Positions 1-64,000 of a DNA stretch of 64,000 nucleotides are shown piece after piece. The position numbers and the translations under genes are program-made. The stretch comes from Peptoniphilus lacrimalis DSM 7455. Its GTDB lineage: Bacteria; Bacillota; Clostridia; Tissierellales; Peptoniphilaceae. Within the stretch, counting starts at the first letter, position 1. Every line of letters starts with the position of its first letter. The DNA lies in NCBI RefSeq assembly GCF_000378725.1, contig NZ_KB900369.1:62001-126000 (forward strand). Reading direction: 5' to 3'. The notes beneath the pieces were generated by a model. It was not told the origin of the DNA, did not search any database, and saw nothing but the letters and a program-made list of their open reading frames with translations.

Positions 1-213
1 AAAAATGATATAGTTATTAAAGATAAATTTGTGAGTAAAAATCATCTGAATATAACTGAAAGAAATGGAATTTTTTATTTAGAAGATTTAAATTCAGCTA
101 ATGGAACCTATTTAAATGGAGAAAAAGTTGATGCTGGAACTTTGATCGAGCTTCAAAATGGTGACAAAATAGGTGTTGGGTTTATTCAATTTATATTTGT
201 TGAAAATAGGTAA
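1..213 (+). CDS. FHA-domain protein, C-terminal part (5' truncated by window)
   Basis: The reading frame is open from base 1 to the TAA at 211-213, giving the last 70 residues of a protein whose start lies outside the window. It is the phosphothreonine-binding half of a forkhead-associated domain: VSKNH at visible residues 11-15 matches the (V/I)SRxH signature, and NGTYLNG at 34-40 matches the second conserved FHA loop. FHA domains dock onto proteins phosphorylated by Ser/Thr kinases. An FHA gene directly before a SEDS/PBP pair recalls the actinobacterial fhaB-rodA-pbpA order and suggests a wall-synthesis regulator. The missing N-terminus may hold a membrane segment or another domain. Confidence 0.85.
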   Translation, partial: KNDIVIKDKFVSKNHLNITERNGIFYLEDLNSANGTYLNGEKVDAGTLIELQNGDKIGVGFIQFIFVENR

Positions 214-224
214 AAAGGTGAAAT

Positions 225-1493
225 ATGATAAATTTTTTGCTTAAAAATAGAAGACCAGGAAATCTTCTTCTTATTTTTGAACTCTTATCTATATTTCTAT
301 TATTCTTTTATAATAATAAACATATAGATAGGTATATTGCAATTTTATTTGTTGGTTTAGTTTTAATTATATACATTTCAAATTTAGTTTTAAGTAGGGT
401 TTCTACTGGAGATAATTATATATTTTTAATAGTATCAATGCTTATGACTATAGGTATTGTAACTATATATAGAATATCACCAACTTTAGGGTTAAGACAA
501 TTAGTGTGGGCTCTTATAGGTATTTTAACTTTTTACTTAACATACTTTGTTATTAGGGTAATGAGACGACTTGAAAATTTAACAACTCTTTATTTAGGCT
601 TTTCAATTTTATTTTTTCTTTTAACATTAATTTTTGGTAAGGAATTACATGGTTCAAAAAACTGGATTGTATTTGGCAATGATGCGTTTTCAATCCAACT
701 TTCGGAAATAACAAAAATACTTGTAATGTTTTTAATTGCATCTTTTTATACAAAATTTCAAGATAAATTGGAAAGAAATGGTTTTAAACATTCATCATAT
801 TATTTGATGATTGTAATGTATGTATTTATAGGATTTTTGTTCCTACAAAAAGATTTAGGTACTGCAGTTGTATTTATGGGCATTTATACTTGCTTGCAAT
901 TCGTATATGATAAAGATAGAACTTCACTTATAGTTAATATTTGCCTTATGATTTTTGGGGCTATTGTATCCTATTTCTTATTTTCACATGTAAGAACAAG
1001 GGTAACTATTTGGTTAAGTCCACTTGGAGCTATAAAGGGAAGAGCAGGTCAGGTAACAGAAGCTTTGTTTGCCATAGGTGAGGGAGGATTCTTTGGCTCT
1101 GGCATTGGTTTAGGTTATCCATCTCTAGTTGGCGTTAATGAATCAGATTTTATTTTTTCGGTTATATGTGAAGAAATGGGTGTATTTATGGGAATAGGTA
1201 TAATTATGCTATTTATGCTCTTAATATATAGAGCCGTAAAAATTGCCCTTAATCAAGAATTTATTTTCTATAGAATTTTAGCATTGGCAGTAGCAATACT
1301 TTTTGCCATTCATGCTTTTTTAAATATAGGAGGGGTTATAAAATTAATACCAATGACAGGTTTAACCTTGCCCTTTGTATCATATGGAGGTAGTGCTATG
1401 ATTTCTAGTTTTGTAGCTTTGGGTATTTTGCAGTTTACCGGAGAAGATATTTCTTATTTATATTCTAGGAGTTCAAATAATGAAAGCAAGTGA
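225..1493 (+). CDS. SEDS-family peptidoglycan glycosyltransferase (FtsW/RodA/SpoVE type)
   Basis: A 422-residue polytopic membrane protein with about ten hydrophobic segments, the usual size and topology of the SEDS family. These proteins polymerise lipid II into glycan strands together with a class B PBP. The QLSEITK motif near residue 157 corresponds to the family's QPSE(L/F)xK, and SYGGSA near 385 is the conserved C-terminal signature. The ATG at 225 follows AAGGTG at 215-220. The last 14 bases overlap the next gene, a transpeptidase, so the two are probably co-translated as a cognate pair. FtsW (division) and RodA (elongation) cannot be separated from sequence alone; the FHA-SEDS-PBP order favours a RodA/FtsW-like protein similar to the actinobacterial one. 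Confidence 0.9.
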   Translation: MINFLLKNRRPGNLLLIFELLSIFLLFFYNNKHIDRYIAILFVGLVLIIYISNLVLSRVSTGDNYIFLIVSMLMTIGIVTIYRISPTLGLRQLVWALIGILTFYLTYFVIRVMRRLENLTTLYLGFSILFFLLTLIFGKELHGSKNWIVFGNDAFSIQLSEITKILVMFLIASFYTKFQDKLERNGFKHSSYYLMIVMYVFIGFLFLQKDLGTAVVFMGIYTCLQFVYDKDRTSLIVNICLMIFGAIVSYFLFSHVRTRVTIWLSPLGAIKGRAGQVTEALFAIGEGGFFGSGIGLGYPSLVGVNESDFIFSVICEEMGVFMGIGIIMLFMLLIYRAVKIALNQEFIFYRILALAVAILFAIHAFLNIGGVIKLIPMTGLTLPFVSYGGSAMISSFVALGILQFTGEDISYLYSRSSNNESK

Positions 1494-2919
1494 AAATAAA
1501 AGAATACTTGTGCTTTTAATTTTTTTAATAATTCTTTTATTAGCACCAATTGTATATTTAACATATTTTACAATTTTTAAAGCTCAAGATGCTATAAAAA
1601 ATCCTGCCAACAAAAGACCTATGATGGCTGAAAATGCAGTAAAAAGAGGAAATATTTATGATAGAGATGGTAATGTCTTAGCTTATTCTACGGGCGAAAA
1701 ATTTCAATATCAAAGAGTTTACAATTACCCTGTAATATACTCTCATATTGTGGGATATTCAAATAAAATTGTTTCAAAATATGGCATTGAAAAAGAATAC
1801 AATAGTTACCTTCTCGGAAAAGAAGGGTCTAAATTATTAAAAACCTTTAAGTCAATTTTCAATAAAAAATTAGATTTAAATATGGGCGATTCTTTAATAC
1901 TTACAACAAACACAGAGCTTCAAAAGAAAACAAGGTCAGTATTAGGGGAAAATAATGAAAAAGGTTCAGTTGTAATAATGAATCCAAAAAACGGTGAAAT
2001 ATTATCCATGGTTTCTCTTCCAGATTTTAACTCTCAAAATATTGCTCAAGATATGGCACAAATAAATAAAAATAACAACGGAGCTTTGTTTAACAATTCA
2101 ACATTAGGAAAATTTGCACCTGGTTCTGTTTTTAAAATTGTAAGTGCTGATGCTATTCTTGAATCAGGTATCAGCCAAAACTATAATGATAAGGGTACAG
2201 AAAAAATTGATAATGGTCGTGAGTTTAAAAATTCAACTGGAAAAGCATATGGAAGGATTAATTTAAAAACAGCTTTTACACATTCAGTTAATACTTACTT
2301 TGTAAGAAAAACTGTTGATGTAGGTTTGGATATATATTCAAATGTTTGTCAAAAATTTATGATTAATAAAAAGGTTGACTTTGACTTGCCTTTAGAAACT
2401 TCAACATGGGATTATAATCGCCAGGGTTTTGATAAAACAGCTCTAGGATCTGCAGGTATAGGTCACGATAATATATTGGTAACACCTCTTGAAATGTGTA
2501 TGATAACTTCTGCCATTGCAAATGATGGAGTTATGATGAAACCTCATTTAGTTAAGGCTATAAATGGCAGCGATGGTAAAAATATTTTAATAAATAATCC
2601 TGAAGTATTATCAGAATGTACCTCTAAAGAAAATGCTAACATTATTAAAAATATGATGGTTAATGTTGTTAATAATGGTACTGGTACAGAAGCTTATGTA
2701 AAGGGTTATCAAGTCGCAGGAAAAACAGGTACGGCTCAACTAAATATTCAAGAAGGAACAAATAACGCTTGGTTTGTTGGTTTTGCTCCTGCAAATGACC
2801 CTAAGATTGCCATTGCCGTTGTAATTCCAAATGTTTCAGATTATGGTGGAGAAGTAGCAGCACCAATAGCTAGAAAATTAATAAAATTTGCTCTTGATAA
2901 TATTGATTTTGATCAGTGA
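1480..2919 (+). CDS. pbpA: class B penicillin-binding protein (transpeptidase), PbpA-like
   Basis: A 479-residue protein with a short cytoplasmic N-terminus, one membrane anchor at about residues 9-29 and an extracellular transpeptidase domain that cross-links peptidoglycan. All three penicillin-binding motifs are visible: SVFK (catalytic Ser216, Lys219), SVN (269-271) and KTG (415-417). The dimerisation region before the catalytic domain is short, as in mycobacterial PbpA rather than PBP2 or FtsI. There are no PASTA repeats. The start at 1480 overlaps the SEDS gene and has AGGAG at 1467-1471. The SEDS partner should supply the glycosyltransferase activity that this protein lacks. Confidence 0.9.
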   Translation: MKASENKRILVLLIFLIILLLAPIVYLTYFTIFKAQDAIKNPANKRPMMAENAVKRGNIYDRDGNVLAYSTGEKFQYQRVYNYPVIYSHIVGYSNKIVSKYGIEKEYNSYLLGKEGSKLLKTFKSIFNKKLDLNMGDSLILTTNTELQKKTRSVLGENNEKGSVVIMNPKNGEILSMVSLPDFNSQNIAQDMAQINKNNNGALFNNSTLGKFAPGSVFKIVSADAILESGISQNYNDKGTEKIDNGREFKNSTGKAYGRINLKTAFTHSVNTYFVRKTVDVGLDIYSNVCQKFMINKKVDFDLPLETSTWDYNRQGFDKTALGSAGIGHDNILVTPLEMCMITSAIANDGVMMKPHLVKAINGSDGKNILINNPEVLSECTSKENANIIKNMMVNVVNNGTGTEAYVKGYQVAGKTGTAQLNIQEGTNNAWFVGFAPANDPKIAIAVVIPNVSDYGGEVAAPIARKLIKFALDNIDFDQ

Positions 2920-2926
2920 GGTATTT

Positions 2927-3628
2927 ATGATTAATGGTAATTTTGTAACAGCCTTTATAGCTGCTGCCGGAATGGGAAAAAGAATGAATGCTCCAATTAA
3001 TAAACAATTTCTGTCTATTGAAGGAGTTCCGATTTTAGCTCAAACTATAAAAAAAATAGAAGCTTCAAAATACGTTGATTTCATTTTGCTTATTATAAAA
3101 AGCTCCGATTTAAATTATTTAAGTCAAATAATTTCAAAATACAAAATCAATACGAATTACAAGATATGCTATGGAGGAAATGAAAGGCAAGACTCTATAA
3201 ATAATGGTTTAATGAATATGCCAAAGTCAACAGATATAATCCTAACCCATGATGGTGCCAGACCTTTTGTTTGTGTGGAAAAAATTGATCAGGCAATAGA
3301 GAGTGTTTTTGAAACTGGGGCTTGCACCTTAGCAAATAAAGTCAAGGACACTATAAAGGTATCATATGATGGTAAAAATGCTGATTATACACCGAATAGG
3401 GCACTTTTATGGCAAGTCCAAACTCCTCAAGTTTTTTTGGCTGATGTTTTAAAAAGTGCTTATAAGCAAGCCTACAGCGAGGGATATTATGGAACTGATG
3501 ACTGTTCACTTGTTGAAAAAACTGGCAGAAAAATTAAACTGATTGACAATTCATATGATAATATAAAGATTACAACAAAAGAAGATTTAATTTTTGCAAA
3601 AGCAATTTTAAGAAAGAAGGATTTATGA
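2927..3628 (+). CDS. ispD: 2-C-methyl-D-erythritol 4-phosphate cytidylyltransferase
   Basis: A 233-residue enzyme of the non-mevalonate (MEP) isoprenoid pathway that joins CTP to methylerythritol phosphate. The nucleotide-binding signature AAGMGKRM followed by NKQFL is near the N-terminus; GGNERQDS and HDGARPFV are the other family blocks. The ATG at 2927 has GTGAGG just upstream and gives the usual family N-terminus. A longer frame from 2888 would add a hydrophobic tail inside the end of pbpA and is less likely. The gene overlaps ispF by four bases (ATGA), so the two steps are probably translated together. Confidence 0.93.
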   Translation: MINGNFVTAFIAAAGMGKRMNAPINKQFLSIEGVPILAQTIKKIEASKYVDFILLIIKSSDLNYLSQIISKYKINTNYKICYGGNERQDSINNGLMNMPKSTDIILTHDGARPFVCVEKIDQAIESVFETGACTLANKVKDTIKVSYDGKNADYTPNRALLWQVQTPQVFLADVLKSAYKQAYSEGYYGTDDCSLVEKTGRKIKLIDNSYDNIKITTKEDLIFAKAILRKKDL

Positions 3629-4101
3629 GAGTAGGACTCGGTTTTGATGTTCATAAATTAGTAAATGATAGAGATTTAATTATTGGTGGTATTAAAATAC
3701 CTCATAAACTTGGACTTTTGGGTCATTCTGATGCTGATGTTCTTATACACGCTATAATGGATTCTATATTAGGCGCTATGGCAAAAAGAGATATAGGATA
3801 CCATTTCCCAGACACTGACAATAAATTTAAAAATATAGACTCAAAAATTTTACTTTCTAAAGTTTATGATTTAATGGTAGAAGAAAATTATAAAATTATA
3901 AATATAGATTGTGTAGTTTCAGCACAAAAACCTAAACTTGCACCATATATTGATAGTATGAGAAAAGTTATTGCTGAAATTTTAAATACACAAATAGAAA
4001 ACATATCTATTAAGGCTACAACAACTGAAGGCTTAGGTTATGTCGGTGAGGAATTAGGAATATCGGCACAAGCAGTTGCTTTAATTGAAAAGGAGAAATA
4101 A
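3625..4101 (+). CDS. ispF: 2-C-methyl-D-erythritol 2,4-cyclodiphosphate synthase
   Basis: A 158-residue MEP-pathway enzyme that closes the cyclodiphosphate ring. The GFDVHKL motif supplies Asp and His metal ligands at residues 8-10. [18 protein letters not shown] is the family signature, and the C-terminal [19 protein letters not shown] is the second conserved block. Length and start agree with the family. The gene overlaps ispD by ATGA. IspE acts between IspD and IspF and is not seen in this window. Confidence 0.95.
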
Positions 4102-4103
4102 AG

Positions 4104-4757
4104 TTGAAATTATTTATTGATACTGCAAATTTAGAAGAAATAAGAGAGATTAATTCTTGGGGTGTGGTGGACGGAGTTACGACTAATCCATCCCTCATTG
4201 CAAAAAATGGTGGTATTGTAAAAGAAGTGTATAAGGAAATATTATCTATTGTTCAAGGACCTGTATCATTAGAGGTTAATAGTGATGATTATAAATCTAT
4301 GATAGAAGAGGCGAGAGATCTTTCTAAGCTGGGTAAAAATGTTGTAATAAAAATACCCATTACTGAAGAAGGACTTAAGGCGTGCTCTATTCTTTCTAAA
4401 GAAAAAATAAGGGTTAATATAACTCTTGTATTTTCTGCAAGTCAAGCACTTTTAGCTGCAAGAAGCGGAGCTTCATTTGTAAGCCCTTTTGTTGGCAGGC
4501 TAGATGATATTGGACAAGATGGTATTTCTTTAATAAGGGATATTGCAACAATATTTAAAGAACATCAAATTACAACACAAATAATTGCTGCTAGTATTAG
4601 ATCAGTCGACCATGTTAAAAAAGCAGCATTAGTTGGAGCAGATATCTCTACTGTTCCATATAAAATTTTTAAAGAAATGATAGTACATGATTTAACAGAT
4701 AAAGGTATTACTAAATTTAAAGAAGATTATAATAAAGTATATAAAAAAGGAGAGTAA
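4104..4757 (+). CDS. small transaldolase / fructose-6-phosphate aldolase family (TalC/FSA)
   Basis: A 217-residue single-domain class I aldolase. The N-terminus [13 protein letters not shown] and [12 protein letters not shown] are diagnostic for this short transaldolase family, and the Schiff-base lysine is in VVIKIP near residue 85. The SPFVGRLDD block is also present. Members transfer dihydroxyacetone units in the non-oxidative pentose phosphate pathway or cleave fructose 6-phosphate; the two activities cannot be told apart here. The start is TTG at 4104 after AAGGAG. It lies between isoprenoid genes and glpX, fitting a sugar-phosphate role. Confidence 0.88.
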
Positions 4758-4759
4758 AA

Positions 4760-5725
4760 ATGGATAGAAATTTAGCACTTAATTTAGCAAGAGTTACAGA
4801 AGCTGCAGCTTTAAGTGCCGGCAAATGGCTTGGAAAAGGCGATAAAAATGGTGCCGACGGAGCAGCAGTTGATGCAATGAGAAGAATGTTTGATACAGTT
4901 GAAATTGACGGAACTGTTGTTATAGGAGAAGGGGAAATTGACGAAGCACCTATGCTATACATAGGCGAAAAGATTGGCACTAAAAGTGGTGAAGAACAAG
5001 TAGATATTGCTGTTGACCCAATTGATGGCACAAATTCTGTAGCTGCTGGTGGCACAAATTCTATTGCAGTTCTTGCAGTTGCTCCAAAGGGATGTCTTCT
5101 AAATGCACCAGATATATATATGGATAAAATAGCTTGCGGACCTAAGGCAAAGGGGGCAATAAAACTTGATGATTCCCCAACCGAAAATATCAAAAGAGTT
5201 GCTGAAAAATTAAATAAAAATATTGATGAAATCACAGTGGCGATTCTTGATAGACCAAGACACGAAAAAATTATCAAAGAAATAAGAAAATTAGGAGCAA
5301 GAATCAAAAAAGTTTCTGATGGTGATATTGTTACTGCTATTGAATGTTGTTTTGAAGAATCAGGTGTAGATTTAATTATGGGTAGAGGTGGTGCCCCAGA
5401 AGGAGTAATCGCTGCTGCTGCGTTAAAATGTTTAGGTGGAGATTTCCAAGGCAGACTTCATCCAACTGATGAAAAACAAGAAGCAAGATGTAGAGATTTG
5501 CATTCTGACTTAAATAAGGTTTATGAAATAGATGATTTGGTAAAGGGAAATGAAGTTATATTTTCTGTAACAGGAATTTCCAAGGGTGAAATATTAGATG
5601 GAGTAAAATATTATGAAAATAACATTGCTACAACTGAATCTTTGGTATTAAGATTACCAAGTGGCACTCAAAGATTTATTAAGTCAACTCATAGACTAGA
5701 TTTAAAACCTGATTATGCAAAATAG
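4760..5725 (+). CDS. glpX: class II fructose-1,6-bisphosphatase
   Basis: A 321-residue Li+-sensitive phosphatase-fold enzyme that removes the 1-phosphate of fructose 1,6-bisphosphate in gluconeogenesis. The GEGEIDEAPMLYIGE metal-binding block is near residue 55, DPIDGTN near 92 is the inositol-phosphatase-type signature, and GGAPEGV is the GlpX-specific motif. The start follows GGAGAG two bases after the transaldolase stop, so the pair is an operon. Its product, fructose 6-phosphate, is a substrate of the neighbouring enzyme. Confidence 0.93.
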   Translation: MDRNLALNLARVTEAAALSAGKWLGKGDKNGADGAAVDAMRRMFDTVEIDGTVVIGEGEIDEAPMLYIGEKIGTKSGEEQVDIAVDPIDGTNSVAAGGTNSIAVLAVAPKGCLLNAPDIYMDKIACGPKAKGAIKLDDSPTENIKRVAEKLNKNIDEITVAILDRPRHEKIIKEIRKLGARIKKVSDGDIVTAIECCFEESGVDLIMGRGGAPEGVIAAAALKCLGGDFQGRLHPTDEKQEARCRDLHSDLNKVYEIDDLVKGNEVIFSVTGISKGEILDGVKYYENNIATTESLVLRLPSGTQRFIKSTHRLDLKPDYAK

Positions 5726-5736
5726 AGTGGAATTTT

Positions 5737-7497
5737 ATGGCGAATGAAAACAAAAATTCAATTACCTTAAAAAATAAACCAATAAATGATTTAAAAAATA
5801 TTGCTTTGTCAATGGGGTTAAAGGATGACGAATCTTTTAACCGCACTGACTATTATAATTATATTGTTTACGGAACTAAGCCTAAAATTAAGTCTTATAC
5901 AAAAAAAGATCTAATAAATCTTAGTATCAAAGATTTGAGAGAAATTGCAAATGAGCTAGATATAGCTTCATCATATAAATATAAAAAAGACCCTTTAATT
6001 GAGCTTATTGTTGAAAAATATAAAAATTCAGATCTTGATACTGATTCAGATTTAACTAGCAAAACAACAGTTGAATTAAGAGAGATTGCAAAAGAACTTA
6101 ACATATCAAAACCATACTTATATAAAAAAGACCAATTAATTAAAGTTATTGAAGAAAAATATGAAGAAAATTTAGAATATAAAGATGATATTTATTCTGA
6201 AGACCAAGATGATAAGGATAAAGAACTTTATACTCCAGATGAAAATTTAGAAGAAGATATAGAAGATAATGAACTAGAAGATGAAATAGATAAAATTGAA
6301 GAATCTCATGCTAAAAAATTCGGTATTGAATTAGATGAAATCTCTAATAATGCGACTGAGGCAGTTGGCAAGATGGATGACGCTAAGTATGTATGCGGCA
6401 TTCTCGAACTTCATCAAGATGGATATGGTTTTTTGAGAGTTAGTAACTTTTTACCATCAGAAGGCGATATTTATGTTTCCCCATCTCAAATTAGAAGATT
6501 TAGACTTAGAAATGGAGATAAAATTCTTGGTATTGTAAGACCCTCAAAAGATGGAGAATCTTATAATGGTTTAATTTATATCAATGAAGTTAATGACAAA
6601 AAACCGAATCTTGCTACAAATAGACCATATTTTGAAAATTTGACACCAATCTATCCAAGAGAAAAAATAAAAATGGAGTTTGATCCTAAAGACATTGCAA
6701 CAAGAGTTATTGATTTGATTTGCCCAGTAGGTAAAGGGCAGAGAGGTCTTATTGTTTCTCCACCAAAATCAGGAAAAACAACATTATTAAAAAAAATAGC
6801 TAAGTCTATAGAAAAAAATTACCCTGAAATAGAATTATTTGTTTTGTTAATAGATGAAAGACCTGAAGAGGTCACAGATATGCAAAGATCTGTTAAGGGA
6901 CAAGTCGTTTATTCGACTTTTGATGAAACTCCTAAAAATCACACAAGAGTTGCGGAAATGGTGCTTGATAGGGCAAAAAGATTAGTTGAACAAGGAAAAG
7001 ATGTTGTTATACTTTTAGATTCATTAACAAGACTTTCAAGAGCTTATAATTTGATAACTCCATCGTCAGGAAAAACATTATCAGGTGGTCTTGATCCCTT
7101 ATCTTTACACAAGCCAAAAAGATTTTTTGGAGCCGCTAGAAATATCGAAGAGGGAGGTTCTCTAACCATACTTGCTACAGCTTTAGTTGAAACAGGATCA
7201 CGCATGGATGATATTATTTTTGAAGAATTTAAAGGAACTGGCAATATGGAACTTCATCTAGATAGAAAATTGTCAGAAAAAAGAATTTTCCCTGCAATAG
7301 ATATTTACAAGTCTGGAACTAGAAAAGAAGAACTTTTACTAAATCAAGATGAACTTAATTTTGCATTTAATATAAGAAATGCTATGTCCTATAATTCATC
7401 AAATGAAGTTACGGAAGTCTTACTTGATGAAATGACAAAAACAATAAATAATAAAACTTTTGTTAGGGATTCAAAAATAATTAAGAATTTATCTTAG
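5737..7497 (+). CDS. rho: transcription termination factor Rho with enlarged N-terminus
   Basis: A hexameric RNA-dependent ATPase that ends transcription of untranslated RNA. At 586 residues it is about 150 longer than typical Rho (around 420-430). The extra part holds three Rho_N/SAP-like helical repeats at roughly 14-44, 53-85 and 98-132; the last two both carry an L-R-E-I-A core. An Asp/Glu-rich linker follows at 134-200. The cold-shock-type RNA-binding domain is at about 210-290. The ATPase core carries the Walker A PPKSGKTT near 342-349, a Walker B VILLDS, and the Q/R loops. The start is 11 bases after glpX. No terminator is seen after its stop, and the next promoter's -35 box begins at 7500. 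Confidence 0.95.
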
Positions 7498-7499
7498 AC

Positions 7500-7528
7500 T
7501 TGTATTTTTTGTAAAATTATTATATAAT
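7500..7528 (+). promoter_or_regulatory. rpmE promoter P1
   Basis: TTGTAT (7500-7505) and TATAAT (7523-7528) are separated by 17 bases. This is a good sigma-A type promoter immediately after the rho stop codon. Confidence 0.65.
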
Positions 7529-7543
7529 ACTAAGGTAATTTAT

Positions 7544-7572
7544 TTGAATTTCAAACGTTCATATGATATAAT
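7544..7572 (+). promoter_or_regulatory. rpmE promoter P2
   Basis: TTGAAT (7544-7549) and TATAAT (7567-7572) have 17-base spacing, with an extended -10 TGA at 7564-7566. It lies 44 bases downstream of P1 and about 30 bases before the rpmE start, so rpmE appears to have tandem promoters. Confidence 0.75.
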
Positions 7573-7603
7573 ACACAATCGTTAATAGATAGGGGGCTTA
7601 GAA

Positions 7604-7807
7604 ATGAAAAAAGAAATTCACCCAGAATACAAAGAAGCAACAGTAACATGTGCTTGTGGTAACACTTTTAAAACTGGTTCTGTAAAAGAAAATCTTAAAG
7701 TTGAAGTTTGCTCAGAATGTCATCCATTCTTTACTGGTAAGCAAAAATTTACTGATACTGGTGGAAGAATTGAAAAATTCAACAAAAAATATAAGAGGAA
7801 TAATTAA
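7604..7807 (+). CDS. rpmE: 50S ribosomal protein bL31 (zinc-binding form)
   Basis: A 67-residue large-subunit protein that helps bridge the two ribosomal subunits. It is the C+ type: Cys residues in TCACGN near 15-18 and CSECHPF near 36-40 form a zinc site. The GKQKF and [12 protein letters not shown]-terminus is typical. An unusually strong AGGGGG-type SD precedes the ATG. It is monocistronic by appearance, with two promoters upstream and a terminator directly after. Confidence 0.96.
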
Positions 7808-7809
7808 GA

Positions 7810-7833
7810 GGTTAGCAGGCGCTAGCCTTTTTT
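7810..7833 (+). terminator. intrinsic terminator after rpmE
   Basis: A 7-bp stem (7810-7816 with 7821-7827, one G-T pair) and a 4-base loop are followed by six T. It begins three bases after the rpmE stop. Confidence 0.85.
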
Positions 7834-7842
7834 AATACAAAT

Positions 7843-8673
7843 ATGAAAATTAAAGAAGCCCTATCTAAAGCCATTGTATATCTTAACGAAAGAAAATTTA
7901 CAGACCCTCTTTATGAATCACGACTTATTCTTTCACTAATATTAGAAAAAGATATTTCATTTATTTATGCCTATTTAGATTTGGAACTTGAACCTAAAGA
8001 TGAAGAAAAATTTTTCCAAATCCTAAAAATGCGACAATCTGGACAACCTCTCCAATATATACTTGAAGAAACTTATTTCATGGGTAAGAAATTTAAGATA
8101 AATAGAGGAGTTCTTATACCCAGAAAAGAAACAGAAATTTCTGTGGAAGTAATTACAGATATTATTAAAAAAAACAAGTGTAAAAGTTTTTTAGAAATTG
8201 GTTGTGGTAGTGGCATAGTTACAATAATGGTAAATTTATTGACTAATATAAATTGTGGCTGTCTTGATATTTCTGACTTAGCTATAGAAAATACTAAAAC
8301 TAATATTAAAAATTTAGGGGCTAAGGTCCAAGTATTCAATAGCAATTTATTTGAAAATGTCGAAGGAAAATTTGATATAATATATTCAAATCCACCCTAT
8401 ATAAAAACAGGTGAAATTAAAAATTTACAGGATGAAGTTAAAAATTTTGAACCCATCAGCGCCCTAGACGGTGGAGAGAGTGGACTTGAATTTTACAAAA
8501 AAATAATAAAACAATCAACAAATTATTTGAATGATAATGGTTTTCTCATATTTGAAATTGGTTACGACCAAAAAGATTCAATTGAAAATTTAATGATTAA
8601 AGATTTTAATATATATTTTAAAAAAGACCTACAGGGATATTACAGAGTAGCTGTAGGTAAAAGAAGGTGTTAA
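7843..8673 (+). CDS. prmC: peptide chain release factor N5-glutamine methyltransferase
   Basis: A 276-residue SAM-dependent enzyme that methylates the Gln of the GGQ motif in release factors. The N-terminal helical domain is followed by a Rossmann fold with EIGCGSG near residue 115, and NPPYI near 184 is the catalytic motif for amide nitrogen methylation. Its substrate RF1 is the next gene. The start fits the family N-terminus, yet it lies only about ten bases after a terminator T-run and has no recognisable SD; readthrough or an unseen promoter must drive it. Confidence 0.93.
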
Positions 8674-8674
8674 T

Positions 8675-9751
8675 ATGTACGAAAAATTATCTGTATTTGA
8701 AGATAGATATAATGAACTTGAAAAAAGTTTGATGGATATAAATGTTATAAATAATTCAAGCTTATATCAAAAGACAGCAATTGAGCATGCAGAACTTCAA
8801 CCCATAGTAAGTAAATATAGGGAATATAAAAAAACTAAGGAAAATTTAAACGATTCTAAGGCATTGTTGGCAGAAAAATTAGATGATGATATGAAAGACT
8901 TAGTTAAAGACGATATTTCTACTAACGAAAAAAACTTAGAAAAAATTGAAGAAGATTTAAAAATATTATTGATTCCAAAAGACCCTAACGACAAGAAAAA
9001 TGTTATGGTTGAAATTAGAGCTGGAGCTGGTGGGGATGAAGCTGCATTGTTTGCTGGGACCTTATTTAGACAATATGTTCGATACGCTGAAAGATGCGGA
9101 TGGAAAGTAGATATTATATCCACAAATGAAATTGGAATTGGTGGTTACAAAGAAGTTGTATTTATGATAATAGGTAGGGGGGCATACTCTAGATTAAAAT
9201 ATGAATCTGGAGTTCACAGAGTGCAAAGAGTTCCCGAAACTGAAAGTGGTGGAAGAATTCATACTTCAACAGCAACAGTTGCCGTATTGCCTGAAGTTGA
9301 AGATGTTGAAGTTGAAATTGACCCAACAGAAATAAAATTTGATGTTTTTAGGGCATCAGGAAATGGGGGTCAATGCGTAAATACTACTGACTCCGCTGTA
9401 AGACTTACCCATATTCCTACAGGAATTGTAATATCATGTCAAGATGAAAAGTCACAGTTGATGAATAAAGAAAAAGCCATGAAACTTTTAAGGGCTAAAC
9501 TTTATGATTTAAAAATTCAAGAACAAAATGAGAAAAATTCCGCCCAAAGACTTTCACAAGTAGGAACAGGAGATAGGTCAGAACGTATAAGAACCTATAA
9601 TTATCCACAAGGAAGAGTTACAGACCACAGGATAAATTATACTACCCATCAGATTGATTCTATTAATGACGGAGAACTTGATGAATTAATAGATGCATTA
9701 ACAGCAGCCGACCAAATTAAAAAATTAGAAAATATAGATAAGGGTAAATAA
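8675..9751 (+). CDS. prfA: peptide chain release factor 1
   Basis: A 358-residue factor that releases the peptide at UAA and UAG. The GGQ motif at 231-233 (in GNGGQCVN) enters the peptidyl-transferase centre. The codon-reading tripeptide region reads VPETES, in line with the RF1 PxT motif, and no programmed frameshift is present, so it is RF1 rather than RF2. The start is one base after the prmC stop with AAGAAGGTG upstream. Enzyme and substrate are thus in one operon. Confidence 0.95.
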
Positions 9752-9776
9752 TTTATATACCAATCAGGAGGCTATT

Positions 9777-10193
9777 ATGAATTATTTTAGAAATTTAAAT
9801 AAGGAAATTTATCTATATATAGAAAAAATATCAGATAATAAAAAGCTTGTGGAAAACTGGTATACAATATGCAGACTTTTACACAATATTTTATATTTGC
9901 CTTTTATATTTTTTGTTCCTCAATTTATAGGTCAAATTGTTAAAGGTTTTTTCCATAATAATTTTCCTACAGATCCTTCAATTATGGAATTAATTTATAG
10001 CAGAAGTTTTTATATTGATTTTTTAAAAGTAATTTTAACAATACTTCCACTTTTCTTATCTACTTATTTCAGAAAGTTGGCAAATAAACTAGATGAATAT
10101 TTAAATGGATATACTTTAAATTATTTTAAAGTAATAACAACAATAATATTTATAGGTGTATTTTTAGGCTTTACTATTTATTCAATAAAATAA
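9777..10193 (+). CDS. uncharacterised small membrane protein
   Basis: I do not recognise this 138-residue protein. It has three likely membrane segments at about 36-56, 79-97 and 117-136. A charged N-terminal stretch of about 30 residues precedes them, and a Lys/Arg-rich loop lies between the second and third. There are no cysteines of note and no catalytic motif. The ATG has a strong AGGAGG SD and base composition equals its neighbours, so it is likely real. It follows prfA by 25 bases and precedes the tRNA promoter, so it is probably the last gene of the prmC-prfA operon. The ywlC/tsaC gene often found after prfA is not here. Confidence 0.7.
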   Translation: MNYFRNLNKEIYLYIEKISDNKKLVENWYTICRLLHNILYLPFIFFVPQFIGQIVKGFFHNNFPTDPSIMELIYSRSFYIDFLKVILTILPLFLSTYFRKLANKLDEYLNGYTLNYFKVITTIIFIGVFLGFTIYSIK

Positions 10194-10240
10194 GCTTATA
10201 AAATTTGACTGCAAAATTTAAATTTCATCAATTTTCTTAA

Positions 10241-10269
10241 TTGATATTTATAAATAAATAATGTATAAT
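10241..10269 (+). promoter_or_regulatory. promoter of tRNA-Thr
   Basis: TTGATA (10241-10246) and TATAAT (10264-10269) are separated by 17 bases. The -10 box lies 9 bases before the tRNA's first base. Confidence 0.8.
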
Positions 10270-10278
10270 AACTTCATT

Positions 10279-10354
10279 GCTATCGTAGCTCAGTAGGTAG
10301 AGCACTACATTGGTAATGTAGAGGTCGGGGGTTCAAATCCCCCCGTTAGCTCCA
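10279..10354 (+). tRNA. tRNA-Thr, anticodon GGT
   Basis: A full cloverleaf of 76 bases with encoded CCA at 10352-10354. Anticodon stem CTACA/TGTAG (10305-10309 with 10317-10321) encloses the loop TTGGTAA, giving anticodon GGT at 10312-10314, which reads ACC and ACU. The T arm is GGGGG-TTCAAAT-CCCCC and the D stem is GCTC/GAGC. The acceptor stem (10279-10285 with 10344-10350) has one T-T mismatch at the fifth pair (10283/10346). Promoter and terminator flank it, so it is its own transcription unit. Confidence 0.97.
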
Positions 10355-10369
10355 TTTTTTATTAATTTT

Positions 10370-10396
10370 GTCTTAGCTTGATGCTAAGGCTTTTTT
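10370..10396 (+). terminator. intrinsic terminator after tRNA-Thr
   Basis: An 8-bp stem with one G-T pair (10370-10377 with 10383-10390) and a 5-base loop are followed by TTTTTT. Confidence 0.85.
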
Positions 10397-10448
10397 GTTA
10401 ACGAAAAAAAATTTTAAAGCCGTTTTAATTATATTTATAGGGGGTTAG

Positions 10449-10498
10449 AAGAAACTTTTTAAAATCACTACTATTAATAAATTATTAAAAAGTTTCTT
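10449..10498 (+). repeat. 14-bp perfect inverted repeat upstream of the gloB-like gene
   Basis: AAGAAACTTTTTAA (10449-10462) is mirrored by TTAAAAAGTTTCTT (10485-10498) across a 22-base spacer. No T-run follows, so it does not look like a normal terminator. It lies in the 185-base gap between the tRNA terminator and the hydrolase gene, where I see no convincing sigma-A promoter. It could be an mRNA leader hairpin or a regulator site. Confidence 0.6.
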
Positions 10499-10539
10499 TA
10501 ATGGGTAGAATTAACATAGTAATTTTTTTGGAGGCTCTT

Positions 10540-11232
10540 ATGGAAATTAAAGCAATATCCGCATTTTCAGATAATTACATTTGGACTATAATAAAAAATA
10601 ATAAGCTTATTTTTGTAGATACAGGTCAGGCTCAACCTGTTCTGGATTTTATAAAGGATAAAGAGCCGATAGCTATTCTACTAACCCACAAACATGATGA
10701 TCATGTTGGAGGAGTTTTTGAAATAAAGAAAAAATATCCTGATATTAAAGTGTATGGTCCTGTTGAAACTCGTGATCTAAACGATATTACATTAAAAGAT
10801 GGTGATAATTTTCAATTATTGGGTGAGAATTTTAAGGTTATAGAAACAACTGGACATACTGATTATCATATTTCTTATCTAATGGGTGATAACTTATTTT
10901 GTGGAGATGCACTATTTTTAGCAGGTTGTGGCAGAGTTTTTACCGGTGATTATAAAAAAAGCTACGAATCTATGAAAAAATTTGCTAACCTTGATGATAA
11001 TATTAACGTTTATGCCGGCCATGAGTATGGACTTTCAAACTTAAAATTTGTAAAATCAATTATGAACACTGAGCAAGTAATTAGGTCTTATGAGGAAGTT
11101 CTTAAGAAAAATAAAAGAGGTCAAATTACTTTGCCATCTACTATTGGTCAAGAAAAGAAAATTAATCCCTTTATGATGGCAAAAAGTTTAGAGGAATTTA
11201 TAAAACTAAGAAAGGAAAAAGATAATTTTTAA
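10540..11232 (+). CDS. gloB: metallo-beta-lactamase-fold hydrolase, glyoxalase II-like
   Basis: A 230-residue protein with the metal motif THKHDDH near residue 54-60. GHTDYH, GDALFLAGCGRVF and AGHEYG are the order and wording of hydroxyacylglutathione hydrolases, which split S-lactoyl-thiol esters in methylglyoxal detoxification. It is slightly short for GloB, and low-GC anaerobes may use another thiol or another thioester substrate, so the exact substrate is inferred. The ATG at 10540 follows GGAGG with 5-base spacing; the frame's earlier ATG at 10501 lies next to the inverted repeat and has no SD. Confidence 0.85.
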   Translation: MEIKAISAFSDNYIWTIIKNNKLIFVDTGQAQPVLDFIKDKEPIAILLTHKHDDHVGGVFEIKKKYPDIKVYGPVETRDLNDITLKDGDNFQLLGENFKVIETTGHTDYHISYLMGDNLFCGDALFLAGCGRVFTGDYKKSYESMKKFANLDDNINVYAGHEYGLSNLKFVKSIMNTEQVIRSYEEVLKKNKRGQITLPSTIGQEKKINPFMMAKSLEEFIKLRKEKDNF

Positions 11233-11420
11233 TGGAATTAAATAATAAGATATATTCACCACAAACAGCTAGAGAAAAAACAAACTTTTCCATTGTTATG
11301 GCTCTTGGAATAAATAACTTATATGAAGCAAGTGAGTTAATTGATAGTGGAATTTGTAACTTTGTTGGAATTGGTAAAGCTGACTTAAGAGGGAATTTGT
11401 TGTATGACTTTAAAATATAA
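11232..11420 (+). CDS. 62-residue protein, possible remnant of an FMN oxidoreductase
   Basis: The start codon overlaps the gloB stop by one base (TAATG) and the end overlaps the rhomboid start. The segment IVMALGINNLYEASELID followed by FVGIGKADL resembles the C-terminal barrel strands of old-yellow-enzyme type FMN oxidoreductases, in which a glycine-rich strand and a GIGR-like motif hold the FMN phosphate. No other part of such an enzyme is present, so it is either a decayed fragment or a small protein of unknown role. No SD of its own is clear; coupling to gloB would be needed. Confidence 0.4.
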   Translation: MELNNKIYSPQTAREKTNFSIVMALGINNLYEASELIDSGICNFVGIGKADLRGNLLYDFKI

Positions 11421-12117
11421 AATTCAATCACTTTTTAATAAAATGTTTAAAATATCAAAGGTTAGCTTAATTCTAATAACTATAAATATTATAGTTTTTA
11501 TGATAATGACCCTTTGCGGTGGAAGTCAAAATATAGATGTTCTTGTTAAATTTAATGCCATGAATAAAATTTTAGTCTACCAAGGTCAGTGGTGGAGATT
11601 AATTTGTCCTATTTTTATTCATATAGGCATTGCACATCTATTAATGAATATGTATTTTCTCTATATTGTTGGCTCAATTTTTGAAAACCTTTATGGTTCA
11701 TTAAGATATTTAATTATTTATATTGCCTGTGGATTAATGGGAAATTTTGTTTCTTATGCCTTTAGTAATCCCTACACAATTAGTGCTGGAGCATCAACTT
11801 CTTTATATGGTCTTTTTGGTCTTGCAATTGGCTTAATGATTAGATATAAAGATGATAAAGTTTTAAGTTCTTTTGGCAAAAGTTTTTTATTTATAATTGT
11901 CGTTAACATTTTTTATTCTTTTCTAAATCCTTCTATTGGGGTATTGGGTCATTTTGGAGGCTTATTAGGTGGATATCTTTGTTCAGGAATTTTTCCCGTT
12001 TTAAATAAAAAAATGCCAAAAAATAAAGTAGTTATTAATATTTGTGCATTTATTATAATATCTATTCTTTGTATTTTGTACGGAAACCTTAGTGTTAGAT
12101 ATGGATTAATGAAATAA
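11404..12117 (+). CDS. rhomboid-family intramembrane serine protease
   Basis: A 237-residue polytopic membrane protein with about six hydrophobic segments. The rhomboid dyad is visible: Ser131 in GASTSLYG and His183 in GHFGGLLGG. The WWRL motif near residue 60 and the HLLMNMYFLY segment with the family's conserved His/Asn are present. It cleaves membrane proteins within the bilayer; its substrate is unknown. The start at 11404 overlaps the preceding small ORF and has AGAGGG about ten bases upstream; Met14 at 11443 is an alternative without an SD. Confidence 0.88.
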   Translation: MTLKYKIQSLFNKMFKISKVSLILITINIIVFMIMTLCGGSQNIDVLVKFNAMNKILVYQGQWWRLICPIFIHIGIAHLLMNMYFLYIVGSIFENLYGSLRYLIIYIACGLMGNFVSYAFSNPYTISAGASTSLYGLFGLAIGLMIRYKDDKVLSSFGKSFLFIIVVNIFYSFLNPSIGVLGHFGGLLGGYLCSGIFPVLNKKMPKNKVVINICAFIIISILCILYGNLSVRYGLMK

Positions 12118-12132
12118 TTTTAGGAGATTGTT

Positions 12133-13914
12133 ATGTTAAGATATGATATTGACGAAAAATATAAGTGGGATTTAGAAAAAATTTATAAAAATCTCAATGA
12201 ATTTAAAAAAGATTATGAAGAAATAAAAAAAGGTATTGAAAAGCTTTGTAAATTTAATGGAAAAATCTGCCAATCAGCAAAAAGTCTAGAAGAATTTTTA
12301 AAATTAGATGAAAAGGTTGAAAGAAAAATAGAAAAGCTTTATGTTTATGCTTCTTTAAAATCTGATGAAAATACAAGAGAAACAGCAAATCAAGAATTAA
12401 AACAAGAGGCTATGAATTTATATTCTGAATTTATAGGAAAGTTATCTTTTGTAAAGTCGCAGATACTTAAAGAAGATTATAAACTTATTGAAAAATACTT
12501 AGAAGAGAACGAAAATTTAAAAATTTACAAGCATTATTTCAAAGATTTATTCAGAAATAAAAATCATATACTTTCAGACAAGGAAGAAAAAATTATAGCT
12601 TCCTATAATAAATTAGGTAAAGTTCCAGAAAATACTTATATGCTTTTTACTAATGCAGACTTGAAGTTTCCATATGTTTTGAAAGGTGATAAGAAAATTG
12701 AAATTACAAACGCTAATTTTACGCATTTGCAAGAAGATAAGGATAGAAATTTTAGAAAAGAAGTCTATGAAAAGTTCTATTCCACCTATAAACAATTCCA
12801 AGAAACATCTGCTAGCTTATTAAATGGAGAGCTTATAAATCACTACACACAAGCAAAACTTAGAAATTTTGAATCAAGTAGGCAAATGGCACTTTTTACT
12901 AATAATATTTCAGAAGATGTTTATGATAATCTTATTGATGTAATTAATGACAATTTGGATATAAATAAAGACTATATTTCTCTTAGAAAAGAAATTTTAA
13001 ATTTAAATGATTTAGCTTTTTACGATATTTATATGCCATTAGTATCTGATTATAATTTAAAATATTCTTTCGAAGAAGCAAAAGAAATTATTCTTGAAGC
13101 ATTAAAGCCCCTTGGTAATGATTATATTAATAATGCAAGGCGTGGTTTCGAGTCAAGATGGTTTGATGTATGCCCAAATGAAGGTAAGAGGTCGGGAGCT
13201 TATTCGTCCGGTTCATATGATACTGAGCCTTATATACTTCTAAATTACAACAATACTCTTGATTCCTTATTTACGACAGTCCATGAGTTAGGTCATTCAA
13301 TGCATTCTTATTATACAAATACATCACAACCTTATATTTATAGTTCATATTCAATTTTTCTTGCAGAAATTGCTTCCACCACTAATGAACTTCTTCTTTT
13401 AAATTATATGTTGGATAATACTGAAAATAAAAAGGAAAAAGCATATCTTTTAAATCATTATGTTAATTCTTTTAAATCTACTATTTTTAGGCAAGCAATG
13501 TTTGCAGAATTTGAACATAAAGCAAATCTTTTAGTTGGTCAGTCAAAACCTATAAATGGACAAATATTAGATGAAATATATAAGGACTTAAATATTAAAT
13601 ATTATGGAAAAGATATAAAAATAGATGAGTACATTTCTTGTGAGTGGACAAGAATTCCTCATTTTTATATGTTCTATTATGTATATCAATATGCAACAGG
13701 ATTTTCAAGTGCAGTAACTTTATCTAATAATATTCTCCACGGAAGTAAAAAAGATACAATTAATTACCTAGACTTCTTAAAAGCAGGCAACATTGCTTAT
13801 CCCCTTGAAATTTTAAAAAGAGCTGGTGTTGATATGACAAAGAAAGACGATTTACAAAAAGCCATGAATATTGCAAGGGAAAAACTTGATGAATTAAATA
13901 ATATATTAAAATAA
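12133..13914 (+). CDS. pepF: oligoendopeptidase F (M3 family)
   Basis: A 593-residue cytoplasmic zinc metallopeptidase that degrades short peptides. The HELGH motif at 384-388 supplies two zinc ligands and the catalytic Glu, and the downstream FLAEIASTTNE supplies the third ligand. The long helical N-terminal half and the C-terminal FYVYQYATGFSSA block are typical of PepF. Length is normal. It starts 15 bases after the rhomboid gene with AGGAG, so the two may be co-transcribed. A terminator follows. Confidence 0.93.
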   Translation: MLRYDIDEKYKWDLEKIYKNLNEFKKDYEEIKKGIEKLCKFNGKICQSAKSLEEFLKLDEKVERKIEKLYVYASLKSDENTRETANQELKQEAMNLYSEFIGKLSFVKSQILKEDYKLIEKYLEENENLKIYKHYFKDLFRNKNHILSDKEEKIIASYNKLGKVPENTYMLFTNADLKFPYVLKGDKKIEITNANFTHLQEDKDRNFRKEVYEKFYSTYKQFQETSASLLNGELINHYTQAKLRNFESSRQMALFTNNISEDVYDNLIDVINDNLDINKDYISLRKEILNLNDLAFYDIYMPLVSDYNLKYSFEEAKEIILEALKPLGNDYINNARRGFESRWFDVCPNEGKRSGAYSSGSYDTEPYILLNYNNTLDSLFTTVHELGHSMHSYYTNTSQPYIYSSYSIFLAEIASTTNELLLLNYMLDNTENKKEKAYLLNHYVNSFKSTIFRQAMFAEFEHKANLLVGQSKPINGQILDEIYKDLNIKYYGKDIKIDEYISCEWTRIPHFYMFYYVYQYATGFSSAVTLSNNILHGSKKDTINYLDFLKAGNIAYPLEILKRAGVDMTKKDDLQKAMNIAREKLDELNNILK

Positions 13915-13921
13915 AAAACAT

Positions 13922-13954
13922 GCTGATTTCAAAATTACTGAAGTCAGCTTTTTA
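13922..13954 (+). terminator. intrinsic terminator after pepF
   Basis: A 9-bp stem (13922-13930 with 13940-13948, one G-T pair) and a 9-base loop are followed by TTTTT and an AT-rich tail. Confidence 0.82.
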
Positions 13955-13984
13955 TTATTTTAAGCCAAAATAATGTTCTAATAT

Positions 13985-14013
13985 TTGACAAAAGTGAAAG
14001 ATAATCATATACT
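13985..14013 (+). promoter_or_regulatory. promoter of asnS-leuS
   Basis: A consensus TTGACA (13985-13990) and TATACT (14008-14013) are separated by 17 bases. The expected transcript start near 14020 leaves only about 25 leader bases, too short for a T-box riboswitch. Confidence 0.85.
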
Positions 14014-14043
14014 AAAATATTATAAGATAATTATGGAGGGTCT

Positions 14044-15429
14044 ATGATTAGTATCAGAGAAATATTTAAAAATACAGAAAATTATATAGACAAAGAGATT
14101 GAAATTTGTGGATGGATTAAAACTAACAGAGGTTCAAAAAATTTTGGTTTTATTGAGCTTACTGATGGCACTAATTTTAATTCATTACAAGTCGTATATG
14201 GAAAGGAGCTTGGAAATTTTTCTGAAATTGAAAAATATACATTGAGCTCTTCTCTTATAATTAAGGGAAAATTAGTAGAATCCCCTGGGGCTAATCAGTC
14301 ATTTGAACTTCAGGCTAAGGAAATTAAACTTATAGGCGCTGCAGATAATACTTATCCTCTACAAAAGAAAAGACACACAATGGAATATCTTAGAACGGTA
14401 AGTCATCTTCGCCCGCGTACAAATACTTTTAATGCAGTATTTAGGGTCAGATCATTAATTGCTTATGCAATTCATAAATTTTTCCAAGAAAGAGGTTTCG
14501 TTTATTTTCATGCACCAATTATAACTGCTTCTGATGCAGAAGGTGCTGGAGAAATGTTTCAAGTAACAACATTACCTTTAGAAGATGTACCTAAAAATGA
14601 TGAGGGAAAAGTAGATTACAAAAAAGACTTTTTTGGTAAAGAAACTAACTTAACTGTTTCAGGTCAATTAGAAGATGAAGCTTTTGCTCTTGCTTTTGGC
14701 AATGTTTATACTTTTGGACCAACATTTAGAGCAGAAAATTCTAATACACCAAGGCATGCAGCAGAATTTTGGATGATAGAGCCTGAAATGGCATTTGCAG
14801 ATTTAAATGTTAACATGGATGTGGCAGAAGCTATGTTAAAATATATCATCAGATATGTGCTTGAAAATGCCAAAGAGGAAATGAAATTCTTTAATAAGTT
14901 TATTGATAAAGACCTTTTAGCACGACTTGACAATGTGGTTTCAAATGAATTTGAAAGAATTACCTATACTCAAGCCATTGAAATATTAGAAAAGGCAAAT
15001 AAAGAATTTAAATTCCCAGTTAAATGGGGAATAGACTTACAAACTGAACATGAAAGATATATCACAGAAGAAGTTTTCAAAAAACCTGTTTTTGTAACAA
15101 ATTATCCAAAGGAAATAAAAGCTTTTTATATGACAGAAAACGATGATAAGAAGACAGTAGCAGCTATGGATTTACTTGTTCCTGGGGTTGGAGAAATAAT
15201 AGGTGGTTCTCAAAGAGAACATAGAAATGAAATCTTAGAAAAGAAAATGAAAGATTTAAATATGAATATGGATGAATATGATTGGTATCTTGATTTGAGA
15301 AGATTTGGTACATGTATTCACTCAGGATATGGACTTGGATTTGAAAGAGCCGTTATGTATATTACAGGAATGAAAAATATTAGAGATGTTATACCATTTC
15401 CAAGAACAGTAGGGAATGCTAATTATTAA
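14044..15429 (+). CDS. asnS: asparaginyl-tRNA synthetase
   Basis: A 461-residue class IIb synthetase. The N-terminal OB fold for anticodon binding (about 15-100) is followed by the catalytic domain. Motif 2 is visible in [20 protein letters not shown] and motif 3 in [25 protein letters not shown] favours AsnRS over AspRS or LysRS. Its presence means Asn-tRNA can be made directly. The ATG follows GGAGGG with good spacing. leuS begins nine bases after its stop. Confidence 0.95.
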
Positions 15430-15438
15430 GGAGAATAG

Positions 15439-17850
15439 ATGAAAGATTATAAACCAGAAGTTATTGAAAAAAAATGGCAAGATTATTGGGATGAACACCA
15501 AACATATAAGGCTTTAAATGATGATGATAGGGAAAAAATATATCTTTTAGTTGAATTTCCTTATCCATCAGGTCAAGGACTTCATGTTGGCCATCCTCGC
15601 CCTTACACAGCACTTGATATAGTTGCGAGAAAAAGACGTTATCAAGGATATAATGTTTTATTTCCAATGGGATGGGATGCTTTTGGACTACCAACGGAAA
15701 ATTATGCTATAAAAAATAAAATTCATCCAGCAATTGTAACAAAACAAAACATTAAACATTTTAAAGAACAGCTTAAATCAATAGGCTTTTCCTTTGATTG
15801 GTCAAGAGAAATTAATACAACTGATCCTGAATATTATAAATGGACCCAATGGATATTTTTACAATTATATAAACATGGCTTAGCATACAAAAAGGAAAGT
15901 CCAATAAACTGGTGTCCATCATGTAAAACTGGCTTAGCAAATGAAGAAGTTATTGGCGGTAAATGTGAAAGATGTAACACAGAAGTGGTAAGACGTGTAA
16001 AAAGTCAATGGATGCTTAAAATTACTGCCTATGCAGATAGACTTATTGATGATCTTGACGATGTGGATTACATTGAAAGGGTAAAGACTCAACAAAAAAA
16101 TTGGATTGGAAGAAGTGAAGGGGCAAGTATACTTTTCCCCATCAAAGATTCTGATGAAAAACTTGAAGTTTTTACTACTAGACCAGATACAATATTTGGT
16201 GCAACTTACATGGTAATTGCACCTGAACATCCTTTACTTGAAAAATATAAGGATTGTATTATAAACCTTGATGAAATTAATGCATATAAAGAAGAAGTTG
16301 CAAAAAAATCTGATTTTGAAAGAACAGAACTTGCTAAAGATAAAACTGGTGTTGAAATTAAGGGATTAAAAGCAATAAATCCAATAAGTAAAAAAGAAAT
16401 TCCTGTTTGGATATCAGATTATGTTTTAATGTCTTACGGTACTGGAGCAATTATGGCTGTTCCTGCTCATGATACAAGAGATTATGATTTTGCTAAGAAA
16501 TTTGGATTAGATATTGTAGAAGTTATTAAAGGCGGAGATATATCAAAAGAAGCCTATACAGATACAAATAATGGTATATTAGTAAACTCAGAATTTTTAA
16601 ATGGTCTTGAAGTTAAGGATGCTAAGGAAAAAATGATTAAATATTTGCTAGAAAACAATCTTGGTAATAAAAAAATTAATTTTAAATTAAGAGATTGGGT
16701 TTTTTCTAGACAAAGATATTGGGGAGAACCAATACCTATAGTACATTGTCCAAAGTGCGGTTTTGTACCTGTACCTGAAGACCAACTTCCATTGCTTTTA
16801 CCAGAAGTTGAAAATTATGAGCCAACAGACGATGGAGAATCACCTTTAGCAAATATTAAAGAATTTGTAGAAACTACTTGTCCTAAATGTGGTTGTTCCG
16901 CACATAGAGAAACAGATACAATGCCTCAATGGGCAGGTTCATCTTGGTATTTCTTAAGATATGCAGATCCTCATAATAAAGATGCTTTGGCTTCAAAAGA
17001 TGCCCTAAATTATTGGACTCCTGTAGATTGGTATAATGGAGGTATGGAACATACAACACTTCATTTATTATACTCTAGATTTTGGCATAAATTTTTATAT
17101 GACATTGGAGTTGTTCCAACAAAAGAACCTTATGTAAAAAGAACATCTCATGGTATGATTTTAGGTGAAAATAACGAAAAAATGAGCAAATCTCGTGGTA
17201 ATGTTGTTAATCCTGATGATATTGTTCATGATTATGGTGCAGATACCTTGAGAACTTATGAAATGTTTATTGGAGATTTCGAAAAACCTGTACCTTGGAT
17301 GGAAACTGGTGTGCGTGGTTGCAGAAGGTTTTTGGATAGAGTTTGGAACTTATCAGATATTTTAGTTGATGGAGATAAATATTCTGAAAGTTTAGAAAAA
17401 TCAATTCATAAGACAATCAAAAAAGTATCCTATGATTATGAAAATTTAAAGGCTAATACTGCTATTGCAGCTCTTATGAGTTTATTGAATGAATTTGTAG
17501 CTAATAAAAATATAACTAAAGCTGATTTTAGGACATTTCTTATGCTATTAAACCCAGTTGCTCCACATATTACTGAAGAATTGTGGGAACAAAATAATTT
17601 AGGCGGATATTTAAACGAATCTTCATGGCCAGTTTATGATGAAGAAAAAACTATTGATAATATAGTTGAGATGCCCGTACAATTTAACGGAAAGCTAAGA
17701 TTCACAATCGAAGTTTCTAAAGATTCTAATGTGGACCAAGCTCGTGAAATTGCAATGAAAAATGAAGCTTATGCTAAAAATATAAAAGATAAGAAAGTTA
17801 TTAAAGAAATTTTTGTACCTGGAAAAATTTATAATATAGTTGTTAAGTAG
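15439..17850 (+). CDS. leuS: leucyl-tRNA synthetase
   Basis: An 803-residue class I enzyme. The HIGH-type motif is HVGHPRPYT near residue 51, and the KMSKS motif appears as EKMSKSRGN near 580. A zinc domain [13 protein letters not shown]...CERC is inserted before the CP1 editing domain, which contains [13 protein letters not shown] and the [15 protein letters not shown] editing block. A second Cys-rich insertion (CPKCG...CPKCG) lies near 436-496. Length is normal. It shares the asnS promoter. Confidence 0.96.
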
Positions 17851-17861
17851 TAGGTGATTTT

Positions 17862-18737
17862 ATGAAAAGTATGACAGGTTATGGTTCCTATGAATCTCAA
17901 AGCGATAATTATCATTTAAAAATTGATATGAAATCTGTAAACAACAGGTATTGTGATATATTTATTAAATTGCCTGCCTTACTTTTTTCCTATGAAGACA
18001 AAATAAAAAGATTCATTAAAAAAGATGTTAGAAGGGGTAAAGTTGAGGTTTTTATTAAACTTAACAAATTAAGTAAAGACGATAATTCCTTTGACGTAGA
18101 TTTACCTCTGGCAAAAAATTATTATAATGCCTCAAGGGATATTTCAAATTATTTAGGTCTTAATAATAATTTATCTATAAAAGATATTATTACTAAGCCT
18201 GGAGTATTAGTTGAAAGTGAAGATAATGAGGTTTCTAAGGAGCTTGAAGATTTATTATTTACAACTTTAACAAAGACTTTAGAATCTTTTATTACTTCAA
18301 GATTAAGTGAAGGTCAAGCCATTAAGGAAGATTTTAAAACTAAACTATCAAGTATAAAAGATATAGTTGCAAAAGTTGAAGAACTTTCACCAATTTCCTT
18401 AAAGGAAAATGAAGAAAAATTAAAGAACAAATTAAATAATTATTTAGATGAAAGCGAAATTGATAGACAAAGAATAGCAACAGAATGTTTTTTGCTAGTA
18501 GATAAACTCTCTATTGATGAGGAAATAACTAGGCTAAAAATTCATCTAGATAGATTTAATCATATAATGAATTTAGAAGAAAGTATTGGTAGAAAATTGG
18601 ACTTTTTATTGCAAGAAATAAATAGAGAAATAAATACTATTGGGTCGAAATCCAATAATATTGATATCTTAAATAATGTTGTTCTTGTTAAATCTGAAGT
18701 AGAAAGAATTAGAGAACAAGTCCAAAATATTGAGTAG
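17862..18737 (+). CDS. YicC/YloC-family endoribonuclease
   Basis: A 291-residue protein starting MKSMTGYG, the family hallmark (MxSMTGFG). The conserved VNNRYCDI block is at about 27-34, and the C-terminal HLDRFNHIM...GRKLDFLLQEINREINTIGSKS is the other family signature. YicC proteins are Mg-dependent RNases linked to small-RNA turnover and stress survival in other bacteria. The position before gmk and rpoZ is the conserved Firmicutes order. RemA (ylzA), often between yicC and gmk, is missing. Confidence 0.92.
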   Translation: MKSMTGYGSYESQSDNYHLKIDMKSVNNRYCDIFIKLPALLFSYEDKIKRFIKKDVRRGKVEVFIKLNKLSKDDNSFDVDLPLAKNYYNASRDISNYLGLNNNLSIKDIITKPGVLVESEDNEVSKELEDLLFTTLTKTLESFITSRLSEGQAIKEDFKTKLSSIKDIVAKVEELSPISLKENEEKLKNKLNNYLDESEIDRQRIATECFLLVDKLSIDEEITRLKIHLDRFNHIMNLEESIGRKLDFLLQEINREINTIGSKSNNIDILNNVVLVKSEVERIREQVQNIE

Positions 18738-18756
18738 ATAAGTATAGAGGTGTAAT

Positions 18757-19374
18757 TTGAGCGGCGGATTTTTATTGGTACTATCAGGCCCATCTGGAAG
18801 TGGTAAGGGAACTGTAAGTCAAGCAATAATGAAAGAAAATAAAGAAATTGTATTTTCAACTTCTGTTACTACAAGAACTCCAAGACCTGGAGAAGTTAAC
18901 GGAGAAAATTACTTTTTTGTTAGTAAAACTAAATTTGAACAAATGGTTGAAAAAGATGAATTATTAGAGCATGCTTTTGTTCATACCAATTACTATGGAA
19001 CACCCAAACAATTTGTTTTTGACCAGATTGAAAATGGGGAAATTGTACTACTTGAAATTGACGTTCAAGGTGCATTACAGATAAAAAAGAAATATAAGGA
19101 AGCTGTTTTTATATTCTTAATTCCACCAACTATGGAAGAATTAAGAAACAGATTAGTAAAAAGAGATACAGAGTCTGAGGAAGAGATTAATACAAGATTT
19201 AAAAATGCCTTTAGAGAACTTGATTTTGTAGGTGAATATGACTATTTTGTTATTAACGATAAAGTAAGTCAGGCTGTAATAGATATTGAAAATATTATAG
19301 CTGCTGAAAAATTAAGAGTAAAAAGACATAAGGATATTAAAAGTGAAGTTCTAAAAGAAAAGGAGAAGATTTAA
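18757..19374 (+). CDS. gmk: guanylate kinase
   Basis: A 205-residue P-loop kinase that converts GMP to GDP. The Walker A motif GPSGSGKGT is at about residues 9-17, TTRTPRPGEVNGENY is the GMP-binding block, and LEIDVQGA is the Walker B region. The start is TTG at 18757 after GAGGTG, giving the normal N-terminus. It overlaps rpoZ by one base (TAATG), a common coupling in this phylum. Confidence 0.96.
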   Translation: MSGGFLLVLSGPSGSGKGTVSQAIMKENKEIVFSTSVTTRTPRPGEVNGENYFFVSKTKFEQMVEKDELLEHAFVHTNYYGTPKQFVFDQIENGEIVLLEIDVQGALQIKKKYKEAVFIFLIPPTMEELRNRLVKRDTESEEEINTRFKNAFRELDFVGEYDYFVINDKVSQAVIDIENIIAAEKLRVKRHKDIKSEVLKEKEKI

Positions 19375-19664
19375 TGAATATACCTTCATTTAAAGAATTA
19401 ATGGAAAAATCTGATTCAAGATATGAACTTTGTATGTTAGTTTCAAAAAGGTCCAGAAAATTAGTAGACGGTCAAAAAGCTTTAGTTGATACTGATATGA
19501 AAAAACCTGTTTCTGTCGCTTTAGAAGAAGTGATGGAAGGGAAAATAATTTTTGGTCAAGAAATGAGCGACAAAGAATATGAAGAAAAAATTGCAGTAGA
19601 AAGATTAGAATTAGAAGAAAAACTTAGAAATGAAATAAAGAATTCACCACAAGAAGAGGAATAA
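19374..19664 (+). CDS. rpoZ: DNA-directed RNA polymerase omega subunit
   Basis: A 96-residue small subunit that clamps the beta-prime C-terminus and supports polymerase assembly. The core SRYELCMLVSKRSRKLVDG matches the family's YxLVxxvakRAR...g block, and PVSVALEEVMEGKI is the second half. The C-terminus is acidic and Glu-rich. Translation is coupled to gmk. Confidence 0.93.
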   Translation: MNIPSFKELMEKSDSRYELCMLVSKRSRKLVDGQKALVDTDMKKPVSVALEEVMEGKIIFGQEMSDKEYEEKIAVERLELEEKLRNEIKNSPQEEE

Positions 19665-19665
19665 T

Positions 19666-20862
19666 ATGCTAAGAAATAAAAAGATTCTTCTAGGTGTTAC
19701 AGGAGGGATTGCAGCTTATAAATCTCCATCCATTTGTTCGATTTTAAGAAAACAAGGAGCAGAGGTTAAAGTTATAATGACAGAAGCTGCAAAGAAATTT
19801 ATAAGTCCATTAACTATGCAAACTATGTCAGGCAATATTTGTTATGATCAAATGTTTAATCAATTAACTAACATGGATGTGGGGCATATATCTTTAGCAA
19901 AATGGGCTGATATAATTGTAGTAGCTCCAGCGACTGCAAATATTATAGGAAAATTTGCAAACGGAATTTCAGATGACTTGCTGTCAACTGTTTTTATGGC
20001 ATCAAGGTCTAAAGTTATTATTGCTCCAGCTATGAATACTTATATGTTAAATTCTCCTGCTAATCAAAAAAATATGAAGACTCTTAAAGATAGAGGCATT
20101 ATTGTTTTAGACACAGAAAAAGATTTATTAGCTTGTAAAGATGTGGGCGAAGGTAAAATGCTATCTCCTAAAGAAATTGTTGATGAAATTGATACATGTT
20201 TAACTGCAAAAGATTTTGAAGGTAAAAATTTTGTAATTACTGCTGGTCCAACTATAGAACCTATAGATCCAGTTAGGTTTTTATCTAATCATTCTTCTGG
20301 TAAAATGGGTTATGCCATAGCTAGAAGAGCTAAAAAAAGAGGAGCTAATGTAACTTTAATTTCAGGTCCAACAAATATAGAAATACCAAAAGTGGACAAT
20401 TTTGTAAGAATAAAGACCACTCAGGATATGTTTGACCAAGTTGGCAAGTATTTTGATAATGCTGATGTTTTAATTAAGGCCGCTGCTCCAGCAGATTACA
20501 AACCTAAATATTATAGCAAAGAGAAAATCAAGAAAAATTCTTCTTATGATTTAAATAACATTGAGTTAGAAAAAAATCCTGATATAGCTAAATATTATGG
20601 AAGTAAAAAATCTAAACAAATTATAGTAGGTTTTGCTGCAGAATCTACTAATATTTATGAGTATGCTAAGGAAAAATTAAATTCGAAAAATTTAGATATG
20701 ATTGTTGTTAATAATATTGTTAGAGAAGGTGCTGGTTTCTCAACAGATACTAATATTGCTAGTATTATTGATAAAAATTTAAAGATTGAAGACTTTAACA
20801 TCATGACAAAAATAGAGCTTGCAGATAAGATTTTAAACAGAATAAGTAAATTATTTAGCTAG
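19666..20862 (+). CDS. coaBC: bifunctional phosphopantothenoylcysteine decarboxylase / phosphopantothenate-cysteine ligase
   Basis: A 398-residue fusion making 4'-phosphopantetheine for CoA. The CoaC half starts with GVTGGIAAYK and has the catalytic His in MDVGHISLAKWAD, the PAMNTYML motif and the Cys of LLACKDVGEGKM. The CoaB half begins near 185 with TAGPTIEPIDPVRFLSNHSSGKMG, followed by AAAPADYKPK, the CTP-dependent ligase region. CoaD, a later CoA enzyme, is at 37820 in the same window. Confidence 0.95.
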   Translation: MLRNKKILLGVTGGIAAYKSPSICSILRKQGAEVKVIMTEAAKKFISPLTMQTMSGNICYDQMFNQLTNMDVGHISLAKWADIIVVAPATANIIGKFANGISDDLLSTVFMASRSKVIIAPAMNTYMLNSPANQKNMKTLKDRGIIVLDTEKDLLACKDVGEGKMLSPKEIVDEIDTCLTAKDFEGKNFVITAGPTIEPIDPVRFLSNHSSGKMGYAIARRAKKRGANVTLISGPTNIEIPKVDNFVRIKTTQDMFDQVGKYFDNADVLIKAAAPADYKPKYYSKEKIKKNSSYDLNNIELEKNPDIAKYYGSKKSKQIIVGFAAESTNIYEYAKEKLNSKNLDMIVVNNIVREGAGFSTDTNIASIIDKNLKIEDFNIMTKIELADKILNRISKLFS

Positions 20863-20880
20863 GTTATCCTAGCTATTTTA
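20856..20880 (+). terminator. weak hairpin terminator between coaBC and priA
   Basis: An 8-bp perfect stem TAGCTAGG/CCTAGCTA (20856-20863 with 20868-20875) has a 4-base loop and only four T after it. It spans the coaBC stop codon. It probably gives partial termination at most. Confidence 0.5.
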
Positions 20881-20892
20881 GTAGGTGAAAAA

Positions 20893-23238
20893 ATGTACTG
20901 CGATATTTTTATAGAAAATAATTATAATAAAATTGATAATTTATATACCTATATAGTAGACCCTGATATTTATTTAAAAGCTGGCATGAGAGTTATGGTT
21001 TCCTTTGGAAAAGGTACTAGAGTTGGAATAGTTATGAAAATTTATTCAACTTATAATGGTCCATATTTAAGTAAATTAAAAAATATCATAGATGTCCTTG
21101 ATGCAGAACCTATTATTTCTGAAGATTTAATCAAGCTTGGTCTTTGGATGAAGGATAGATACCTTTTAGGTTACTCCAAGGCTTTTGCACCCTTACTTCC
21201 TCCTGGTGACTTAAAGAAAATAAAAAAATCTGTAAATATAAAAAAATATCCCTACGGTCAGGATCTTGAAGATTTAAAGAAAATAAATTTAGATAAATTA
21301 TATGAAGATATGGATTCAAATATGAAGAATCTGTGCAATAAACTTTATAAAAAAGGAATTTTAAAGTTTTCATATCTCCCTATCACTAGTATTAAAATAA
21401 AAACTGAAAAATTTTTGAAAAAATCCAATAATTTTTCTATGGAAAAACTTCAAGGATTAACAAAAAGACAAAGTCAAGCCGTGAATTATATAATAGAAAA
21501 AAAGGATGTTTCAAAAAAACTTTTGATGAAAGAATTAAAAATGTCTTCAACTCCTATCGAAGCTCTGATAAAAAAAGACTTAGTTACAGAATTTGATATG
21601 GAAGTAAAAAGCGATAAAAAATATATAGGTAAAGTTGGAACTAATCATACATTAAACGAAGAACAAAAAGATGCTATTAAAAGTATAGAAAGTACAAAAA
21701 AGGAAGTTTCTATATTATATGGTCTAACAGGAAGCGGAAAAACTGAAGTATATTTAAATTTGTCAAAAATAGCTTTAGATAGAGGTGAAGATGTTATAGT
21801 TCTTGTGCCTGAAATAGGACTAACATCTCAAATGATTGAAAGATTTAGGAATAAATTTCAAGATGATGTAGCAATTATCCACTCAAAACTATCAAAAGGT
21901 CAAAGATATGAAGAATACAGAAAAATACTTAATGGAGATGTGCATATAGTTGTGGGAGTTAGAAGTGCAGTTTTTGTTCCTTTTTCTAATTGTAGTCTTA
22001 TAATAGTAGATGAGTTTCATGATTCATCATATACTTTTCATGATTCATTAAAATATGACACTATAGAAGTTGCCATAAAAAGAATGGAGAATAAGGGGAA
22101 AGTTGTTTTAGGTTCAGCAACACCAGATATTTCACATTTTTATTTGGCACAACAAGGAAAATATAACCTTAGCTGTTTAAGAAACAGAGCTTTTCATGGT
22201 TCTAGACTGCCTGATACAAAAATAATAGATATGAGAAAAGAACTATTGATGGGTAATTTATCTATTTTTTCAAGGGCTTTAAAAGACAAGATAAAGGAAA
22301 AGCTTGAGAAAAATGAACAAATAATTTTATTTTTGAATAGAAGGGGTTTTTCCAATTTTGTATCTTGCAGAACTTGCGGACATGTTATAAAATGTGATAA
22401 TTGTGATATATCTATGACTTATCACAAAACAAATAATAGACTGATATGTCATTATTGTGGTTATACAAAAAGTCTTCCAAAAATTTGTCCTTCTTGCGGT
22501 TCAAAATATATTAAACAATTTGGATTAGGAACACAAAAGGTTGAAGAAGAAGTAAAAAAATTATTCCCAAATGCTAGAATATTAAGAATGGATAAGGATA
22601 CAACATCTAAGAAAGATTCTTATGAGAATTATTACCACATGATTAAAAATAAAGAAGTTGATGTTATTATAGGTACTCAGATGATATCTAAGGGTTTTGA
22701 TTTTCCTGATGTTACCTTAGTTGGAGTGATTGCTTCTGACATATCTTTATATATATCTTCTTATAAATCAAGCGAGGATACATTCCAACTTATTACACAA
22801 GTTTCTGGCAGGGCTGGAAGATCTTATAAAAAAGGAGATGTAATTATTCAGTCATATAATCCCAAACATTATGCAATAATGTATGCAGCAGACAATTCAT
22901 ATGAAGGTTTTTATAAGGAAGAGTTAGAGGAGAGAAGGACTTTTCTTTATCCTCCTTTTTCTAAAATAATTAACCTTGAATTTTCATCAACCTATGAAAA
23001 ATTAGCTATAAAATGGGCAAATGCATATTTATATAATATTGGAAAAATTATTGGAAATTTAGATGTTCAAGCAACAAAAATTATTAAACTTCCAAAAATA
23101 AAAAATGTGTATAGAATTCATTTTTCTTTGAAAGTTTGTCCACAAGATGAGCAAATGTTATTAAAAGTATTAAGAAGGGTAATAAATATCAGTAAGATTA
23201 ATGATAAAAAGGATATAGATTTAAATATTAAATTTTAA
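20893..23238 (+). CDS. priA: primosomal protein N' (replication restart helicase PriA)
   Basis: A 781-residue 3'-5' helicase that reloads the replisome at stalled forks. The N-terminal fork-binding domain is followed by Walker A LTGSGKT (278-284) and Walker B. Two zinc sites are made by CRTCGH...CDNC and CHYCGY...CPSCGS (about 490-535), and GTQMISKGFDFPDV and QVSGRAGR are later helicase motifs. Walker B reads D373-E-F-H376 where most PriA proteins have DEEH; the catalytic Asp and Glu are kept. Length is normal. The next genes def-fmt are the usual neighbours. Confidence 0.95.
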   Translation: MYCDIFIENNYNKIDNLYTYIVDPDIYLKAGMRVMVSFGKGTRVGIVMKIYSTYNGPYLSKLKNIIDVLDAEPIISEDLIKLGLWMKDRYLLGYSKAFAPLLPPGDLKKIKKSVNIKKYPYGQDLEDLKKINLDKLYEDMDSNMKNLCNKLYKKGILKFSYLPITSIKIKTEKFLKKSNNFSMEKLQGLTKRQSQAVNYIIEKKDVSKKLLMKELKMSSTPIEALIKKDLVTEFDMEVKSDKKYIGKVGTNHTLNEEQKDAIKSIESTKKEVSILYGLTGSGKTEVYLNLSKIALDRGEDVIVLVPEIGLTSQMIERFRNKFQDDVAIIHSKLSKGQRYEEYRKILNGDVHIVVGVRSAVFVPFSNCSLIIVDEFHDSSYTFHDSLKYDTIEVAIKRMENKGKVVLGSATPDISHFYLAQQGKYNLSCLRNRAFHGSRLPDTKIIDMRKELLMGNLSIFSRALKDKIKEKLEKNEQIILFLNRRGFSNFVSCRTCGHVIKCDNCDISMTYHKTNNRLICHYCGYTKSLPKICPSCGSKYIKQFGLGTQKVEEEVKKLFPNARILRMDKDTTSKKDSYENYYHMIKNKEVDVIIGTQMISKGFDFPDVTLVGVIASDISLYISSYKSSEDTFQLITQVSGRAGRSYKKGDVIIQSYNPKHYAIMYAADNSYEGFYKEELEERRTFLYPPFSKIINLEFSSTYEKLAIKWANAYLYNIGKIIGNLDVQATKIIKLPKIKNVYRIHFSLKVCPQDEQMLLKVLRRVINISKINDKKDIDLNIKF

Positions 23239-23249
23239 GGTGATATAAA

Positions 23250-23750
23250 TTGGCAATTAGAAATATTAGAACAGATGAAGATACAATATTAAGAAAAAAA
23301 TCTAAAACAGTTGAAAATTTCAATGATAGATTAAAGGTTTTAGTCGATGATATGTTTGAAACAATGGATTCTGCTGATGGAGTTGGTCTTGCAGCTCCTC
23401 AAGTAGGTATGTTAAAAAGGCTTATAGTGGTTGATGATAGAGATGAAGAAAATCAACATAGGTTTTATTTAATCAATCCTGTCATTACAAGAAAAGAAGG
23501 TAGTGAAGTTTGTCGAGAAGGTTGTCTTTCAATCCCAGGAAAACAAGGCGACGTTAAAAGAGCTACAGATATTGACGTAACTTACAATACTCTTGATGGT
23601 AAAGAAGAAAAAATAAATTGCAAAGATTTTTTAGCAAGAATTATACAACATGAAATTGATCACTTAGATGGAATACTATACACAGACAGGGCAGAAAAAA
23701 TGTATAGAATAGTTCAAAAAGACGATAATTTAGAAGAGTTAGAAATATGA
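23250..23750 (+). CDS. def: peptide deformylase
   Basis: A 166-residue iron or zinc enzyme that removes the formyl group from nascent proteins. All three motifs are present: GVGLAAPQVG (about 47-56), EGCLSIPG with the metal-binding Cys, and QHEIDHLDG with two His ligands and the catalytic Glu. It is the short type 1 form. The start is TTG at 23250 after AAGGTGA. It overlaps fmt by ATGA, so adding and removing enzymes for the formyl group are co-translated. Confidence 0.95.
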   Translation: MAIRNIRTDEDTILRKKSKTVENFNDRLKVLVDDMFETMDSADGVGLAAPQVGMLKRLIVVDDRDEENQHRFYLINPVITRKEGSEVCREGCLSIPGKQGDVKRATDIDVTYNTLDGKEEKINCKDFLARIIQHEIDHLDGILYTDRAEKMYRIVQKDDNLEELEI

Positions 23751-24667
23751 AAATAGTTTTTATGGGAACACCTGATTTTGCAATTCCTACACTAGAAAAA
23801 TTAAATGAAATTTCTGATGTAAGTCTGGTAGTAAGTCAGGTAGATAAAAAAAGGGGCAGAGGAAAAAAACTTTTACCTCCTCCTGTAAAGGAAGTAGCCA
23901 TTAAACTTGGAATAGAAGTTTTTCAACCTGAAAATATTAATTCACCAACATCTATAGAAAAATTAAAAAATATCCAAGCAGATATATTTGTTGTTGTTGC
24001 CTATGGGCAAATTTTAAGCAAAGAAGTTCTTCAAATACCAAAACTTTATTGTATTAATGTTCACGCTTCACTTTTACCTTATTTGAGAGGTGCTGCCCCC
24101 ATTAATAGAGCTATTATTGATGGCTTTGAAGAAAGTGGTGTTTCAATTATGAAAATGGAAGAGGGACTTGATAGTGGTGATGTAGCCTTGCAAAAAAGCC
24201 TAGCAATAAAGGATAAAAATGCCTATGAGCTTGAAAATGCTCTGGCTAAAATGGGAGCTGAGTTGATTGAAGAGTTCTTAATTAATTTAGATAAAGGAAC
24301 AATTCAGTTTAAGGAACAAGACCATTCTAAAATGACATATGCAAAAAAAATCACTAAATCAACTTTTAATATAGATTTTTCTAAGACTAGTGAGGAAATT
24401 TTAAATTTAATTAGAGGACTTGATCCTTATTATGGAGCTAGAGCTAAATATAAAGACGAAATTATTAAAATATTTAAAGCTTATAATTATGACTACATTG
24501 GAAGAGAAGTGCCTGGAACAATTTTAGATAATAATAAAAAATTGATAATTAAAACAGGTGATGGAGCAATTTCTGTTGAAGAGTTACAAATTCCTGGCAA
24601 AAAAAGGATGGATATAAAATCATTTCTTTTAGGCCACAATTTTGATAAAAACGAAAGGTTAGGATAA
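23747..24667 (+). CDS. fmt: methionyl-tRNA formyltransferase
   Basis: A 306-residue enzyme that formylates initiator Met-tRNA with 10-formyl-tetrahydrofolate. The N-terminus MKIVFMGTPDFAIPTLEKL and the catalytic block NVHASLLPYLRGAAPINRAI (about 103-122) are diagnostic, and the C-terminal OB domain includes a GKKRM block. The start overlaps the def stop. Confidence 0.95.
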   Translation: MKIVFMGTPDFAIPTLEKLNEISDVSLVVSQVDKKRGRGKKLLPPPVKEVAIKLGIEVFQPENINSPTSIEKLKNIQADIFVVVAYGQILSKEVLQIPKLYCINVHASLLPYLRGAAPINRAIIDGFEESGVSIMKMEEGLDSGDVALQKSLAIKDKNAYELENALAKMGAELIEEFLINLDKGTIQFKEQDHSKMTYAKKITKSTFNIDFSKTSEEILNLIRGLDPYYGARAKYKDEIIKIFKAYNYDYIGREVPGTILDNNKKLIIKTGDGAISVEELQIPGKKRMDIKSFLLGHNFDKNERLG

Positions 24668-24669
24668 TT

Positions 24670-25359
24670 ATGTACTATTATGGTTTTGAATATTTTATTT
24701 ATCTAGTTCCCGGTATTTTACTTGCACTTTATGCACAAGCTAAAATTTCATCTGCCTATGAGAAGTACGGTAGTATTAATTCAAAAATTAATATTAGTGG
24801 GGCTCAAGCTGCAAGAAAAATACTTGATGCTAGTGATCTTTATGATGTTGAAATTAAAATGATTGGCGGTAGATTAACAGATAATTATAATCCTAGTAAC
24901 AAAGTTTTAAGCTTATCTAAAGACGTTTATGAAAATACCTCTATAGCTTCAATTTCAATTGCAGCTCATGAAGTTGGTCATGCAATTCAGGATAAGATTG
25001 ATTATAAACCTTTAAGATTTAGAGAATCTATTGTGCCTATGGCAAATTTAGGTTCTAATCTATCTGTTTGGTTTATAATAATAGGCTGTTTTTTTTCATA
25101 CTTTTTAACTCAGATTGGCGTGGCTCTATTCTTTTTTGCCGTATTGTTTCAAATAGTTACATTACCTGTAGAATTTGATGCATCTAGAAGGGCAAAGCTT
25201 GCAATTGAAGATGCTGGTTTTCTAGATCAGGAAGAAATGAAAGGTACAAAAGAAGTTTTAAGTGCTGCGGCTTTAACTTACGTAGGCGCAACACTAACAG
25301 CTATTGGTCAATTTTTAAGATTACTTGCTTTAACTAATGGTGGCAGAAGACGAAGATGA
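24670..25359 (+). CDS. YugP-type zinc metallopeptidase (membrane)
   Basis: A 229-residue membrane protein. An N-terminal hydrophobic segment (about 5-22) precedes the HEVGH zinc motif at 100-104, and two hydrophobic segments near 125-165 follow. FDASRRAKLAI carries the likely third ligand. Family members (COG2738, B. subtilis YugP) have no firm physiological role. Its place between fmt and rsmB is conserved in clostridia and suggests only a shared operon. Confidence 0.85.
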   Translation: MYYYGFEYFIYLVPGILLALYAQAKISSAYEKYGSINSKINISGAQAARKILDASDLYDVEIKMIGGRLTDNYNPSNKVLSLSKDVYENTSIASISIAAHEVGHAIQDKIDYKPLRFRESIVPMANLGSNLSVWFIIIGCFFSYFLTQIGVALFFFAVLFQIVTLPVEFDASRRAKLAIEDAGFLDQEEMKGTKEVLSAAALTYVGATLTAIGQFLRLLALTNGGRRRR

Positions 25360-26648
25360 ATAACATTAGACAAAAAGCACTCTTTATCATAGACAATGTT
25401 TATAATAAAGGTGCTTTTTTAGAAGAACAACTGAATATATTTAAGCAATCTAATATATCTGATAGGGATTTTACCTTTGTTAAAAATATTACCACAGGTG
25501 TTATTAGAAATAGGACTTACTTAGATTATGTCATTAAAATCAACTCAAAAATCAGATTTAAAAAGATTCATAAAATAATTGCAATAATTTTAGAAATGGC
25601 GATATATCAATGCTATTTTTTAGACAAAATACCGAATTATTCAATAGTCGATGAATCGGTAAAGCTTGCTAAGTTATATGGGAATAAAGGCTCATCATCC
25701 TTTGTAAATGCAATTTTAAGAAATATAGTAAGTAAAGATAAAGTAGTAGTAAAAATTGAGGATTCCATAGAAAACTTAAGTGTTTATTACTCTCATCCAA
25801 AATTTTATACTAAATATTTTTATGAGAATTACGGTGTAGAACTTACTAAAAATTTATTAAAGGCAAATAATCAAGAGTCGGATTTTGTAATTAGGGTAAA
25901 CACTTTAAAAACAAAAAAAGATAATCTGTCTAAATTATTAAAATATGAAAATTTCAATGTAAGAGATGGACTCGTACCAGATTCTATTATAATTGAAAAT
26001 CCAAAAAATATTTTTGATACACAAGCGTTTAGAGAAGGATTTTTTTATGCTCAAGATTTTTCTTCAATTAAAGTATCACAAATTTTAAATCCTAGGAAAT
26101 ATTCCAAGATTTTGGATTTATGTGCAGCACCAGGCGGAAAAAGTACACATCTTGGAGCTATTTTAGAAAATACAGGTCAAATTTTAGCTTGTGACAAATC
26201 TTGGTATAAATTAGATTTAATAAGGGAAAATGCAAAAAGATTAGGAGTAAGTAACATAAAAGTATCTATAAATGATGCAAGTAAGTATAATAATGATTTT
26301 GAAGATAAATTTGATTATTGCTTAGTTGATGCTCCTTGTTCTGCAATAGGATTATATAGAAAAAAACCAGATATTAAATGGAACAGAAGTCTTGATGATA
26401 TCAAAAATTTAGCCCAAATACAAAAAATAATTATTAATAATGCTGGGAGATATGTAAAAAAAGGGGGAGTACTTATCTACTCAACTTGCTCTTTATCTTA
26501 TAGTGAAAATGAAGGTGTTATTAAAGAATTTTTAGATAGAAACAAAAACTATAAAATTCTAACTATAGAGGGTAAGGATATTTTAAAATTATTTCCCTTT
26601 GATAATTATGATGGCTTTTCAATTTGCAAATTACAGAGATTATATTAG
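25356..26648 (+). CDS. rsmB: 16S rRNA (cytosine-967-C5) methyltransferase
   Basis: A 430-residue protein with an N-terminal NusB-like RNA-binding domain (about 1-140) and a SAM-dependent Rossmann domain. CAAPGGKSTHL is the SAM site, DAPCSAIG and STCSLSYSENE hold the two cysteines of m5C methyltransferases. It methylates 16S rRNA near the P site. The start overlaps the preceding peptidase by ATGA. The usual fmt-rsmB-rlmN-prpC order of Firmicutes is kept. Confidence 0.93.
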   Translation: MNNIRQKALFIIDNVYNKGAFLEEQLNIFKQSNISDRDFTFVKNITTGVIRNRTYLDYVIKINSKIRFKKIHKIIAIILEMAIYQCYFLDKIPNYSIVDESVKLAKLYGNKGSSSFVNAILRNIVSKDKVVVKIEDSIENLSVYYSHPKFYTKYFYENYGVELTKNLLKANNQESDFVIRVNTLKTKKDNLSKLLKYENFNVRDGLVPDSIIIENPKNIFDTQAFREGFFYAQDFSSIKVSQILNPRKYSKILDLCAAPGGKSTHLGAILENTGQILACDKSWYKLDLIRENAKRLGVSNIKVSINDASKYNNDFEDKFDYCLVDAPCSAIGLYRKKPDIKWNRSLDDIKNLAQIQKIIINNAGRYVKKGGVLIYSTCSLSYSENEGVIKEFLDRNKNYKILTIEGKDILKLFPFDNYDGFSICKLQRLY

Positions 26649-26685
26649 CATTTATAAAATTTATCTTTTTCTTATCAGATGAATT

Positions 26686-26694
26686 TGCTATAAT
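26686..26694 (+). promoter_or_regulatory. extended -10 promoter before rlmN
   Basis: TG-C-TATAAT (26686-26694) is a consensus extended -10 box. No good -35 box is present. A start near 26701 would give a leader of about 13 bases to the GTG at 26714. Confidence 0.6.
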
Positions 26695-26713
26695 ACTATT
26701 TACAGGTGATGTA

Positions 26714-27760
26714 GTGATATTAAATTCAATGTATTTAGATGAACTAAAAGATTATCTAAGTTCTAAAGGTGAAAAATCTTTTAGGGCAAATCAACTTTAT
26801 ACTTTTTTTCATAAAAATAAAAGATGGGATATAGAAAATTCGAATTTATCTAAAAACACCTTAAAAATTTTACAAAATGATGAAATTAATACTATTAAAA
26901 TTCTAAAAATTTTTCATTCAAAATTAGACACCACTAAAAAATTTCTTTTTACTTTAGATGATTCAAACGTAATTGAAGGAGTTTTAATGAAGTATAATTT
27001 TGGTTATAGTCAATGTATTTCTACTCAAGTTGGTTGTAGAATGGGGTGTGCTTTCTGTGCTTCAACAAAAGATGGACTTTTTAGAAACTTGACACCAGCA
27101 GAAATGCTAAACCAAGTATATATAGTTGAAAATTATTTTGGAATAAATGTTAAGAATTTTATTTTGATGGGTTCGGGTGAGCCCTTAGACAATTTTGATA
27201 ATGTTATTAAGTTTTTAAAGATTTTACATTCAAAAGAAGGTCATAACACTTCATATAGAAATATCACAATATCGACTTGTGGTGTAGTTGATGGTATATA
27301 TAAATTGATTGATTCGGCTTTACCTATTAATCTTGCTGTGTCTTTGCATCAAACTAACGATTTGGAAAGGTCAAAAATAATGCCTATCAATAGAAAATAT
27401 AATCTGAACAAGCTTAAGAAAGCTTTAGAAGATTATAATTTAAAAACTAAAAATAGAATTACTTTTGAATATACCCTGATCAAGGGTAAAAATGACACTT
27501 TGAAAAATGTAAATGAACTTAAAGATATGTTTCAAAATTTATTTTGTCATATAAATCTTATACCATTAAATCCTATTGAGGAATATAATGAACAAAGACC
27601 CAATAGACAAGATATAAATAAATTTAAAAGGCTTTTAGAGGATGCTTCATTTAATGTAACAGTTAGAAGAGAGCTGGGTTCAGATATTGATGCTTCCTGT
27701 GGTCAATTGAGAGCCAGTTTATTAAGAGGTGAATTCAATGATTGTTGTAGCTGCGACTAA
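26714..27760 (+). CDS. rlmN: dual-specificity 23S rRNA/tRNA adenine-C2 methyltransferase RlmN
   Basis: A radical-SAM enzyme that methylates A2503 of 23S rRNA and A37 of tRNAs. The 4Fe-4S motif is Cys108, Cys112 and Cys115 in GCRMGCAFCAST, and the partner cysteine that carries the methyl group is Cys329 in DASCGQLR. I place the start at GTG 26714, which has AGGTG five bases upstream and gives 348 residues, the family norm; ATG 26729 is an alternative. Starting at 26624 would overlap rsmB and add a hydrophobic tail that the promoter at 26686-26694 argues against. Confidence 0.93.
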   Translation: MILNSMYLDELKDYLSSKGEKSFRANQLYTFFHKNKRWDIENSNLSKNTLKILQNDEINTIKILKIFHSKLDTTKKFLFTLDDSNVIEGVLMKYNFGYSQCISTQVGCRMGCAFCASTKDGLFRNLTPAEMLNQVYIVENYFGINVKNFILMGSGEPLDNFDNVIKFLKILHSKEGHNTSYRNITISTCGVVDGIYKLIDSALPINLAVSLHQTNDLERSKIMPINRKYNLNKLKKALEDYNLKTKNRITFEYTLIKGKNDTLKNVNELKDMFQNLFCHINLIPLNPIEEYNEQRPNRQDINKFKRLLEDASFNVTVRRELGSDIDASCGQLRASLLRGEFNDCCSCD

Positions 27761-28463
27761 TGTGGGTAAACATAGAAAGAATAATGAAGATTCTTACTAT
27801 GTTGACGAAAATAAGAAATTTTTTATCTTAGCTGATGGTATGGGAGGTCACTTGGCAGGTGAAACTGCTTCAGGTTTAGCAACCCAAATCCTCAGCAAGA
27901 ATTTAAGTAGATTGGGTGAAAATCCAAAAGATTCTGATATAATAGAAGAAATTAAAAAATCAATAAAAAATGCAAATGAAGAAATTTTTAATGAATCTAA
28001 AGATATTGAACAATATAGAGGTATGGGTACAACCTTGACTTTAGCATATATTAATAATGATGAATTGTTCTTTGCAAATATTGGAGATTCTAGAATTTAT
28101 AAGATTAATAAAGCTTATAAAAAAATAGAACAATTAACAAGAGATGATTCTTATGTAAATTATTTAATGGAAATTGGAGAAATTACTGAAGAAGAAGCAA
28201 AAGTTCATCCTAAAAAAAATATACTCACAAAAGCATTAGGTACAAATGAAAAAATTGACTTTGAAATTTCTAAAATTAAGCTAGAAAAGTCTGATATAAT
28301 ATTGCTTTGTTCGGATGGTCTAACAAATATGGTATCTAATGATGATATTTTGAATTTAATTATTAAAAATGAACCCACAAAGGTTCATGAAATTCTTATT
28401 GATGAAGCTTTAAAAAATGGCGGAATAGATAATGTAACTTTAATCTTGGTATATAATGAGTAG
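27738..28463 (+). CDS. prpC: PP2C-type Ser/Thr protein phosphatase
   Basis: A 241-residue metal-dependent phosphatase. NNEDSYYV near residue 15, ADGMGGHLAGE near 35, GMGTTLTLA, NIGDSRIY and CSDGLTNMV are the PP2C motifs with their metal-binding Asp residues. It reverses phosphorylation by the PASTA kinase encoded next. ATG 27738 follows AGAGGTG inside the end of rlmN; a GTG at 27729 lies within that SD and is unlikely. The phosphatase-kinase-rsgA-rpe-thiN order is conserved in Firmicutes. Confidence 0.94.
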   Translation: MIVVAATNVGKHRKNNEDSYYVDENKKFFILADGMGGHLAGETASGLATQILSKNLSRLGENPKDSDIIEEIKKSIKNANEEIFNESKDIEQYRGMGTTLTLAYINNDELFFANIGDSRIYKINKAYKKIEQLTRDDSYVNYLMEIGEITEEEAKVHPKKNILTKALGTNEKIDFEISKIKLEKSDIILLCSDGLTNMVSNDDILNLIIKNEPTKVHEILIDEALKNGGIDNVTLILVYNE

Positions 28464-28471
28464 GTGTTTAA

Positions 28472-30508
28472 ATGATTAGTAAAGTTTTAGGAAAAAGATA
28501 TGAAATTTTAGAAAAAATTGGCACCGGTGGTATGGGCAATGTATATAAAGCTCATGATAGAAGACTTGATAGAATAGTAGCAATAAAGATATTAAAGCTT
28601 GAATATAATGATGATAGTAATTTCATCAGAAAATTTAAGAGGGAATCTTTAGCCGCTGCAAGTATTTCACACCCTAATATTGTAAGTATATTTGATGTAG
28701 GCAGTGAAACAATTGATGATGATGTTGTTCATTATATTGTTATGGAATATATCGATGGTAAAACTCTAAAAGAGTTGATTAATGAAGATGGTAAACTACC
28801 GGAAAAAAGAGCTTTAAACTATGCCTTACAGATTGCCGAAGCTTTGAAAATGGCACATTCTAAACATATAGTCCACAGAGATATAAAATCTCAAAATATT
28901 ATGGTGACTAAAGATGATAGGGTAAAAGTAACAGACTTTGGTATTGCAAGAGTTGCGGACAATACGACAGTTACTGCAACTAATGCTGTAATGGGAAGTG
29001 TTCATTATTTTTCACCTGAACAGGCAAGAGGAGCAAAGGTTGATAATAGAAGTGATATTTATTCTATGGGTATAGTTCTATATGAAATGCTTACTGGAAC
29101 ACTACCTTTTGATGCAGATAATCCTGTTTCAGTTGCCCTTATGCAGGTTCAAACTAATATGCCAAGACCCTCCGATAAAGTTAAAAGCCTTTCTCCAGGT
29201 GTTGATGATTTAGTTTTAAAAATGACTAGAAAAGATCCAAACAAAAGATATAAAGACGTTTATGATTTAATTAAGGATATAAAATCTATTCTAGTAAACG
29301 GAAGAGTTATAGAACCTTTATCTAATTATCAAAAAGAAGATTTAGATGCTACTGTTATTGAAAATCCTATTTACAAACCATCTAATGAGAAAAGATATAT
29401 AAATAGAAGTAGCAGAGATTTTCCTAAAGATAAAGAAGTTATAAAAAAAGAACGTAAGAAGAAGAATTCTGCTGCACCAGCCATTTTAGGTGTTTTTTGT
29501 GCCATTATAATTATTTTCCTTTTGGCAAAAGTTGCACCAAAGGCTATAGCAGGTTTGAATAATAGAGATAAGGTACAAGAAGTTGAACTTGTAGATGTTG
29601 TTGGAGCTTTAAAAGGAGAAGCTGAAGCTAAACTTGATAGCCAAGGTCTAAAATATAAAATAACGACTACTGAAGATTCATCAAAAAAATCAGAAGAAGT
29701 TATTTCTCAAGACCCAGCGGCTGGAACTATAGTTGAAAAGGGTTCTACCATTAATCTTGTAATTAATTCTTTACCCGATGATGTTGAAATACCTCAAATG
29801 AAAAATTATACTTTGGAACTAGCTGAGGATAAACTTAATAATTTAGGTTTAGCAGTTGGTGAAGTGGAATATATATTTGATGAAGAAATAGAAAATGAAA
29901 AGATTATTTACACCGAACCTCAAGCTGGAGAGAAAGTGGCGAGAGGAGCTAAAGTTAAGATCTTCATTTCTAAGGGAAAAGATGATGAACCAGTAAAAAT
30001 ACCTTCTTCATATAAAGGTTTGTCACCTGAAGCCCCTAAGGCAGCTCTTGAAAAACTCGGACTTATTGTAAAGATAGAAGAAGGATATTCAGGCGATGTT
30101 GGAAAGGGTGAAATTTATAAAATTGATCCTGAACAAGGAACAGAGCTTGCAAAAGGTTCTACTGTAACTCTTTATGTATCTAAGGGACCACAAACAGAAG
30201 ATATAGTTGATGAATCAGAAGAAAGTGATTCTAATAAAGGTAATAGGGAAGAACAAGATAGTGAAAATAATTCTTCAAATTCTGATGTAAAAACTTATTC
30301 TTATAAGATTAAAGTTCCTGACGATGGAAAAACTCATAATATAAAGGCTTATAGAGTTAAAAATTCTAAGGGCGAAGAAGTTAACCAAGACCCAATTTGG
30401 AATTACAATAGAGATCCCGGTTCTACAGATAATATAAAACTTATTGGCAAGGGTGTATATGAAATTTATATAGATGACCAATATGTTGGACAAGAAGTAG
30501 TGAAGTAA
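28472..30508 (+). CDS. prkC: PASTA-domain Ser/Thr protein kinase (PrkC/PknB/StkP type)
   Basis: A 678-residue sensor kinase. The cytoplasmic kinase domain (about 10-270) has the GTGGMGNVY loop, AIKIL lysine, HRDIKSQN catalytic loop, DFG and SPEQARG. A basic juxtamembrane stretch leads to a membrane segment at about 336-355. Three extracellular PASTA repeats (roughly 370-570) bind muropeptides or lipid II in known members. A Ser/Asn/Asp-rich linker (about 573-605) follows, then a further domain of some 70 residues that is not a PASTA repeat. PrpC is upstream; the FHA protein at the window start is a plausible target. Confidence 0.95.
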   Translation: MISKVLGKRYEILEKIGTGGMGNVYKAHDRRLDRIVAIKILKLEYNDDSNFIRKFKRESLAAASISHPNIVSIFDVGSETIDDDVVHYIVMEYIDGKTLKELINEDGKLPEKRALNYALQIAEALKMAHSKHIVHRDIKSQNIMVTKDDRVKVTDFGIARVADNTTVTATNAVMGSVHYFSPEQARGAKVDNRSDIYSMGIVLYEMLTGTLPFDADNPVSVALMQVQTNMPRPSDKVKSLSPGVDDLVLKMTRKDPNKRYKDVYDLIKDIKSILVNGRVIEPLSNYQKEDLDATVIENPIYKPSNEKRYINRSSRDFPKDKEVIKKERKKKNSAAPAILGVFCAIIIIFLLAKVAPKAIAGLNNRDKVQEVELVDVVGALKGEAEAKLDSQGLKYKITTTEDSSKKSEEVISQDPAAGTIVEKGSTINLVINSLPDDVEIPQMKNYTLELAEDKLNNLGLAVGEVEYIFDEEIENEKIIYTEPQAGEKVARGAKVKIFISKGKDDEPVKIPSSYKGLSPEAPKAALEKLGLIVKIEEGYSGDVGKGEIYKIDPEQGTELAKGSTVTLYVSKGPQTEDIVDESEESDSNKGNREEQDSENNSSNSDVKTYSYKIKVPDDGKTHNIKAYRVKNSKGEEVNQDPIWNYNRDPGSTDNIKLIGKGVYEIYIDDQYVGQEVVK

Positions 30509-31365
30509 TGCAGGGAAAAATTGTAAAACTTTTAGGCGGATTTTATTATATTAAAAGTGGCGATAAACTTATTGAAACTAGGGCTAGAGGAACTTTTAGA
30601 TATGTAAAAGAGAGTCCTATAGTTGGAGATAATGTTGAATTTAATTATGATGATAATACACTGGGATATATTCAAAAAATATATCCCAGAAAAAATATAC
30701 TAACAAGACCAAAGGTTGCAAATGTTGATTTAATTGTATTATTTATTCCTCTAAAAAATCCTGACTATAATTTAACACTTATTGATAAAACAATAGTTCA
30801 AATAGAAATGTCAAATATAGACATACTTATTGCCATAAATAAAGCGGATATAGATATTAATAAGGCTGAAAATTTACAAAAAATATATAATATTTGTGGT
30901 TTTAATACAATTCTAATTTCAGGAAAAACTGGATTAAATATTGATATCCTAAAAGAAAAATTAAAAGGAAAAACAGTAGCTTTTGCAGGAGTAAGCGGTG
31001 CTGGTAAGTCTACAATTTCATCATTGATTTTAGATAAAAAAATTGAAAGCGGCGAGGTTTCTCAAAAAACAGGCAGAGGAAAGCACACAACAAGACATAC
31101 AGAGCTACATTACAATAGCGATTATTTTATATTTGATACACCCGGATTTTCTTCATTAGATATAAAACTTGATAAAAAAGACCTTTGTCATTATTTCAGG
31201 GAATTTGAAAATTATTTGGGTCAATGTAAATTTTTAAATTGCAATCATATTAATGAACCTGATTGTATGATAAAAAGAAAAGTTCAAGATGGAGAAATTC
31301 CAATCTCAAGGTACGAGAACTATAAATATTTATATCAAGAATTAAAAAATAAGGAGGAATATTAG
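30508..31365 (+). CDS. rsgA: ribosome small subunit-dependent GTPase A
   Basis: A 285-residue circularly permuted GTPase that helps 30S subunits mature. The N-terminal OB domain is followed by INKAD (G4) before GVSGAGKST (G1) and DTPGF (G3), the permuted order. A C-terminal zinc knuckle is made by CKFLNCNH plus a Cys in EPDC. The start overlaps the prkC stop by one base. It sits directly after the kinase in most Firmicutes and is a known phosphorylation target of PrkC in B. subtilis. Confidence 0.95.
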   Translation: MQGKIVKLLGGFYYIKSGDKLIETRARGTFRYVKESPIVGDNVEFNYDDNTLGYIQKIYPRKNILTRPKVANVDLIVLFIPLKNPDYNLTLIDKTIVQIEMSNIDILIAINKADIDINKAENLQKIYNICGFNTILISGKTGLNIDILKEKLKGKTVAFAGVSGAGKSTISSLILDKKIESGEVSQKTGRGKHTTRHTELHYNSDYFIFDTPGFSSLDIKLDKKDLCHYFREFENYLGQCKFLNCNHINEPDCMIKRKVQDGEIPISRYENYKYLYQELKNKEEY

Positions 31366-32009
31366 TGTTAGCACCTTCAATATTATCAGCTGATTTCACA
31401 AATATTAGAGAAGATTTTAAAATTATGAATGAAGAAAAATGCGATTTCATTCATGTGGACATTATGGATGGAAACTACGTGCCAAATATATCCTTTGGTC
31501 CTGGAATTGTTAAACAATTAAGGACACTTACAGATATAAAATTTGATACACATTTAATGATTGAAAATCCTGAGAATTACATTAAAGATTTTGCCCAAAG
31601 TGGTAGTGATATCATTACAATTCATCCTTCAACAACTAAGCATCTAGATAGAACTTTAAATTTAATTAAGTCTTATGGTTTGAAATGTGGTATAGCACTA
31701 AATCCATCAGATGATTTAACGTGTTTAAAATATATTTTAAAAGATTTATACTTAGTTTTAATAATGAGCGTCAATCCTGGTTTTGGTGGACAATCTTTCA
31801 TTGAAAATTCGCTGTTAAAGATTAAGGATTTAAGAAATATTATAAAAAATAATTCCTATGATACTTTAATAGAAGTTGATGGAGGAGTGAAAATTGATAA
31901 TGCTCAAAAAATTCTTGATGCAGGAGCAGATATTTTAGTTTCAGGTTCAGGAGTTTTTAAAGGCGATATTAGAAATAATATTAAGAAATTCAAAGAATTA
32001 ATGTCATGA
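31365..32009 (+). CDS. rpe: ribulose-phosphate 3-epimerase
   Basis: A 214-residue TIM-barrel enzyme of the pentose phosphate pathway. LAPSILSADF at the N-terminus, the metal-binding HVDIMDGNYVP, and MSVNPGFGGQSF with the phosphate-binding loop are family signatures, as is VDGGVK. The start is GTG 31365 preceded by AAGGAGG. It overlaps both neighbours. Confidence 0.95.
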   Translation: MLAPSILSADFTNIREDFKIMNEEKCDFIHVDIMDGNYVPNISFGPGIVKQLRTLTDIKFDTHLMIENPENYIKDFAQSGSDIITIHPSTTKHLDRTLNLIKSYGLKCGIALNPSDDLTCLKYILKDLYLVLIMSVNPGFGGQSFIENSLLKIKDLRNIIKNNSYDTLIEVDGGVKIDNAQKILDAGADILVSGSGVFKGDIRNNIKKFKELMS

Positions 32010-32641
32010 AAAAAGCATTATTAATTTCAGGAGGAAATAGGGTTTCAAAGAAACTACTTGATAAGTATTTAAACAGATTCATTATAGTCGCTGACGGTGG
32101 CATGAAAATGCTAAGAGATTATGATATATTACCTAATCTAATAATCGGAGATATGGACTCTATAGATGATAAGGCTCTTAATTTTATAGAAAAAAATAAT
32201 ATAAAAAGAGAAATTTATCCAAGTCATAAAAATTTGACCGATACAGAAATTTGTTTAGAAAGATTAGTAGATTTAGCTTATGAAGATATAGTAATTACTG
32301 GTGCTTTAGGAAGTCGTTTTGACCATGAAATTGCAAATACATTCTTACTTATAGATCTATACAAAAAAAATATTATAGCAAAAATAGTAGATGATAATAA
32401 CGAAATTTTTTACTTAGAAAAGGGAACTTATTATTTTAAAAAAGATGATAAGAAATATATTTCATTAATATCTTTAAGTAATCAAACTGTTTTTACAAGC
32501 GAAGGTTTGGAGTATGAAGTTAAAAATTTTACCATTTGTCGCAATAAGCCAGGACTCGGAGTTAGCAATGAAATAAAAGATGAAATTGGTAAAATAATAA
32601 TCGAAAAAGGCAAAGTTTTATTAGTTAAATCAAAAGATTAA
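32006..32641 (+). CDS. thiN: thiamine pyrophosphokinase
   Basis: A 211-residue enzyme that makes thiamine pyrophosphate from thiamine and ATP. VADGGMKML near residue 29, GDMDSID near 48, and the TDTEICLE block are the conserved substrate and Mg sites. The C-terminal beta domain has the GLGVSNE-type motif. It overlaps rpe by ATGA. No TPP riboswitch is seen, in keeping with its place deep in an operon. No terminator follows before the rpmB promoter. Confidence 0.93.
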   Translation: MKKALLISGGNRVSKKLLDKYLNRFIIVADGGMKMLRDYDILPNLIIGDMDSIDDKALNFIEKNNIKREIYPSHKNLTDTEICLERLVDLAYEDIVITGALGSRFDHEIANTFLLIDLYKKNIIAKIVDDNNEIFYLEKGTYYFKKDDKKYISLISLSNQTVFTSEGLEYEVKNFTICRNKPGLGVSNEIKDEIGKIIIEKGKVLLVKSKD

Positions 32642-32651
32642 TAAAATAAAC

Positions 32652-32680
32652 TTGCATTATGTATCAAAAGTTGTTATAAT
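32652..32680 (+). promoter_or_regulatory. promoter of rpmB
   Basis: TTGCAT (32652-32657) and TATAAT (32675-32680) are separated by 17 bases, about 40 bases before the rpmB start. Confidence 0.8.
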
Positions 32681-32721
32681 AGTTTTTGCATTTAAATTAA
32701 TAATTTATTGGGAGGTGTCTT

Positions 32722-32913
32722 ATGGCTAAAAGATGTGATATTTGTGGAAAACAAAAAGTATTCGGAAATAAGGTCTCATTCTCTCACCATAAAAGCAATA
32801 GAAGCTGGGCTCCAAATATTAGAAGAGTTAAAGCTATAGTTAATGGAAGTACAAAAAGAATTAATATTTGTACAAGATGTTTGAGATCAAAAAAAGTTGA
32901 ACGTGCAATCTAA
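32722..32913 (+). CDS. rpmB: 50S ribosomal protein bL28 (zinc-binding form)
   Basis: A 63-residue large-subunit protein. MAKRCDICGKQ and NICTRCLRS supply two Cys pairs for zinc, and GNKVSFSHHKSNRSW is the conserved rRNA-binding block. A GGAGGTG SD precedes the ATG. It is monocistronic, with its own promoter and terminator, as in B. subtilis where it faces the yloU-yloV genes. Confidence 0.96.
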   Translation: MAKRCDICGKQKVFGNKVSFSHHKSNRSWAPNIRRVKAIVNGSTKRINICTRCLRSKKVERAI

Positions 32914-32940
32914 AAAGGGGCTGGTTAGGTCCCTTTTTTA
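32912..32940 (+). terminator. intrinsic terminator after rpmB
   Basis: An 8-bp stem AAAAAGGG/CCCTTTTT, closed by a further G-T pair around a 9-base loop, runs directly into the T-rich tail. It overlaps the rpmB stop codon. Confidence 0.8.
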
Positions 32941-33057
32941 TTTGTATTATATTTATAATATATTTACATTTTTTAAATTCATTTCATACTAATAACTTTT
33001 TTATATCTAATGAAATTCAATTGTAAATAATAGATAGTGTTATTAATTTCAATTTTC

Positions 33058-33066
33058 TGCTATAAT
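33058..33066 (+). promoter_or_regulatory. extended -10 promoter before the Asp23-like gene
   Basis: TG-C-TATAAT (33058-33066) has no clear -35 box. The gap from 32941 to 33057 is AT-rich and otherwise featureless to me. Confidence 0.6.
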
Positions 33067-33092
33067 AAATAGAGATATGAGGAGGTGCCCAA

Positions 33093-33446
33093 ATGCCGGC
33101 AATTATTAATTCTGAACTTGGTAGTATTGTAATAGATAATAGTGTAATAGCAAATATTGCAGGAATTTCCGCTATGGAATCGTATGGAATAGTGGGAATG
33201 GCATCAAAAAATGCAGCTGATGGTATTTTTGAATTATTAAAATTTGAAAATCTTTCCAAGGGAATAAAAGTTAATACTGAAAATAATCAAATTAATATAG
33301 AACTTCATGTGGTATTGGAATATGGAGTTAAAATTTCCGTAGTAGGACAAAATATTATAGAAAGAGTTAAATTTAATATAGAAAATCTTACTGGCCTTAC
33401 TATTGATAATATTGAAGTCCTTGTTGAAGGAATAAGATTGAAATAG
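33093..33446 (+). CDS. Asp23/Gls24-family protein (YloU-like)
   Basis: A 117-residue small acidic-to-neutral protein with the family's pattern GSIVIDNSVIANIAGISAMESYG near the N-terminus and GVKISVVGQNIIERVKFNIENLTG near the C-terminus. Asp23 proteins are stress- or envelope-associated in staphylococci; the YloU branch always sits before the DAK2 kinase gene and its job is not firmly known. An AGGAGGTG SD precedes the ATG. The stop overlaps the next frame. Confidence 0.88.
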   Translation: MPAIINSELGSIVIDNSVIANIAGISAMESYGIVGMASKNAADGIFELLKFENLSKGIKVNTENNQINIELHVVLEYGVKISVVGQNIIERVKFNIENLTGLTIDNIEVLVEGIRLK

Positions 33447-33457
33447 TGGAGGGTAAA

Positions 33458-35119
33458 TTGGAAACTAAAGTTATAAATGGTAATTTATTAAGAGAAATTT
33501 TTAAGGGAGCGGTTAATTATCTTATTTCTAAAAAAGAAGAAGTTAACGCATTAAATGTTTTTCCGGTACCAGATGGAGATACAGGTACAAATATGAGTCT
33601 TACTGGGAAATCAGCCTTAAAACAAATTGAAAGCTTAGGTTATAATCCAAGTGTTTCTGATGTTGCTTTGTTGGGTGCTAGAGGTGCACTTATGGGAGCT
33701 AGAGGTAATTCAGGCGTAATTTTATCCCAATTTTTAAGAGGCCTTTCTGAAGGATTAAAAGATAAGGATGAAGCTAGTATTTCAGAGATGGCTCTTGCTT
33801 TCAAAAAAGCCTCTGATACTACTTATAAAGCAGTTATGAAACCAGTTGAAGGTACAATTTTAACTGTTGGTAGAGAAACAGCCGATTTCGCTTTAAAAGC
33901 ACAAAATAGATACGATAATTTTGAAGAATTTTTAACAAATGTAATAGAAGCTGCTAACATTTCTTTAGACAAAACACCTGAAAAACTTGAAGTTTTAAAA
34001 GAAGCTGAAGTTGTTGATGCTGGAGGTAAGGGTCTTGTTGTTTTATTAGAGGGAGCTTTACTGGTTATTAAAGGTGAAAAAATTAGCAACTTAACTGAAG
34101 ATGAAATACTAAAGAAAAAAGCTCAAAAAGAAATTGACTTTGGTCAAGCTGATACATCATTAAAATATGGATACTGTACTGAATTTGTCATCCATACTGA
34201 CTCAGAAGATATTGCTGACTTACGCTCAAAGCTTTCACCTATAGGTGATTGCCTTCTAGTAGTTGGAGGTGGTGGAAGTGGAATAATAAAAGTTCATGTC
34301 CACACAAATCATCCTGGAAAAGCTCTAGAATATGCTTGCGAATTAGGTTTATTACAGGATATAAAGATTGATAATATGAGGTATCAACACAGAGAAATTC
34401 TTTTTGATGATAGTGAAGTTAAAAAGGCAAGAGAAAGAGAAGAAAAAATCTCAAAAAAACCTAAAGCTAATGGATTTTTAGCTGTTTCTATGGGTAATGG
34501 AATAAGCGAGCTTTTTAAATCCTTAGGAATTGATTTTATAGTAAGTGGAGGACAAACTATGAATCCATCTACTGAGGATATTTTAAAAGGTATTGAAGAA
34601 ATTAACGCTGATAGAATTTATATTCTTCCAAATAATTCTAATATTATTTTAGCAGCAGAAGCTGCTCGTGATATTTCTACTAAGGATATAGTTGTAATTC
34701 CTTCTAAATCAATTCCACAAGGCGTTGCGGCTATGCTCGCATTTAATGAGTTAAAATCTAATGATGAAAATAAAGAGAATATGATTCAAGCATTACAAAG
34801 TGTTGTCGATGCTCAGGTAACTTATGCCGTTCGTGACACAACTATGGATGGTAAAGAAGTAAATAAAGGTGATTTTATCAGTATTTCCAACAAAAAATTA
34901 CAAGCTTCTGGAAAAATTCTTGATGATGTAGTACTTGATACAATTGATAAAATGATGGATGAAGATAAAACCCTTATTACTTTATATTATGGCGTTGACA
35001 TAAAGGATGAAGATGCTCAAAACCTTGATAAGAAATTAAGGGAGAAATATCCTGACTGTGATACTGAGTTAATAAAGGCCGAACAGCCAATTTACTATTA
35101 TATAATTTCTCTTGATTAA
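33458..35119 (+). CDS. fakA: DAK2-domain fatty acid kinase subunit A-like protein (YloV/FakA)
   Basis: A protein of about 553 residues. The N-terminal DAK2 ATP-binding domain has FPVPDGDTGTNMSLT (Mg and phosphate binding) and GARGNSGVILSQFLRG. A middle and a C-terminal domain match YloV/FakA. In Staphylococcus FakA phosphorylates fatty acids held by FakB; no FakB gene is in this window. I choose TTG 33458, four to five bases after the GGAGGG SD at 33448-33453; a GTG at 33446 overlaps the previous stop and lacks an SD. Confidence 0.88.
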   Translation: METKVINGNLLREIFKGAVNYLISKKEEVNALNVFPVPDGDTGTNMSLTGKSALKQIESLGYNPSVSDVALLGARGALMGARGNSGVILSQFLRGLSEGLKDKDEASISEMALAFKKASDTTYKAVMKPVEGTILTVGRETADFALKAQNRYDNFEEFLTNVIEAANISLDKTPEKLEVLKEAEVVDAGGKGLVVLLEGALLVIKGEKISNLTEDEILKKKAQKEIDFGQADTSLKYGYCTEFVIHTDSEDIADLRSKLSPIGDCLLVVGGGGSGIIKVHVHTNHPGKALEYACELGLLQDIKIDNMRYQHREILFDDSEVKKAREREEKISKKPKANGFLAVSMGNGISELFKSLGIDFIVSGGQTMNPSTEDILKGIEEINADRIYILPNNSNIILAAEAARDISTKDIVVIPSKSIPQGVAAMLAFNELKSNDENKENMIQALQSVVDAQVTYAVRDTTMDGKEVNKGDFISISNKKLQASGKILDDVVLDTIDKMMDEDKTLITLYYGVDIKDEDAQNLDKKLREKYPDCDTELIKAEQPIYYYIISLD

Positions 35120-35124
35120 ATATT

Positions 35125-35149
35125 AAAGGAGCCTGAGGCTCCTTTTTTT
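35125..35149 (+). terminator. intrinsic terminator after fakA
   Basis: A perfect 9-bp stem AAAGGAGCC/GGCTCCTTT with a 3-base loop is followed by further T. It lies 12 bases before the recG start. Confidence 0.88.
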
Positions 35150-35161
35150 AGAAGGTGAATC

Positions 35162-37186
35162 ATGAATATTGATGATAATATTAAAAATTTAAAATCAGTA
35201 GGACCAAAAAGATTAAAACTACTTAATAATATTGGAATTTTTTCAATTAAAGATTTACTTTATTTTTATCCAAGAAGGTATGAAGACTCTTCTAAAATAT
35301 TAAAATTATCAGAAGGTATCATAGGAGAAAAAGCTACTTTTAGATGTAGAATATTATCTTTACTTGATAATAGGAATATCAAAAGAGGATTAAGCATAAC
35401 ATCTTTTCTTATAGAAGATGATAGTGCTGAAGCTAAGCTAATTTTTTTTAACAATAGATTTATAAAAAATACAATAGATTTTGGTGAAACCTATTTGATT
35501 TATGGTAAATATGAAAGATTTAGAGGAAGAATTCAACTCACAAGTCCTGAAATTGAAAAGGTTGATAATATAAGAAACCTTGGAAGGATTAGAGGTATTT
35601 ATAATCAAACAAAGGGATTAACAAATAATAATATAGATTATTTAATAGACCAAGTAATAGATAAAAATTTATTTGAAGAATGCATTCCTAATTACTTGAT
35701 AAAAAAATACTCCTTAATTGATAAAAATAAAGCTATAAAAAATATTCACAGACCTGAAAATAGAAAATCCTACGCTCTATCAAAACAAAGGCTTGTCTAT
35801 GAAGAATTATTATTTTTTGAACTTTCAATATTAAGTATGCAAAATAAGAATAATTCATCACATGGTATAAAATTTAACATTCCTAATAAAATTTATGAAT
35901 TTATAAATAACCTACCCTACAAATTAACATCCGGTCAGGAGAAAGTTCTTAAAGATATAACAGGTGATATGCAAAATGGAAAATCTGTTAATAGGCTTAT
36001 TCAAGGAGATGTAGGAAGTGGAAAAACTATTGTATCTATAATTTTATCCCTGGTAGCTGTTTTAAACGGATATCAATGTGCTATTATGGCACCAACTGAA
36101 ATTTTAGCAAAGCAACATTTTGAAAATTTTAACAGTTTATTAGAAGCTTATGGAGTTAGAATTAAATTACTTGTAGGTTCAACTTCAAGTAAAGTTAAGA
36201 AAGAAATTTTGACAAATACAGCAAATGGCATGATTGATATTTTAATAGGCACACATTCTTTAATAGAAGATGATGTAAAATTTTTTAATTTAGGACTCAA
36301 TGTTATTGATGAACAACATAGATTTGGAGTAATTCAAAGAAGTAAATTAAGATATAAAAATGATAAGGCATGTAATATAATTATGAGTGCTACTCCAATA
36401 CCGAGAACCCTATCGCTAATACTTTATGCAGACCTTGATATATCAATTATTGATACAATGCCAGGAGGCAGAAAAAATATTAAAACTCTAGCTATTAATA
36501 GTTCACAAGTAAATGAAGCCTTAACTTTTATAGAAAAAGAATTAAATGCTGGTCACCAAGCATATGTAATATGCTCATTGATCGAGGATAATGAAGATTT
36601 TGAAAATTTAGAGTCAGTTGAAAAAGTTTTTAAAGATTTAAAGAAATTTTTTAAAAATTATAAACTTGCCTTACTTCATGGCAGACTTTTAACTGATGAA
36701 AAAAACAAAGTTATGGAGGATTTTAAAAATAGAAAAATTGATTTAATCGTTTCCACTACAGTAATTGAAGTTGGGATAAATGTGGCTAATGCTACTGTAA
36801 TGATGATTTATAATGCTGAAAGATTTGGATTATCAACCTTGCATCAACTTAGAGGCAGAGTTGGTAGAGGAGATGCTCAAAGTTACTGTATATTATTTAA
36901 TAATTCAAAAAGCGAAATATCTTGGAGAAGAATGAAAATAATGACCGATTCAACAGATGGGTTTTTTATTGCTAATAAAGATTTGGAATTGAGAGGTTTT
37001 GGAGATATTTTGGGTGTAAGACAATCTGGTATTCCAAATCTAAGACTTGCAAATCCATTAAAAGATCAAAAAATACTTTCTTATGCGTCAACTGATGCGA
37101 AAAATATTTTAAAAGAAGATATAGATCTAACAGGTAAATATAAAAATCTCAAAAAATTTGTTGATGAGTTCCAAGAAAATATGTAG
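35162..37186 (+). CDS. recG: ATP-dependent DNA helicase RecG
   Basis: A 674-residue branch-migration helicase for stalled forks and recombination intermediates. The N-terminal wedge/OB domain (about 60-150) is followed by Walker A QGDVGSGKT near 280 and the DEQHRFG box. SATPIPRTL, STTVIEVGINV and LHQLRGRVGRG are the later motifs. The start is close behind a terminator, with AGAAGGTGA as SD, so expression depends on readthrough or a promoter I cannot identify. The fakA-recG order is conserved. Confidence 0.95.
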   Translation: MNIDDNIKNLKSVGPKRLKLLNNIGIFSIKDLLYFYPRRYEDSSKILKLSEGIIGEKATFRCRILSLLDNRNIKRGLSITSFLIEDDSAEAKLIFFNNRFIKNTIDFGETYLIYGKYERFRGRIQLTSPEIEKVDNIRNLGRIRGIYNQTKGLTNNNIDYLIDQVIDKNLFEECIPNYLIKKYSLIDKNKAIKNIHRPENRKSYALSKQRLVYEELLFFELSILSMQNKNNSSHGIKFNIPNKIYEFINNLPYKLTSGQEKVLKDITGDMQNGKSVNRLIQGDVGSGKTIVSIILSLVAVLNGYQCAIMAPTEILAKQHFENFNSLLEAYGVRIKLLVGSTSSKVKKEILTNTANGMIDILIGTHSLIEDDVKFFNLGLNVIDEQHRFGVIQRSKLRYKNDKACNIIMSATPIPRTLSLILYADLDISIIDTMPGGRKNIKTLAINSSQVNEALTFIEKELNAGHQAYVICSLIEDNEDFENLESVEKVFKDLKKFFKNYKLALLHGRLLTDEKNKVMEDFKNRKIDLIVSTTVIEVGINVANATVMMIYNAERFGLSTLHQLRGRVGRGDAQSYCILFNNSKSEISWRRMKIMTDSTDGFFIANKDLELRGFGDILGVRQSGIPNLRLANPLKDQKILSYASTDAKNILKEDIDLTGKYKNLKKFVDEFQENM

Positions 37187-37240
37187 AATATTCTTCTAAT
37201 AAACTCATAAATATCCCATCAAAGACTTTTTAATTTTAAA

Positions 37241-37260
37241 GTATTATGTTAAAATAATAC
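37241..37260 (+). promoter_or_regulatory. possible rsmD promoter within a palindrome
   Basis: TG-T-TAAAAT (37247-37255) resembles an extended -10 box. It is embedded in the 7-bp inverted repeat GTATTAT/ATAATAC (37241-37247 with 37254-37260). No good -35 box is seen. It could be a promoter with an operator or an AT-rich coincidence. Confidence 0.4.
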
Positions 37261-37275
37261 TTAATTGGAGGACTT

Positions 37276-37842
37276 ATGAGAATTATAGGTGGAGATTGTA
37301 GAGGTATAAAACTTTCAGCCCCTTTGGGATTAAATACAAGACCTACTCTTGATAGAATAAGAGAAAGCCTTTTTAACATTTTAGGTCAATATTTTAATGG
37401 AGGAACCGTTCTAGATTTATTTGCTGGTAGCGGTTGTAATGGTCTTGAATTTTTATCAAGAGGTGTTGATTTTTCCTATTTTGTGGATAATTCATCTCAA
37501 AGCTATAATGTAATTACTTCAAATATAGAAAAGTGTAGGCTTAAAGATAAGTCAAAAGTATTAAAAATGGATTATAAAAAAGCTTTAGAATCTTTTTTAT
37601 CTGAAACTTTTTCTTATATATATATGGACCCTCCATTTATGAAAAGAGATTATTATATAGATTCAATTAATTTAATAAAAGAAAATAGATTGTTAAAAAA
37701 AGATGGTCTTTTAATAATAGAACATAAGACTGATGATACTTTTGAATTACCTGAGGGTTTCTCAGAAATAAAAAACAAAAAATATGGAAACACAAGCCTA
37801 TCAATATGGAGTTTTGTAAATGAAAGTAATATATGCGGGTAG
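37276..37842 (+). CDS. rsmD: 16S rRNA (guanine-966-N2) methyltransferase
   Basis: A 188-residue SAM-dependent enzyme. MRIIGGDCRGIKL at the N-terminus, TRPTLDRIRESLFNIL, LDLFAGSGCNGLEFLSRG (SAM site) and the catalytic MDPPF are the family blocks. The ATG follows TTGGAGGAC. It overlaps coaD by 23 bases, and the rsmD-coaD order is widely conserved. Confidence 0.94.
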   Translation: MRIIGGDCRGIKLSAPLGLNTRPTLDRIRESLFNILGQYFNGGTVLDLFAGSGCNGLEFLSRGVDFSYFVDNSSQSYNVITSNIEKCRLKDKSKVLKMDYKKALESFLSETFSYIYMDPPFMKRDYYIDSINLIKENRLLKKDGLLIIEHKTDDTFELPEGFSEIKNKKYGNTSLSIWSFVNESNICG

Positions 37843-38299
37843 TTTTGATCCTGTAACTAATGGTCACTTAGATATTATTGAAAGGGCAAAATCTATTTTT
37901 GGTCACGTAATTGTAGCTGTACTTGACAATGTCAGCAAAAAATCATTATTTACAACGGAGGAAAGGCTATACTTACTTAAAGAAGTTTTAAAAGATGATG
38001 AAAATATTGAAATTGATTCATTTAGTGGACTTCTTGTAGATTATGCAAAAAAGAAAAATTGTAAAGTTATAGTTAGAGGCTTGAGATCAGCTTCTGATTA
38101 TTTAAGTGAATACACTCTTGCCATGGCAAATATGCATTATAAAGATGGGGTAGAGACAGTATTTTTATTAGGGTCAAATGAAAAATTATTTGTAAGTTCA
38201 TCTCTTGCAAAAGAAGTTGCAACATTTGATGGAGATTTAACTTTATTCGTACCGGATATTGTTGGAAAAGCGATGAAAGATAAATTACTTAGGAGGTAA
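37820..38299 (+). CDS. coaD: phosphopantetheine adenylyltransferase
   Basis: A 159-residue nucleotidyltransferase of CoA synthesis. GSFDPVTNGHLDIIERA carries the TxGH ATP-binding motif, and RGLRSASDYLSEY and VSSSLAKEVA are the other family blocks. The start lies within the end of rsmD with GGAG upstream. It follows CoaBC in the pathway. Confidence 0.95.
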   Translation: MKVIYAGSFDPVTNGHLDIIERAKSIFGHVIVAVLDNVSKKSLFTTEERLYLLKEVLKDDENIEIDSFSGLLVDYAKKKNCKVIVRGLRSASDYLSEYTLAMANMHYKDGVETVFLLGSNEKLFVSSSLAKEVATFDGDLTLFVPDIVGKAMKDKLLRR

Positions 38300-38302
38300 A
38301 TT

Positions 38303-38743
38303 ATGACTTTAACAAATTTAGTTGATGAATTAGAAGATCTTGTAGAAACTGCAAGTCAAATACCACTAACAGGAAAAGTTATGGTAGATAGGCAAGAATT
38401 TATGGAAATATTAAATGACATAAAGGCACAGATGCCTGGAGAAATATCTCAAGCACAAAAGATTTATCAAGACAAAGATAATATTATAAATGGAGCACAT
38501 GACGAAGCTGATAAAATTTTATCAGCAGCACGCTCTCATGCAGAAAAAGTCATTGATGAAAATGAATTGGTAATACAAGCTAAAGATAAGGCAGAACAAA
38601 TTTTAACTCAAGCTAATAATGAATCTAATGAAATTAGAGAAAGAGTTAGAGATTATGCAGATAGTTTATTGGAAAATACCCAATCTAACTTGGCAGAAAT
38701 TATAAAAAAATTAAACGAAAATAGACAAGAATTAAGAGGATAA
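38303..38743 (+). CDS. coiled-coil protein of unknown function (clostridial ATPase-subunit-like family)
   Basis: A 146-residue soluble protein. The N-terminal 45 residues resemble the start of DivIVA-like or stalk proteins (LVDELEDLVETASQIPLTGK, then a conserved VDRQEFMEILNDI). The rest is a long Ala/Glu/Lys/Asn-rich helix predicted to form a coiled coil. Genes of this type sit next to coaD in many clostridia and are often labelled ATPase by weak likeness to V-type ATPase stalks; no nucleotide-binding motif is present. A structural or division role is possible. AGGAGGT precedes the ATG. Confidence 0.75.
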   Translation: MTLTNLVDELEDLVETASQIPLTGKVMVDRQEFMEILNDIKAQMPGEISQAQKIYQDKDNIINGAHDEADKILSAARSHAEKVIDENELVIQAKDKAEQILTQANNESNEIRERVRDYADSLLENTQSNLAEIIKKLNENRQELRG

Positions 38744-38764
38744 TTTATCCTCTTAATTTTTTTT
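38730..38764 (+). terminator. intrinsic terminator between convergent genes
   Basis: A perfect 13-bp stem (38730-38742 with 38746-38758) with a 3-base loop is followed by T on the + strand. It covers the stop codons of the + strand coiled-coil gene and of tmcAL on the - strand. The - strand side lacks an immediate T-run, so it acts mainly on + strand transcripts. Confidence 0.88.
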
Positions 38765-39901
38765 GACATAAGGACTTTTTGTAAAATCCTCATTCATAAT
38801 TGAATTTTTTAAATTATAAATATTAGTAGCTTTACATTCAATATTCATAAGCTCTTTTAAAACCCCACTAGATTTATCGTAATTTTCTTTAAATTTTATT
38901 ATTTTCTCATTTTCAATTAAATTTAAAATTTCTCTTCCTCTGTCATCCATAGCTAAAACTCTAATATAATCTACATTTAGTGCTTTTTTTACTAGACCCC
39001 TTCTAATATCCAGCAATATTTCTATCATAAGTCTTTTTATCCTAGAAGATGTATATCTCTTAGAATTCACCTTATTGATAAAATCGTAAACATTACAAGC
39101 GTTCAAATTGTTTAAAATTCTATTTTCAAGGCCCTCTTCATAGTCCATATAAGAATCATAATCTATCCTATAAGTTAAAATCTTAAATTTAAATAAATCA
39201 TATAAATCATCTAAAAAATGCAAGTCTTTAAAATTATTTGAACCGTATGGTATAAAAGTTGAAATATCTTTTTTGTCATATAAAAGCTTTCTAATAAAAG
39301 AAGATGAAGAAAATTTACCAGAGTAAGATAAATCATTATGATAAGTTTTTTTTCTCAATATACCGCAAAAAGAAAAATCTGCCCTTAATTTTTCAATTGC
39401 CCTTATATATTCTATAGCTAATTTATTATTAGGTTTATTTAAAACATTTTTTTCTTCTTCATTCAAAAAATCAAAGGACATTTCCATTGCCTTCAAATAT
39501 GAATGACCCTTTTTAATATTTGATTCTAATTTTGATTTGTCGAAATTATCTATAATTTTATTATTTATTTCTTCCAAAAACCTATAGTCATTTTCACAGC
39601 CAAAATATAGTTTATCAATAATACCTAAGGACTTTAATATTGATATACCACCTAACGAAAAATTTTTAGCACTTGAAGATGAATAAATTGTAGGCAGTTC
39701 TAATACAAGACTTACACCCATATCAACAGCAATTCTAGCTCTAGAAAATTTTGAAATAACAGAGGGTTCTCCTCTTTGTGTAAAATTTGATGACATAATT
39801 GCAACAATATATGGAGAGAAGGTTTTTTTTATCTCATTTATTTGAAAAAGATGGCCCCAATGAAAAGGGTTATATTCACAAATTAAGCCTGCTATTTGCA
39901 T
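38753..39901 (-). CDS. tmcAL: tRNA(Met) cytidine acetate ligase TmcAL (YlbM)
   Basis: A 382-residue nucleotidyltransferase-like enzyme that acetylates the wobble cytidine of elongator tRNA-Met using acetate and ATP. The N-terminus MQIAGLICEYNPFHWGH holds the HxGH ATP motif, and SSNFTQRGEPSVISKFSRA and AVDMGVSLVLELP are family blocks. I choose the ATG at 39901 because GGAGG lies just upstream; a TTG four codons earlier overlaps that SD. It is the only - strand gene of the window. It uses acetate, and acetate kinase lies divergently next to it. Confidence 0.92.
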   Translation of the reverse strand: MQIAGLICEYNPFHWGHLFQINEIKKTFSPYIVAIMSSNFTQRGEPSVISKFSRARIAVDMGVSLVLELPTIYSSSSAKNFSLGGISILKSLGIIDKLYFGCENDYRFLEEINNKIIDNFDKSKLESNIKKGHSYLKAMEMSFDFLNEEEKNVLNKPNNKLAIEYIRAIEKLRADFSFCGILRKKTYHNDLSYSGKFSSSSFIRKLLYDKKDISTFIPYGSNNFKDLHFLDDLYDLFKFKILTYRIDYDSYMDYEEGLENRILNNLNACNVYDFINKVNSKRYTSSRIKRLMIEILLDIRRGLVKKALNVDYIRVLAMDDRGREILNLIENEKIIKFKENYDKSSGVLKELMNIECKATNIYNLKNSIMNEDFTKSPYVKKN

Positions 39902-39917
39902 TTTTACCTCCAATTTA

Positions 39918-39944
39918 TTGACTTAAGATTTCAAATGATATAAT
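39918..39944 (+). promoter_or_regulatory. promoter of ackA
   Basis: TTGACT (39918-39923) precedes TGA-TATAAT (-10 at 39939-39944) by 15 bases. An overlapping TATAAT at 39944-39949 gives 20 bases. The extended -10 makes the first more likely. It lies between the divergent tmcAL and ackA. Confidence 0.55.
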
Positions 39945-39998
39945 ATAATTATGTTAATTATACAATAATTTTTTATAAAATTAAAATTAGGAGGAAGC

Positions 39999-41192
39999 AT
40001 GAAGATATTAGTTATTAATTGCGGTTCTTCATCTTTAAAGTATCAGCTAATTGATATGACTGATGAATCAATAATGGCAAAAGGTCTTGTTGAAAGAATC
40101 GGCATTGAAGGTGCAAGAATTAAGCATGAAACTATAGGCAAAGAAAAAAAAGTTACTCAGTGTCCAATAGAGGATCACAAAAAAGCGTTAAAATTAGTTA
40201 TGGACTCTTTAATTGATGCAGAATATGGTGCAATAAAATCTTTAGATGAAATTGCCGCAGTTGGTCATAGAGTTGTCCATGGAGGAGAAAGTTTCTCTAA
40301 ATCAGTTATAATAGATGAAGATGTTATGAAAGCTATTGAAGAAAATGTTGAAATAGCGCCACTTCATAACCCACCGAATATAATGGGTATAAGAGCATGT
40401 CAAAAGTTATTGCCTAACATTAAACAGGTAGTAGTTTTTGATACAGCATACCATCAAACTATGCCAGATGAATCTTATATTTATGCTCTTCCTTATGAAT
40501 ACTATGAAAAATATAAGGTTAGACGTTATGGATTCCACGGAACAAGTCATGCCTACGTTGCACATAGAGCTGCAGAAATGTTAGATATTGACTTTGATAA
40601 AGTTAATTTAATAACTTGCCATTTAGGAAATGGAGCCAGCCTTACAGCCATTAAGGGCGGTAAAAGTATAGATACTTCAATGGGATTCACTCCACTTGAA
40701 GGATTAATTATGGGAACTAGAAGTGGAGATTTAGATCCAGCAATTCTACCTTATATAATGCAAAAAGAAAATCTAAATTCTGACGAAATGAATAATGTTT
40801 TAAATAAGAACTCAGGAGTATATGGTATTTCTGGCGTATCTTCAGATTTTAGGGATATTGAAGAAGCTCAAGAAAAAGGAAATAAAAGAGCAGACCTTGC
40901 ACTTAGAGCTTATGCTCACAGAGTAAGAAAATATATAGGTGCATATTTTACAGAACTTGACCATGTTGATGGTATTGTATTTACAGCAGGTCTTGGTGAA
41001 AATTCTCCTGAAATGAGAGAATCAATTTGTAAAGGTCTTGAAATTTTAGGAATTAAAATAGATACACAAAAAAATAACGTCAGAGGAAAAGATACTGTAA
41101 TTTCTGCGGATGATTCAAAAGTTAAGGTACTTGTTATTCCTACTAATGAAGAATTAATGATTGCAAGAGATACTTTAAAATTAGTAAAATAA
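39999..41192 (+). CDS. ackA: acetate kinase
   Basis: A 397-residue ASKHA-fold enzyme that makes ATP from acetyl phosphate, a mark of fermentative metabolism. [49 protein letters not shown] and GTRSGDLDP are the family motifs with the catalytic His and Arg. AGGAGG precedes the ATG. No pta gene is adjacent. Position before DUF177-rpmF is the usual clostridial order. Confidence 0.96.
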
Positions 41193-41214
41193 TTAGTAAA
41201 ACTGCTATTAAAAC

Positions 41215-41243
41215 TTGACAATTTATATTATATTTTATATAAT
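41215..41243 (+). promoter_or_regulatory. consensus promoter of the DUF177-rpmF unit
   Basis: TTGACA (41215-41220) and TATAAT (41238-41243) are separated by 17 bases: a perfect sigma-A promoter. Confidence 0.9.
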
Positions 41244-41272
41244 AACTTGCATGTAATTTTGAGGTGAGAAAT

Positions 41273-41803
41273 ATGCTATTAGATTTATCTAACTTTCTAT
41301 CGGAAGAGCTTGACGAATATTCCTTTAGCGGAAATTTAGAGTCAACCGATTCTTCTTTTGAAGTCGATGATTTAAATTTAATCTTTCCAATTTATTACAA
41401 GGGAAAAATAACAAATCTTATATCAGGATATGAATTAAATTTACAAATTACTTATAAATTTAAGACACATTGTGATAGGTGTTTAAAGGAAATAGTTGCT
41501 GAAATTCAAACTCCTTATAAGGGATATTATTATAAAGACAAAAGTCTTTATGATAAAGATAGTGTTGAAGATTATTTCCAAATACAAGAACAAGCAATTA
41601 ATTTAGATGAAATTATTATTTCACTAGTTATTATGTCAAAACCCTATAAAGTTTTGTGCAAAGAAGATTGTAAGGGACTGTGTCCTATATGTGGGACAAA
41701 TATTAATGAAAATACTTGTGAATGTTCAAAAAAAATAACAGAGCAAAGTATAGACCCTCGTTTTGCAAAACTCAAGGATTTATTTAAAAATGAGGAGGTG
41801 TGA
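41273..41803 (+). CDS. yceD: DUF177 (YceD-like) protein
   Basis: A 176-residue protein of the YceD/DUF177 family, linked to 23S rRNA accumulation and found before rpmF in most bacteria. A Cys pair in HCDRCL near the middle and the C-terminal [19 protein letters not shown] suggest zinc binding. The ATG at 41273 follows GAGGTGA with 5-base spacing; a GTG at 41264 is part of that SD. bL32 starts three bases after the stop, so they are co-translated. Confidence 0.88.
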
Positions 41804-41805
41804 TA

Positions 41806-41994
41806 ATGGCTGTACCAAAGAGAAAAACTTCAAAACAAAGAAAAAATAAGAGAAGAGCATCTTCTTATGTTTTAAACAAAGCTACTTTTGTTGAATGTCC
41901 TAACTGTCACGAAATGAAATTGCCTCATAGAATTTGTCCAGAATGTGGATACTATGATGGTAAGGAAGTTATTAAAATTGAAGAAGCAAATTAA
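41806..41994 (+). CDS. rpmF: 50S ribosomal protein bL32 (zinc-binding form)
   Basis: A 62-residue large-subunit protein starting [17 protein letters not shown], the family hallmark. Two Cys pairs, CPNCHE and CPECGYY, form a zinc site. The ATG at 41806 follows GAGGAGGTG. plsX and fatty acid genes, which often follow rpmF, are absent. Confidence 0.96.
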
Positions 41995-42015
41995 GATATT
42001 TTAATGAGAAATATT

Positions 42016-42041
42016 AGCATGGTTAAAAGCCATGCTTTTTT
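42016..42041 (+). terminator. intrinsic terminator after rpmF
   Basis: A 7-bp stem AGCATGG/CCATGCT (42016-42022 with 42030-42036) and a 7-base loop lead into six T. Confidence 0.87.
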
Positions 42042-42193
42042 ATTTGAAATTCAAATTTAGTAATACAAATATATAAAGTTTTGTCCTATTTTAATATAAT
42101 CAACTATTTGTTGTAATTAAATTAACAATTGAAATTAATATGAAAATTTTACTAATACTTAAAATATTAAAAATTTTTTCATAAAATATATAA
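42042..42193 (+). other. AT-rich gap upstream of the rpsB promoter
   Basis: The gap between rpmF and rpsB is 326 bases. This part holds no gene. A and T tracts just upstream of the -35 box at 42194 could act as an UP element for RNA polymerase alpha subunits. I see nothing else in it. Confidence 0.4.
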
Positions 42194-42222
42194 TTGCTAA
42201 ATTTCACTACTTATGATATACT
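42194..42222 (+). promoter_or_regulatory. promoter of rpsB operon
   Basis: TTGCTA (42194-42199) and TATACT (42217-42222) are separated by 17 bases, with an extended TGA at 42214-42216. The expected start near 42229 leaves a leader of about 92 bases. Confidence 0.82.
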
Positions 42223-42244
42223 TTTAAACGATAATAATAACACA

Positions 42245-42299
42245 CATTCTCTGATGGTTGAAGAGTTGCATTATGTCCTTTTGCCACAAGATGAGAATG
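42245..42299 (+). promoter_or_regulatory. structured leader of rpsB (possible S2 autoregulatory site)
   Basis: CATTCTC (42245-42251) pairs perfectly with GAGAATG (42293-42299), closing a 41-base region. The structure lies between the promoter and the GGAGG SD at 42311. Ribosomal protein genes often carry such leaders for feedback control. I cannot match it to a named RNA family. Confidence 0.5.
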
Positions 42300-42320
42300 G
42301 AGGATTAAACGGAGGTAAAA

Positions 42321-43145
42321 ATGTCAGTTATATCAATGAAAAGTTTATTAGAAGCTGGGGTTCACTTCGGTCATCAAACTAGAAGATGGAACCCAAAGAT
42401 GAGCAAATTCATCTTCACAGAAAGAAATGGAATCTATATTATAGATTTACAAAAAACAGTTAAGAAAATCGAAGAAGCTTATGATTTTGCAAGAGAAATT
42501 TCTGCAAATGGTGGCAAAATTTTGTTTGTAGGTACAAAAAAACAAGCACAAGATGCTATTGAAAAAGAAGCTAAAAAGTGTGAAATGCCTTTTATCAACC
42601 AAAGATGGTTAGGAGGCTTATTAACAAACTATAAAACTATCAGAAAAAGAATTGATAGACTCTTCAAATTAATTGAAATGGAAGATGATGGTACTTTTGA
42701 TGTTCTTCCAAAGAAAGAAGTTATTCAACTTATCCATGAAAGAGAAAGACTTGAAAAATTCTTAGGTGGAATTAAAGATATGGATAAAATGCCAGATGCT
42801 CTTTATATAGTTGATCCTAAGAAAGAAAAAATAGCTGTAAAAGAAGCTCATATTCTAGGCATCCCTGTAATTGGTATCGTTGATACAAATTGTGATCCAG
42901 ATGAACTTGATTTCCCAATACCAGGTAATGATGATGCAATAAGAGCTGTTAAGCTAATAACTGAAACTATTGCAAATGCAGTGTTAGAAGGAAAACAAGG
43001 CACTCAAAATGTTGTAGAAAATGACGAAGAAAATTTGGACACAGAAGAAAATGTTCCTAGTGAAGAAGTTAATATAGAAGAAGCTTTAGATACAGATGTG
43101 CCACAAGCTGAAGATGAATCAGCTGAAAAACAAGAAGAAGAATAA
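42321..43145 (+). CDS. rpsB: 30S ribosomal protein uS2
   Basis: A 274-residue small-subunit protein. [22 protein letters not shown] at the N-terminus (residues 5-26), RWLGGLLTN and the [21 protein letters not shown] block are typical. The last 50 residues form an Asp/Glu-rich tail beyond the usual core of about 225. GGAGG precedes the ATG. It heads the rpsB-tsf-pyrH-frr block. Confidence 0.96.
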
Positions 43146-43150
43146 TATTT

Positions 43151-43187
43151 AGGAAGTTCTAAAGCATATTTTGGAACTTCCTTTTTT
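43151..43187 (+). terminator. intrinsic terminator/attenuator between rpsB and tsf
   Basis: A 9-bp perfect stem (43151-43159 with 43174-43182) with a 14-base loop is followed by TTTTTT. It would lower tsf expression relative to rpsB. Confidence 0.85.
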
Positions 43188-43209
43188 AAAGTATAAAGGA
43201 GTGAATAAT

Positions 43210-43860
43210 ATGAAAATAAGTGCCTCTTTAATTAAAGAACTTAGAGAAAAAACTGGTGCTGGAATGATGGATTGTAAGAAAGCCTTAGCGGAAACTGATG
43301 GTAATATGGATAAAGCATTTGATTATTTGAGAGAAAAAGGACTTTCTTCAGTTGCTAAAAAATCTTCAAGAATTACATCTGAAGGTTTAGTGGATTCATA
43401 CATTCATGGTGGAAGAATTGGCGTGTTAATTGAAGTAAATTCAGAAACAGATTTCGTTGCTAAAAATGATGAATTTAAGAGATTCGTTAGAGATATGGCT
43501 ATGCAAGTAGCTGCTGTAAACCCTAAATATATCAGCCGTGAGGAAGTTCCTGAAGAAGAACTTGCACATGAAAAGGAAGTTCTTACTGAACAAGCTCGTC
43601 AAGAAGGAAAACCTGAAAAAATTATTGAAAAGATGGTTGAAGGTAGACTTGAAAAATTCTATGAAGAAATTGTTCTTTTAGATCAAAAGTTTATCAAAGA
43701 TTCAGACAAAAAAGTAAAAGATATTTTAAATGATCTTATAGCTAAAATAGGAGAAAACATTAAAATTAGAAGATTTGTTAGATTTGAAGTTGGAGAAGGA
43801 TTAGAAAAGAAAAATGAAGATTTTGCTGAAGAAGTAGCAAAACAAATGGGTCAAAACTAG
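43210..43860 (+). CDS. tsf: elongation factor Ts
   Basis: A 216-residue guanine-nucleotide exchange factor for EF-Tu. The N-terminal UBA-like domain has [16 protein letters not shown], and [12 protein letters not shown] is the core contact block. A single compact core domain makes it shorter than E. coli Ts (283), within the range of Firmicutes and Thermus-like forms. ATG 43210 follows AAAGGAG; a frame opening at 43171 lies inside the terminator and is not the start. Confidence 0.95.
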
Positions 43861-43868
43861 GTGGTATC

Positions 43869-44573
43869 TTGCCTCAGTATAATAGAATAGTTTTAAAATT
43901 ATCAGGCGAAGCCATGGCTGGAAAGCAAGGCGTCGGAATAGATTTAGATGTTATTAATAAGATAGCTAATCAGGTCAAGAAAATTCATGATTTAGGAGTA
44001 GAAACAGGTATTGTTGTAGGTGGTGGAAACTTCTGGCGTGGTAGAGATGCACAAACTATAGACAGAGCCACTTCCGATTATATGGGAATGCTTGGAACTA
44101 TTATGAACGCTTTAGCATTGCAAGATGCTTTGGAAAAATTAGATGTAAACACAAGATGTCAAACTGCAATTGAAATGAAAGCTGTTGCAGAACCATATAT
44201 TAGAAGACGTGCCATTAGACATTTGGAAAAAGGTAGAGTGGTAATATTTTCTGCTGGAGTCGGAAATCCATTCTTTTCAACAGATACTGCTGCAGCCCTA
44301 AGAGCGGCTGAAATAGATGCCGATGTAATACTTCTTGCAAAAAAAGGAGTAGATGGCATATATGATTCTGACCCTAAATTTAATAAAGATGCGAAGAAAT
44401 ATGATAGCCTAAGTTATCAAGAAATTCTAAATAAAAATTTAAAAATAATGGATGCAACTGCAACCTCTTTATGTATGGATAACAAAATTCCTTTGATAGT
44501 CTTTGGTATTGATAAGGAAGATTCAATGTATGATGTTGTTTGTGGTAAATTTTTAGGTACAGTTGTTTCTTAG
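43869..44573 (+). CDS. pyrH: UMP kinase
   Basis: A 234-residue hexameric kinase of the amino acid kinase fold that makes [14 protein letters not shown] at the N-terminus, [10 protein letters not shown], and [25 protein letters not shown] are family signatures. The start is TTG at 43869 with AGGTGG upstream. The frr gene follows by nine bases. Confidence 0.95.
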
Positions 44574-44582
44574 GAGGAAATT

Positions 44583-45140
44583 ATGATTAACGATTTGAAA
44601 AAATCCAGCGAAGAAAAGATGAAAAAGACCATAAGTTCTTTAAAAGAAGATTTTCAAAGTATAAGGGCTGGTCGTGCTAATACATCACTTCTTGATAAAA
44701 TTACAGTTGATTATTACGGACAACAAAGCCCCATAAATCAAGTAGCCGGTCTATCAGCTCCTGAACCGAGAATGCTTATGATTTCACCTTGGGACCCAAA
44801 ATTAATTCCTGAAATTGAAAAATCTATTTTAAAATCAGATTTAGGTATAACTCCTTCTAACGATGGAAAAGTTATCAGATTAATTATTCCACAACTTACT
44901 GAGGAAAGAAGAAAAGACCTTACAAAAGTTGTAGGAAAAAATTCAGAAGCTGCTAAAATTGCTATCAGAAATATTAGAAGAGATGCAATGGATGAAATCA
45001 AAAAGGCTGAAAAATCTAAAGAGATAACTGAAGATGATAGAAAGAGTAATGAAGAAGAAATACAAAAATTAACTGATAAATATATTGAAGAAATTGATAA
45101 AATAACTAAGGCAAAAGAAATCGAATTAATGGAAATTTAA
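44583..45140 (+). CDS. frr: ribosome recycling factor
   Basis: A 185-residue factor that splits the post-termination ribosome with EF-G. The [31 protein letters not shown] and [12 protein letters not shown] blocks are typical. Length is exactly normal. AGGAGG precedes the ATG. A terminator follows. Confidence 0.96.
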
Positions 45141-45145
45141 TAAAT

Positions 45146-45175
45146 AAGGGGCTGTTTAGTCAGCCCTTTTTTATT
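45146..45175 (+). terminator. intrinsic terminator after frr
   Basis: A 9-bp stem with one G-T pair (45146-45154 with 45161-45169) and a 6-base loop ends in a T-rich tail. uppS begins 18 bases later, without a promoter I can see. Confidence 0.85.
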
Positions 45176-45192
45176 TTATTCGAAGAGGTATT

Positions 45193-45918
45193 ATGAGTTT
45201 TTATGATGTGATTAATTTAGATAATATTCCCAAACATATAGGAATTATTATGGATGGTAATGGCAGATGGGCAAAATCAAAAAATTTACCACGATCTTTT
45301 GGTCATAAGGCTGGAAGTGATAGAGTAATTGATATAGTTGAAGCGTCCTATGAGCTTGGTGTTAAATCTTTGAGTCTATACGCTTTTTCCACGGAAAATT
45401 GGAAAAGGCCAAGAGATGAAATATCAAAATTGATGGAACTTATTAAATATTATATCAGGACTCAATTAGCAAAAATTAACAAAAATAATGTTAGGATTAA
45501 TGTTTTTGGTGATATTGAACCTTTACCAGAATCTGTAAAAAATGAAATTCTTATGGCCGTCGAAAAAACTAAAACTAATGATAAAATGAACCTAAATATT
45601 TGCCTAAACTACGGTGGGCAAGATGAGATTTTAAGAGCTTGCAAAAATATTTCAAAAGATGTTTTGGATGGTAAAATTACTACTGATGATATAAATAAAG
45701 AGATTTTTGAATCTTATCTTTATAGTAAAGGACAAGATAGTCTTGACTTATTAATTAGACCTAGCGGTGAATTAAGGGTTTCCAACTTTATGCTTTGGCA
45801 GTTGGCTTATGCTGAATTTTATTTTTCAAATATTTTATGGCCCGATTTTACAAAAGAGGAACTTTATAAAGCGATTTACTCTTATCAAAATAGGGATAGA
45901 AGGTATGGTGGACTTTGA
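45193..45918 (+). CDS. uppS: undecaprenyl diphosphate synthase
   Basis: A 241-residue cis-prenyltransferase that makes the lipid carrier for cell-wall precursors. IMDGNGRWAKSKNLPRSFGH holds the catalytic Asp and the diphosphate site, YAFSTENWKRP is the second block, and LLIRPSGELRVSNFMLWQ the C-terminal signature. Its substrates come from the MEP pathway encoded by ispD, ispF and ispG in this window. Stop and cdsA start overlap as TGATG. Confidence 0.96.
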   Translation: MSFYDVINLDNIPKHIGIIMDGNGRWAKSKNLPRSFGHKAGSDRVIDIVEASYELGVKSLSLYAFSTENWKRPRDEISKLMELIKYYIRTQLAKINKNNVRINVFGDIEPLPESVKNEILMAVEKTKTNDKMNLNICLNYGGQDEILRACKNISKDVLDGKITTDDINKEIFESYLYSKGQDSLDLLIRPSGELRVSNFMLWQLAYAEFYFSNILWPDFTKEELYKAIYSYQNRDRRYGGL

Positions 45919-46703
45919 TGAAAGATTTAACAAAAAGACTAATAACAGCAATAATAGGAGTAATTATCCTTATTGGAGTTTTATTACTTGGAATAAAAGC
46001 TGTTAAAGTAGCTGTTTTTATTGTAACTTTAGAGATTATAAGAGAGCTTTATAATGCTTTTTATAAATTAGAAATAAGAATTAGTCTTCCAATTTTATAT
46101 TTATCATCCCTGATAACTTTTTTATTTTCTTATTTTAATTATAATATTATATTTCCTTTGATTATAACTTTTCTTATAAACGGATTTTTCTCTATTATAT
46201 TAATTAAATATTCAACAAGGGATATGGTATATACCATTTTTTCTTATTTTTACGGAGTATTTTTTATTAATCTCTTAGCTTATGTTAATGAAATTTCTTT
46301 TTTAATTTCTGCTTTTATAATTGCATTTTCAACTGATACTTTCGCTTATATTATTGGGTCGAAATTTGGAAAACATAAACTAATTGAAAGAATAAGCCCT
46401 CATAAATCAGTAGAGGGAGCAATAGGAGGAAGTACATTTTCTGTAATAGTTACAGGGTTTTATTTTTATTTTGTGAAGACTCATTATATTAATTTTGATA
46501 TTGATATTTCAGTTCTTATTATAATTTTATTAGCATCTATCTCTGGACAATTTGGAGATTTATTTGCTTCAAAAATTAAAAGAGAAACAGGTATTAAAGA
46601 TTTTTCTCAAATATTACCAGGGCACGGAGGATTTTTAGACAGATTTGACTCATTAATATTTGTTTGTCCTTTCGTATATTTCTTATACTATTTTATATCT
46701 TAA
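45918..46703 (+). CDS. cdsA: phosphatidate cytidylyltransferase
   Basis: A 261-residue integral membrane enzyme with about eight hydrophobic segments that makes CDP-diacylglycerol for phospholipids. The signature SKIKRETGIKDFSQILPGHG followed by GFLDRFDS is at the C-terminus. I take ATG 45918, preceded by GGTGG; a TTG one codon earlier is possible. The dxr gene that often lies between cdsA and rseP is not here. Confidence 0.94.
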   Translation: MKDLTKRLITAIIGVIILIGVLLLGIKAVKVAVFIVTLEIIRELYNAFYKLEIRISLPILYLSSLITFLFSYFNYNIIFPLIITFLINGFFSIILIKYSTRDMVYTIFSYFYGVFFINLLAYVNEISFLISAFIIAFSTDTFAYIIGSKFGKHKLIERISPHKSVEGAIGGSTFSVIVTGFYFYFVKTHYINFDIDISVLIIILLASISGQFGDLFASKIKRETGIKDFSQILPGHGGFLDRFDSLIFVCPFVYFLYYFIS

Positions 46704-46712
46704 GGAGGTTTT

Positions 46713-47720
46713 ATGTCAGCACTTATAGGTTCAATTATTGTTTTCCTTTTAGTTGTATTATTACATGAATTTGGTCACTTTTCAGTTGCAAAATTAGTAG
46801 GAATTAAGGTTAACGAATTTTCTGTCGGAATGGGTCCAAAAATATTTCAAAAAACAAAGGGAGAAACAAAGTATTCTCTAAGAGCTTTACCTATAGGAGG
46901 ATATGTTGCAATGGAAGGCGAGGATGAAGAATCTTTTGACCCTAGATCATTTAATAATGTTTCTGTATTTAAAAGAATGGCAGTGGTCCTAGCTGGTGTA
47001 ACAATGAATTTTATTCTTGCCATTTTTTGTTTTTTCATACTCTTTTATTTTATTGGCTTTGGTTCAAATGTTATAGACACTGTAATTAAGGACTCTCCTG
47101 CTGATGCAGCAGGCTTAACTAAGGGAGATAAAATTGTTGGAGTAAATTATGTCAGAACTGACAATTTGAATGATATAGTCGAAGAAATTTCAAAAAACAA
47201 TGGTAAAGAATTAAATCTTAATATTTTACGAAATAATGAAAGTATAAATAAAAAAATTATGCCAAAATTTTCTAAAGAAGAAAATAGATATATAATTGGC
47301 TTTTCTTCCACTAGACAAAGATCCTTCCTTGGCTCTTTTTCTTTAGCTTTTAAACAAACATGTGATGTTGTAAAAGCAATTTTTTCTGTATTTTCTTTAA
47401 TTAGGGATGGAAAATTCACATCTGATATGATTTCTGGACCTATTGGGGTAATTTCAATTATAGGTCAAGAAACTTCAAAAGGATTTCTGTATTTAGTTCA
47501 AATTCTTGCAATCATTTCTGCAAATTTAGGTGTTATGAACTTAATTCCAATACCTGGGCTAGATGGTGGAAAGTTTTTTTTATTAATTATTGAATCAATT
47601 AGAGGTAAGGCAATAAGCGAAAAACTTGAAATGAAATTAACTATGATAGGCTATGGGATTTTATTAACATTGATGATTTATGTTACAATTTTTAATGATT
47701 TAGGAAGGCTATTTAAATGA
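46713..47720 (+). CDS. rseP: site-2 intramembrane metalloprotease
   Basis: A 335-residue membrane protease that cuts anti-sigma factors or signal peptides within the bilayer. HEFGH at residues 18-22 gives zinc ligands and the catalytic Glu, and LIPIPGLDGGK near the C-terminus holds the third ligand. A PDZ domain (about 110-190, with DSPADAAGLTKGDKIV) lies between membrane segments. AAGGAGG precedes the ATG. The end overlaps ispG by ATGA. Confidence 0.94.
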   Translation: MSALIGSIIVFLLVVLLHEFGHFSVAKLVGIKVNEFSVGMGPKIFQKTKGETKYSLRALPIGGYVAMEGEDEESFDPRSFNNVSVFKRMAVVLAGVTMNFILAIFCFFILFYFIGFGSNVIDTVIKDSPADAAGLTKGDKIVGVNYVRTDNLNDIVEEISKNNGKELNLNILRNNESINKKIMPKFSKEENRYIIGFSSTRQRSFLGSFSLAFKQTCDVVKAIFSVFSLIRDGKFTSDMISGPIGVISIIGQETSKGFLYLVQILAIISANLGVMNLIPIPGLDGGKFFLLIIESIRGKAISEKLEMKLTMIGYGILLTLMIYVTIFNDLGRLFK

Positions 47721-48778
47721 CAATAAATAGAAAAAAAACAAGACAGGTAAAAGTGGGCAATGTTTATATAGGTGGGGATGCACCCATATCTGTTCAATCT
47801 ATGACAAATACAATAACAAAAGATATAGATAGTACAGTTAAACAAATTAAAAAATTAGAGGATGCAGGTTGCGATATAATTCGTTTTGCAGTAAATGATT
47901 TAGATGATGCCAAAGCTATTGGCCCTATTAAAGAAAGGATCAATATTCCTACTATTTCAGATATTCAATATGACTATAAACTTGCCTTAGCAGCATGCGA
48001 AAACAATATTGATGGAATGAGAATTAATCCTGGAAATATTGGAGTTAAATGGAAAGTAAGAGAAGTAGTTGAAGCTTGTAAAGATAAGGGAATTTCCATA
48101 AGAATAGGAGTAAATTCAGGTTCAATTAAACAAGAATTTTTAGATAAATACAAAGGTGTAAATGAAAACTCTATAGTTTATAGTGCTTTAGATGAAATAG
48201 AAACTTTGGAATCATTAAACTTTACTGATATTAAAGTTTCTTTAAAGGCATCAAATGTAAATTTATCATTGGACTCTTACAGAAAATTTTCAGAAATTTC
48301 TGATTACCCTCTACATCTTGGGATTACAGAAGCAGGTCCTCCACCAATTGGTATTATAAAATCTTCTATAGGAATAGGAAGCCTTTTAGCAGAGGGCATT
48401 GGCGATACTATAAGAGTATCATTGACTGCTGATCCTATTTATGAAGTTAAAGTTGGTAAAGAAATTTTAAAATCTCTCGGACTTAGGAATGAAGGAATAG
48501 ATTTAATTTCTTGTCCAACTTGTGCAAGAACAAAAGTTAATTTAATAGATATTGTGAATAAAGCTCAAAAAAGACTTGATTCTTTAGATATGAATTTAAA
48601 AGTTGCTATGATGGGATGTGCTGTTAATGGACCTGGTGAAGCAAGAGAAGCTGATATAGGAATTGCTTGTGGTAATAAAAGTGGTTTAATTTTTAAAAAA
48701 GGGAAAATAATAAAAAAATGTCCTGAAGATGAGCTTTTAAACCAATTGTTTATAGAAATTGATAAAATGAAAGATTAA
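47717..48778 (+). CDS. ispG: 4-hydroxy-3-methylbut-2-enyl diphosphate synthase (flavodoxin or ferredoxin)
   Basis: A 353-residue 4Fe-4S enzyme of the MEP pathway. SVQSMTNT at the N-terminus and GMRINPGNIG in the TIM barrel are typical. The cluster ligands are in CPTCARTKVN and in MGCAVNGPGEARE. Length fits the short bacterial form. Translation is coupled to rseP. Oxygen sensitivity of the cluster agrees with anaerobic life. Confidence 0.95.
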   Translation: MTINRKKTRQVKVGNVYIGGDAPISVQSMTNTITKDIDSTVKQIKKLEDAGCDIIRFAVNDLDDAKAIGPIKERINIPTISDIQYDYKLALAACENNIDGMRINPGNIGVKWKVREVVEACKDKGISIRIGVNSGSIKQEFLDKYKGVNENSIVYSALDEIETLESLNFTDIKVSLKASNVNLSLDSYRKFSEISDYPLHLGITEAGPPPIGIIKSSIGIGSLLAEGIGDTIRVSLTADPIYEVKVGKEILKSLGLRNEGIDLISCPTCARTKVNLIDIVNKAQKRLDSLDMNLKVAMMGCAVNGPGEAREADIGIACGNKSGLIFKKGKIIKKCPEDELLNQLFIEIDKMKD

Positions 48779-48789
48779 TTTTCTAAAAA

Positions 48790-48843
48790 ATAAGGCTATT
48801 TTTTGTTATAATTATATAAATAGCTTTATTTTTTTGTTTTTTT
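48790..48843 (+). terminator. intrinsic terminator after ispG, with embedded -10 box
   Basis: An 11-bp stem with one G-T pair (48790-48800 with 48819-48829) and an 18-base loop are followed by two T-runs (48829-48835, 48837-48843). The loop carries TG-T-TATAAT, see the polC promoter. Confidence 0.75.
48804..48812 (+). promoter_or_regulatory. extended -10 promoter of polC
   Basis: TG-T-TATAAT (48804-48812) has no good -35 box. It lies in the loop of the ispG terminator. Transcription would begin near 48819, about 36 bases before the polC start. Confidence 0.55.
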
Positions 48844-48854
48844 GAGGTGAGATT

Positions 48855-51800
48855 TTGGATTTAAAAATAATTTTAGATAAATTAAATGTAAAGTATGATG
48901 AAAATTTATCAGCAAAAATAAAAAGTGTAAAATATAAAAAATCCAGCAAAGAAATTTTTATTGAAATTGACTCAAATGAAGATTTAGAAAGTTATCTGAA
49001 TAATCAAATTGAACAAGCGTTGAGAGAATATTTCGATTCATCTACCATTCATTTGTCATATAATAAAATTTCTAATCCTTACATAGATGAATATGACTTA
49101 ATAACTAAGGAAATTACAAATTACAATCCTTCTTCTTCTAGCTGGTTAAATGATATGAGTATAAAGATTGATAAAGAACATTTACAAGTGGATATTTTGT
49201 GTCCAAGTGAGGAAGTTTATCACTCATTGATTTCTAATGGGCTATCAAAAATTTTACAAGATAAACTAATTTTATTTGATGACTATAAAATCAATTTTGT
49301 TAAGAATATCAATAAAGAACCAGACAAAGAATTATTTATAAATAAATTTGAAGAAGAAGAAAAAAATATCTGTAAGTTAACTGAACTTAAACCAACTGAA
49401 CAAAGTAAAAAAATTGATAATATAAAAAGTGATGATAATAAATATATTTATAAATCCGGCAGATTTAAACTTGGTGATTATACAAAACTTATAGATATGT
49501 CGATTAATAATCCTAATATGACCTTTGAAGCAGATATATTTAAAATTGAATATAGGGAATTGAAAAATTGCATACTAGCTAGTTTTTCTGTTACAGATTA
49601 TTCATATTCTTTATTATGTAAGGCTTTCTTAAAAGATAAAGAAATAGAAAAATTTCAAAATGAATTTAACAATGGTGATCATGTCTTAATTGGTGGTCAA
49701 TTATCTTATGATACCTTTTCAAAATGTGATACCCTTATGATAAGATACATGGAAAAAACAGAAAAAGAAATGCCTAAAGATACTGCACAAGAAAAAAGAG
49801 TCGAACTCAGGGTTCACACTAAAATGAGCCAAATGAATGGAGTCACAAGTTTTTCGGATTTTGCAAAACGTGCTAAAAGTTTTGGTCACAAAGCAATAGC
49901 AATCACTGATGTAAGTGATGTACAAGGTTTCCCTGAAGCTATGGATGCAAGTAAAGACTTTGATATTAAAGTAATCTATGGTCTTGATGCAAATTTTGTT
50001 GATGATGAAGAAGATGTTGTTATAAATTATAATGAAAATAAATCCTACAATGCTTACGTGGTATTTGATATAGAAACAACAGGTCTATCTCCCATAAGAG
50101 ATAAAATTACTGAAATTGGTGCTGTAAAAATAGTTGATGGTATAATTACAGAAAGATTTTCACAATTGATCAATCCACAAATGCTAATTCCGGAAAAAGT
50201 CCAAGAACTTACCAGAATAACAAATGCTCTAGTTGAAAATGAACCAACTATAGAAGAAGTTGCCCCAAAATTTTATGATTTCATTAAAGATAGCGTTCTT
50301 GTTGCACATAACGCAAAATTTGATACTGCTTTTATAAGAAGAGTATTTAAAGAAAATGATTTAGATTTTATTAATCCAATCTTAGATACCTTAAGCTTTG
50401 CAAGAGCAACAGTTAAAGATACTAAAAAATTTAACTTAGCTACATTGTGTAAAAAATTTGGTGTATCTTTGGTGGGAGCCCATAGGGCTGTTAATGATGC
50501 TGAAGCAACAGCACACCTATTTATAAAGCTTATAAATAAAATTTTTGATCCTAAGCATATAGATTTTAATAAATTAAATTCTTTAAAGTCTCAGATTGAA
50601 CCAGAAATCTTATTTGAATCTTCTCTTTCAATACTTACAAAAAATGAAGAAGGGTTAAAAAATTTATATAAATTAGTTTCAGATAGTCATATGAATTACT
50701 TCAACAGGGTTGCAAAGGTCCCTAGAAGTCTGATTAATAAATATAGAAAAGGTCTTCTGATAGGTTCTGGTGATGAAAGCGGCGAGATATTTAATGCATT
50801 TTTTAGAAATTTAGAAATAGATGAAGTAGAAAAAATTGCTAGTTTCTATGATTATTTAGAAATTCAACCTATTGATAATTTTATTCCATCTTTATTACGT
50901 AATAAGCTTACAAGAGAAGATATTATTGAAATTAACAAAAAAATTTGCAAAGTTGGTGAAAATTTAGGTATTCCAGTTATAGCAACTTCCAATTGCTTTT
51001 ATTTAGATGAAAAAGATGATTTGGTTAGAAGAATCATTTTAAATGGAAAAGTTGGAGTTCCTGATTACAATGCAAAAATCAAGCAAAAGTTATATTTTAA
51101 ATCTACAGATCTTATGCTTGAAGAATTTTCATATTTGGGTGCAGATAAAGCGATGGAAGTGGTTGTTACAAATACAAACTTAATAAATGATTCCATTGAC
51201 AATGTAAAACCAATACCTGATGGTAAATATCCACCAGTAATTGAAGGCTCGGAAGAAACTCTAAAAAATATTACTTACAAAAAGGCGCATGAAATATATG
51301 GGGATCCTTTGCCTCAAATAGTTGAAGCTAGATTAAAAAAAGAACTTGACTCAATAATTTCAAACGGATATGCAGTTTTATATATAATCGCCCAAAAACT
51401 TGTTAAAAAATCTAATGATGATGGTTATTTAGTTGGCTCAAGAGGTTCAGTTGGTTCTTCTTTTGCTGCACATATGGCTGATATAACTGAAGTTAATCCA
51501 TTACCGGCTCACTATATATGTCCACAATGTAAATATAGTGAATTTATGGAAGATCCTACAATTGGTTCAGGGGTAGACTTAGCAGATAAAAATTGTCCTA
51601 AGTGTGGTCATAAATTAAATAAAAATGGTCATAATATTCCTTTTGAAGTTTTTCTTGGTTTTTATGGTGATAAAGAACCTGATATAGATCTGAATTTTGC
51701 TGGAGAATATCAACCAAATGCTCATAAATACACAGAGGAACTTTTTGGAAAGGGCTATGTTTTTAGAGCAGGAACAATTGGTAAAGTTGCATACAAGACT

Positions 51801-53102
51801 GCTTACGGATATGTCAAGAAATTTTTTGAAAATCAAGAAGATATATCTCAAACAGAAGTAGATAGATTAACCATAGAAGCTACAGGAGTTAAAAGAACAA
51901 GCGGACAACATCCAGGAGGAGTTATGATTTGTCCAAAATCAAAAGATATTTTTGACTTTACTCCTATACAATATCCGGCTGATGATAAATCCTCAGGGGT
52001 TATAACAACTCACTTTGACTATAACTTCATTCATGGAAAGATACTTAAGCTTGATATACTCGGTCATGATGGACCTACTATAATAAAAATGCTTGAAGAT
52101 TTTATAGGAATAGATACATCAAAAATACCGCTTGATGATAAAGATACCCTATCTTTATTTTCAAGTGGTGAAAAATTAAATCTCGATAAAAATATCTTTG
52201 ATGTTAGTACGGGAACATTAGGTATTCCAGAATTTGGTACTGGCTTTGTAAGACAAATGCTTATAGACACTAAGCCAAAAAACTTTGCAGAACTTGTAAG
52301 AATATCAGGTTTATCCCATGGAACTGATGTATGGTTAGGAAATGCAGCAGATCTTGTTTCTTCAGGTCAGGCAAGCTTATCAGAAGTTATTTGTACAAGG
52401 GAAGATATAATGCTTTATTTAATAGCTGCAGGTGCAGAGAATAAAATGGCTTTTGATACAATGGAAAAAGTTAGAAAGGGTAAAGGACTAACTGACGAAC
52501 AAATAAAAATAATGAATAATCTAAAATTACCTCCTTGGTATATAGATTCTTGTTTGAAAATTAAATATATGTTCCCAAAGGCTCACGCTGTAGCGTATGT
52601 TATGTTATCTTTTAGAATAGCATATTGTAAATTGAATTATCCATTAGCGTTTTATGCCACCTACTTCACTATAAAACTTTCAGACTTTGTAGGAGAGGTA
52701 ATTATTAATGGACCAGAAGCTATAAAGGCTCAAATTGACTTTATTAATAATAAAGAAACCCCAAGTTCAAAGGAGCAAACTCAAATGCCTATATATGAAG
52801 TTGCATTAGAAATGTATTCAAGAGGACTTGAATTTTTACCAGTAGATATTTATAAGTCAAAAGCTCAGGAATTTACAATTGAAGATAAAAAAATCCGTAT
52901 GCCGCTAAGAGCCCTAACTGGAGTAGGGGAACAAGCTGCTAAAAATATTATAGAAGCAAGAAATGATGGGCAATTTTTGTCTAAAGAAGACTTATTAAAA
53001 AGAGCTAAAGTTGGTAAATCGTTACTCAATATTTTTGAAATAAATAATGTAATAAAAGATATGGATGATACCAACCAAATATCAATGTTTAATATGTTTT
53101 AA
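48855..53102 (+). CDS. polC: DNA polymerase III alpha subunit, Gram-positive type (PolC)
   Basis: The 1415-residue replicative polymerase. Order: N-terminal domain (1-200), OB fold (about 210-310), PHP domain split by a DEDDh proofreading exonuclease (FDIETTGL near 404), then the polymerase. The zinc motif CPQC...CPKCG, PDIDLNFAGEYQ (catalytic Asp pair) and TGTLGIPEFGTGFVRQML are intact. The PHP half is not: HLHT is RVHT (319-322), TDH is TDV (352-353), GLEA is GLDA and the GNVHY block is SNCFY (712-716). Start is TTG 48855 after GAGGTGA. proS, commonly upstream, is absent. Confidence 0.96.
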   Translation: MDLKIILDKLNVKYDENLSAKIKSVKYKKSSKEIFIEIDSNEDLESYLNNQIEQALREYFDSSTIHLSYNKISNPYIDEYDLITKEITNYNPSSSSWLNDMSIKIDKEHLQVDILCPSEEVYHSLISNGLSKILQDKLILFDDYKINFVKNINKEPDKELFINKFEEEEKNICKLTELKPTEQSKKIDNIKSDDNKYIYKSGRFKLGDYTKLIDMSINNPNMTFEADIFKIEYRELKNCILASFSVTDYSYSLLCKAFLKDKEIEKFQNEFNNGDHVLIGGQLSYDTFSKCDTLMIRYMEKTEKEMPKDTAQEKRVELRVHTKMSQMNGVTSFSDFAKRAKSFGHKAIAITDVSDVQGFPEAMDASKDFDIKVIYGLDANFVDDEEDVVINYNENKSYNAYVVFDIETTGLSPIRDKITEIGAVKIVDGIITERFSQLINPQMLIPEKVQELTRITNALVENEPTIEEVAPKFYDFIKDSVLVAHNAKFDTAFIRRVFKENDLDFINPILDTLSFARATVKDTKKFNLATLCKKFGVSLVGAHRAVNDAEATAHLFIKLINKIFDPKHIDFNKLNSLKSQIEPEILFESSLSILTKNEEGLKNLYKLVSDSHMNYFNRVAKVPRSLINKYRKGLLIGSGDESGEIFNAFFRNLEIDEVEKIASFYDYLEIQPIDNFIPSLLRNKLTREDIIEINKKICKVGENLGIPVIATSNCFYLDEKDDLVRRIILNGKVGVPDYNAKIKQKLYFKSTDLMLEEFSYLGADKAMEVVVTNTNLINDSIDNVKPIPDGKYPPVIEGSEETLKNITYKKAHEIYGDPLPQIVEARLKKELDSIISNGYAVLYIIAQKLVKKSNDDGYLVGSRGSVGSSFAAHMADITEVNPLPAHYICPQCKYSEFMEDPTIGSGVDLADKNCPKCGHKLNKNGHNIPFEVFLGFYGDKEPDIDLNFAGEYQPNAHKYTEELFGKGYVFRAGTIGKVAYKTAYGYVKKFFENQEDISQTEVDRLTIEATGVKRTSGQHPGGVMICPKSKDIFDFTPIQYPADDKSSGVITTHFDYNFIHGKILKLDILGHDGPTIIKMLEDFIGIDTSKIPLDDKDTLSLFSSGEKLNLDKNIFDVSTGTLGIPEFGTGFVRQMLIDTKPKNFAELVRISGLSHGTDVWLGNAADLVSSGQASLSEVICTREDIMLYLIAAGAENKMAFDTMEKVRKGKGLTDEQIKIMNNLKLPPWYIDSCLKIKYMFPKAHAVAYVMLSFRIAYCKLNYPLAFYATYFTIKLSDFVGEVIINGPEAIKAQIDFINNKETPSSKEQTQMPIYEVALEMYSRGLEFLPVDIYKSKAQEFTIEDKKIRMPLRALTGVGEQAAKNIIEARNDGQFLSKEDLLKRAKVGKSLLNIFEINNVIKDMDDTNQISMFNMF

Positions 53103-53103
53103 C

Positions 53104-53131
53104 TTGCATTTGTAGCTATTTGTGATATAAT
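53104..53131 (+). promoter_or_regulatory. promoter of rimP-nusA-infB operon
   Basis: TTGCAT (53104-53109) and TATAAT (53126-53131) are separated by 16 bases, with an extended TGA at 53123-53125. It directly follows the polC stop. Confidence 0.8.
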
Positions 53132-53160
53132 TAAATAAAGTATGTAAGAAAGTAAGTTAG

Positions 53161-53188
53161 AGAGTGGGGTTCCCACTCTTTGTTTTTT
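53161..53188 (+). terminator. leader terminator (attenuator) before rimP
   Basis: A perfect 8-bp stem AGAGTGGG/CCCACTCT (53161-53168 with 53172-53179) with a 3-base loop is followed by a T-rich tail with one G. It lies about 25 bases after the expected transcript start and ends 15 bases before rimP, so it sits inside the leader and can control the whole operon. Confidence 0.8.
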
Positions 53189-53202
53189 ACTTGGAGGTGC
53201 CT

Positions 53203-53664
53203 ATGGATAAAAAATCATTTAAAAATCAAATTTTTAAAATAGCACAAGTTTCTGCTGAAGAATTAGGATACGAAATTGTAGATATTGAATATCAAAAAGG
53301 CAATAAACATGATTTGCTTTCTATTTTTATTTTTAAAAAAGAAGGAATTGACCTTGATGACTGTACTAAAATGAGTCACAATATAGAGAAAAATTTGGAT
53401 AATTTAGAAATATTAACAAGACCTTATTACCTTGAAATTTCTTCGCCTGGGCTTGATAGACCAATTAAAACTAAAGATGATTATAGAAGAAATTTAGAAA
53501 ATGAGGTTGAGGTAAAGCTTTACGGACCTTACAATGGCAAAAAAGAGTACGTTGGAATTTTAAAAGATTATAATGAGCATAATGTTATTATTTGTGTTGA
53601 AAATGACAATATTGAAATTCCTATAAAAAATATTTCGTCAATGAAACAAGTTATAAAGTTTTAA
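53203..53664 (+). CDS. rimP: ribosome maturation factor RimP
   Basis: A 153-residue 30S maturation protein. The N-terminal alpha/beta domain ends in YYLEISSPGLDRPIKT, the family signature, and an SH3-like C-terminal domain follows. ATG 53203 has GGAGGTG upstream; the frame opening at 53164 runs through the terminator hairpin and is not the start. The rimP-nusA pairing is universal. Confidence 0.94.
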   Translation: MDKKSFKNQIFKIAQVSAEELGYEIVDIEYQKGNKHDLLSIFIFKKEGIDLDDCTKMSHNIEKNLDNLEILTRPYYLEISSPGLDRPIKTKDDYRRNLENEVEVKLYGPYNGKKEYVGILKDYNEHNVIICVENDNIEIPIKNISSMKQVIKF

Positions 53665-53675
53665 CGGAGGAGAAG

Positions 53676-54968
53676 ATGAATCAAGAGTTTATAGAAGCAT
53701 TAAATGAAATAGAAAAAGAAAAAGGAATATCCAAAGACATAATTTTTGATGCCTTAGAACAAGCTTTGGTTTCTTCCTATAAAAAAAATTACGGAACTTC
53801 ACAAAATGTAATTGTAAAAATGGATAGAGAAACTGGGGAAATAAAACTTTTTGCCTACAAAAATATAGTGGAAGAAGTAGAAAACCCAGAAATTGAAATC
53901 AGCCTTGAAGATGCAAAAAAAATTGATATTAATTTTAAGCTTGGAGATAATTACACTAAGGAAATTCACCCAAAAAATTTTGGAAGAATCGCTGCACAAA
54001 CAGCAAAACAAGTTGTTATTCAAAGAATTAAAGATGCAGAACGTGATGTGATATTTGAAGATTTTACAAAAAAGGAAAGAGAATTATTAACCGGTCTTGT
54101 TCAAAGGTCAAATCATGGTAATGTATATGTAGATTTAGACAAAACAGAAGGAATTTTACTTCCTAATGAACAAATTAAAGGTGAAAGTTATAAGCATGGT
54201 GATAGGTATAAGATGCTTCTTTTGGAAGTGAAAAAGTCTTCAAAGGGGCCTCAGGTTATCTTATCTAGATCCCATCCTGATTTAATCAAAAGATTGTTTG
54301 AACTTGAAGTTCCTGAAATAAATGAGGGTATTGTTGAAATTTATTCAATTTCTCGTGAAGCTGGTTCTAGAACTAAAATAGCTGTTTTTTCTCTAGATCC
54401 AGAAGTTGATCCATTAGGAGCCTGCGTTGGTTATAAGGGACAAAGAGTAAATGCAATAGTAGATGAATTAAGTAACGAAAAAATTGATATTGTTATTTAT
54501 CAAAAAGATCCACAAGAATTCATCGCAAATTCTTTAAGTCCATCAAAAGTTGAAAAAGTTTTTATTAATGAAGATGACAAATCTGCTTTAGCGATTGTCC
54601 CAGATTATCAACTTTCTCTAGCAATAGGTAAAGAGGGACAAAATGTAAGACTTGCTGCTAAGCTAACAGGATGGAAAATAGATATTAAATCTATGAGTCA
54701 ATATGAAGAGTATTTAGAAGAAGAAAACATAACCGAAGAAGAATTGGAAAAGAGATTTTCTGAAAAAAAAGAAAGTGACCTATCTGAATCAGATTCACTT
54801 GATTCTTATGATAACTCAAATGAAGAAAACAGTGAAGATTTAGAGGTTGAAAAAAATGAAGATACTTTAAAGTCTAATGAAAATATTGAAGAAGTTTCTG
54901 ATAATAATATAAATAATGAAATAACTGAAGATTTTGAAAATGATATTGAATCAAATGATATAGACTAA
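53676..54968 (+). CDS. nusA: transcription elongation/termination factor NusA
   Basis: A 430-residue RNA polymerase-bound factor that promotes pausing and hairpin termination. The N-terminal polymerase-binding domain (1-125) is followed by an S1 domain (about 135-200) and two KH domains with DPLGACVGYKGQRV and IGKEGQNVRLAA. The C-terminal 80 residues are Glu/Asp/Asn/Ser-rich and extend past the usual Firmicutes end at about 350-370. The rimP leader terminator is a likely target of its own feedback control. Confidence 0.96.
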   Translation: MNQEFIEALNEIEKEKGISKDIIFDALEQALVSSYKKNYGTSQNVIVKMDRETGEIKLFAYKNIVEEVENPEIEISLEDAKKIDINFKLGDNYTKEIHPKNFGRIAAQTAKQVVIQRIKDAERDVIFEDFTKKERELLTGLVQRSNHGNVYVDLDKTEGILLPNEQIKGESYKHGDRYKMLLLEVKKSSKGPQVILSRSHPDLIKRLFELEVPEINEGIVEIYSISREAGSRTKIAVFSLDPEVDPLGACVGYKGQRVNAIVDELSNEKIDIVIYQKDPQEFIANSLSPSKVEKVFINEDDKSALAIVPDYQLSLAIGKEGQNVRLAAKLTGWKIDIKSMSQYEEYLEEENITEEELEKRFSEKKESDLSESDSLDSYDNSNEENSEDLEVEKNEDTLKSNENIEEVSDNNINNEITEDFENDIESNDID

Positions 54969-55010
54969 GAAAGGAAAATAAATTATTAATTAATTTTTAA
55001 ATGGAGAATT

Positions 55011-55271
55011 ATGGTAAAAACAAGAAAAATACCTATGCGTACTTGTATAGGTTGTAGAGAACAAAAACCAAAAAAAGAATTAATTAGAGTTGTAAGAAAT
55101 AAAGAAAACCAAATCTTTATAGATTTGACGGGAAAGGCAAATGGTAGAGGTGCATATTTATGTAGAAGCAAAGACTGTCTGGATAAAGCTATTAAATCTA
55201 AAGCTTTAAACAGAGCATTTTCTACAGAGATTGACAAAGAAACTTATGAAAAGCTAAAAGAGTCAATATAA
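55011..55271 (+). CDS. rnpM: YlxR/RnpM-family RNA-binding protein
   Basis: An 86-residue basic protein. RKIPMRTCIGCREQKPKKEL and GRGAYLCRSKDCLDKAIK are the DUF448 signatures. In B. subtilis the homologue binds RNase P RNA and lowers its activity. The L7Ae-like ylxQ gene that normally follows is missing; infB comes next. Confidence 0.92.
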   Translation: MVKTRKIPMRTCIGCREQKPKKELIRVVRNKENQIFIDLTGKANGRGAYLCRSKDCLDKAIKSKALNRAFSTEIDKETYEKLKESI

Positions 55272-55301
55272 TAAATATCATCTTTTAAGGAGGTGTTCTA
55301 T

Positions 55302-57560
55302 TTGTCAAATATAAGAGTACACGCGCTGGCAAAAGAAATTGGGATTACAAGTAAAGAACTTTTAATAAAATTAAAAGAACTTAATATCGAAGCAAAAAAT
55401 CACATGTCTACTATTGACGAAAAAGATGAAGAAAAAGTTAGAAAACTCTATTCAAAGGGCACTAAAAAAGACGATAGCAAGGTAAAGGAAAGTAAAAATA
55501 TAGACAAGAAATCTCACAAGAATCAAAATATGAAAAAGGATTCTCATAAAGAAAAAATTGATCACACATCAAAAAGTAATAATTTTAATAAAAAACATAA
55601 GATAAGTAACGACACTACTGATGATGAAGATATTTTAAAACACAAAAGAAATATAAATCAAAAAAATCTTCATAAAAATAAAAAAAATAATGCCAACGAG
55701 CAAGAAGAAAAAAAAGAATACAAACCTAAAGACTTAAGCAAAAAAAAGCCAAAGAAGAAGCAAAAAAATAAAGATAAATCTCATGATCATAGTGAAGAAG
55801 GACCTATTAAAATCAAAGTTCCTTTAACTGTAAAAGATTTTGCAGAAAAAACTAATCAAGGAATAAGTGCAGTAATGACAAAATTAATTGGCTTAGGGGT
55901 AATGGCTAATCAAAATCAATCAATAGATGAGGATACCTGTATTCTTCTTGCTGATGAATTAAATGTTCAAATAGAAATTGATAAAGACGATGAATCTGAA
56001 ATCACGATAGAAGAAAAATTTGGTCTGTTAAAAGAAGATAAAGAAAGAGACTTAAAACTTAGAGCTCCGGTTGTTACTGTAATGGGTCACGTTGACCATG
56101 GTAAGACATCCTTACTTGATGTAATTAGAAAATCACATGTTACTGCTCAAGAAGCAGGCGGAATAACCCAACATATAGGTGCTTATACAGTAAATTTGAA
56201 AGGTAAAAAAATCACCTTCCTTGATACTCCAGGTCACGAAGCTTTCACTTCCATGAGACTAAGAGGAGCTCAAACTACTGATATTGCAGTTCTTGTTGTT
56301 GCTGCAGATGATGGTGTAATGCCTCAAACTGTAGAGGCTATATCTCACGCAAAGTCAGCAGATGTTCCTATAATTGTAGCCATCACAAAAGTGGATAAAC
56401 CTGATGCAAATCCAGAAAGGGTAAAGCAAGAGCTCATGAACTATAACTTAGTTTCTGAAGAATGGGGCGGCTCAACAATTATGGTTGCTGTTTCATCAAA
56501 AACCAAAGAGGGAATTGATGAGCTTTTGGAAATGATTTTACTTGTTGCAGAAATGCAAGAATTAAAGGCTAATCCTAATAGGCTTGCAGTGGGTAATATC
56601 ATTGAAGCTAATCTTGATAAATCAAAAGGTCCAATGGCAACTGTTTTAGTAAAAAATGGAACTTTAAGATCTGGCGATTATGTTGTTTCAGGTGTGTGCT
56701 ATGGTAGAGTTAGAGCAATGGTTGATGACAAACATAGAAAAATAAAAAAAGCTGGTCCTTCTATGCCTGCTGTTATTTTAGGACTCAGTGATGTTCCAAA
56801 CGCTGGCGATTTAATTTATGCAGTAAAGGATGATAAGACAGCAAAAACTATATCAGAAAAAAATGCTGAGCTTGCGAGAGACGAAAGATTAAGTAATACA
56901 AATAAAATCAGTCTTGAAAATTTATTTGCAAAAATAAAAGAAGATGAAATGAAAGAACTTAACCTTGTTGTAAAAGCAGATGTAAAAGGTTCTGTAGAAG
57001 CGTTGATACAATCTTTACTTAAGCTTTCAAATGATGAAGTTAAGATTTCAATAGTTCACTCAGGTGTTGGCGGAATAAATGAATCTGATGTTACTTTGGC
57101 ATCTGCTTCTAATGCTATTGTGTTAGGATTTAATGTAAGACCTAATATAAATGCAATAGATTTAGCAAAGAATGAAGAAGTCGAAATCAGGACATATAGG
57201 GTAATATATGATATTCTTAACGATATCGAAAAAGCAGTTAAAGGTATGCTTGAACCAACTATTGTAGAAGAAATAATGGGTAGGTGTGAAATTAGACAAA
57301 TATTCAAACTTCCAACAAATAATATTGTAGCTGGTGTTTATGTATTGAGTGGAAAAATACTAAGAAATTCAAAAGTTAAGGTTTTAAGAGATGATGTTGT
57401 AATTCACGAAGGAGATATTTCATCACTTAAGAGATTCAAGGATGATGTTAAGGAATTACCAACAAGCTATGAAGGTGGCTTAATGATTGATGGATTTAAT
57501 GATGTTAAAGAAGGAGATTTATTAGAATCTTTCATTCTTAAAGAAGTTAAAAAGGATTAA
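55302..57560 (+). CDS. infB: translation initiation factor IF-2
   Basis: A 752-residue GTPase that places initiator tRNA on the 30S subunit. An N-terminal IF2N domain (1-50) precedes a Lys/Asn/His-rich low-complexity linker (about 55-170). A second IF2N repeat follows near 175-230. The G domain has GHVDHGKT, DTPGHEAF and TKVD; domains II, C1 and C2 follow. TTG 55302 lies eight bases after AAGGAGG and gives the family N-terminus; a GTG at 55293 is within the SD. Confidence 0.96.
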   Translation: MSNIRVHALAKEIGITSKELLIKLKELNIEAKNHMSTIDEKDEEKVRKLYSKGTKKDDSKVKESKNIDKKSHKNQNMKKDSHKEKIDHTSKSNNFNKKHKISNDTTDDEDILKHKRNINQKNLHKNKKNNANEQEEKKEYKPKDLSKKKPKKKQKNKDKSHDHSEEGPIKIKVPLTVKDFAEKTNQGISAVMTKLIGLGVMANQNQSIDEDTCILLADELNVQIEIDKDDESEITIEEKFGLLKEDKERDLKLRAPVVTVMGHVDHGKTSLLDVIRKSHVTAQEAGGITQHIGAYTVNLKGKKITFLDTPGHEAFTSMRLRGAQTTDIAVLVVAADDGVMPQTVEAISHAKSADVPIIVAITKVDKPDANPERVKQELMNYNLVSEEWGGSTIMVAVSSKTKEGIDELLEMILLVAEMQELKANPNRLAVGNIIEANLDKSKGPMATVLVKNGTLRSGDYVVSGVCYGRVRAMVDDKHRKIKKAGPSMPAVILGLSDVPNAGDLIYAVKDDKTAKTISEKNAELARDERLSNTNKISLENLFAKIKEDEMKELNLVVKADVKGSVEALIQSLLKLSNDEVKISIVHSGVGGINESDVTLASASNAIVLGFNVRPNINAIDLAKNEEVEIRTYRVIYDILNDIEKAVKGMLEPTIVEEIMGRCEIRQIFKLPTNNIVAGVYVLSGKILRNSKVKVLRDDVVIHEGDISSLKRFKDDVKELPTSYEGGLMIDGFNDVKEGDLLESFILKEVKKD

Positions 57561-57561
57561 C

Positions 57562-57918
57562 ATGGATAATAAAAGAATAAATAAAATATCCGAAGAAGTA
57601 AAAAGATGCCTTATGGATATTGTACAAAATAAAATAAAAGACCCAAGAATACCTACTTTAACAAGCATATCTCATGTAGAAGTTACAAGAGATTTATCTT
57701 TTGCAAAAGTATATGTTTCAATATTTGCTGATGATATTAAAAAGCAAAAGGCTTTACAAGGTTTAGAAAGTGCCAAAGGTTTTATAAAAAAAGAATTAGC
57801 CAGAGAAGTTAAATTGAGAGTCATGCCTGAACTAATTTTTATTAATGATGATTCCATTGAAAAAGGATTAAAAATGGATAAACTTATCAATGAGGTTAAT
57901 CATGGTAAAAAATTTTAA
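57562..57918 (+). CDS. rbfA: ribosome-binding factor A
   Basis: A 118-residue KH-type protein for 30S maturation, acting near the 5' end of 16S rRNA. DPRIPTLTSISHVEVTRDLS and LRVMPELIFINDDSIEKG are the family blocks. It begins one base after the infB stop. The end overlaps the next gene. Confidence 0.94.
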   Translation: MDNKRINKISEEVKRCLMDIVQNKIKDPRIPTLTSISHVEVTRDLSFAKVYVSIFADDIKKQKALQGLESAKGFIKKELAREVKLRVMPELIFINDDSIEKGLKMDKLINEVNHGKKF

Positions 57919-58888
57919 TGAATATATTAAAATTCTAGAAGAAAAGATAAATAAGGCTAATACAATTGCCATAGCTAGTCATATGAACCCAGATGGAGAT
58001 AATTTGGGTTCAAAGCTATGCCTGTATAAACTTTTTAAAAACTTAAATAAGGAAGTTTACGTAATTGAAAATGACCAAGTACCAACCGCAGAAAAATTTT
58101 TACCTGGTGTTGAACATCTTGTTGATTCAGATACTTTAGAAGATAAAAAAATTGATTTAATGATAGTTACTGATTGTGGTGATATAGAAAGAATAGGTCG
58201 TGCTGAATCAATTTTTAAAAAAGCTGATTTTACTGTAAATATTGACCATCATGAAACTAATGTTGAATTCGCTGATCTAAATTTAGTTGATATGAAGGCT
58301 CCTGCTGTTTGTGAATTTTTATATTTAATTTTAAAACAAATGAATTTTAGTATTGATAAGGATATGGCAACTTGTTTATATACTGGGATTTCAACAGATA
58401 CAGGTTCTTTTAAGTATGATTCTATAAGACCATTAACCTTTGAAGTAGCAATAGAACTTTTAAAAATTGGTATAGATATAAACAAAATTACTGTAAATTT
58501 ATACCAACGTCGCTCAAAAGAAAAAACGGAACTTCTTATTAGAGCATTGAATAATATAAGATATTATGAGAATAACAAAATTGGACTTGTAAGTATTAAT
58601 GAAAAAGATATTTTTGAAACTGGGGCAAGAAAGTCAGATTCTGATGGTATAGTAGAATTTGTAAGGGATATAGATGGTATTGAGCTTTCTATTTTTATAA
58701 ACGAAAAAAAAGACTACTACAAATTATCTACAAGGTCAAAAACCTATGTAGATTGCACAAAAATAGCTAAAGTTTTTGGTGGTGGCGGTCATATTCGTGC
58801 AGCAGGAGCAACTTTATATAAAAAAGATTATCCAAATCTTTGTGATGCTATAAATAGAATAATTGATTTAAGCTCTAATGAAATTTGA
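57902..58888 (+). CDS. nrnA: DHH-family phosphoesterase, NrnA-like (nanoRNase / pAp phosphatase)
   Basis: A protein of about 328 residues that degrades short oligoribonucleotides and pAp. SHMNPDGDNLGS, VTDCGD, IDHHETN (the DHH motif) and GGGGHIRAAGA of the DHHA1 domain are visible. ATG 57902 follows TGAGGT with good spacing inside the end of rbfA; ATG 57890 is an in-frame alternative. The rbfA-nrnA-truB order is frequent in clostridia. Confidence 0.92.
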   Translation: MVKNFNEYIKILEEKINKANTIAIASHMNPDGDNLGSKLCLYKLFKNLNKEVYVIENDQVPTAEKFLPGVEHLVDSDTLEDKKIDLMIVTDCGDIERIGRAESIFKKADFTVNIDHHETNVEFADLNLVDMKAPAVCEFLYLILKQMNFSIDKDMATCLYTGISTDTGSFKYDSIRPLTFEVAIELLKIGIDINKITVNLYQRRSKEKTELLIRALNNIRYYENNKIGLVSINEKDIFETGARKSDSDGIVEFVRDIDGIELSIFINEKKDYYKLSTRSKTYVDCTKIAKVFGGGGHIRAAGATLYKKDYPNLCDAINRIIDLSSNEI

Positions 58889-58889
58889 T

Positions 58890-59771
58890 ATGGATGGAAT
58901 TTTATTAATTAATAAAAAAAAGGGTATAACTTCCCATGATGTTATATCTATTGTTAGAAAAAAATTAAATATTAAAAAAGTTGGTCATTGTGGTACACTT
59001 GACCCTATGGCAACAGGCTTACTTATTATTTTAATAGGTAAGGCTACTAAACTTTCAGATTATATAATGAAAAATAGAAAAACTTATTTAGCCAAAGTAA
59101 AACTTGGTCTTCTAACCGATTCCTATGATATAACTGGAAATATATTAGAAAATCAAGGTTTTACAGTAGATAAAGATAAATTGATTGAAGTTTTGAAATC
59201 ATTTGTTGGCGAAGTAAAACAGATACCACCTATGTATAGTGCAATAAAAGTAAATGGTAAAAAACTATATGAATATGCTAGAAAAGGCATTGAAGTTAAA
59301 AGGAAAGAAAGACTTGTGAAAATTTACTCAATGGAGCTTCTAGATTTTAATGGCAAGGACGAATTTGTTATTAATTGTGATGTTTCAAGCGGAACATATA
59401 TTAGAACCTTGGCTTTTGATATAGGTAGAAAGTTAAATACCTACGGAACTTTACTAGAACTACAAAGAAATAGCATTTCTAATTTTAATTTAAATGAGTG
59501 TTTAAATATAGATGATATTGAATCAATAGACCTAGAAGAACTCCATAGTAGGATAATTCCAATGGAAAAAGCCCTTTTAAATTTTGAAAAATTTTCATAT
59601 CCAAGTGATTTTTATGATAAACTATTAAATGGTATAAAATTTCAGACAGAAAAGGATTTTGAAGACAAAATTTTCAGACTTTATTGTAGAGATGAATTTA
59701 TAGGATTAGGTAGGATGGAAGTTGATAATGGAAGAAATTATATGGCTTTATTTAAAAAGCTTATCAGGTGA
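58890..59771 (+). CDS. truB: tRNA pseudouridine-55 synthase
   Basis: A 293-residue enzyme making the universal T-loop pseudouridine. GHCGTLDPMATGLL holds the catalytic Asp38, and the PPMYSAIKVNGKKLYEYAR and SGTYIRTLAFDIG blocks are typical. ATG 58890 gives the family's MDGILLINKKKG start; ATG 58878 is in frame, overlaps nrnA and cannot be excluded. Neither has a strong SD, so coupling to nrnA is likely. Confidence 0.94.
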   Translation: MDGILLINKKKGITSHDVISIVRKKLNIKKVGHCGTLDPMATGLLIILIGKATKLSDYIMKNRKTYLAKVKLGLLTDSYDITGNILENQGFTVDKDKLIEVLKSFVGEVKQIPPMYSAIKVNGKKLYEYARKGIEVKRKERLVKIYSMELLDFNGKDEFVINCDVSSGTYIRTLAFDIGRKLNTYGTLLELQRNSISNFNLNECLNIDDIESIDLEELHSRIIPMEKALLNFEKFSYPSDFYDKLLNGIKFQTEKDFEDKIFRLYCRDEFIGLGRMEVDNGRNYMALFKKLIR

Positions 59772-59774
59772 GAA

Positions 59775-60683
59775 ATGATAGTTATTGATATTGATTTAAA
59801 TTATGTAGCTGAAAAAAATTCTATAATTGCATTGGGAAACTTTGATGGGGTGCACAAAGGTCATAGAAAATTATTGGAAAGCACTGTCAAAATAGCTAAA
59901 GAAAAGAAATTGAAATCTGCTGTGTTAGGTTTTAAATCACATAGTTCCAATATGTATTCTGAAAATAAAAAAAAGATCCTAACAACAAACACAAGTAAGT
60001 TTAAGATTTTTTCGGACTTAGGAATAGATATAGTCTATCTTATTGATTTTAGCAAAGAATTTATGTCTATGTCACCTATGGAATTTCTGAAAGACTTCTT
60101 ACAGGAAAAATTAAAAGTTAAGGGTCTTGTCGTTGGGTATGACTACACATTTGCATATAAAAAAGCAGGTGATGTTAATTATTTAAAAGAACACTCATAT
60201 CTTTTCAATTGGTTAGATATAATAGAAGAACAAACTTGGCAAGGACAAGCCATATCATCATCACTGATAAGAAAATTAATTTCTGAGGGAAAAATAAAAG
60301 AAGCAAACTTCCTATTAGATAGTAATTTTACTGTTATGGGAAAAGTTATCCATAATAAAGGTTTGGGTCAAAAAATGGGTTATCCAACAGCTAATTTAGA
60401 ACTCTGCGACAATTATATAATTCCTAGATATGGAGTATATGATACAGATATTATTGTTGATGGTAAAAAGTATAAAGCTGCTACAAGTGTTGGAACTAAT
60501 CCAACTGTTGAGGATGATGGAATAAAGATAGAAGCTCATATTTTAAATTTTAATGATAATATCTATGGAAAAACTGTTGAATTAATTTTTCTTGATTTCA
60601 TCAGACCTGAATTAGTATTTAAAAATATTGATGAGTTATTTAAGCAAATTAACTTAGATGTTAAGAAAGTTCAAGAAAGATAA
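59775..60683 (+). CDS. ribF: bifunctional riboflavin kinase / FAD synthetase
   Basis: A 302-residue enzyme that makes FMN and FAD. The N-terminal adenylyltransferase has ALGNFDGVHKGH, and the C-terminal kinase has the KMGYPTANL block. The usual FDPHP sequence in the first domain is replaced by FKSHSS. AGGTGAG precedes the ATG. No FMN riboswitch is present; it is the last gene of the nusA operon. Confidence 0.93.
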   Translation: MIVIDIDLNYVAEKNSIIALGNFDGVHKGHRKLLESTVKIAKEKKLKSAVLGFKSHSSNMYSENKKKILTTNTSKFKIFSDLGIDIVYLIDFSKEFMSMSPMEFLKDFLQEKLKVKGLVVGYDYTFAYKKAGDVNYLKEHSYLFNWLDIIEEQTWQGQAISSSLIRKLISEGKIKEANFLLDSNFTVMGKVIHNKGLGQKMGYPTANLELCDNYIIPRYGVYDTDIIVDGKKYKAATSVGTNPTVEDDGIKIEAHILNFNDNIYGKTVELIFLDFIRPELVFKNIDELFKQINLDVKKVQER

Positions 60684-60686
60684 ATC

Positions 60687-60715
60687 TTTACATTTACTAA
60701 CACTTTTGATATTAT
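60687..60715 (+). promoter_or_regulatory. promoter of rpsO
   Basis: TTTACA (60687-60692) and TATTAT (60710-60715) are separated by 17 bases, with TGA at 60707-60709. Confidence 0.7.
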
Positions 60716-60732
60716 ATATAAATAAGTTATTT

Positions 60733-60778
60733 ACCTTTTCGTGGTTAATCGTTCCTCGGCGATTTACTAGGCTAAGGT
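60733..60778 (+). promoter_or_regulatory. structured leader of rpsO (possible S15 autoregulatory site)
   Basis: ACCTT (60733-60737) can pair with AAGGT (60774-60778), enclosing the hairpin AATCG/CGATT (60747-60751 with 60760-60764). The region is GC-richer than the surrounding DNA and ends 12 bases before the GGAGG SD. S15 represses its own mRNA through leader structures in several phyla; the match here is inferred from place and shape only. Confidence 0.5.
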
Positions 60779-60799
60779 TAATTAATTATAGGAGGAAAT

Positions 60800-61066
60800 A
60801 TGTTAAACAAAGAAGAAAAAATCGAAATTATTAATGAGTACAAAGCTCATGAAGGAGATACTGGTTCTCCAGAAGTACAAATTGCTATTCTTACAAAAAG
60901 AATAAACGACCTTAATGAACATTTAAGATATCATAAGAAAGACCACCATTCAAGAAGAGGACTTTTGAAAATGGTTGGTAAAAGAAGAAATCTTTTAAGA
61001 TATCTTAAAGAAAAAGATATTGAAAGATATCGTAAGTTAATAGAAAGACTAAATATTAGAGGATAA
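60800..61066 (+). CDS. rpsO: 30S ribosomal protein uS15
   Basis: An 88-residue small-subunit protein that binds 16S rRNA early in assembly. [19 protein letters not shown] and [20 protein letters not shown] are diagnostic. GGAGG precedes the ATG. A terminator separates it from pnp, the usual next gene. Confidence 0.97.
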
Positions 61067-61095
61067 AAAGAGCGGGGTATCCGCTCTTTATTTTT
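61067..61095 (+). terminator. intrinsic terminator between rpsO and pnp
   Basis: A perfect 9-bp stem AAAGAGCGG/CCGCTCTTT (61067-61075 with 61081-61089) with a 5-base loop is followed by TTTTT after one A. It starts at the rpsO stop. pnp begins 12 bases later, so it is expressed by readthrough or an unseen promoter. Confidence 0.85.
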
Positions 61096-61107
61096 AGAGG
61101 AGGAGTT

Positions 61108-63276
61108 ATGGAGAAAATATATACCATGGAGCTGGCTGGCACTGAATTAAAAGTTACTGTTGGTAAAGTAGCTGAACAAGCTAACGGCGAATGTCTAGTA
61201 CAATATGGTGATACTGTTGTCCTCGTTACTGCTACTTCTTCGAAAGAACCTAGAGAAGGGATAGATTTCTTTCCTCTAAGTGTTGATTATGAAGAAAAAA
61301 TGTATGCAGTTGGTAAAATTCCAGGAGGATTTATTAAAAGAGAAGGAAGACCGAGTGAAAAAGCAACTTTAACAGCCAGACTTATTGATCGTCCATTAAG
61401 ACCTCTTTTTCCAGAAGGATATAGAAATGATGTTCAAATTGTAGCCACTGTATTAAGTGTTGACCAAGACCATATACCGGATATTCCTGCAATGATTGGT
61501 TCATCAATAGCATTATGTTTATCTGATATTCCTTTTGACGGTCCTACAGGTTCAGTTCAAGTAGGACTTGTTGATGGAGAATATGTAATAAACCCCAATC
61601 AAGAACAAAGAGAAAAAACTGATATAAATCTGATGCTTTCTGGAACAAGTTCTGCAATAATGATGGTTGAAGCAGGAGCAAATATTGTTTCAGAAGAACA
61701 AATGCTAAATGCAATTTTAACTGGCCACGAAGCAATCAAAGAAATATGTCATTTTATCGACAGTATAGTAAGTGAAATAGGAAAAGAAAAATCCAAGTAT
61801 ATCCTATTTAAACCTGACCAAGAAATTGTTGATAAGGTAAAAGATTTTGGTACTGATATACTTGTAAATGCAATTCGTCAAAAAGACAAAGTTTTAAGAG
61901 AAAAATTGACTGACCAAGCAAAAAATGAAATCAGACAACATTTTGAAGATTTAATGGAAGAAAATTCCAAAGATGTGGAAGCAGCCATTGAAGAAATTGA
62001 AGTAACAGAAGTTAGAAGGGGAATAATAGAAGAAGATAGAAGACCTGATGGAAGAAAATTAGAAGAAATTAGACATTTATCTTCAGAAGTAGGATTACTT
62101 CCAAGAGCACATGGAAGCGGATTATTTACTAGAGGACAAACTCAAGTTTTATCAGTAACAGCTTTAGGTGCATTATCTGAAGAGCAAACTATAGATGGTC
62201 TAGGTGATGATAAACCAAAACATTATATTCACCATTACAATTTCCCAGGTTTTTCTGTAGGAGATACTAAGCCTTCAAGAAGCCCAGGAAGACGTGAAAT
62301 TGGTCACGGAGCCTTAGCTGAAAGAGCTCTTATACCAGTTATTCCATCAATAGAAGAATTTCCCTATACAATAAGAGTTGTATCTGAAGTTTTATCTTCA
62401 AATGGTTCATCTTCACAAGCTTCAGTTTGTGGGTCAACATTATCACTCATGGATGCAGGCGTGCCTATTAAAGCTCCTGTTGCTGGTATTGCAATGGGTC
62501 TTATAGAAGAACATGGAGTAACAAAAATTTTAACAGATATTCAAGGACTTGAAGATCACTTCGGTGATATGGACTTTAAAGTTGCTGGTACAAGAGAAGG
62601 TATAACAGCAATTCAAATGGATATCAAAGTTGAAGGTATAAAAAAAGAAATTTTGGAGGTTGCTCTTGAAAGAGCTAAAGTAGCAAGACTCGAAATTTTA
62701 GACCATTTAAAAACTACTATTGATAAACCAAGAGATCACTTATCAAAATACGCTCCAATTATTCATATTATATTGATTGACCCAAATAAAATTGGTGATG
62801 TCATAGGAGCAGGTGGAAAAACAATTAATAAAATTATTGAACAAACAGGCGTTAAAATTGATATAGATGATGATGGTAAAGTTTCAGTATTATCCGAAGA
62901 TGCCGAAAAAGCCAAAGAAGCAATTTCTATAATAGAAAGTATTATAAAGGAAGTTGAAGTTGGTGATGAGTATCTAGGCAAAGTTAAAAAAATCATGAAA
63001 TTTGGTGCTTTTGTTGAGCTTAAAAAAGGAACAGAAGGTCTGCTTCATATTTCAGAAATTGCTCATGAAAGAACTAGAGAAGTCGGAGATGTATTACATG
63101 TAGGTGATCAGGTAAAAGTAAAAGTCATTGAAATAAATGATGAGAACGGAAAAATTTCTCTTTCCAGAAAAGTTCTCTTACCTAAACCTAAAAGAACTGA
63201 AAAAAATAACGACCATTTCACTGAACATCAAAAAGAAAAATCTCAATATAGTGAAGATGAAACAAAAGAAATTTAA
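61108..63276 (+). CDS. pnp: polyribonucleotide nucleotidyltransferase (PNPase)
   Basis: A 722-residue trimeric 3'-5' exoribonuclease that uses phosphate. Two RNase PH-like domains flank a helical linker; [17 protein letters not shown] and the [17 protein letters not shown] block belong to the active second domain. A KH domain with [12 protein letters not shown] and an S1 domain with [15 protein letters not shown] form the C-terminus. GAGGAGG precedes the ATG. Length is normal. Confidence 0.97.
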
Positions 63277-63289
63277 ATATTAAAATATT

Positions 63290-63316
63290 AATCGCATTTT
63301 ATGATGCGATTTTTTT
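63290..63316 (+). terminator. intrinsic terminator after pnp
   Basis: An 8-bp stem AATCGCAT/ATGCGATT (63290-63297 with 63304-63311) and a 6-base loop lead into seven T. It ends 11 bases before the dut start. Confidence 0.88.
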
Positions 63317-63327
63317 ACAGGAGGATT

Positions 63328-63759
63328 ATGAAAATAAAAATTATAAATAAAAGTAAACATCCACTACCTCAGTACCAAACACAAGGTTCAAGTGGAATGG
63401 ATTTAAGAGCAAATTTAGATAAAAAAATTATATTAAAATCTCTTGAAAGAACCCTTGTACCTACTGGTATTTATATAGAATTGCCACAAGGATACGAAGC
63501 TCAAATTAGAGCTAGAAGCGGTTTAGCATTAAAAAAAGGTCTATCATTACCTAATGGTATTGGAACAATTGACTCAGACTACAGGGGAGAATTAAAAATT
63601 ATTTTTGTTAATCTAGGAAAAGAAGATATACAAATAAATGATGGAGATAGAATTGCCCAAATGGTAATTATGAAAATAGAAAGACCAGAAATTGAAGAAG
63701 TGGAAATATTAGGTGACACCGAAAGAAGCAAAGGTGGTTTTGGTCATACAGGTCTTTAA
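63328..63759 (+). CDS. dut: deoxyuridine 5'-triphosphate nucleotidohydrolase
   Basis: A 143-residue trimeric dUTPase that keeps uracil out of DNA. All five motifs are seen: [30 protein letters not shown] with the catalytic Asp, GDRIAQMVI and the C-terminal [13 protein letters not shown] 63328 follows AGGAGG; the frame's earlier ATG at 63301 lies in the terminator hairpin. Confidence 0.96.
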
Positions 63760-63781
63760 TGTTCTTAAATTATTAAGCTTG

Positions 63782-63790
63782 TGATATAAT
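63782..63790 (+). promoter_or_regulatory. extended -10 promoter before the FtsK-type gene
   Basis: TG-A-TATAAT (63782-63790), no good -35 box, 17 bases before the GTG start. Confidence 0.55.
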
Positions 63791-63807
63791 ATTAAAGAGG
63801 TGTAACA

Positions 63808-64000
63808 GTGGATAAAAAGAAGAAAATTCTTAAAAAAAATAAAGTAAAAGCACCAAATACTAAGACTGTCGGTGAGCCTAAGAGTGAAATATTCGGTCTA
63901 TTTCTAATGGTTATAGGAATAATTTTTTTCATATCCATATTTTCAGACAAAATGGGAATTATTGGACGACTCGTATATAAATTTTTATCTGTACTTTTAG
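63808..64000 (+). CDS. ftsK: FtsK/SpoIIIE-type DNA translocase, N-terminal part (truncated by window end)
   Basis: The frame is open from GTG 63808, preceded by AGAGGTG, to the window end, giving 64 residues. A Lys-rich cytoplasmic N-terminus of about 27 residues is followed by a hydrophobic segment reading GLFLMVIGIIFFISIFSD, like the first membrane span of FtsK proteins, and then by the FtsK-like pattern of Gly-Ile-Ile-Gly before the next span. FtsK pumps chromosome ends across the division septum. The motor domain is outside the window, so the call rests on the N-terminus and on the pnp-dut-ftsK order. Confidence 0.65.
   Translation, partial: MDKKKKILKKNKVKAPNTKTVGEPKSEIFGLFLMVIGIIFFISIFSDKMGIIGRLVYKFLSVLL

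What the first reader, a model, noticed from the sequence alone, without database searches (positions are those of the whole stretch)
49800..51002. PolC with a degenerate PHP phosphoesterase site
In PolC proteins such as that of B. subtilis the PHP domain keeps metal ligands in HLH, TDH, GLEA, the HHVTLL region and GNVHY. Here these read R-V-H (319-321), T-D-V (351-353), G-L-D-A, E-S-S-L-S-I-L and S-N-C-F-Y (712-716). At least four His ligands are gone, while exonuclease and polymerase motifs are intact. The PHP fold is probably kept only as structure, as in E. coli DnaE, although this enzyme still has a built-in exonuclease. That would make proofreading rest wholly on the DEDDh domain.
Basis: partly seen in the sequence, partly recalled or inferred. 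Interest (0 to 1): 0.6.

Follow-up and report, generated by a model that had tools for sequence, protein, structure and literature searches.

The report
Replicative polymerase with dead PHP site
The main DNA-copying enzyme of this Peptoniphilaceae bacterium has lost the metal-holding residues of its built-in PHP site; nearly its whole family lost them too, several times over, while the cell's second DNA polymerase kept that site in almost every genome checked, which suggests that the site matters in only one of the two enzymes.

Summary
Confirmed, and larger than reported. The PolC at 48855-53102 reads R-H-N-V-D-S-D-N-F at the nine published PHP ligand positions (consensus H-H-D-H-E-H-C-D/N-H); only His321 and a tolerated Asn713 fit. 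DEDDh exonuclease and polymerase aspartates are intact. It is a family trait: of 120 fully readable PolCs from the family (Peptoniphilaceae), 113 lack the site and 7 keep all nine ligands. All 80 PolCs read outside the family (40 from the order's 18 other families, 40 from the class), picked among better-scoring hits, are perfect. A single loss is rejected (AU test); at least four are needed. Histidine 4 is gone in all 113. DnaE1, the cell's other polymerase, keeps a perfect site in 45 of 49 readable loci. A confident model keeps the PHP fold. Best reading: the PolC PHP is a metal-free scaffold carrying the exonuclease, as in E. coli DnaE, with Arg319 plausibly replacing a metal. Degenerate PHP domains are known, also in some PolCs; this repeated, one-sided loss was not seen in five literature searches (two with capped lists). 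Activity was not tested.

The parts
48855..53102 (+). [quoted passage not shown]
   Evidence: TIGR01405 1526 bits, over cut-off; Pfam domains
49794..50039 (+). PHP domain, first half (residues 314-395)
   Evidence: PF02811 residues 317-398; alignment
49809..49811 (+). PHP position 1: Arg319 instead of His
49815..49817 (+). PHP position 2: His321, kept
49836..49838 (+). PHP position 3: Asn328 instead of Asp
49911..49913 (+). PHP position 4: Val353 instead of His
49986..49988 (+). PHP position 5: Asp378 instead of Glu
50052..50549 (+). DEDDh 3'-5' exonuclease domain inserted in the PHP domain (residues 400-565); D405, E407, D490, H543, D548 intact
   Evidence: PF00929 residues 402-556; DEDHD columns; positions
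50610..51149 (+). PHP domain, second half (residues 586-765)
50622..50624 (+). PHP position 6: Ser590 instead of His
50772..50774 (+). PHP position 7: Asp640 instead of Cys
50991..50993 (+). PHP position 8: Asn713 (Asp in the 80 PolCs read outside the family, Asn in G. kaustophilus PolC)
50997..50999 (+). PHP position 9: Phe715 instead of His
51681..52055 (+). span holding the polymerase catalytic aspartates D943, D945 and D1067, intact

Best explanation
This is an ordinary, working PolC whose PHP domain has lost its metal centre and any PHP nuclease or phosphoesterase activity. The fold survives as a scaffold that holds the inserted DEDDh exonuclease and braces the polymerase. Arg319 probably takes the place and charge of one lost metal and pairs with Asp378, as R10 may do beside D69 in E. 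coli DnaE. Proofreading by this enzyme would then come from the DEDDh domain alone, while DnaE1 in the same cell keeps the only full-length PHP match of the genome. The loss is typical of the Peptoniphilaceae and happened at least four times within that family. Shown: residues, distribution, repeated loss, retention in DnaE1, predicted fold. Inferred: no metal, no activity, the Arg-Asp substitution, the scaffold role.
For: Seven of nine ligands replaced. Family: 7 intact and 113 degenerate of 120 readable at all nine positions; 6 further rows have gaps, 5 of them degenerate where readable and 1 unreadable. Outside: 80 of 80 intact. DEDDh intact in 123 of 126 family rows (3 have gaps there) and 80 of 80 outside; polymerase aspartates in 125 of 126 family rows (1 has a gap). 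In 32 degenerate genera, columns that are at least 95% one residue outside the family are kept at 96% (exonuclease, 29 columns), 92% (polymerase core, 200), 66% (PHP apart from ligands, 60) and 31% (ligands, 9): decay centred on the site, much of the frame kept. Fold model pLDDT 92.7; Z 38.6 (1.9 A over 366 residues) to G. kaustophilus PolC and Z 31.5 (2.5 A, 263) to E. coli DnaE. DnaE1 PHP: 45 of 49 readable loci perfect. Mutation of Asp23 or Asp226 alone inactivates the M. tuberculosis DnaE1 PHP exonuclease (PMC5636811, passages). PolC holds the only PF00929 match in the window's genome.
Against: No biochemistry. AlphaFold tends to return the family fold whatever the ligands, and the alignment given held intact PolCs. 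The Arg-Asp pairing (8 of 8 genera with R/K at 1 have D at 5; 4 further genera have D at 5 without it) rests on few independent origins, and no coordinates were at hand to measure it. Much of the PHP outside the ligands stays conserved, so some non-nuclease binding role is possible.
Confidence: 0.85

Rival explanations
1. On top of the above, why it was lost, reading one: a PHP function was handed over to DnaE1. A change at the base of the family made the PolC copy dispensable, after which it decayed repeatedly while the DnaE1 copy stayed under strict selection.
For: DnaE1 sites perfect in 45 of 49 readable loci, 40 of these 45 in genomes whose PolC is not known to be intact (39 degenerate where readable, G065 unreadable); repeated loss confined to one family among those read. 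Even the intact family members have a faster-diverging PHP (1.58 of the core's divergence against 1.46 in the order), as if constraint was already relaxed. Small genomes do not explain it by themselves: G295 and G445, 1.2 Mb each, outside the order, are intact. Mismatch repair is not broadly lost: mutS1 over its cut-off in 225 of 248 order genomes.
Against: No permissive change was found. Genus g35 lost both sites (3 of 3 read), so DnaE1 retention is not obligatory. DnaE1 outside the family was not read here; PMC12926913 says most Clostridia keep both.
Confidence: 0.3
2. Why it was lost, reading two: plain relaxed selection. The PolC PHP metal site does little, and in this fast-evolving family drift removed it several times without consequence.
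For: Family proteins evolve faster throughout (mean -ln identity to 20 class rows 0.50 against 0.36 in the polymerase core); G. kaustophilus PolC binds metals yet no exonuclease activity was detected (PMC3666897); PMC12926913 calls PolC PHPs of PolC+DnaE3 systems often inactive.
Against: 80 of 80 PolCs read outside the family keep all nine ligands, so selection there looks strong; the 7 intact family members evolve as fast in the core (0.495) but kept the site.
Confidence: 0.35
3. A reduced metal site with another ligand set persists and serves a different reaction, such as pyrophosphate hydrolysis.
For: Some genera keep an acidic and His cluster: all 28 readable rows of genus g3 read H-D-T-E-S at positions 2-6 and R at 9, with E at position 1 in 25 of 28; E. 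coli DnaE PHP was reported to couple pyrophosphatase activity to replication (PMC4822814, listing and start of abstract seen).
Against: In the window only H321, D378, D640 and N713 could bind, and D640 and N713 vary within its genus.
Confidence: 0.07
4. Sequencing or assembly artefact, or a pseudogene.
For: None for the window; a few other genomes (G011, G038, G051, G065, G101, G116) have PolC broken over more than one frame, probably assembly errors.
Against: Intact 1415-codon frame, site lost in all 13 congeners.
Confidence: 0.01

Closest known systems
E. coli DNA polymerase III alpha (DnaE1) with its variant PHP domain (PMC3666897)
   Same: Positions 1, 4, 5, 7 and 9 changed, His at 2 kept, Arg at 1 with Asp at 5; predicted fold superposes
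   Different: E. coli uses a separate epsilon exonuclease and keeps D19, H83 and D201; here the exonuclease is built in and seven of nine positions depart
Geobacillus kaustophilus PolC (3F2B-D) and Enterococcus faecium PolC (9QPC)
   Same: Domain order OB-PHP-Exo insertion-Pol; close superposition
   Different: They keep eight of nine ligands with Asn at 8 (E. faecium read by eye from the alignment); G. kaustophilus binds Zn and Mn
PolC with 'inactive' PHP in PolC+DnaE3 bacteria (PMC12926913)
   Same: PolC whose PHP departs from HHDHEH[C/H]DH and whose DEDDh domain is the typical proofreader
   Different: There any single deviation counts, and the partner DnaE3 PHP is often inactive too; here the loss is deep and the partner DnaE1 mostly stays intact, in Clostridia, where that paper finds three active proofreaders in most cases
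DnaE1 of the same genome (G000:C7, L001)
   Same: C-family polymerase with a PHP domain
   Different: All nine PHP ligands intact

Membership tests
[quoted passage not shown]
   TIGR01405 over cut-off; Pfam domains
[quoted passage not shown]
Metal-binding (active) polymerase PHP domain | Nine ligands HHDHEH[C/H][D/N]H | tested here: not met
   R-H-N-V-D-S-D-N-F
Metal-binding (active) polymerase PHP domain | Bound Zn/Mn and PHP-dependent exonuclease | not testable with these tools
   needs purified protein
Variant (degenerate) PHP domain as in E. coli DnaE | Incomplete ligand set | tested here: met
Variant (degenerate) PHP domain as in E. coli DnaE | PHP fold conserved | tested here: met
   prediction only: pLDDT 92.7, Z 31.5 (2.5 A, 263 residues) to 2hnh
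Variant (degenerate) PHP domain as in E. coli DnaE | Stabilising role in the polymerase | not testable with these tools
   needs unfolding and activity assays

The most novel reading that the evidence does not exclude
The Peptoniphilaceae are a natural experiment that separates the two PHP sites of PolC+DnaE1 bacteria: a permissive change at the base of the family let PolC discard its PHP metal site again and again, histidine 4 always among the lost, while DnaE1 almost never could, so the PHP function that selection protects in Clostridia resides in DnaE1 and the PolC copy became redundant. In genus g35, which lost both, the PolC DEDDh domain may be the only replicative proofreader.
Probability: 0.3. 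Interest if true: 0.6.

Novelty: new member of a known kind. Interest (0 to 1): 0.42.

Why it matters
Why PolC carries a second apparent nuclease site beside its built-in proofreader is unresolved: the G. kaustophilus PolC PHP binds metals, yet no exonuclease activity was detected. A family in which the site was lost at least four times, has intact sister genera, and sits beside a mostly intact DnaE1 site gives matched pairs for asking what the site does, and a way to tell PolC from DnaE1 roles in Clostridia. [quoted passage not shown]

Tried and rejected
Sequencing error or pseudogene: rejected by 13 congeners. A single ancestral loss: rejected, log-likelihood 276 lower, p-AU 8e-130 (the group was defined by the trait, the trait's columns were left out of the tree). 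Loss of mismatch repair as the cause: mutS1 has a match in 247 of 248 genomes of the order and is over its curated cut-off in 225 of 248 (matches below the cut-off may be the paralogue MutS2 or fragments). A second DnaQ-type exonuclease as compensation: PolC holds the only PF00929 match of the window's genome, and one match is also the commonest count across the order (read by eye, not tallied), so it does not separate lost from intact. Genome reduction alone: G295 and G445, 1.2 Mb each, keep the site. A phylum-wide survey of ligand letters could not be done; one search gives presence of PolC only. No AlphaFold coordinates are available, so the pocket geometry and the Arg319-Asp378 contact were not measured. 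Searches of protein families in PHROGs, NCBIfam (hmmscan) and PADLOC, RNA tools and repeat finders were not used: nothing in the question called for them.

Full report
What is there. The window holds one PolC gene, 48855-53102 on the + strand, 1415 codons from a TTG start with a GAGGTGAG ribosome site just before it. Its neighbours look like ispG before it and rimP and nusA after it (my reading of the translations, not searched). Pfam finds a split PHP domain, an inserted RNase_T (DEDDh) exonuclease, polymerase and helix-hairpin-helix domains; the PolC model TIGR01405 scores 1526 bits, over its cut-off.

The observation. Aligned to G. kaustophilus and E. faecium PolC and to relatives, the nine positions listed in Table 1 of Barros et al. 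2013 (PMC3666897; passages and sections 5 and 6 read) are R319, H321, N328, V353, D378, S590, D640, N713, F715. Consensus is H, H, D/H, H, E, H, C/H, D/N, H. Seven of nine depart. The exonuclease set D405, E407, D490, H543, D548 and the polymerase aspartates D943, D945, D1067 are intact.

How far it reaches. Of 130 genomes of the family, 126 have a PolC match; the four without are all under 75% complete. Of 126 aligned PolCs, 120 are readable at all nine positions: 7 keep all nine (G073; G076 and G077; G084; G110; G128 and G129, in five genera) and 113 do not. The other 6 rows have gaps: 5 are degenerate where they can be read, 1 (G065) cannot be read. The 113 keep between one and seven ligands, two to four in 95 of them. 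Histidine 4 is gone in 113 of 113, cysteine 7 in 112, histidine 6 in 109, while histidine 2 is kept in 101. Outside the family, 40 PolCs from the order, covering all 18 other families seen there, and 40 from the class all read HHDHEHCDH. Those 80 were my choice among hits whose positions were printed, that is the better-scoring ones (40 of 116 non-family hits in the order; 40 of 331 hits outside the order in the class), so rare degenerate ones may have been missed. Of 80 named loci, again the best-scoring and in part the same genomes, 74 are intact and 6 degenerate; all 6 have contig lengths and ligand letters of family genomes already counted.

Which family. The species of the window was not identified.

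One loss or many. A tree of the polymerase core alone (80 rows, 618 columns, PHP left out) puts the family together (99/95) and mixes intact and degenerate lineages: G087 against intact g39 (100/98), genera g14, g20 and g2 against intact g19 (100/99), the window's group of 12 rows (100/96), and one large group against intact g13 (94/87). Holding all 52 degenerate rows in one clade costs 276 log-likelihood units (p-AU 8e-130). With no regain allowed, 6 losses are needed on the best tree and 4 after collapsing forks under 95. A DnaE1 tree (48 rows) independently repeats the first two pairs (97/97, 97/90) and adds G088 against intact G110 (100/99). That tree has no outgroup, and two of its rows (G038, G065) were treated as degenerate although their PolC is partly or wholly unreadable.

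The partner polymerase. DnaE1 of the window's genome carries a perfect PHP site. Of 50 DnaE1 loci from 30 genera (the 30 best Pfam scores plus 20 I picked lower down), 49 are readable: 45 perfect, one with Asp to Glu at position 3 (G038), three degenerate, all of genus g35 (the first two columns were mis-set and put right). Five of the 45 are from genomes with intact PolC, 40 from the rest. The best PF02811 match has E 2e-55 or better in 122 of 130 family genomes; the others are six g35 genomes (135-144 bits), G073 (cut by a contig end) and G081. G081 shows no DnaE1 at all, perhaps an assembly gap. In the window's genome the only full-length PHP match is DnaE1's and the only PF00929 match is PolC's exonuclease.

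Decay with a kept frame. In 32 degenerate genera the columns that are at least 95% one residue outside the family are kept at 96% in the exonuclease, 92% in the polymerase core, 66% in the PHP apart from ligands, and 31% at the ligands. PHP divergence relative to the core is 1.87 in degenerate and 1.58 in intact family members and 1.46 in the order; the intact set is only seven rows and its spread (0.21) overlaps the others. So the PHP as a whole seems under weaker constraint in this family, even where ligands remain. An AlphaFold2 model of residues 205-800 has mean pLDDT 92.7 and pTM 0.89; the same part of an intact relative (G128) gives 92.1 and 0.85, and both match 9QPC with TM 0.88 by query length. 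The window model superposes on G. kaustophilus PolC (Z 38.6, 1.9 A over 366 residues), T. aquaticus DnaE (Z 32.6, 2.2 A, 269) and E. coli DnaE (Z 31.5, 2.5 A, 263). Such models are built from the family alignment and do not prove that metal is absent.

How it probably works. Barros et al. [quoted passage not shown] coli DnaE in two metal places. Here, by the commonest letters of each genus, Arg or Lys sits at position 1 or 9 in 16 of 32 degenerate genera and never at both; the 8 genera with it at position 1 all have Asp at position 5, the same pair as E. coli R10/D69, though 4 other genera have Asp at 5 without it. These counts are of genera, not independent events. So the likeliest picture is a metal-free cleft closed by an Arg-Asp contact, a PHP kept as scaffold, and proofreading by the DEDDh domain. 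In M. tuberculosis DnaE1 mutation of Asp23 or Asp226 alone inactivates the PHP exonuclease (PMC5636811, passages), which makes activity here very unlikely.

Against the literature. Timinskas et al. (PMC3919608, passages and section 19) called all nine positions strongly conserved in PolC. Barros et al. found variant PHP domains in both Pol III and PolC among 47 sequences. [quoted passage not shown] it does not contain the strings Peptoniphil or Tissierell in its main text. Its supplementary tables were not open to me and may list these genomes. Five searches listed no paper on PolC PHP loss in this family; one search showed 15 of 33 papers and 10 of 168. So the kind is known; this repeated, one-sided instance appears not to be described in what I could search.

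Verdict. A real and cleanly bounded feature, well supported as loss of a metal site; the cause, and whether any activity was lost with it, remain open.

Noticed in passing
L321, L322, L323 (genus g35: G118, G113, G117): Both PHP sites are degenerate here: PolC HNDIENNNK (one of the five readable rows of the genus has D for N at position 6) and DnaE1 NHNYENSDH, with a long DnaE1 branch. The PolC DEDDh domain may be the only replicative proofreader.
   Followed up: partly
L072, L083, L092 and other genus g3 PolCs: All 28 readable rows of genus g3 share H-D-T-E-S at positions 2-6 and R at 9 (E at position 1 in 25 of 28), and g15 and g18 agree; this could be a new pocket rather than drift.
   Followed up: no
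G011:C1:475228-479462 (L131): polC split over two frames, and the dnaE frame also broken, in an 87% complete genome; similar breaks in G038, G051, G065, G101, G116. Probably assembly errors.
   Followed up: no
G081 (genus g17): No DnaE1 found in a 98% complete assembly with a full-length PolC; assembly gap or real loss not decided.
   Followed up: partly
phylum sample: Many PolC hits of about 1200-1260 codons match the model only from position about 376; these may be PolC without the exonuclease insertion, a form described in PMC3919608. Not checked.
   Followed up: no
window 48855: polC starts with TTG in this genome, with a good ribosome site.
   Followed up: no
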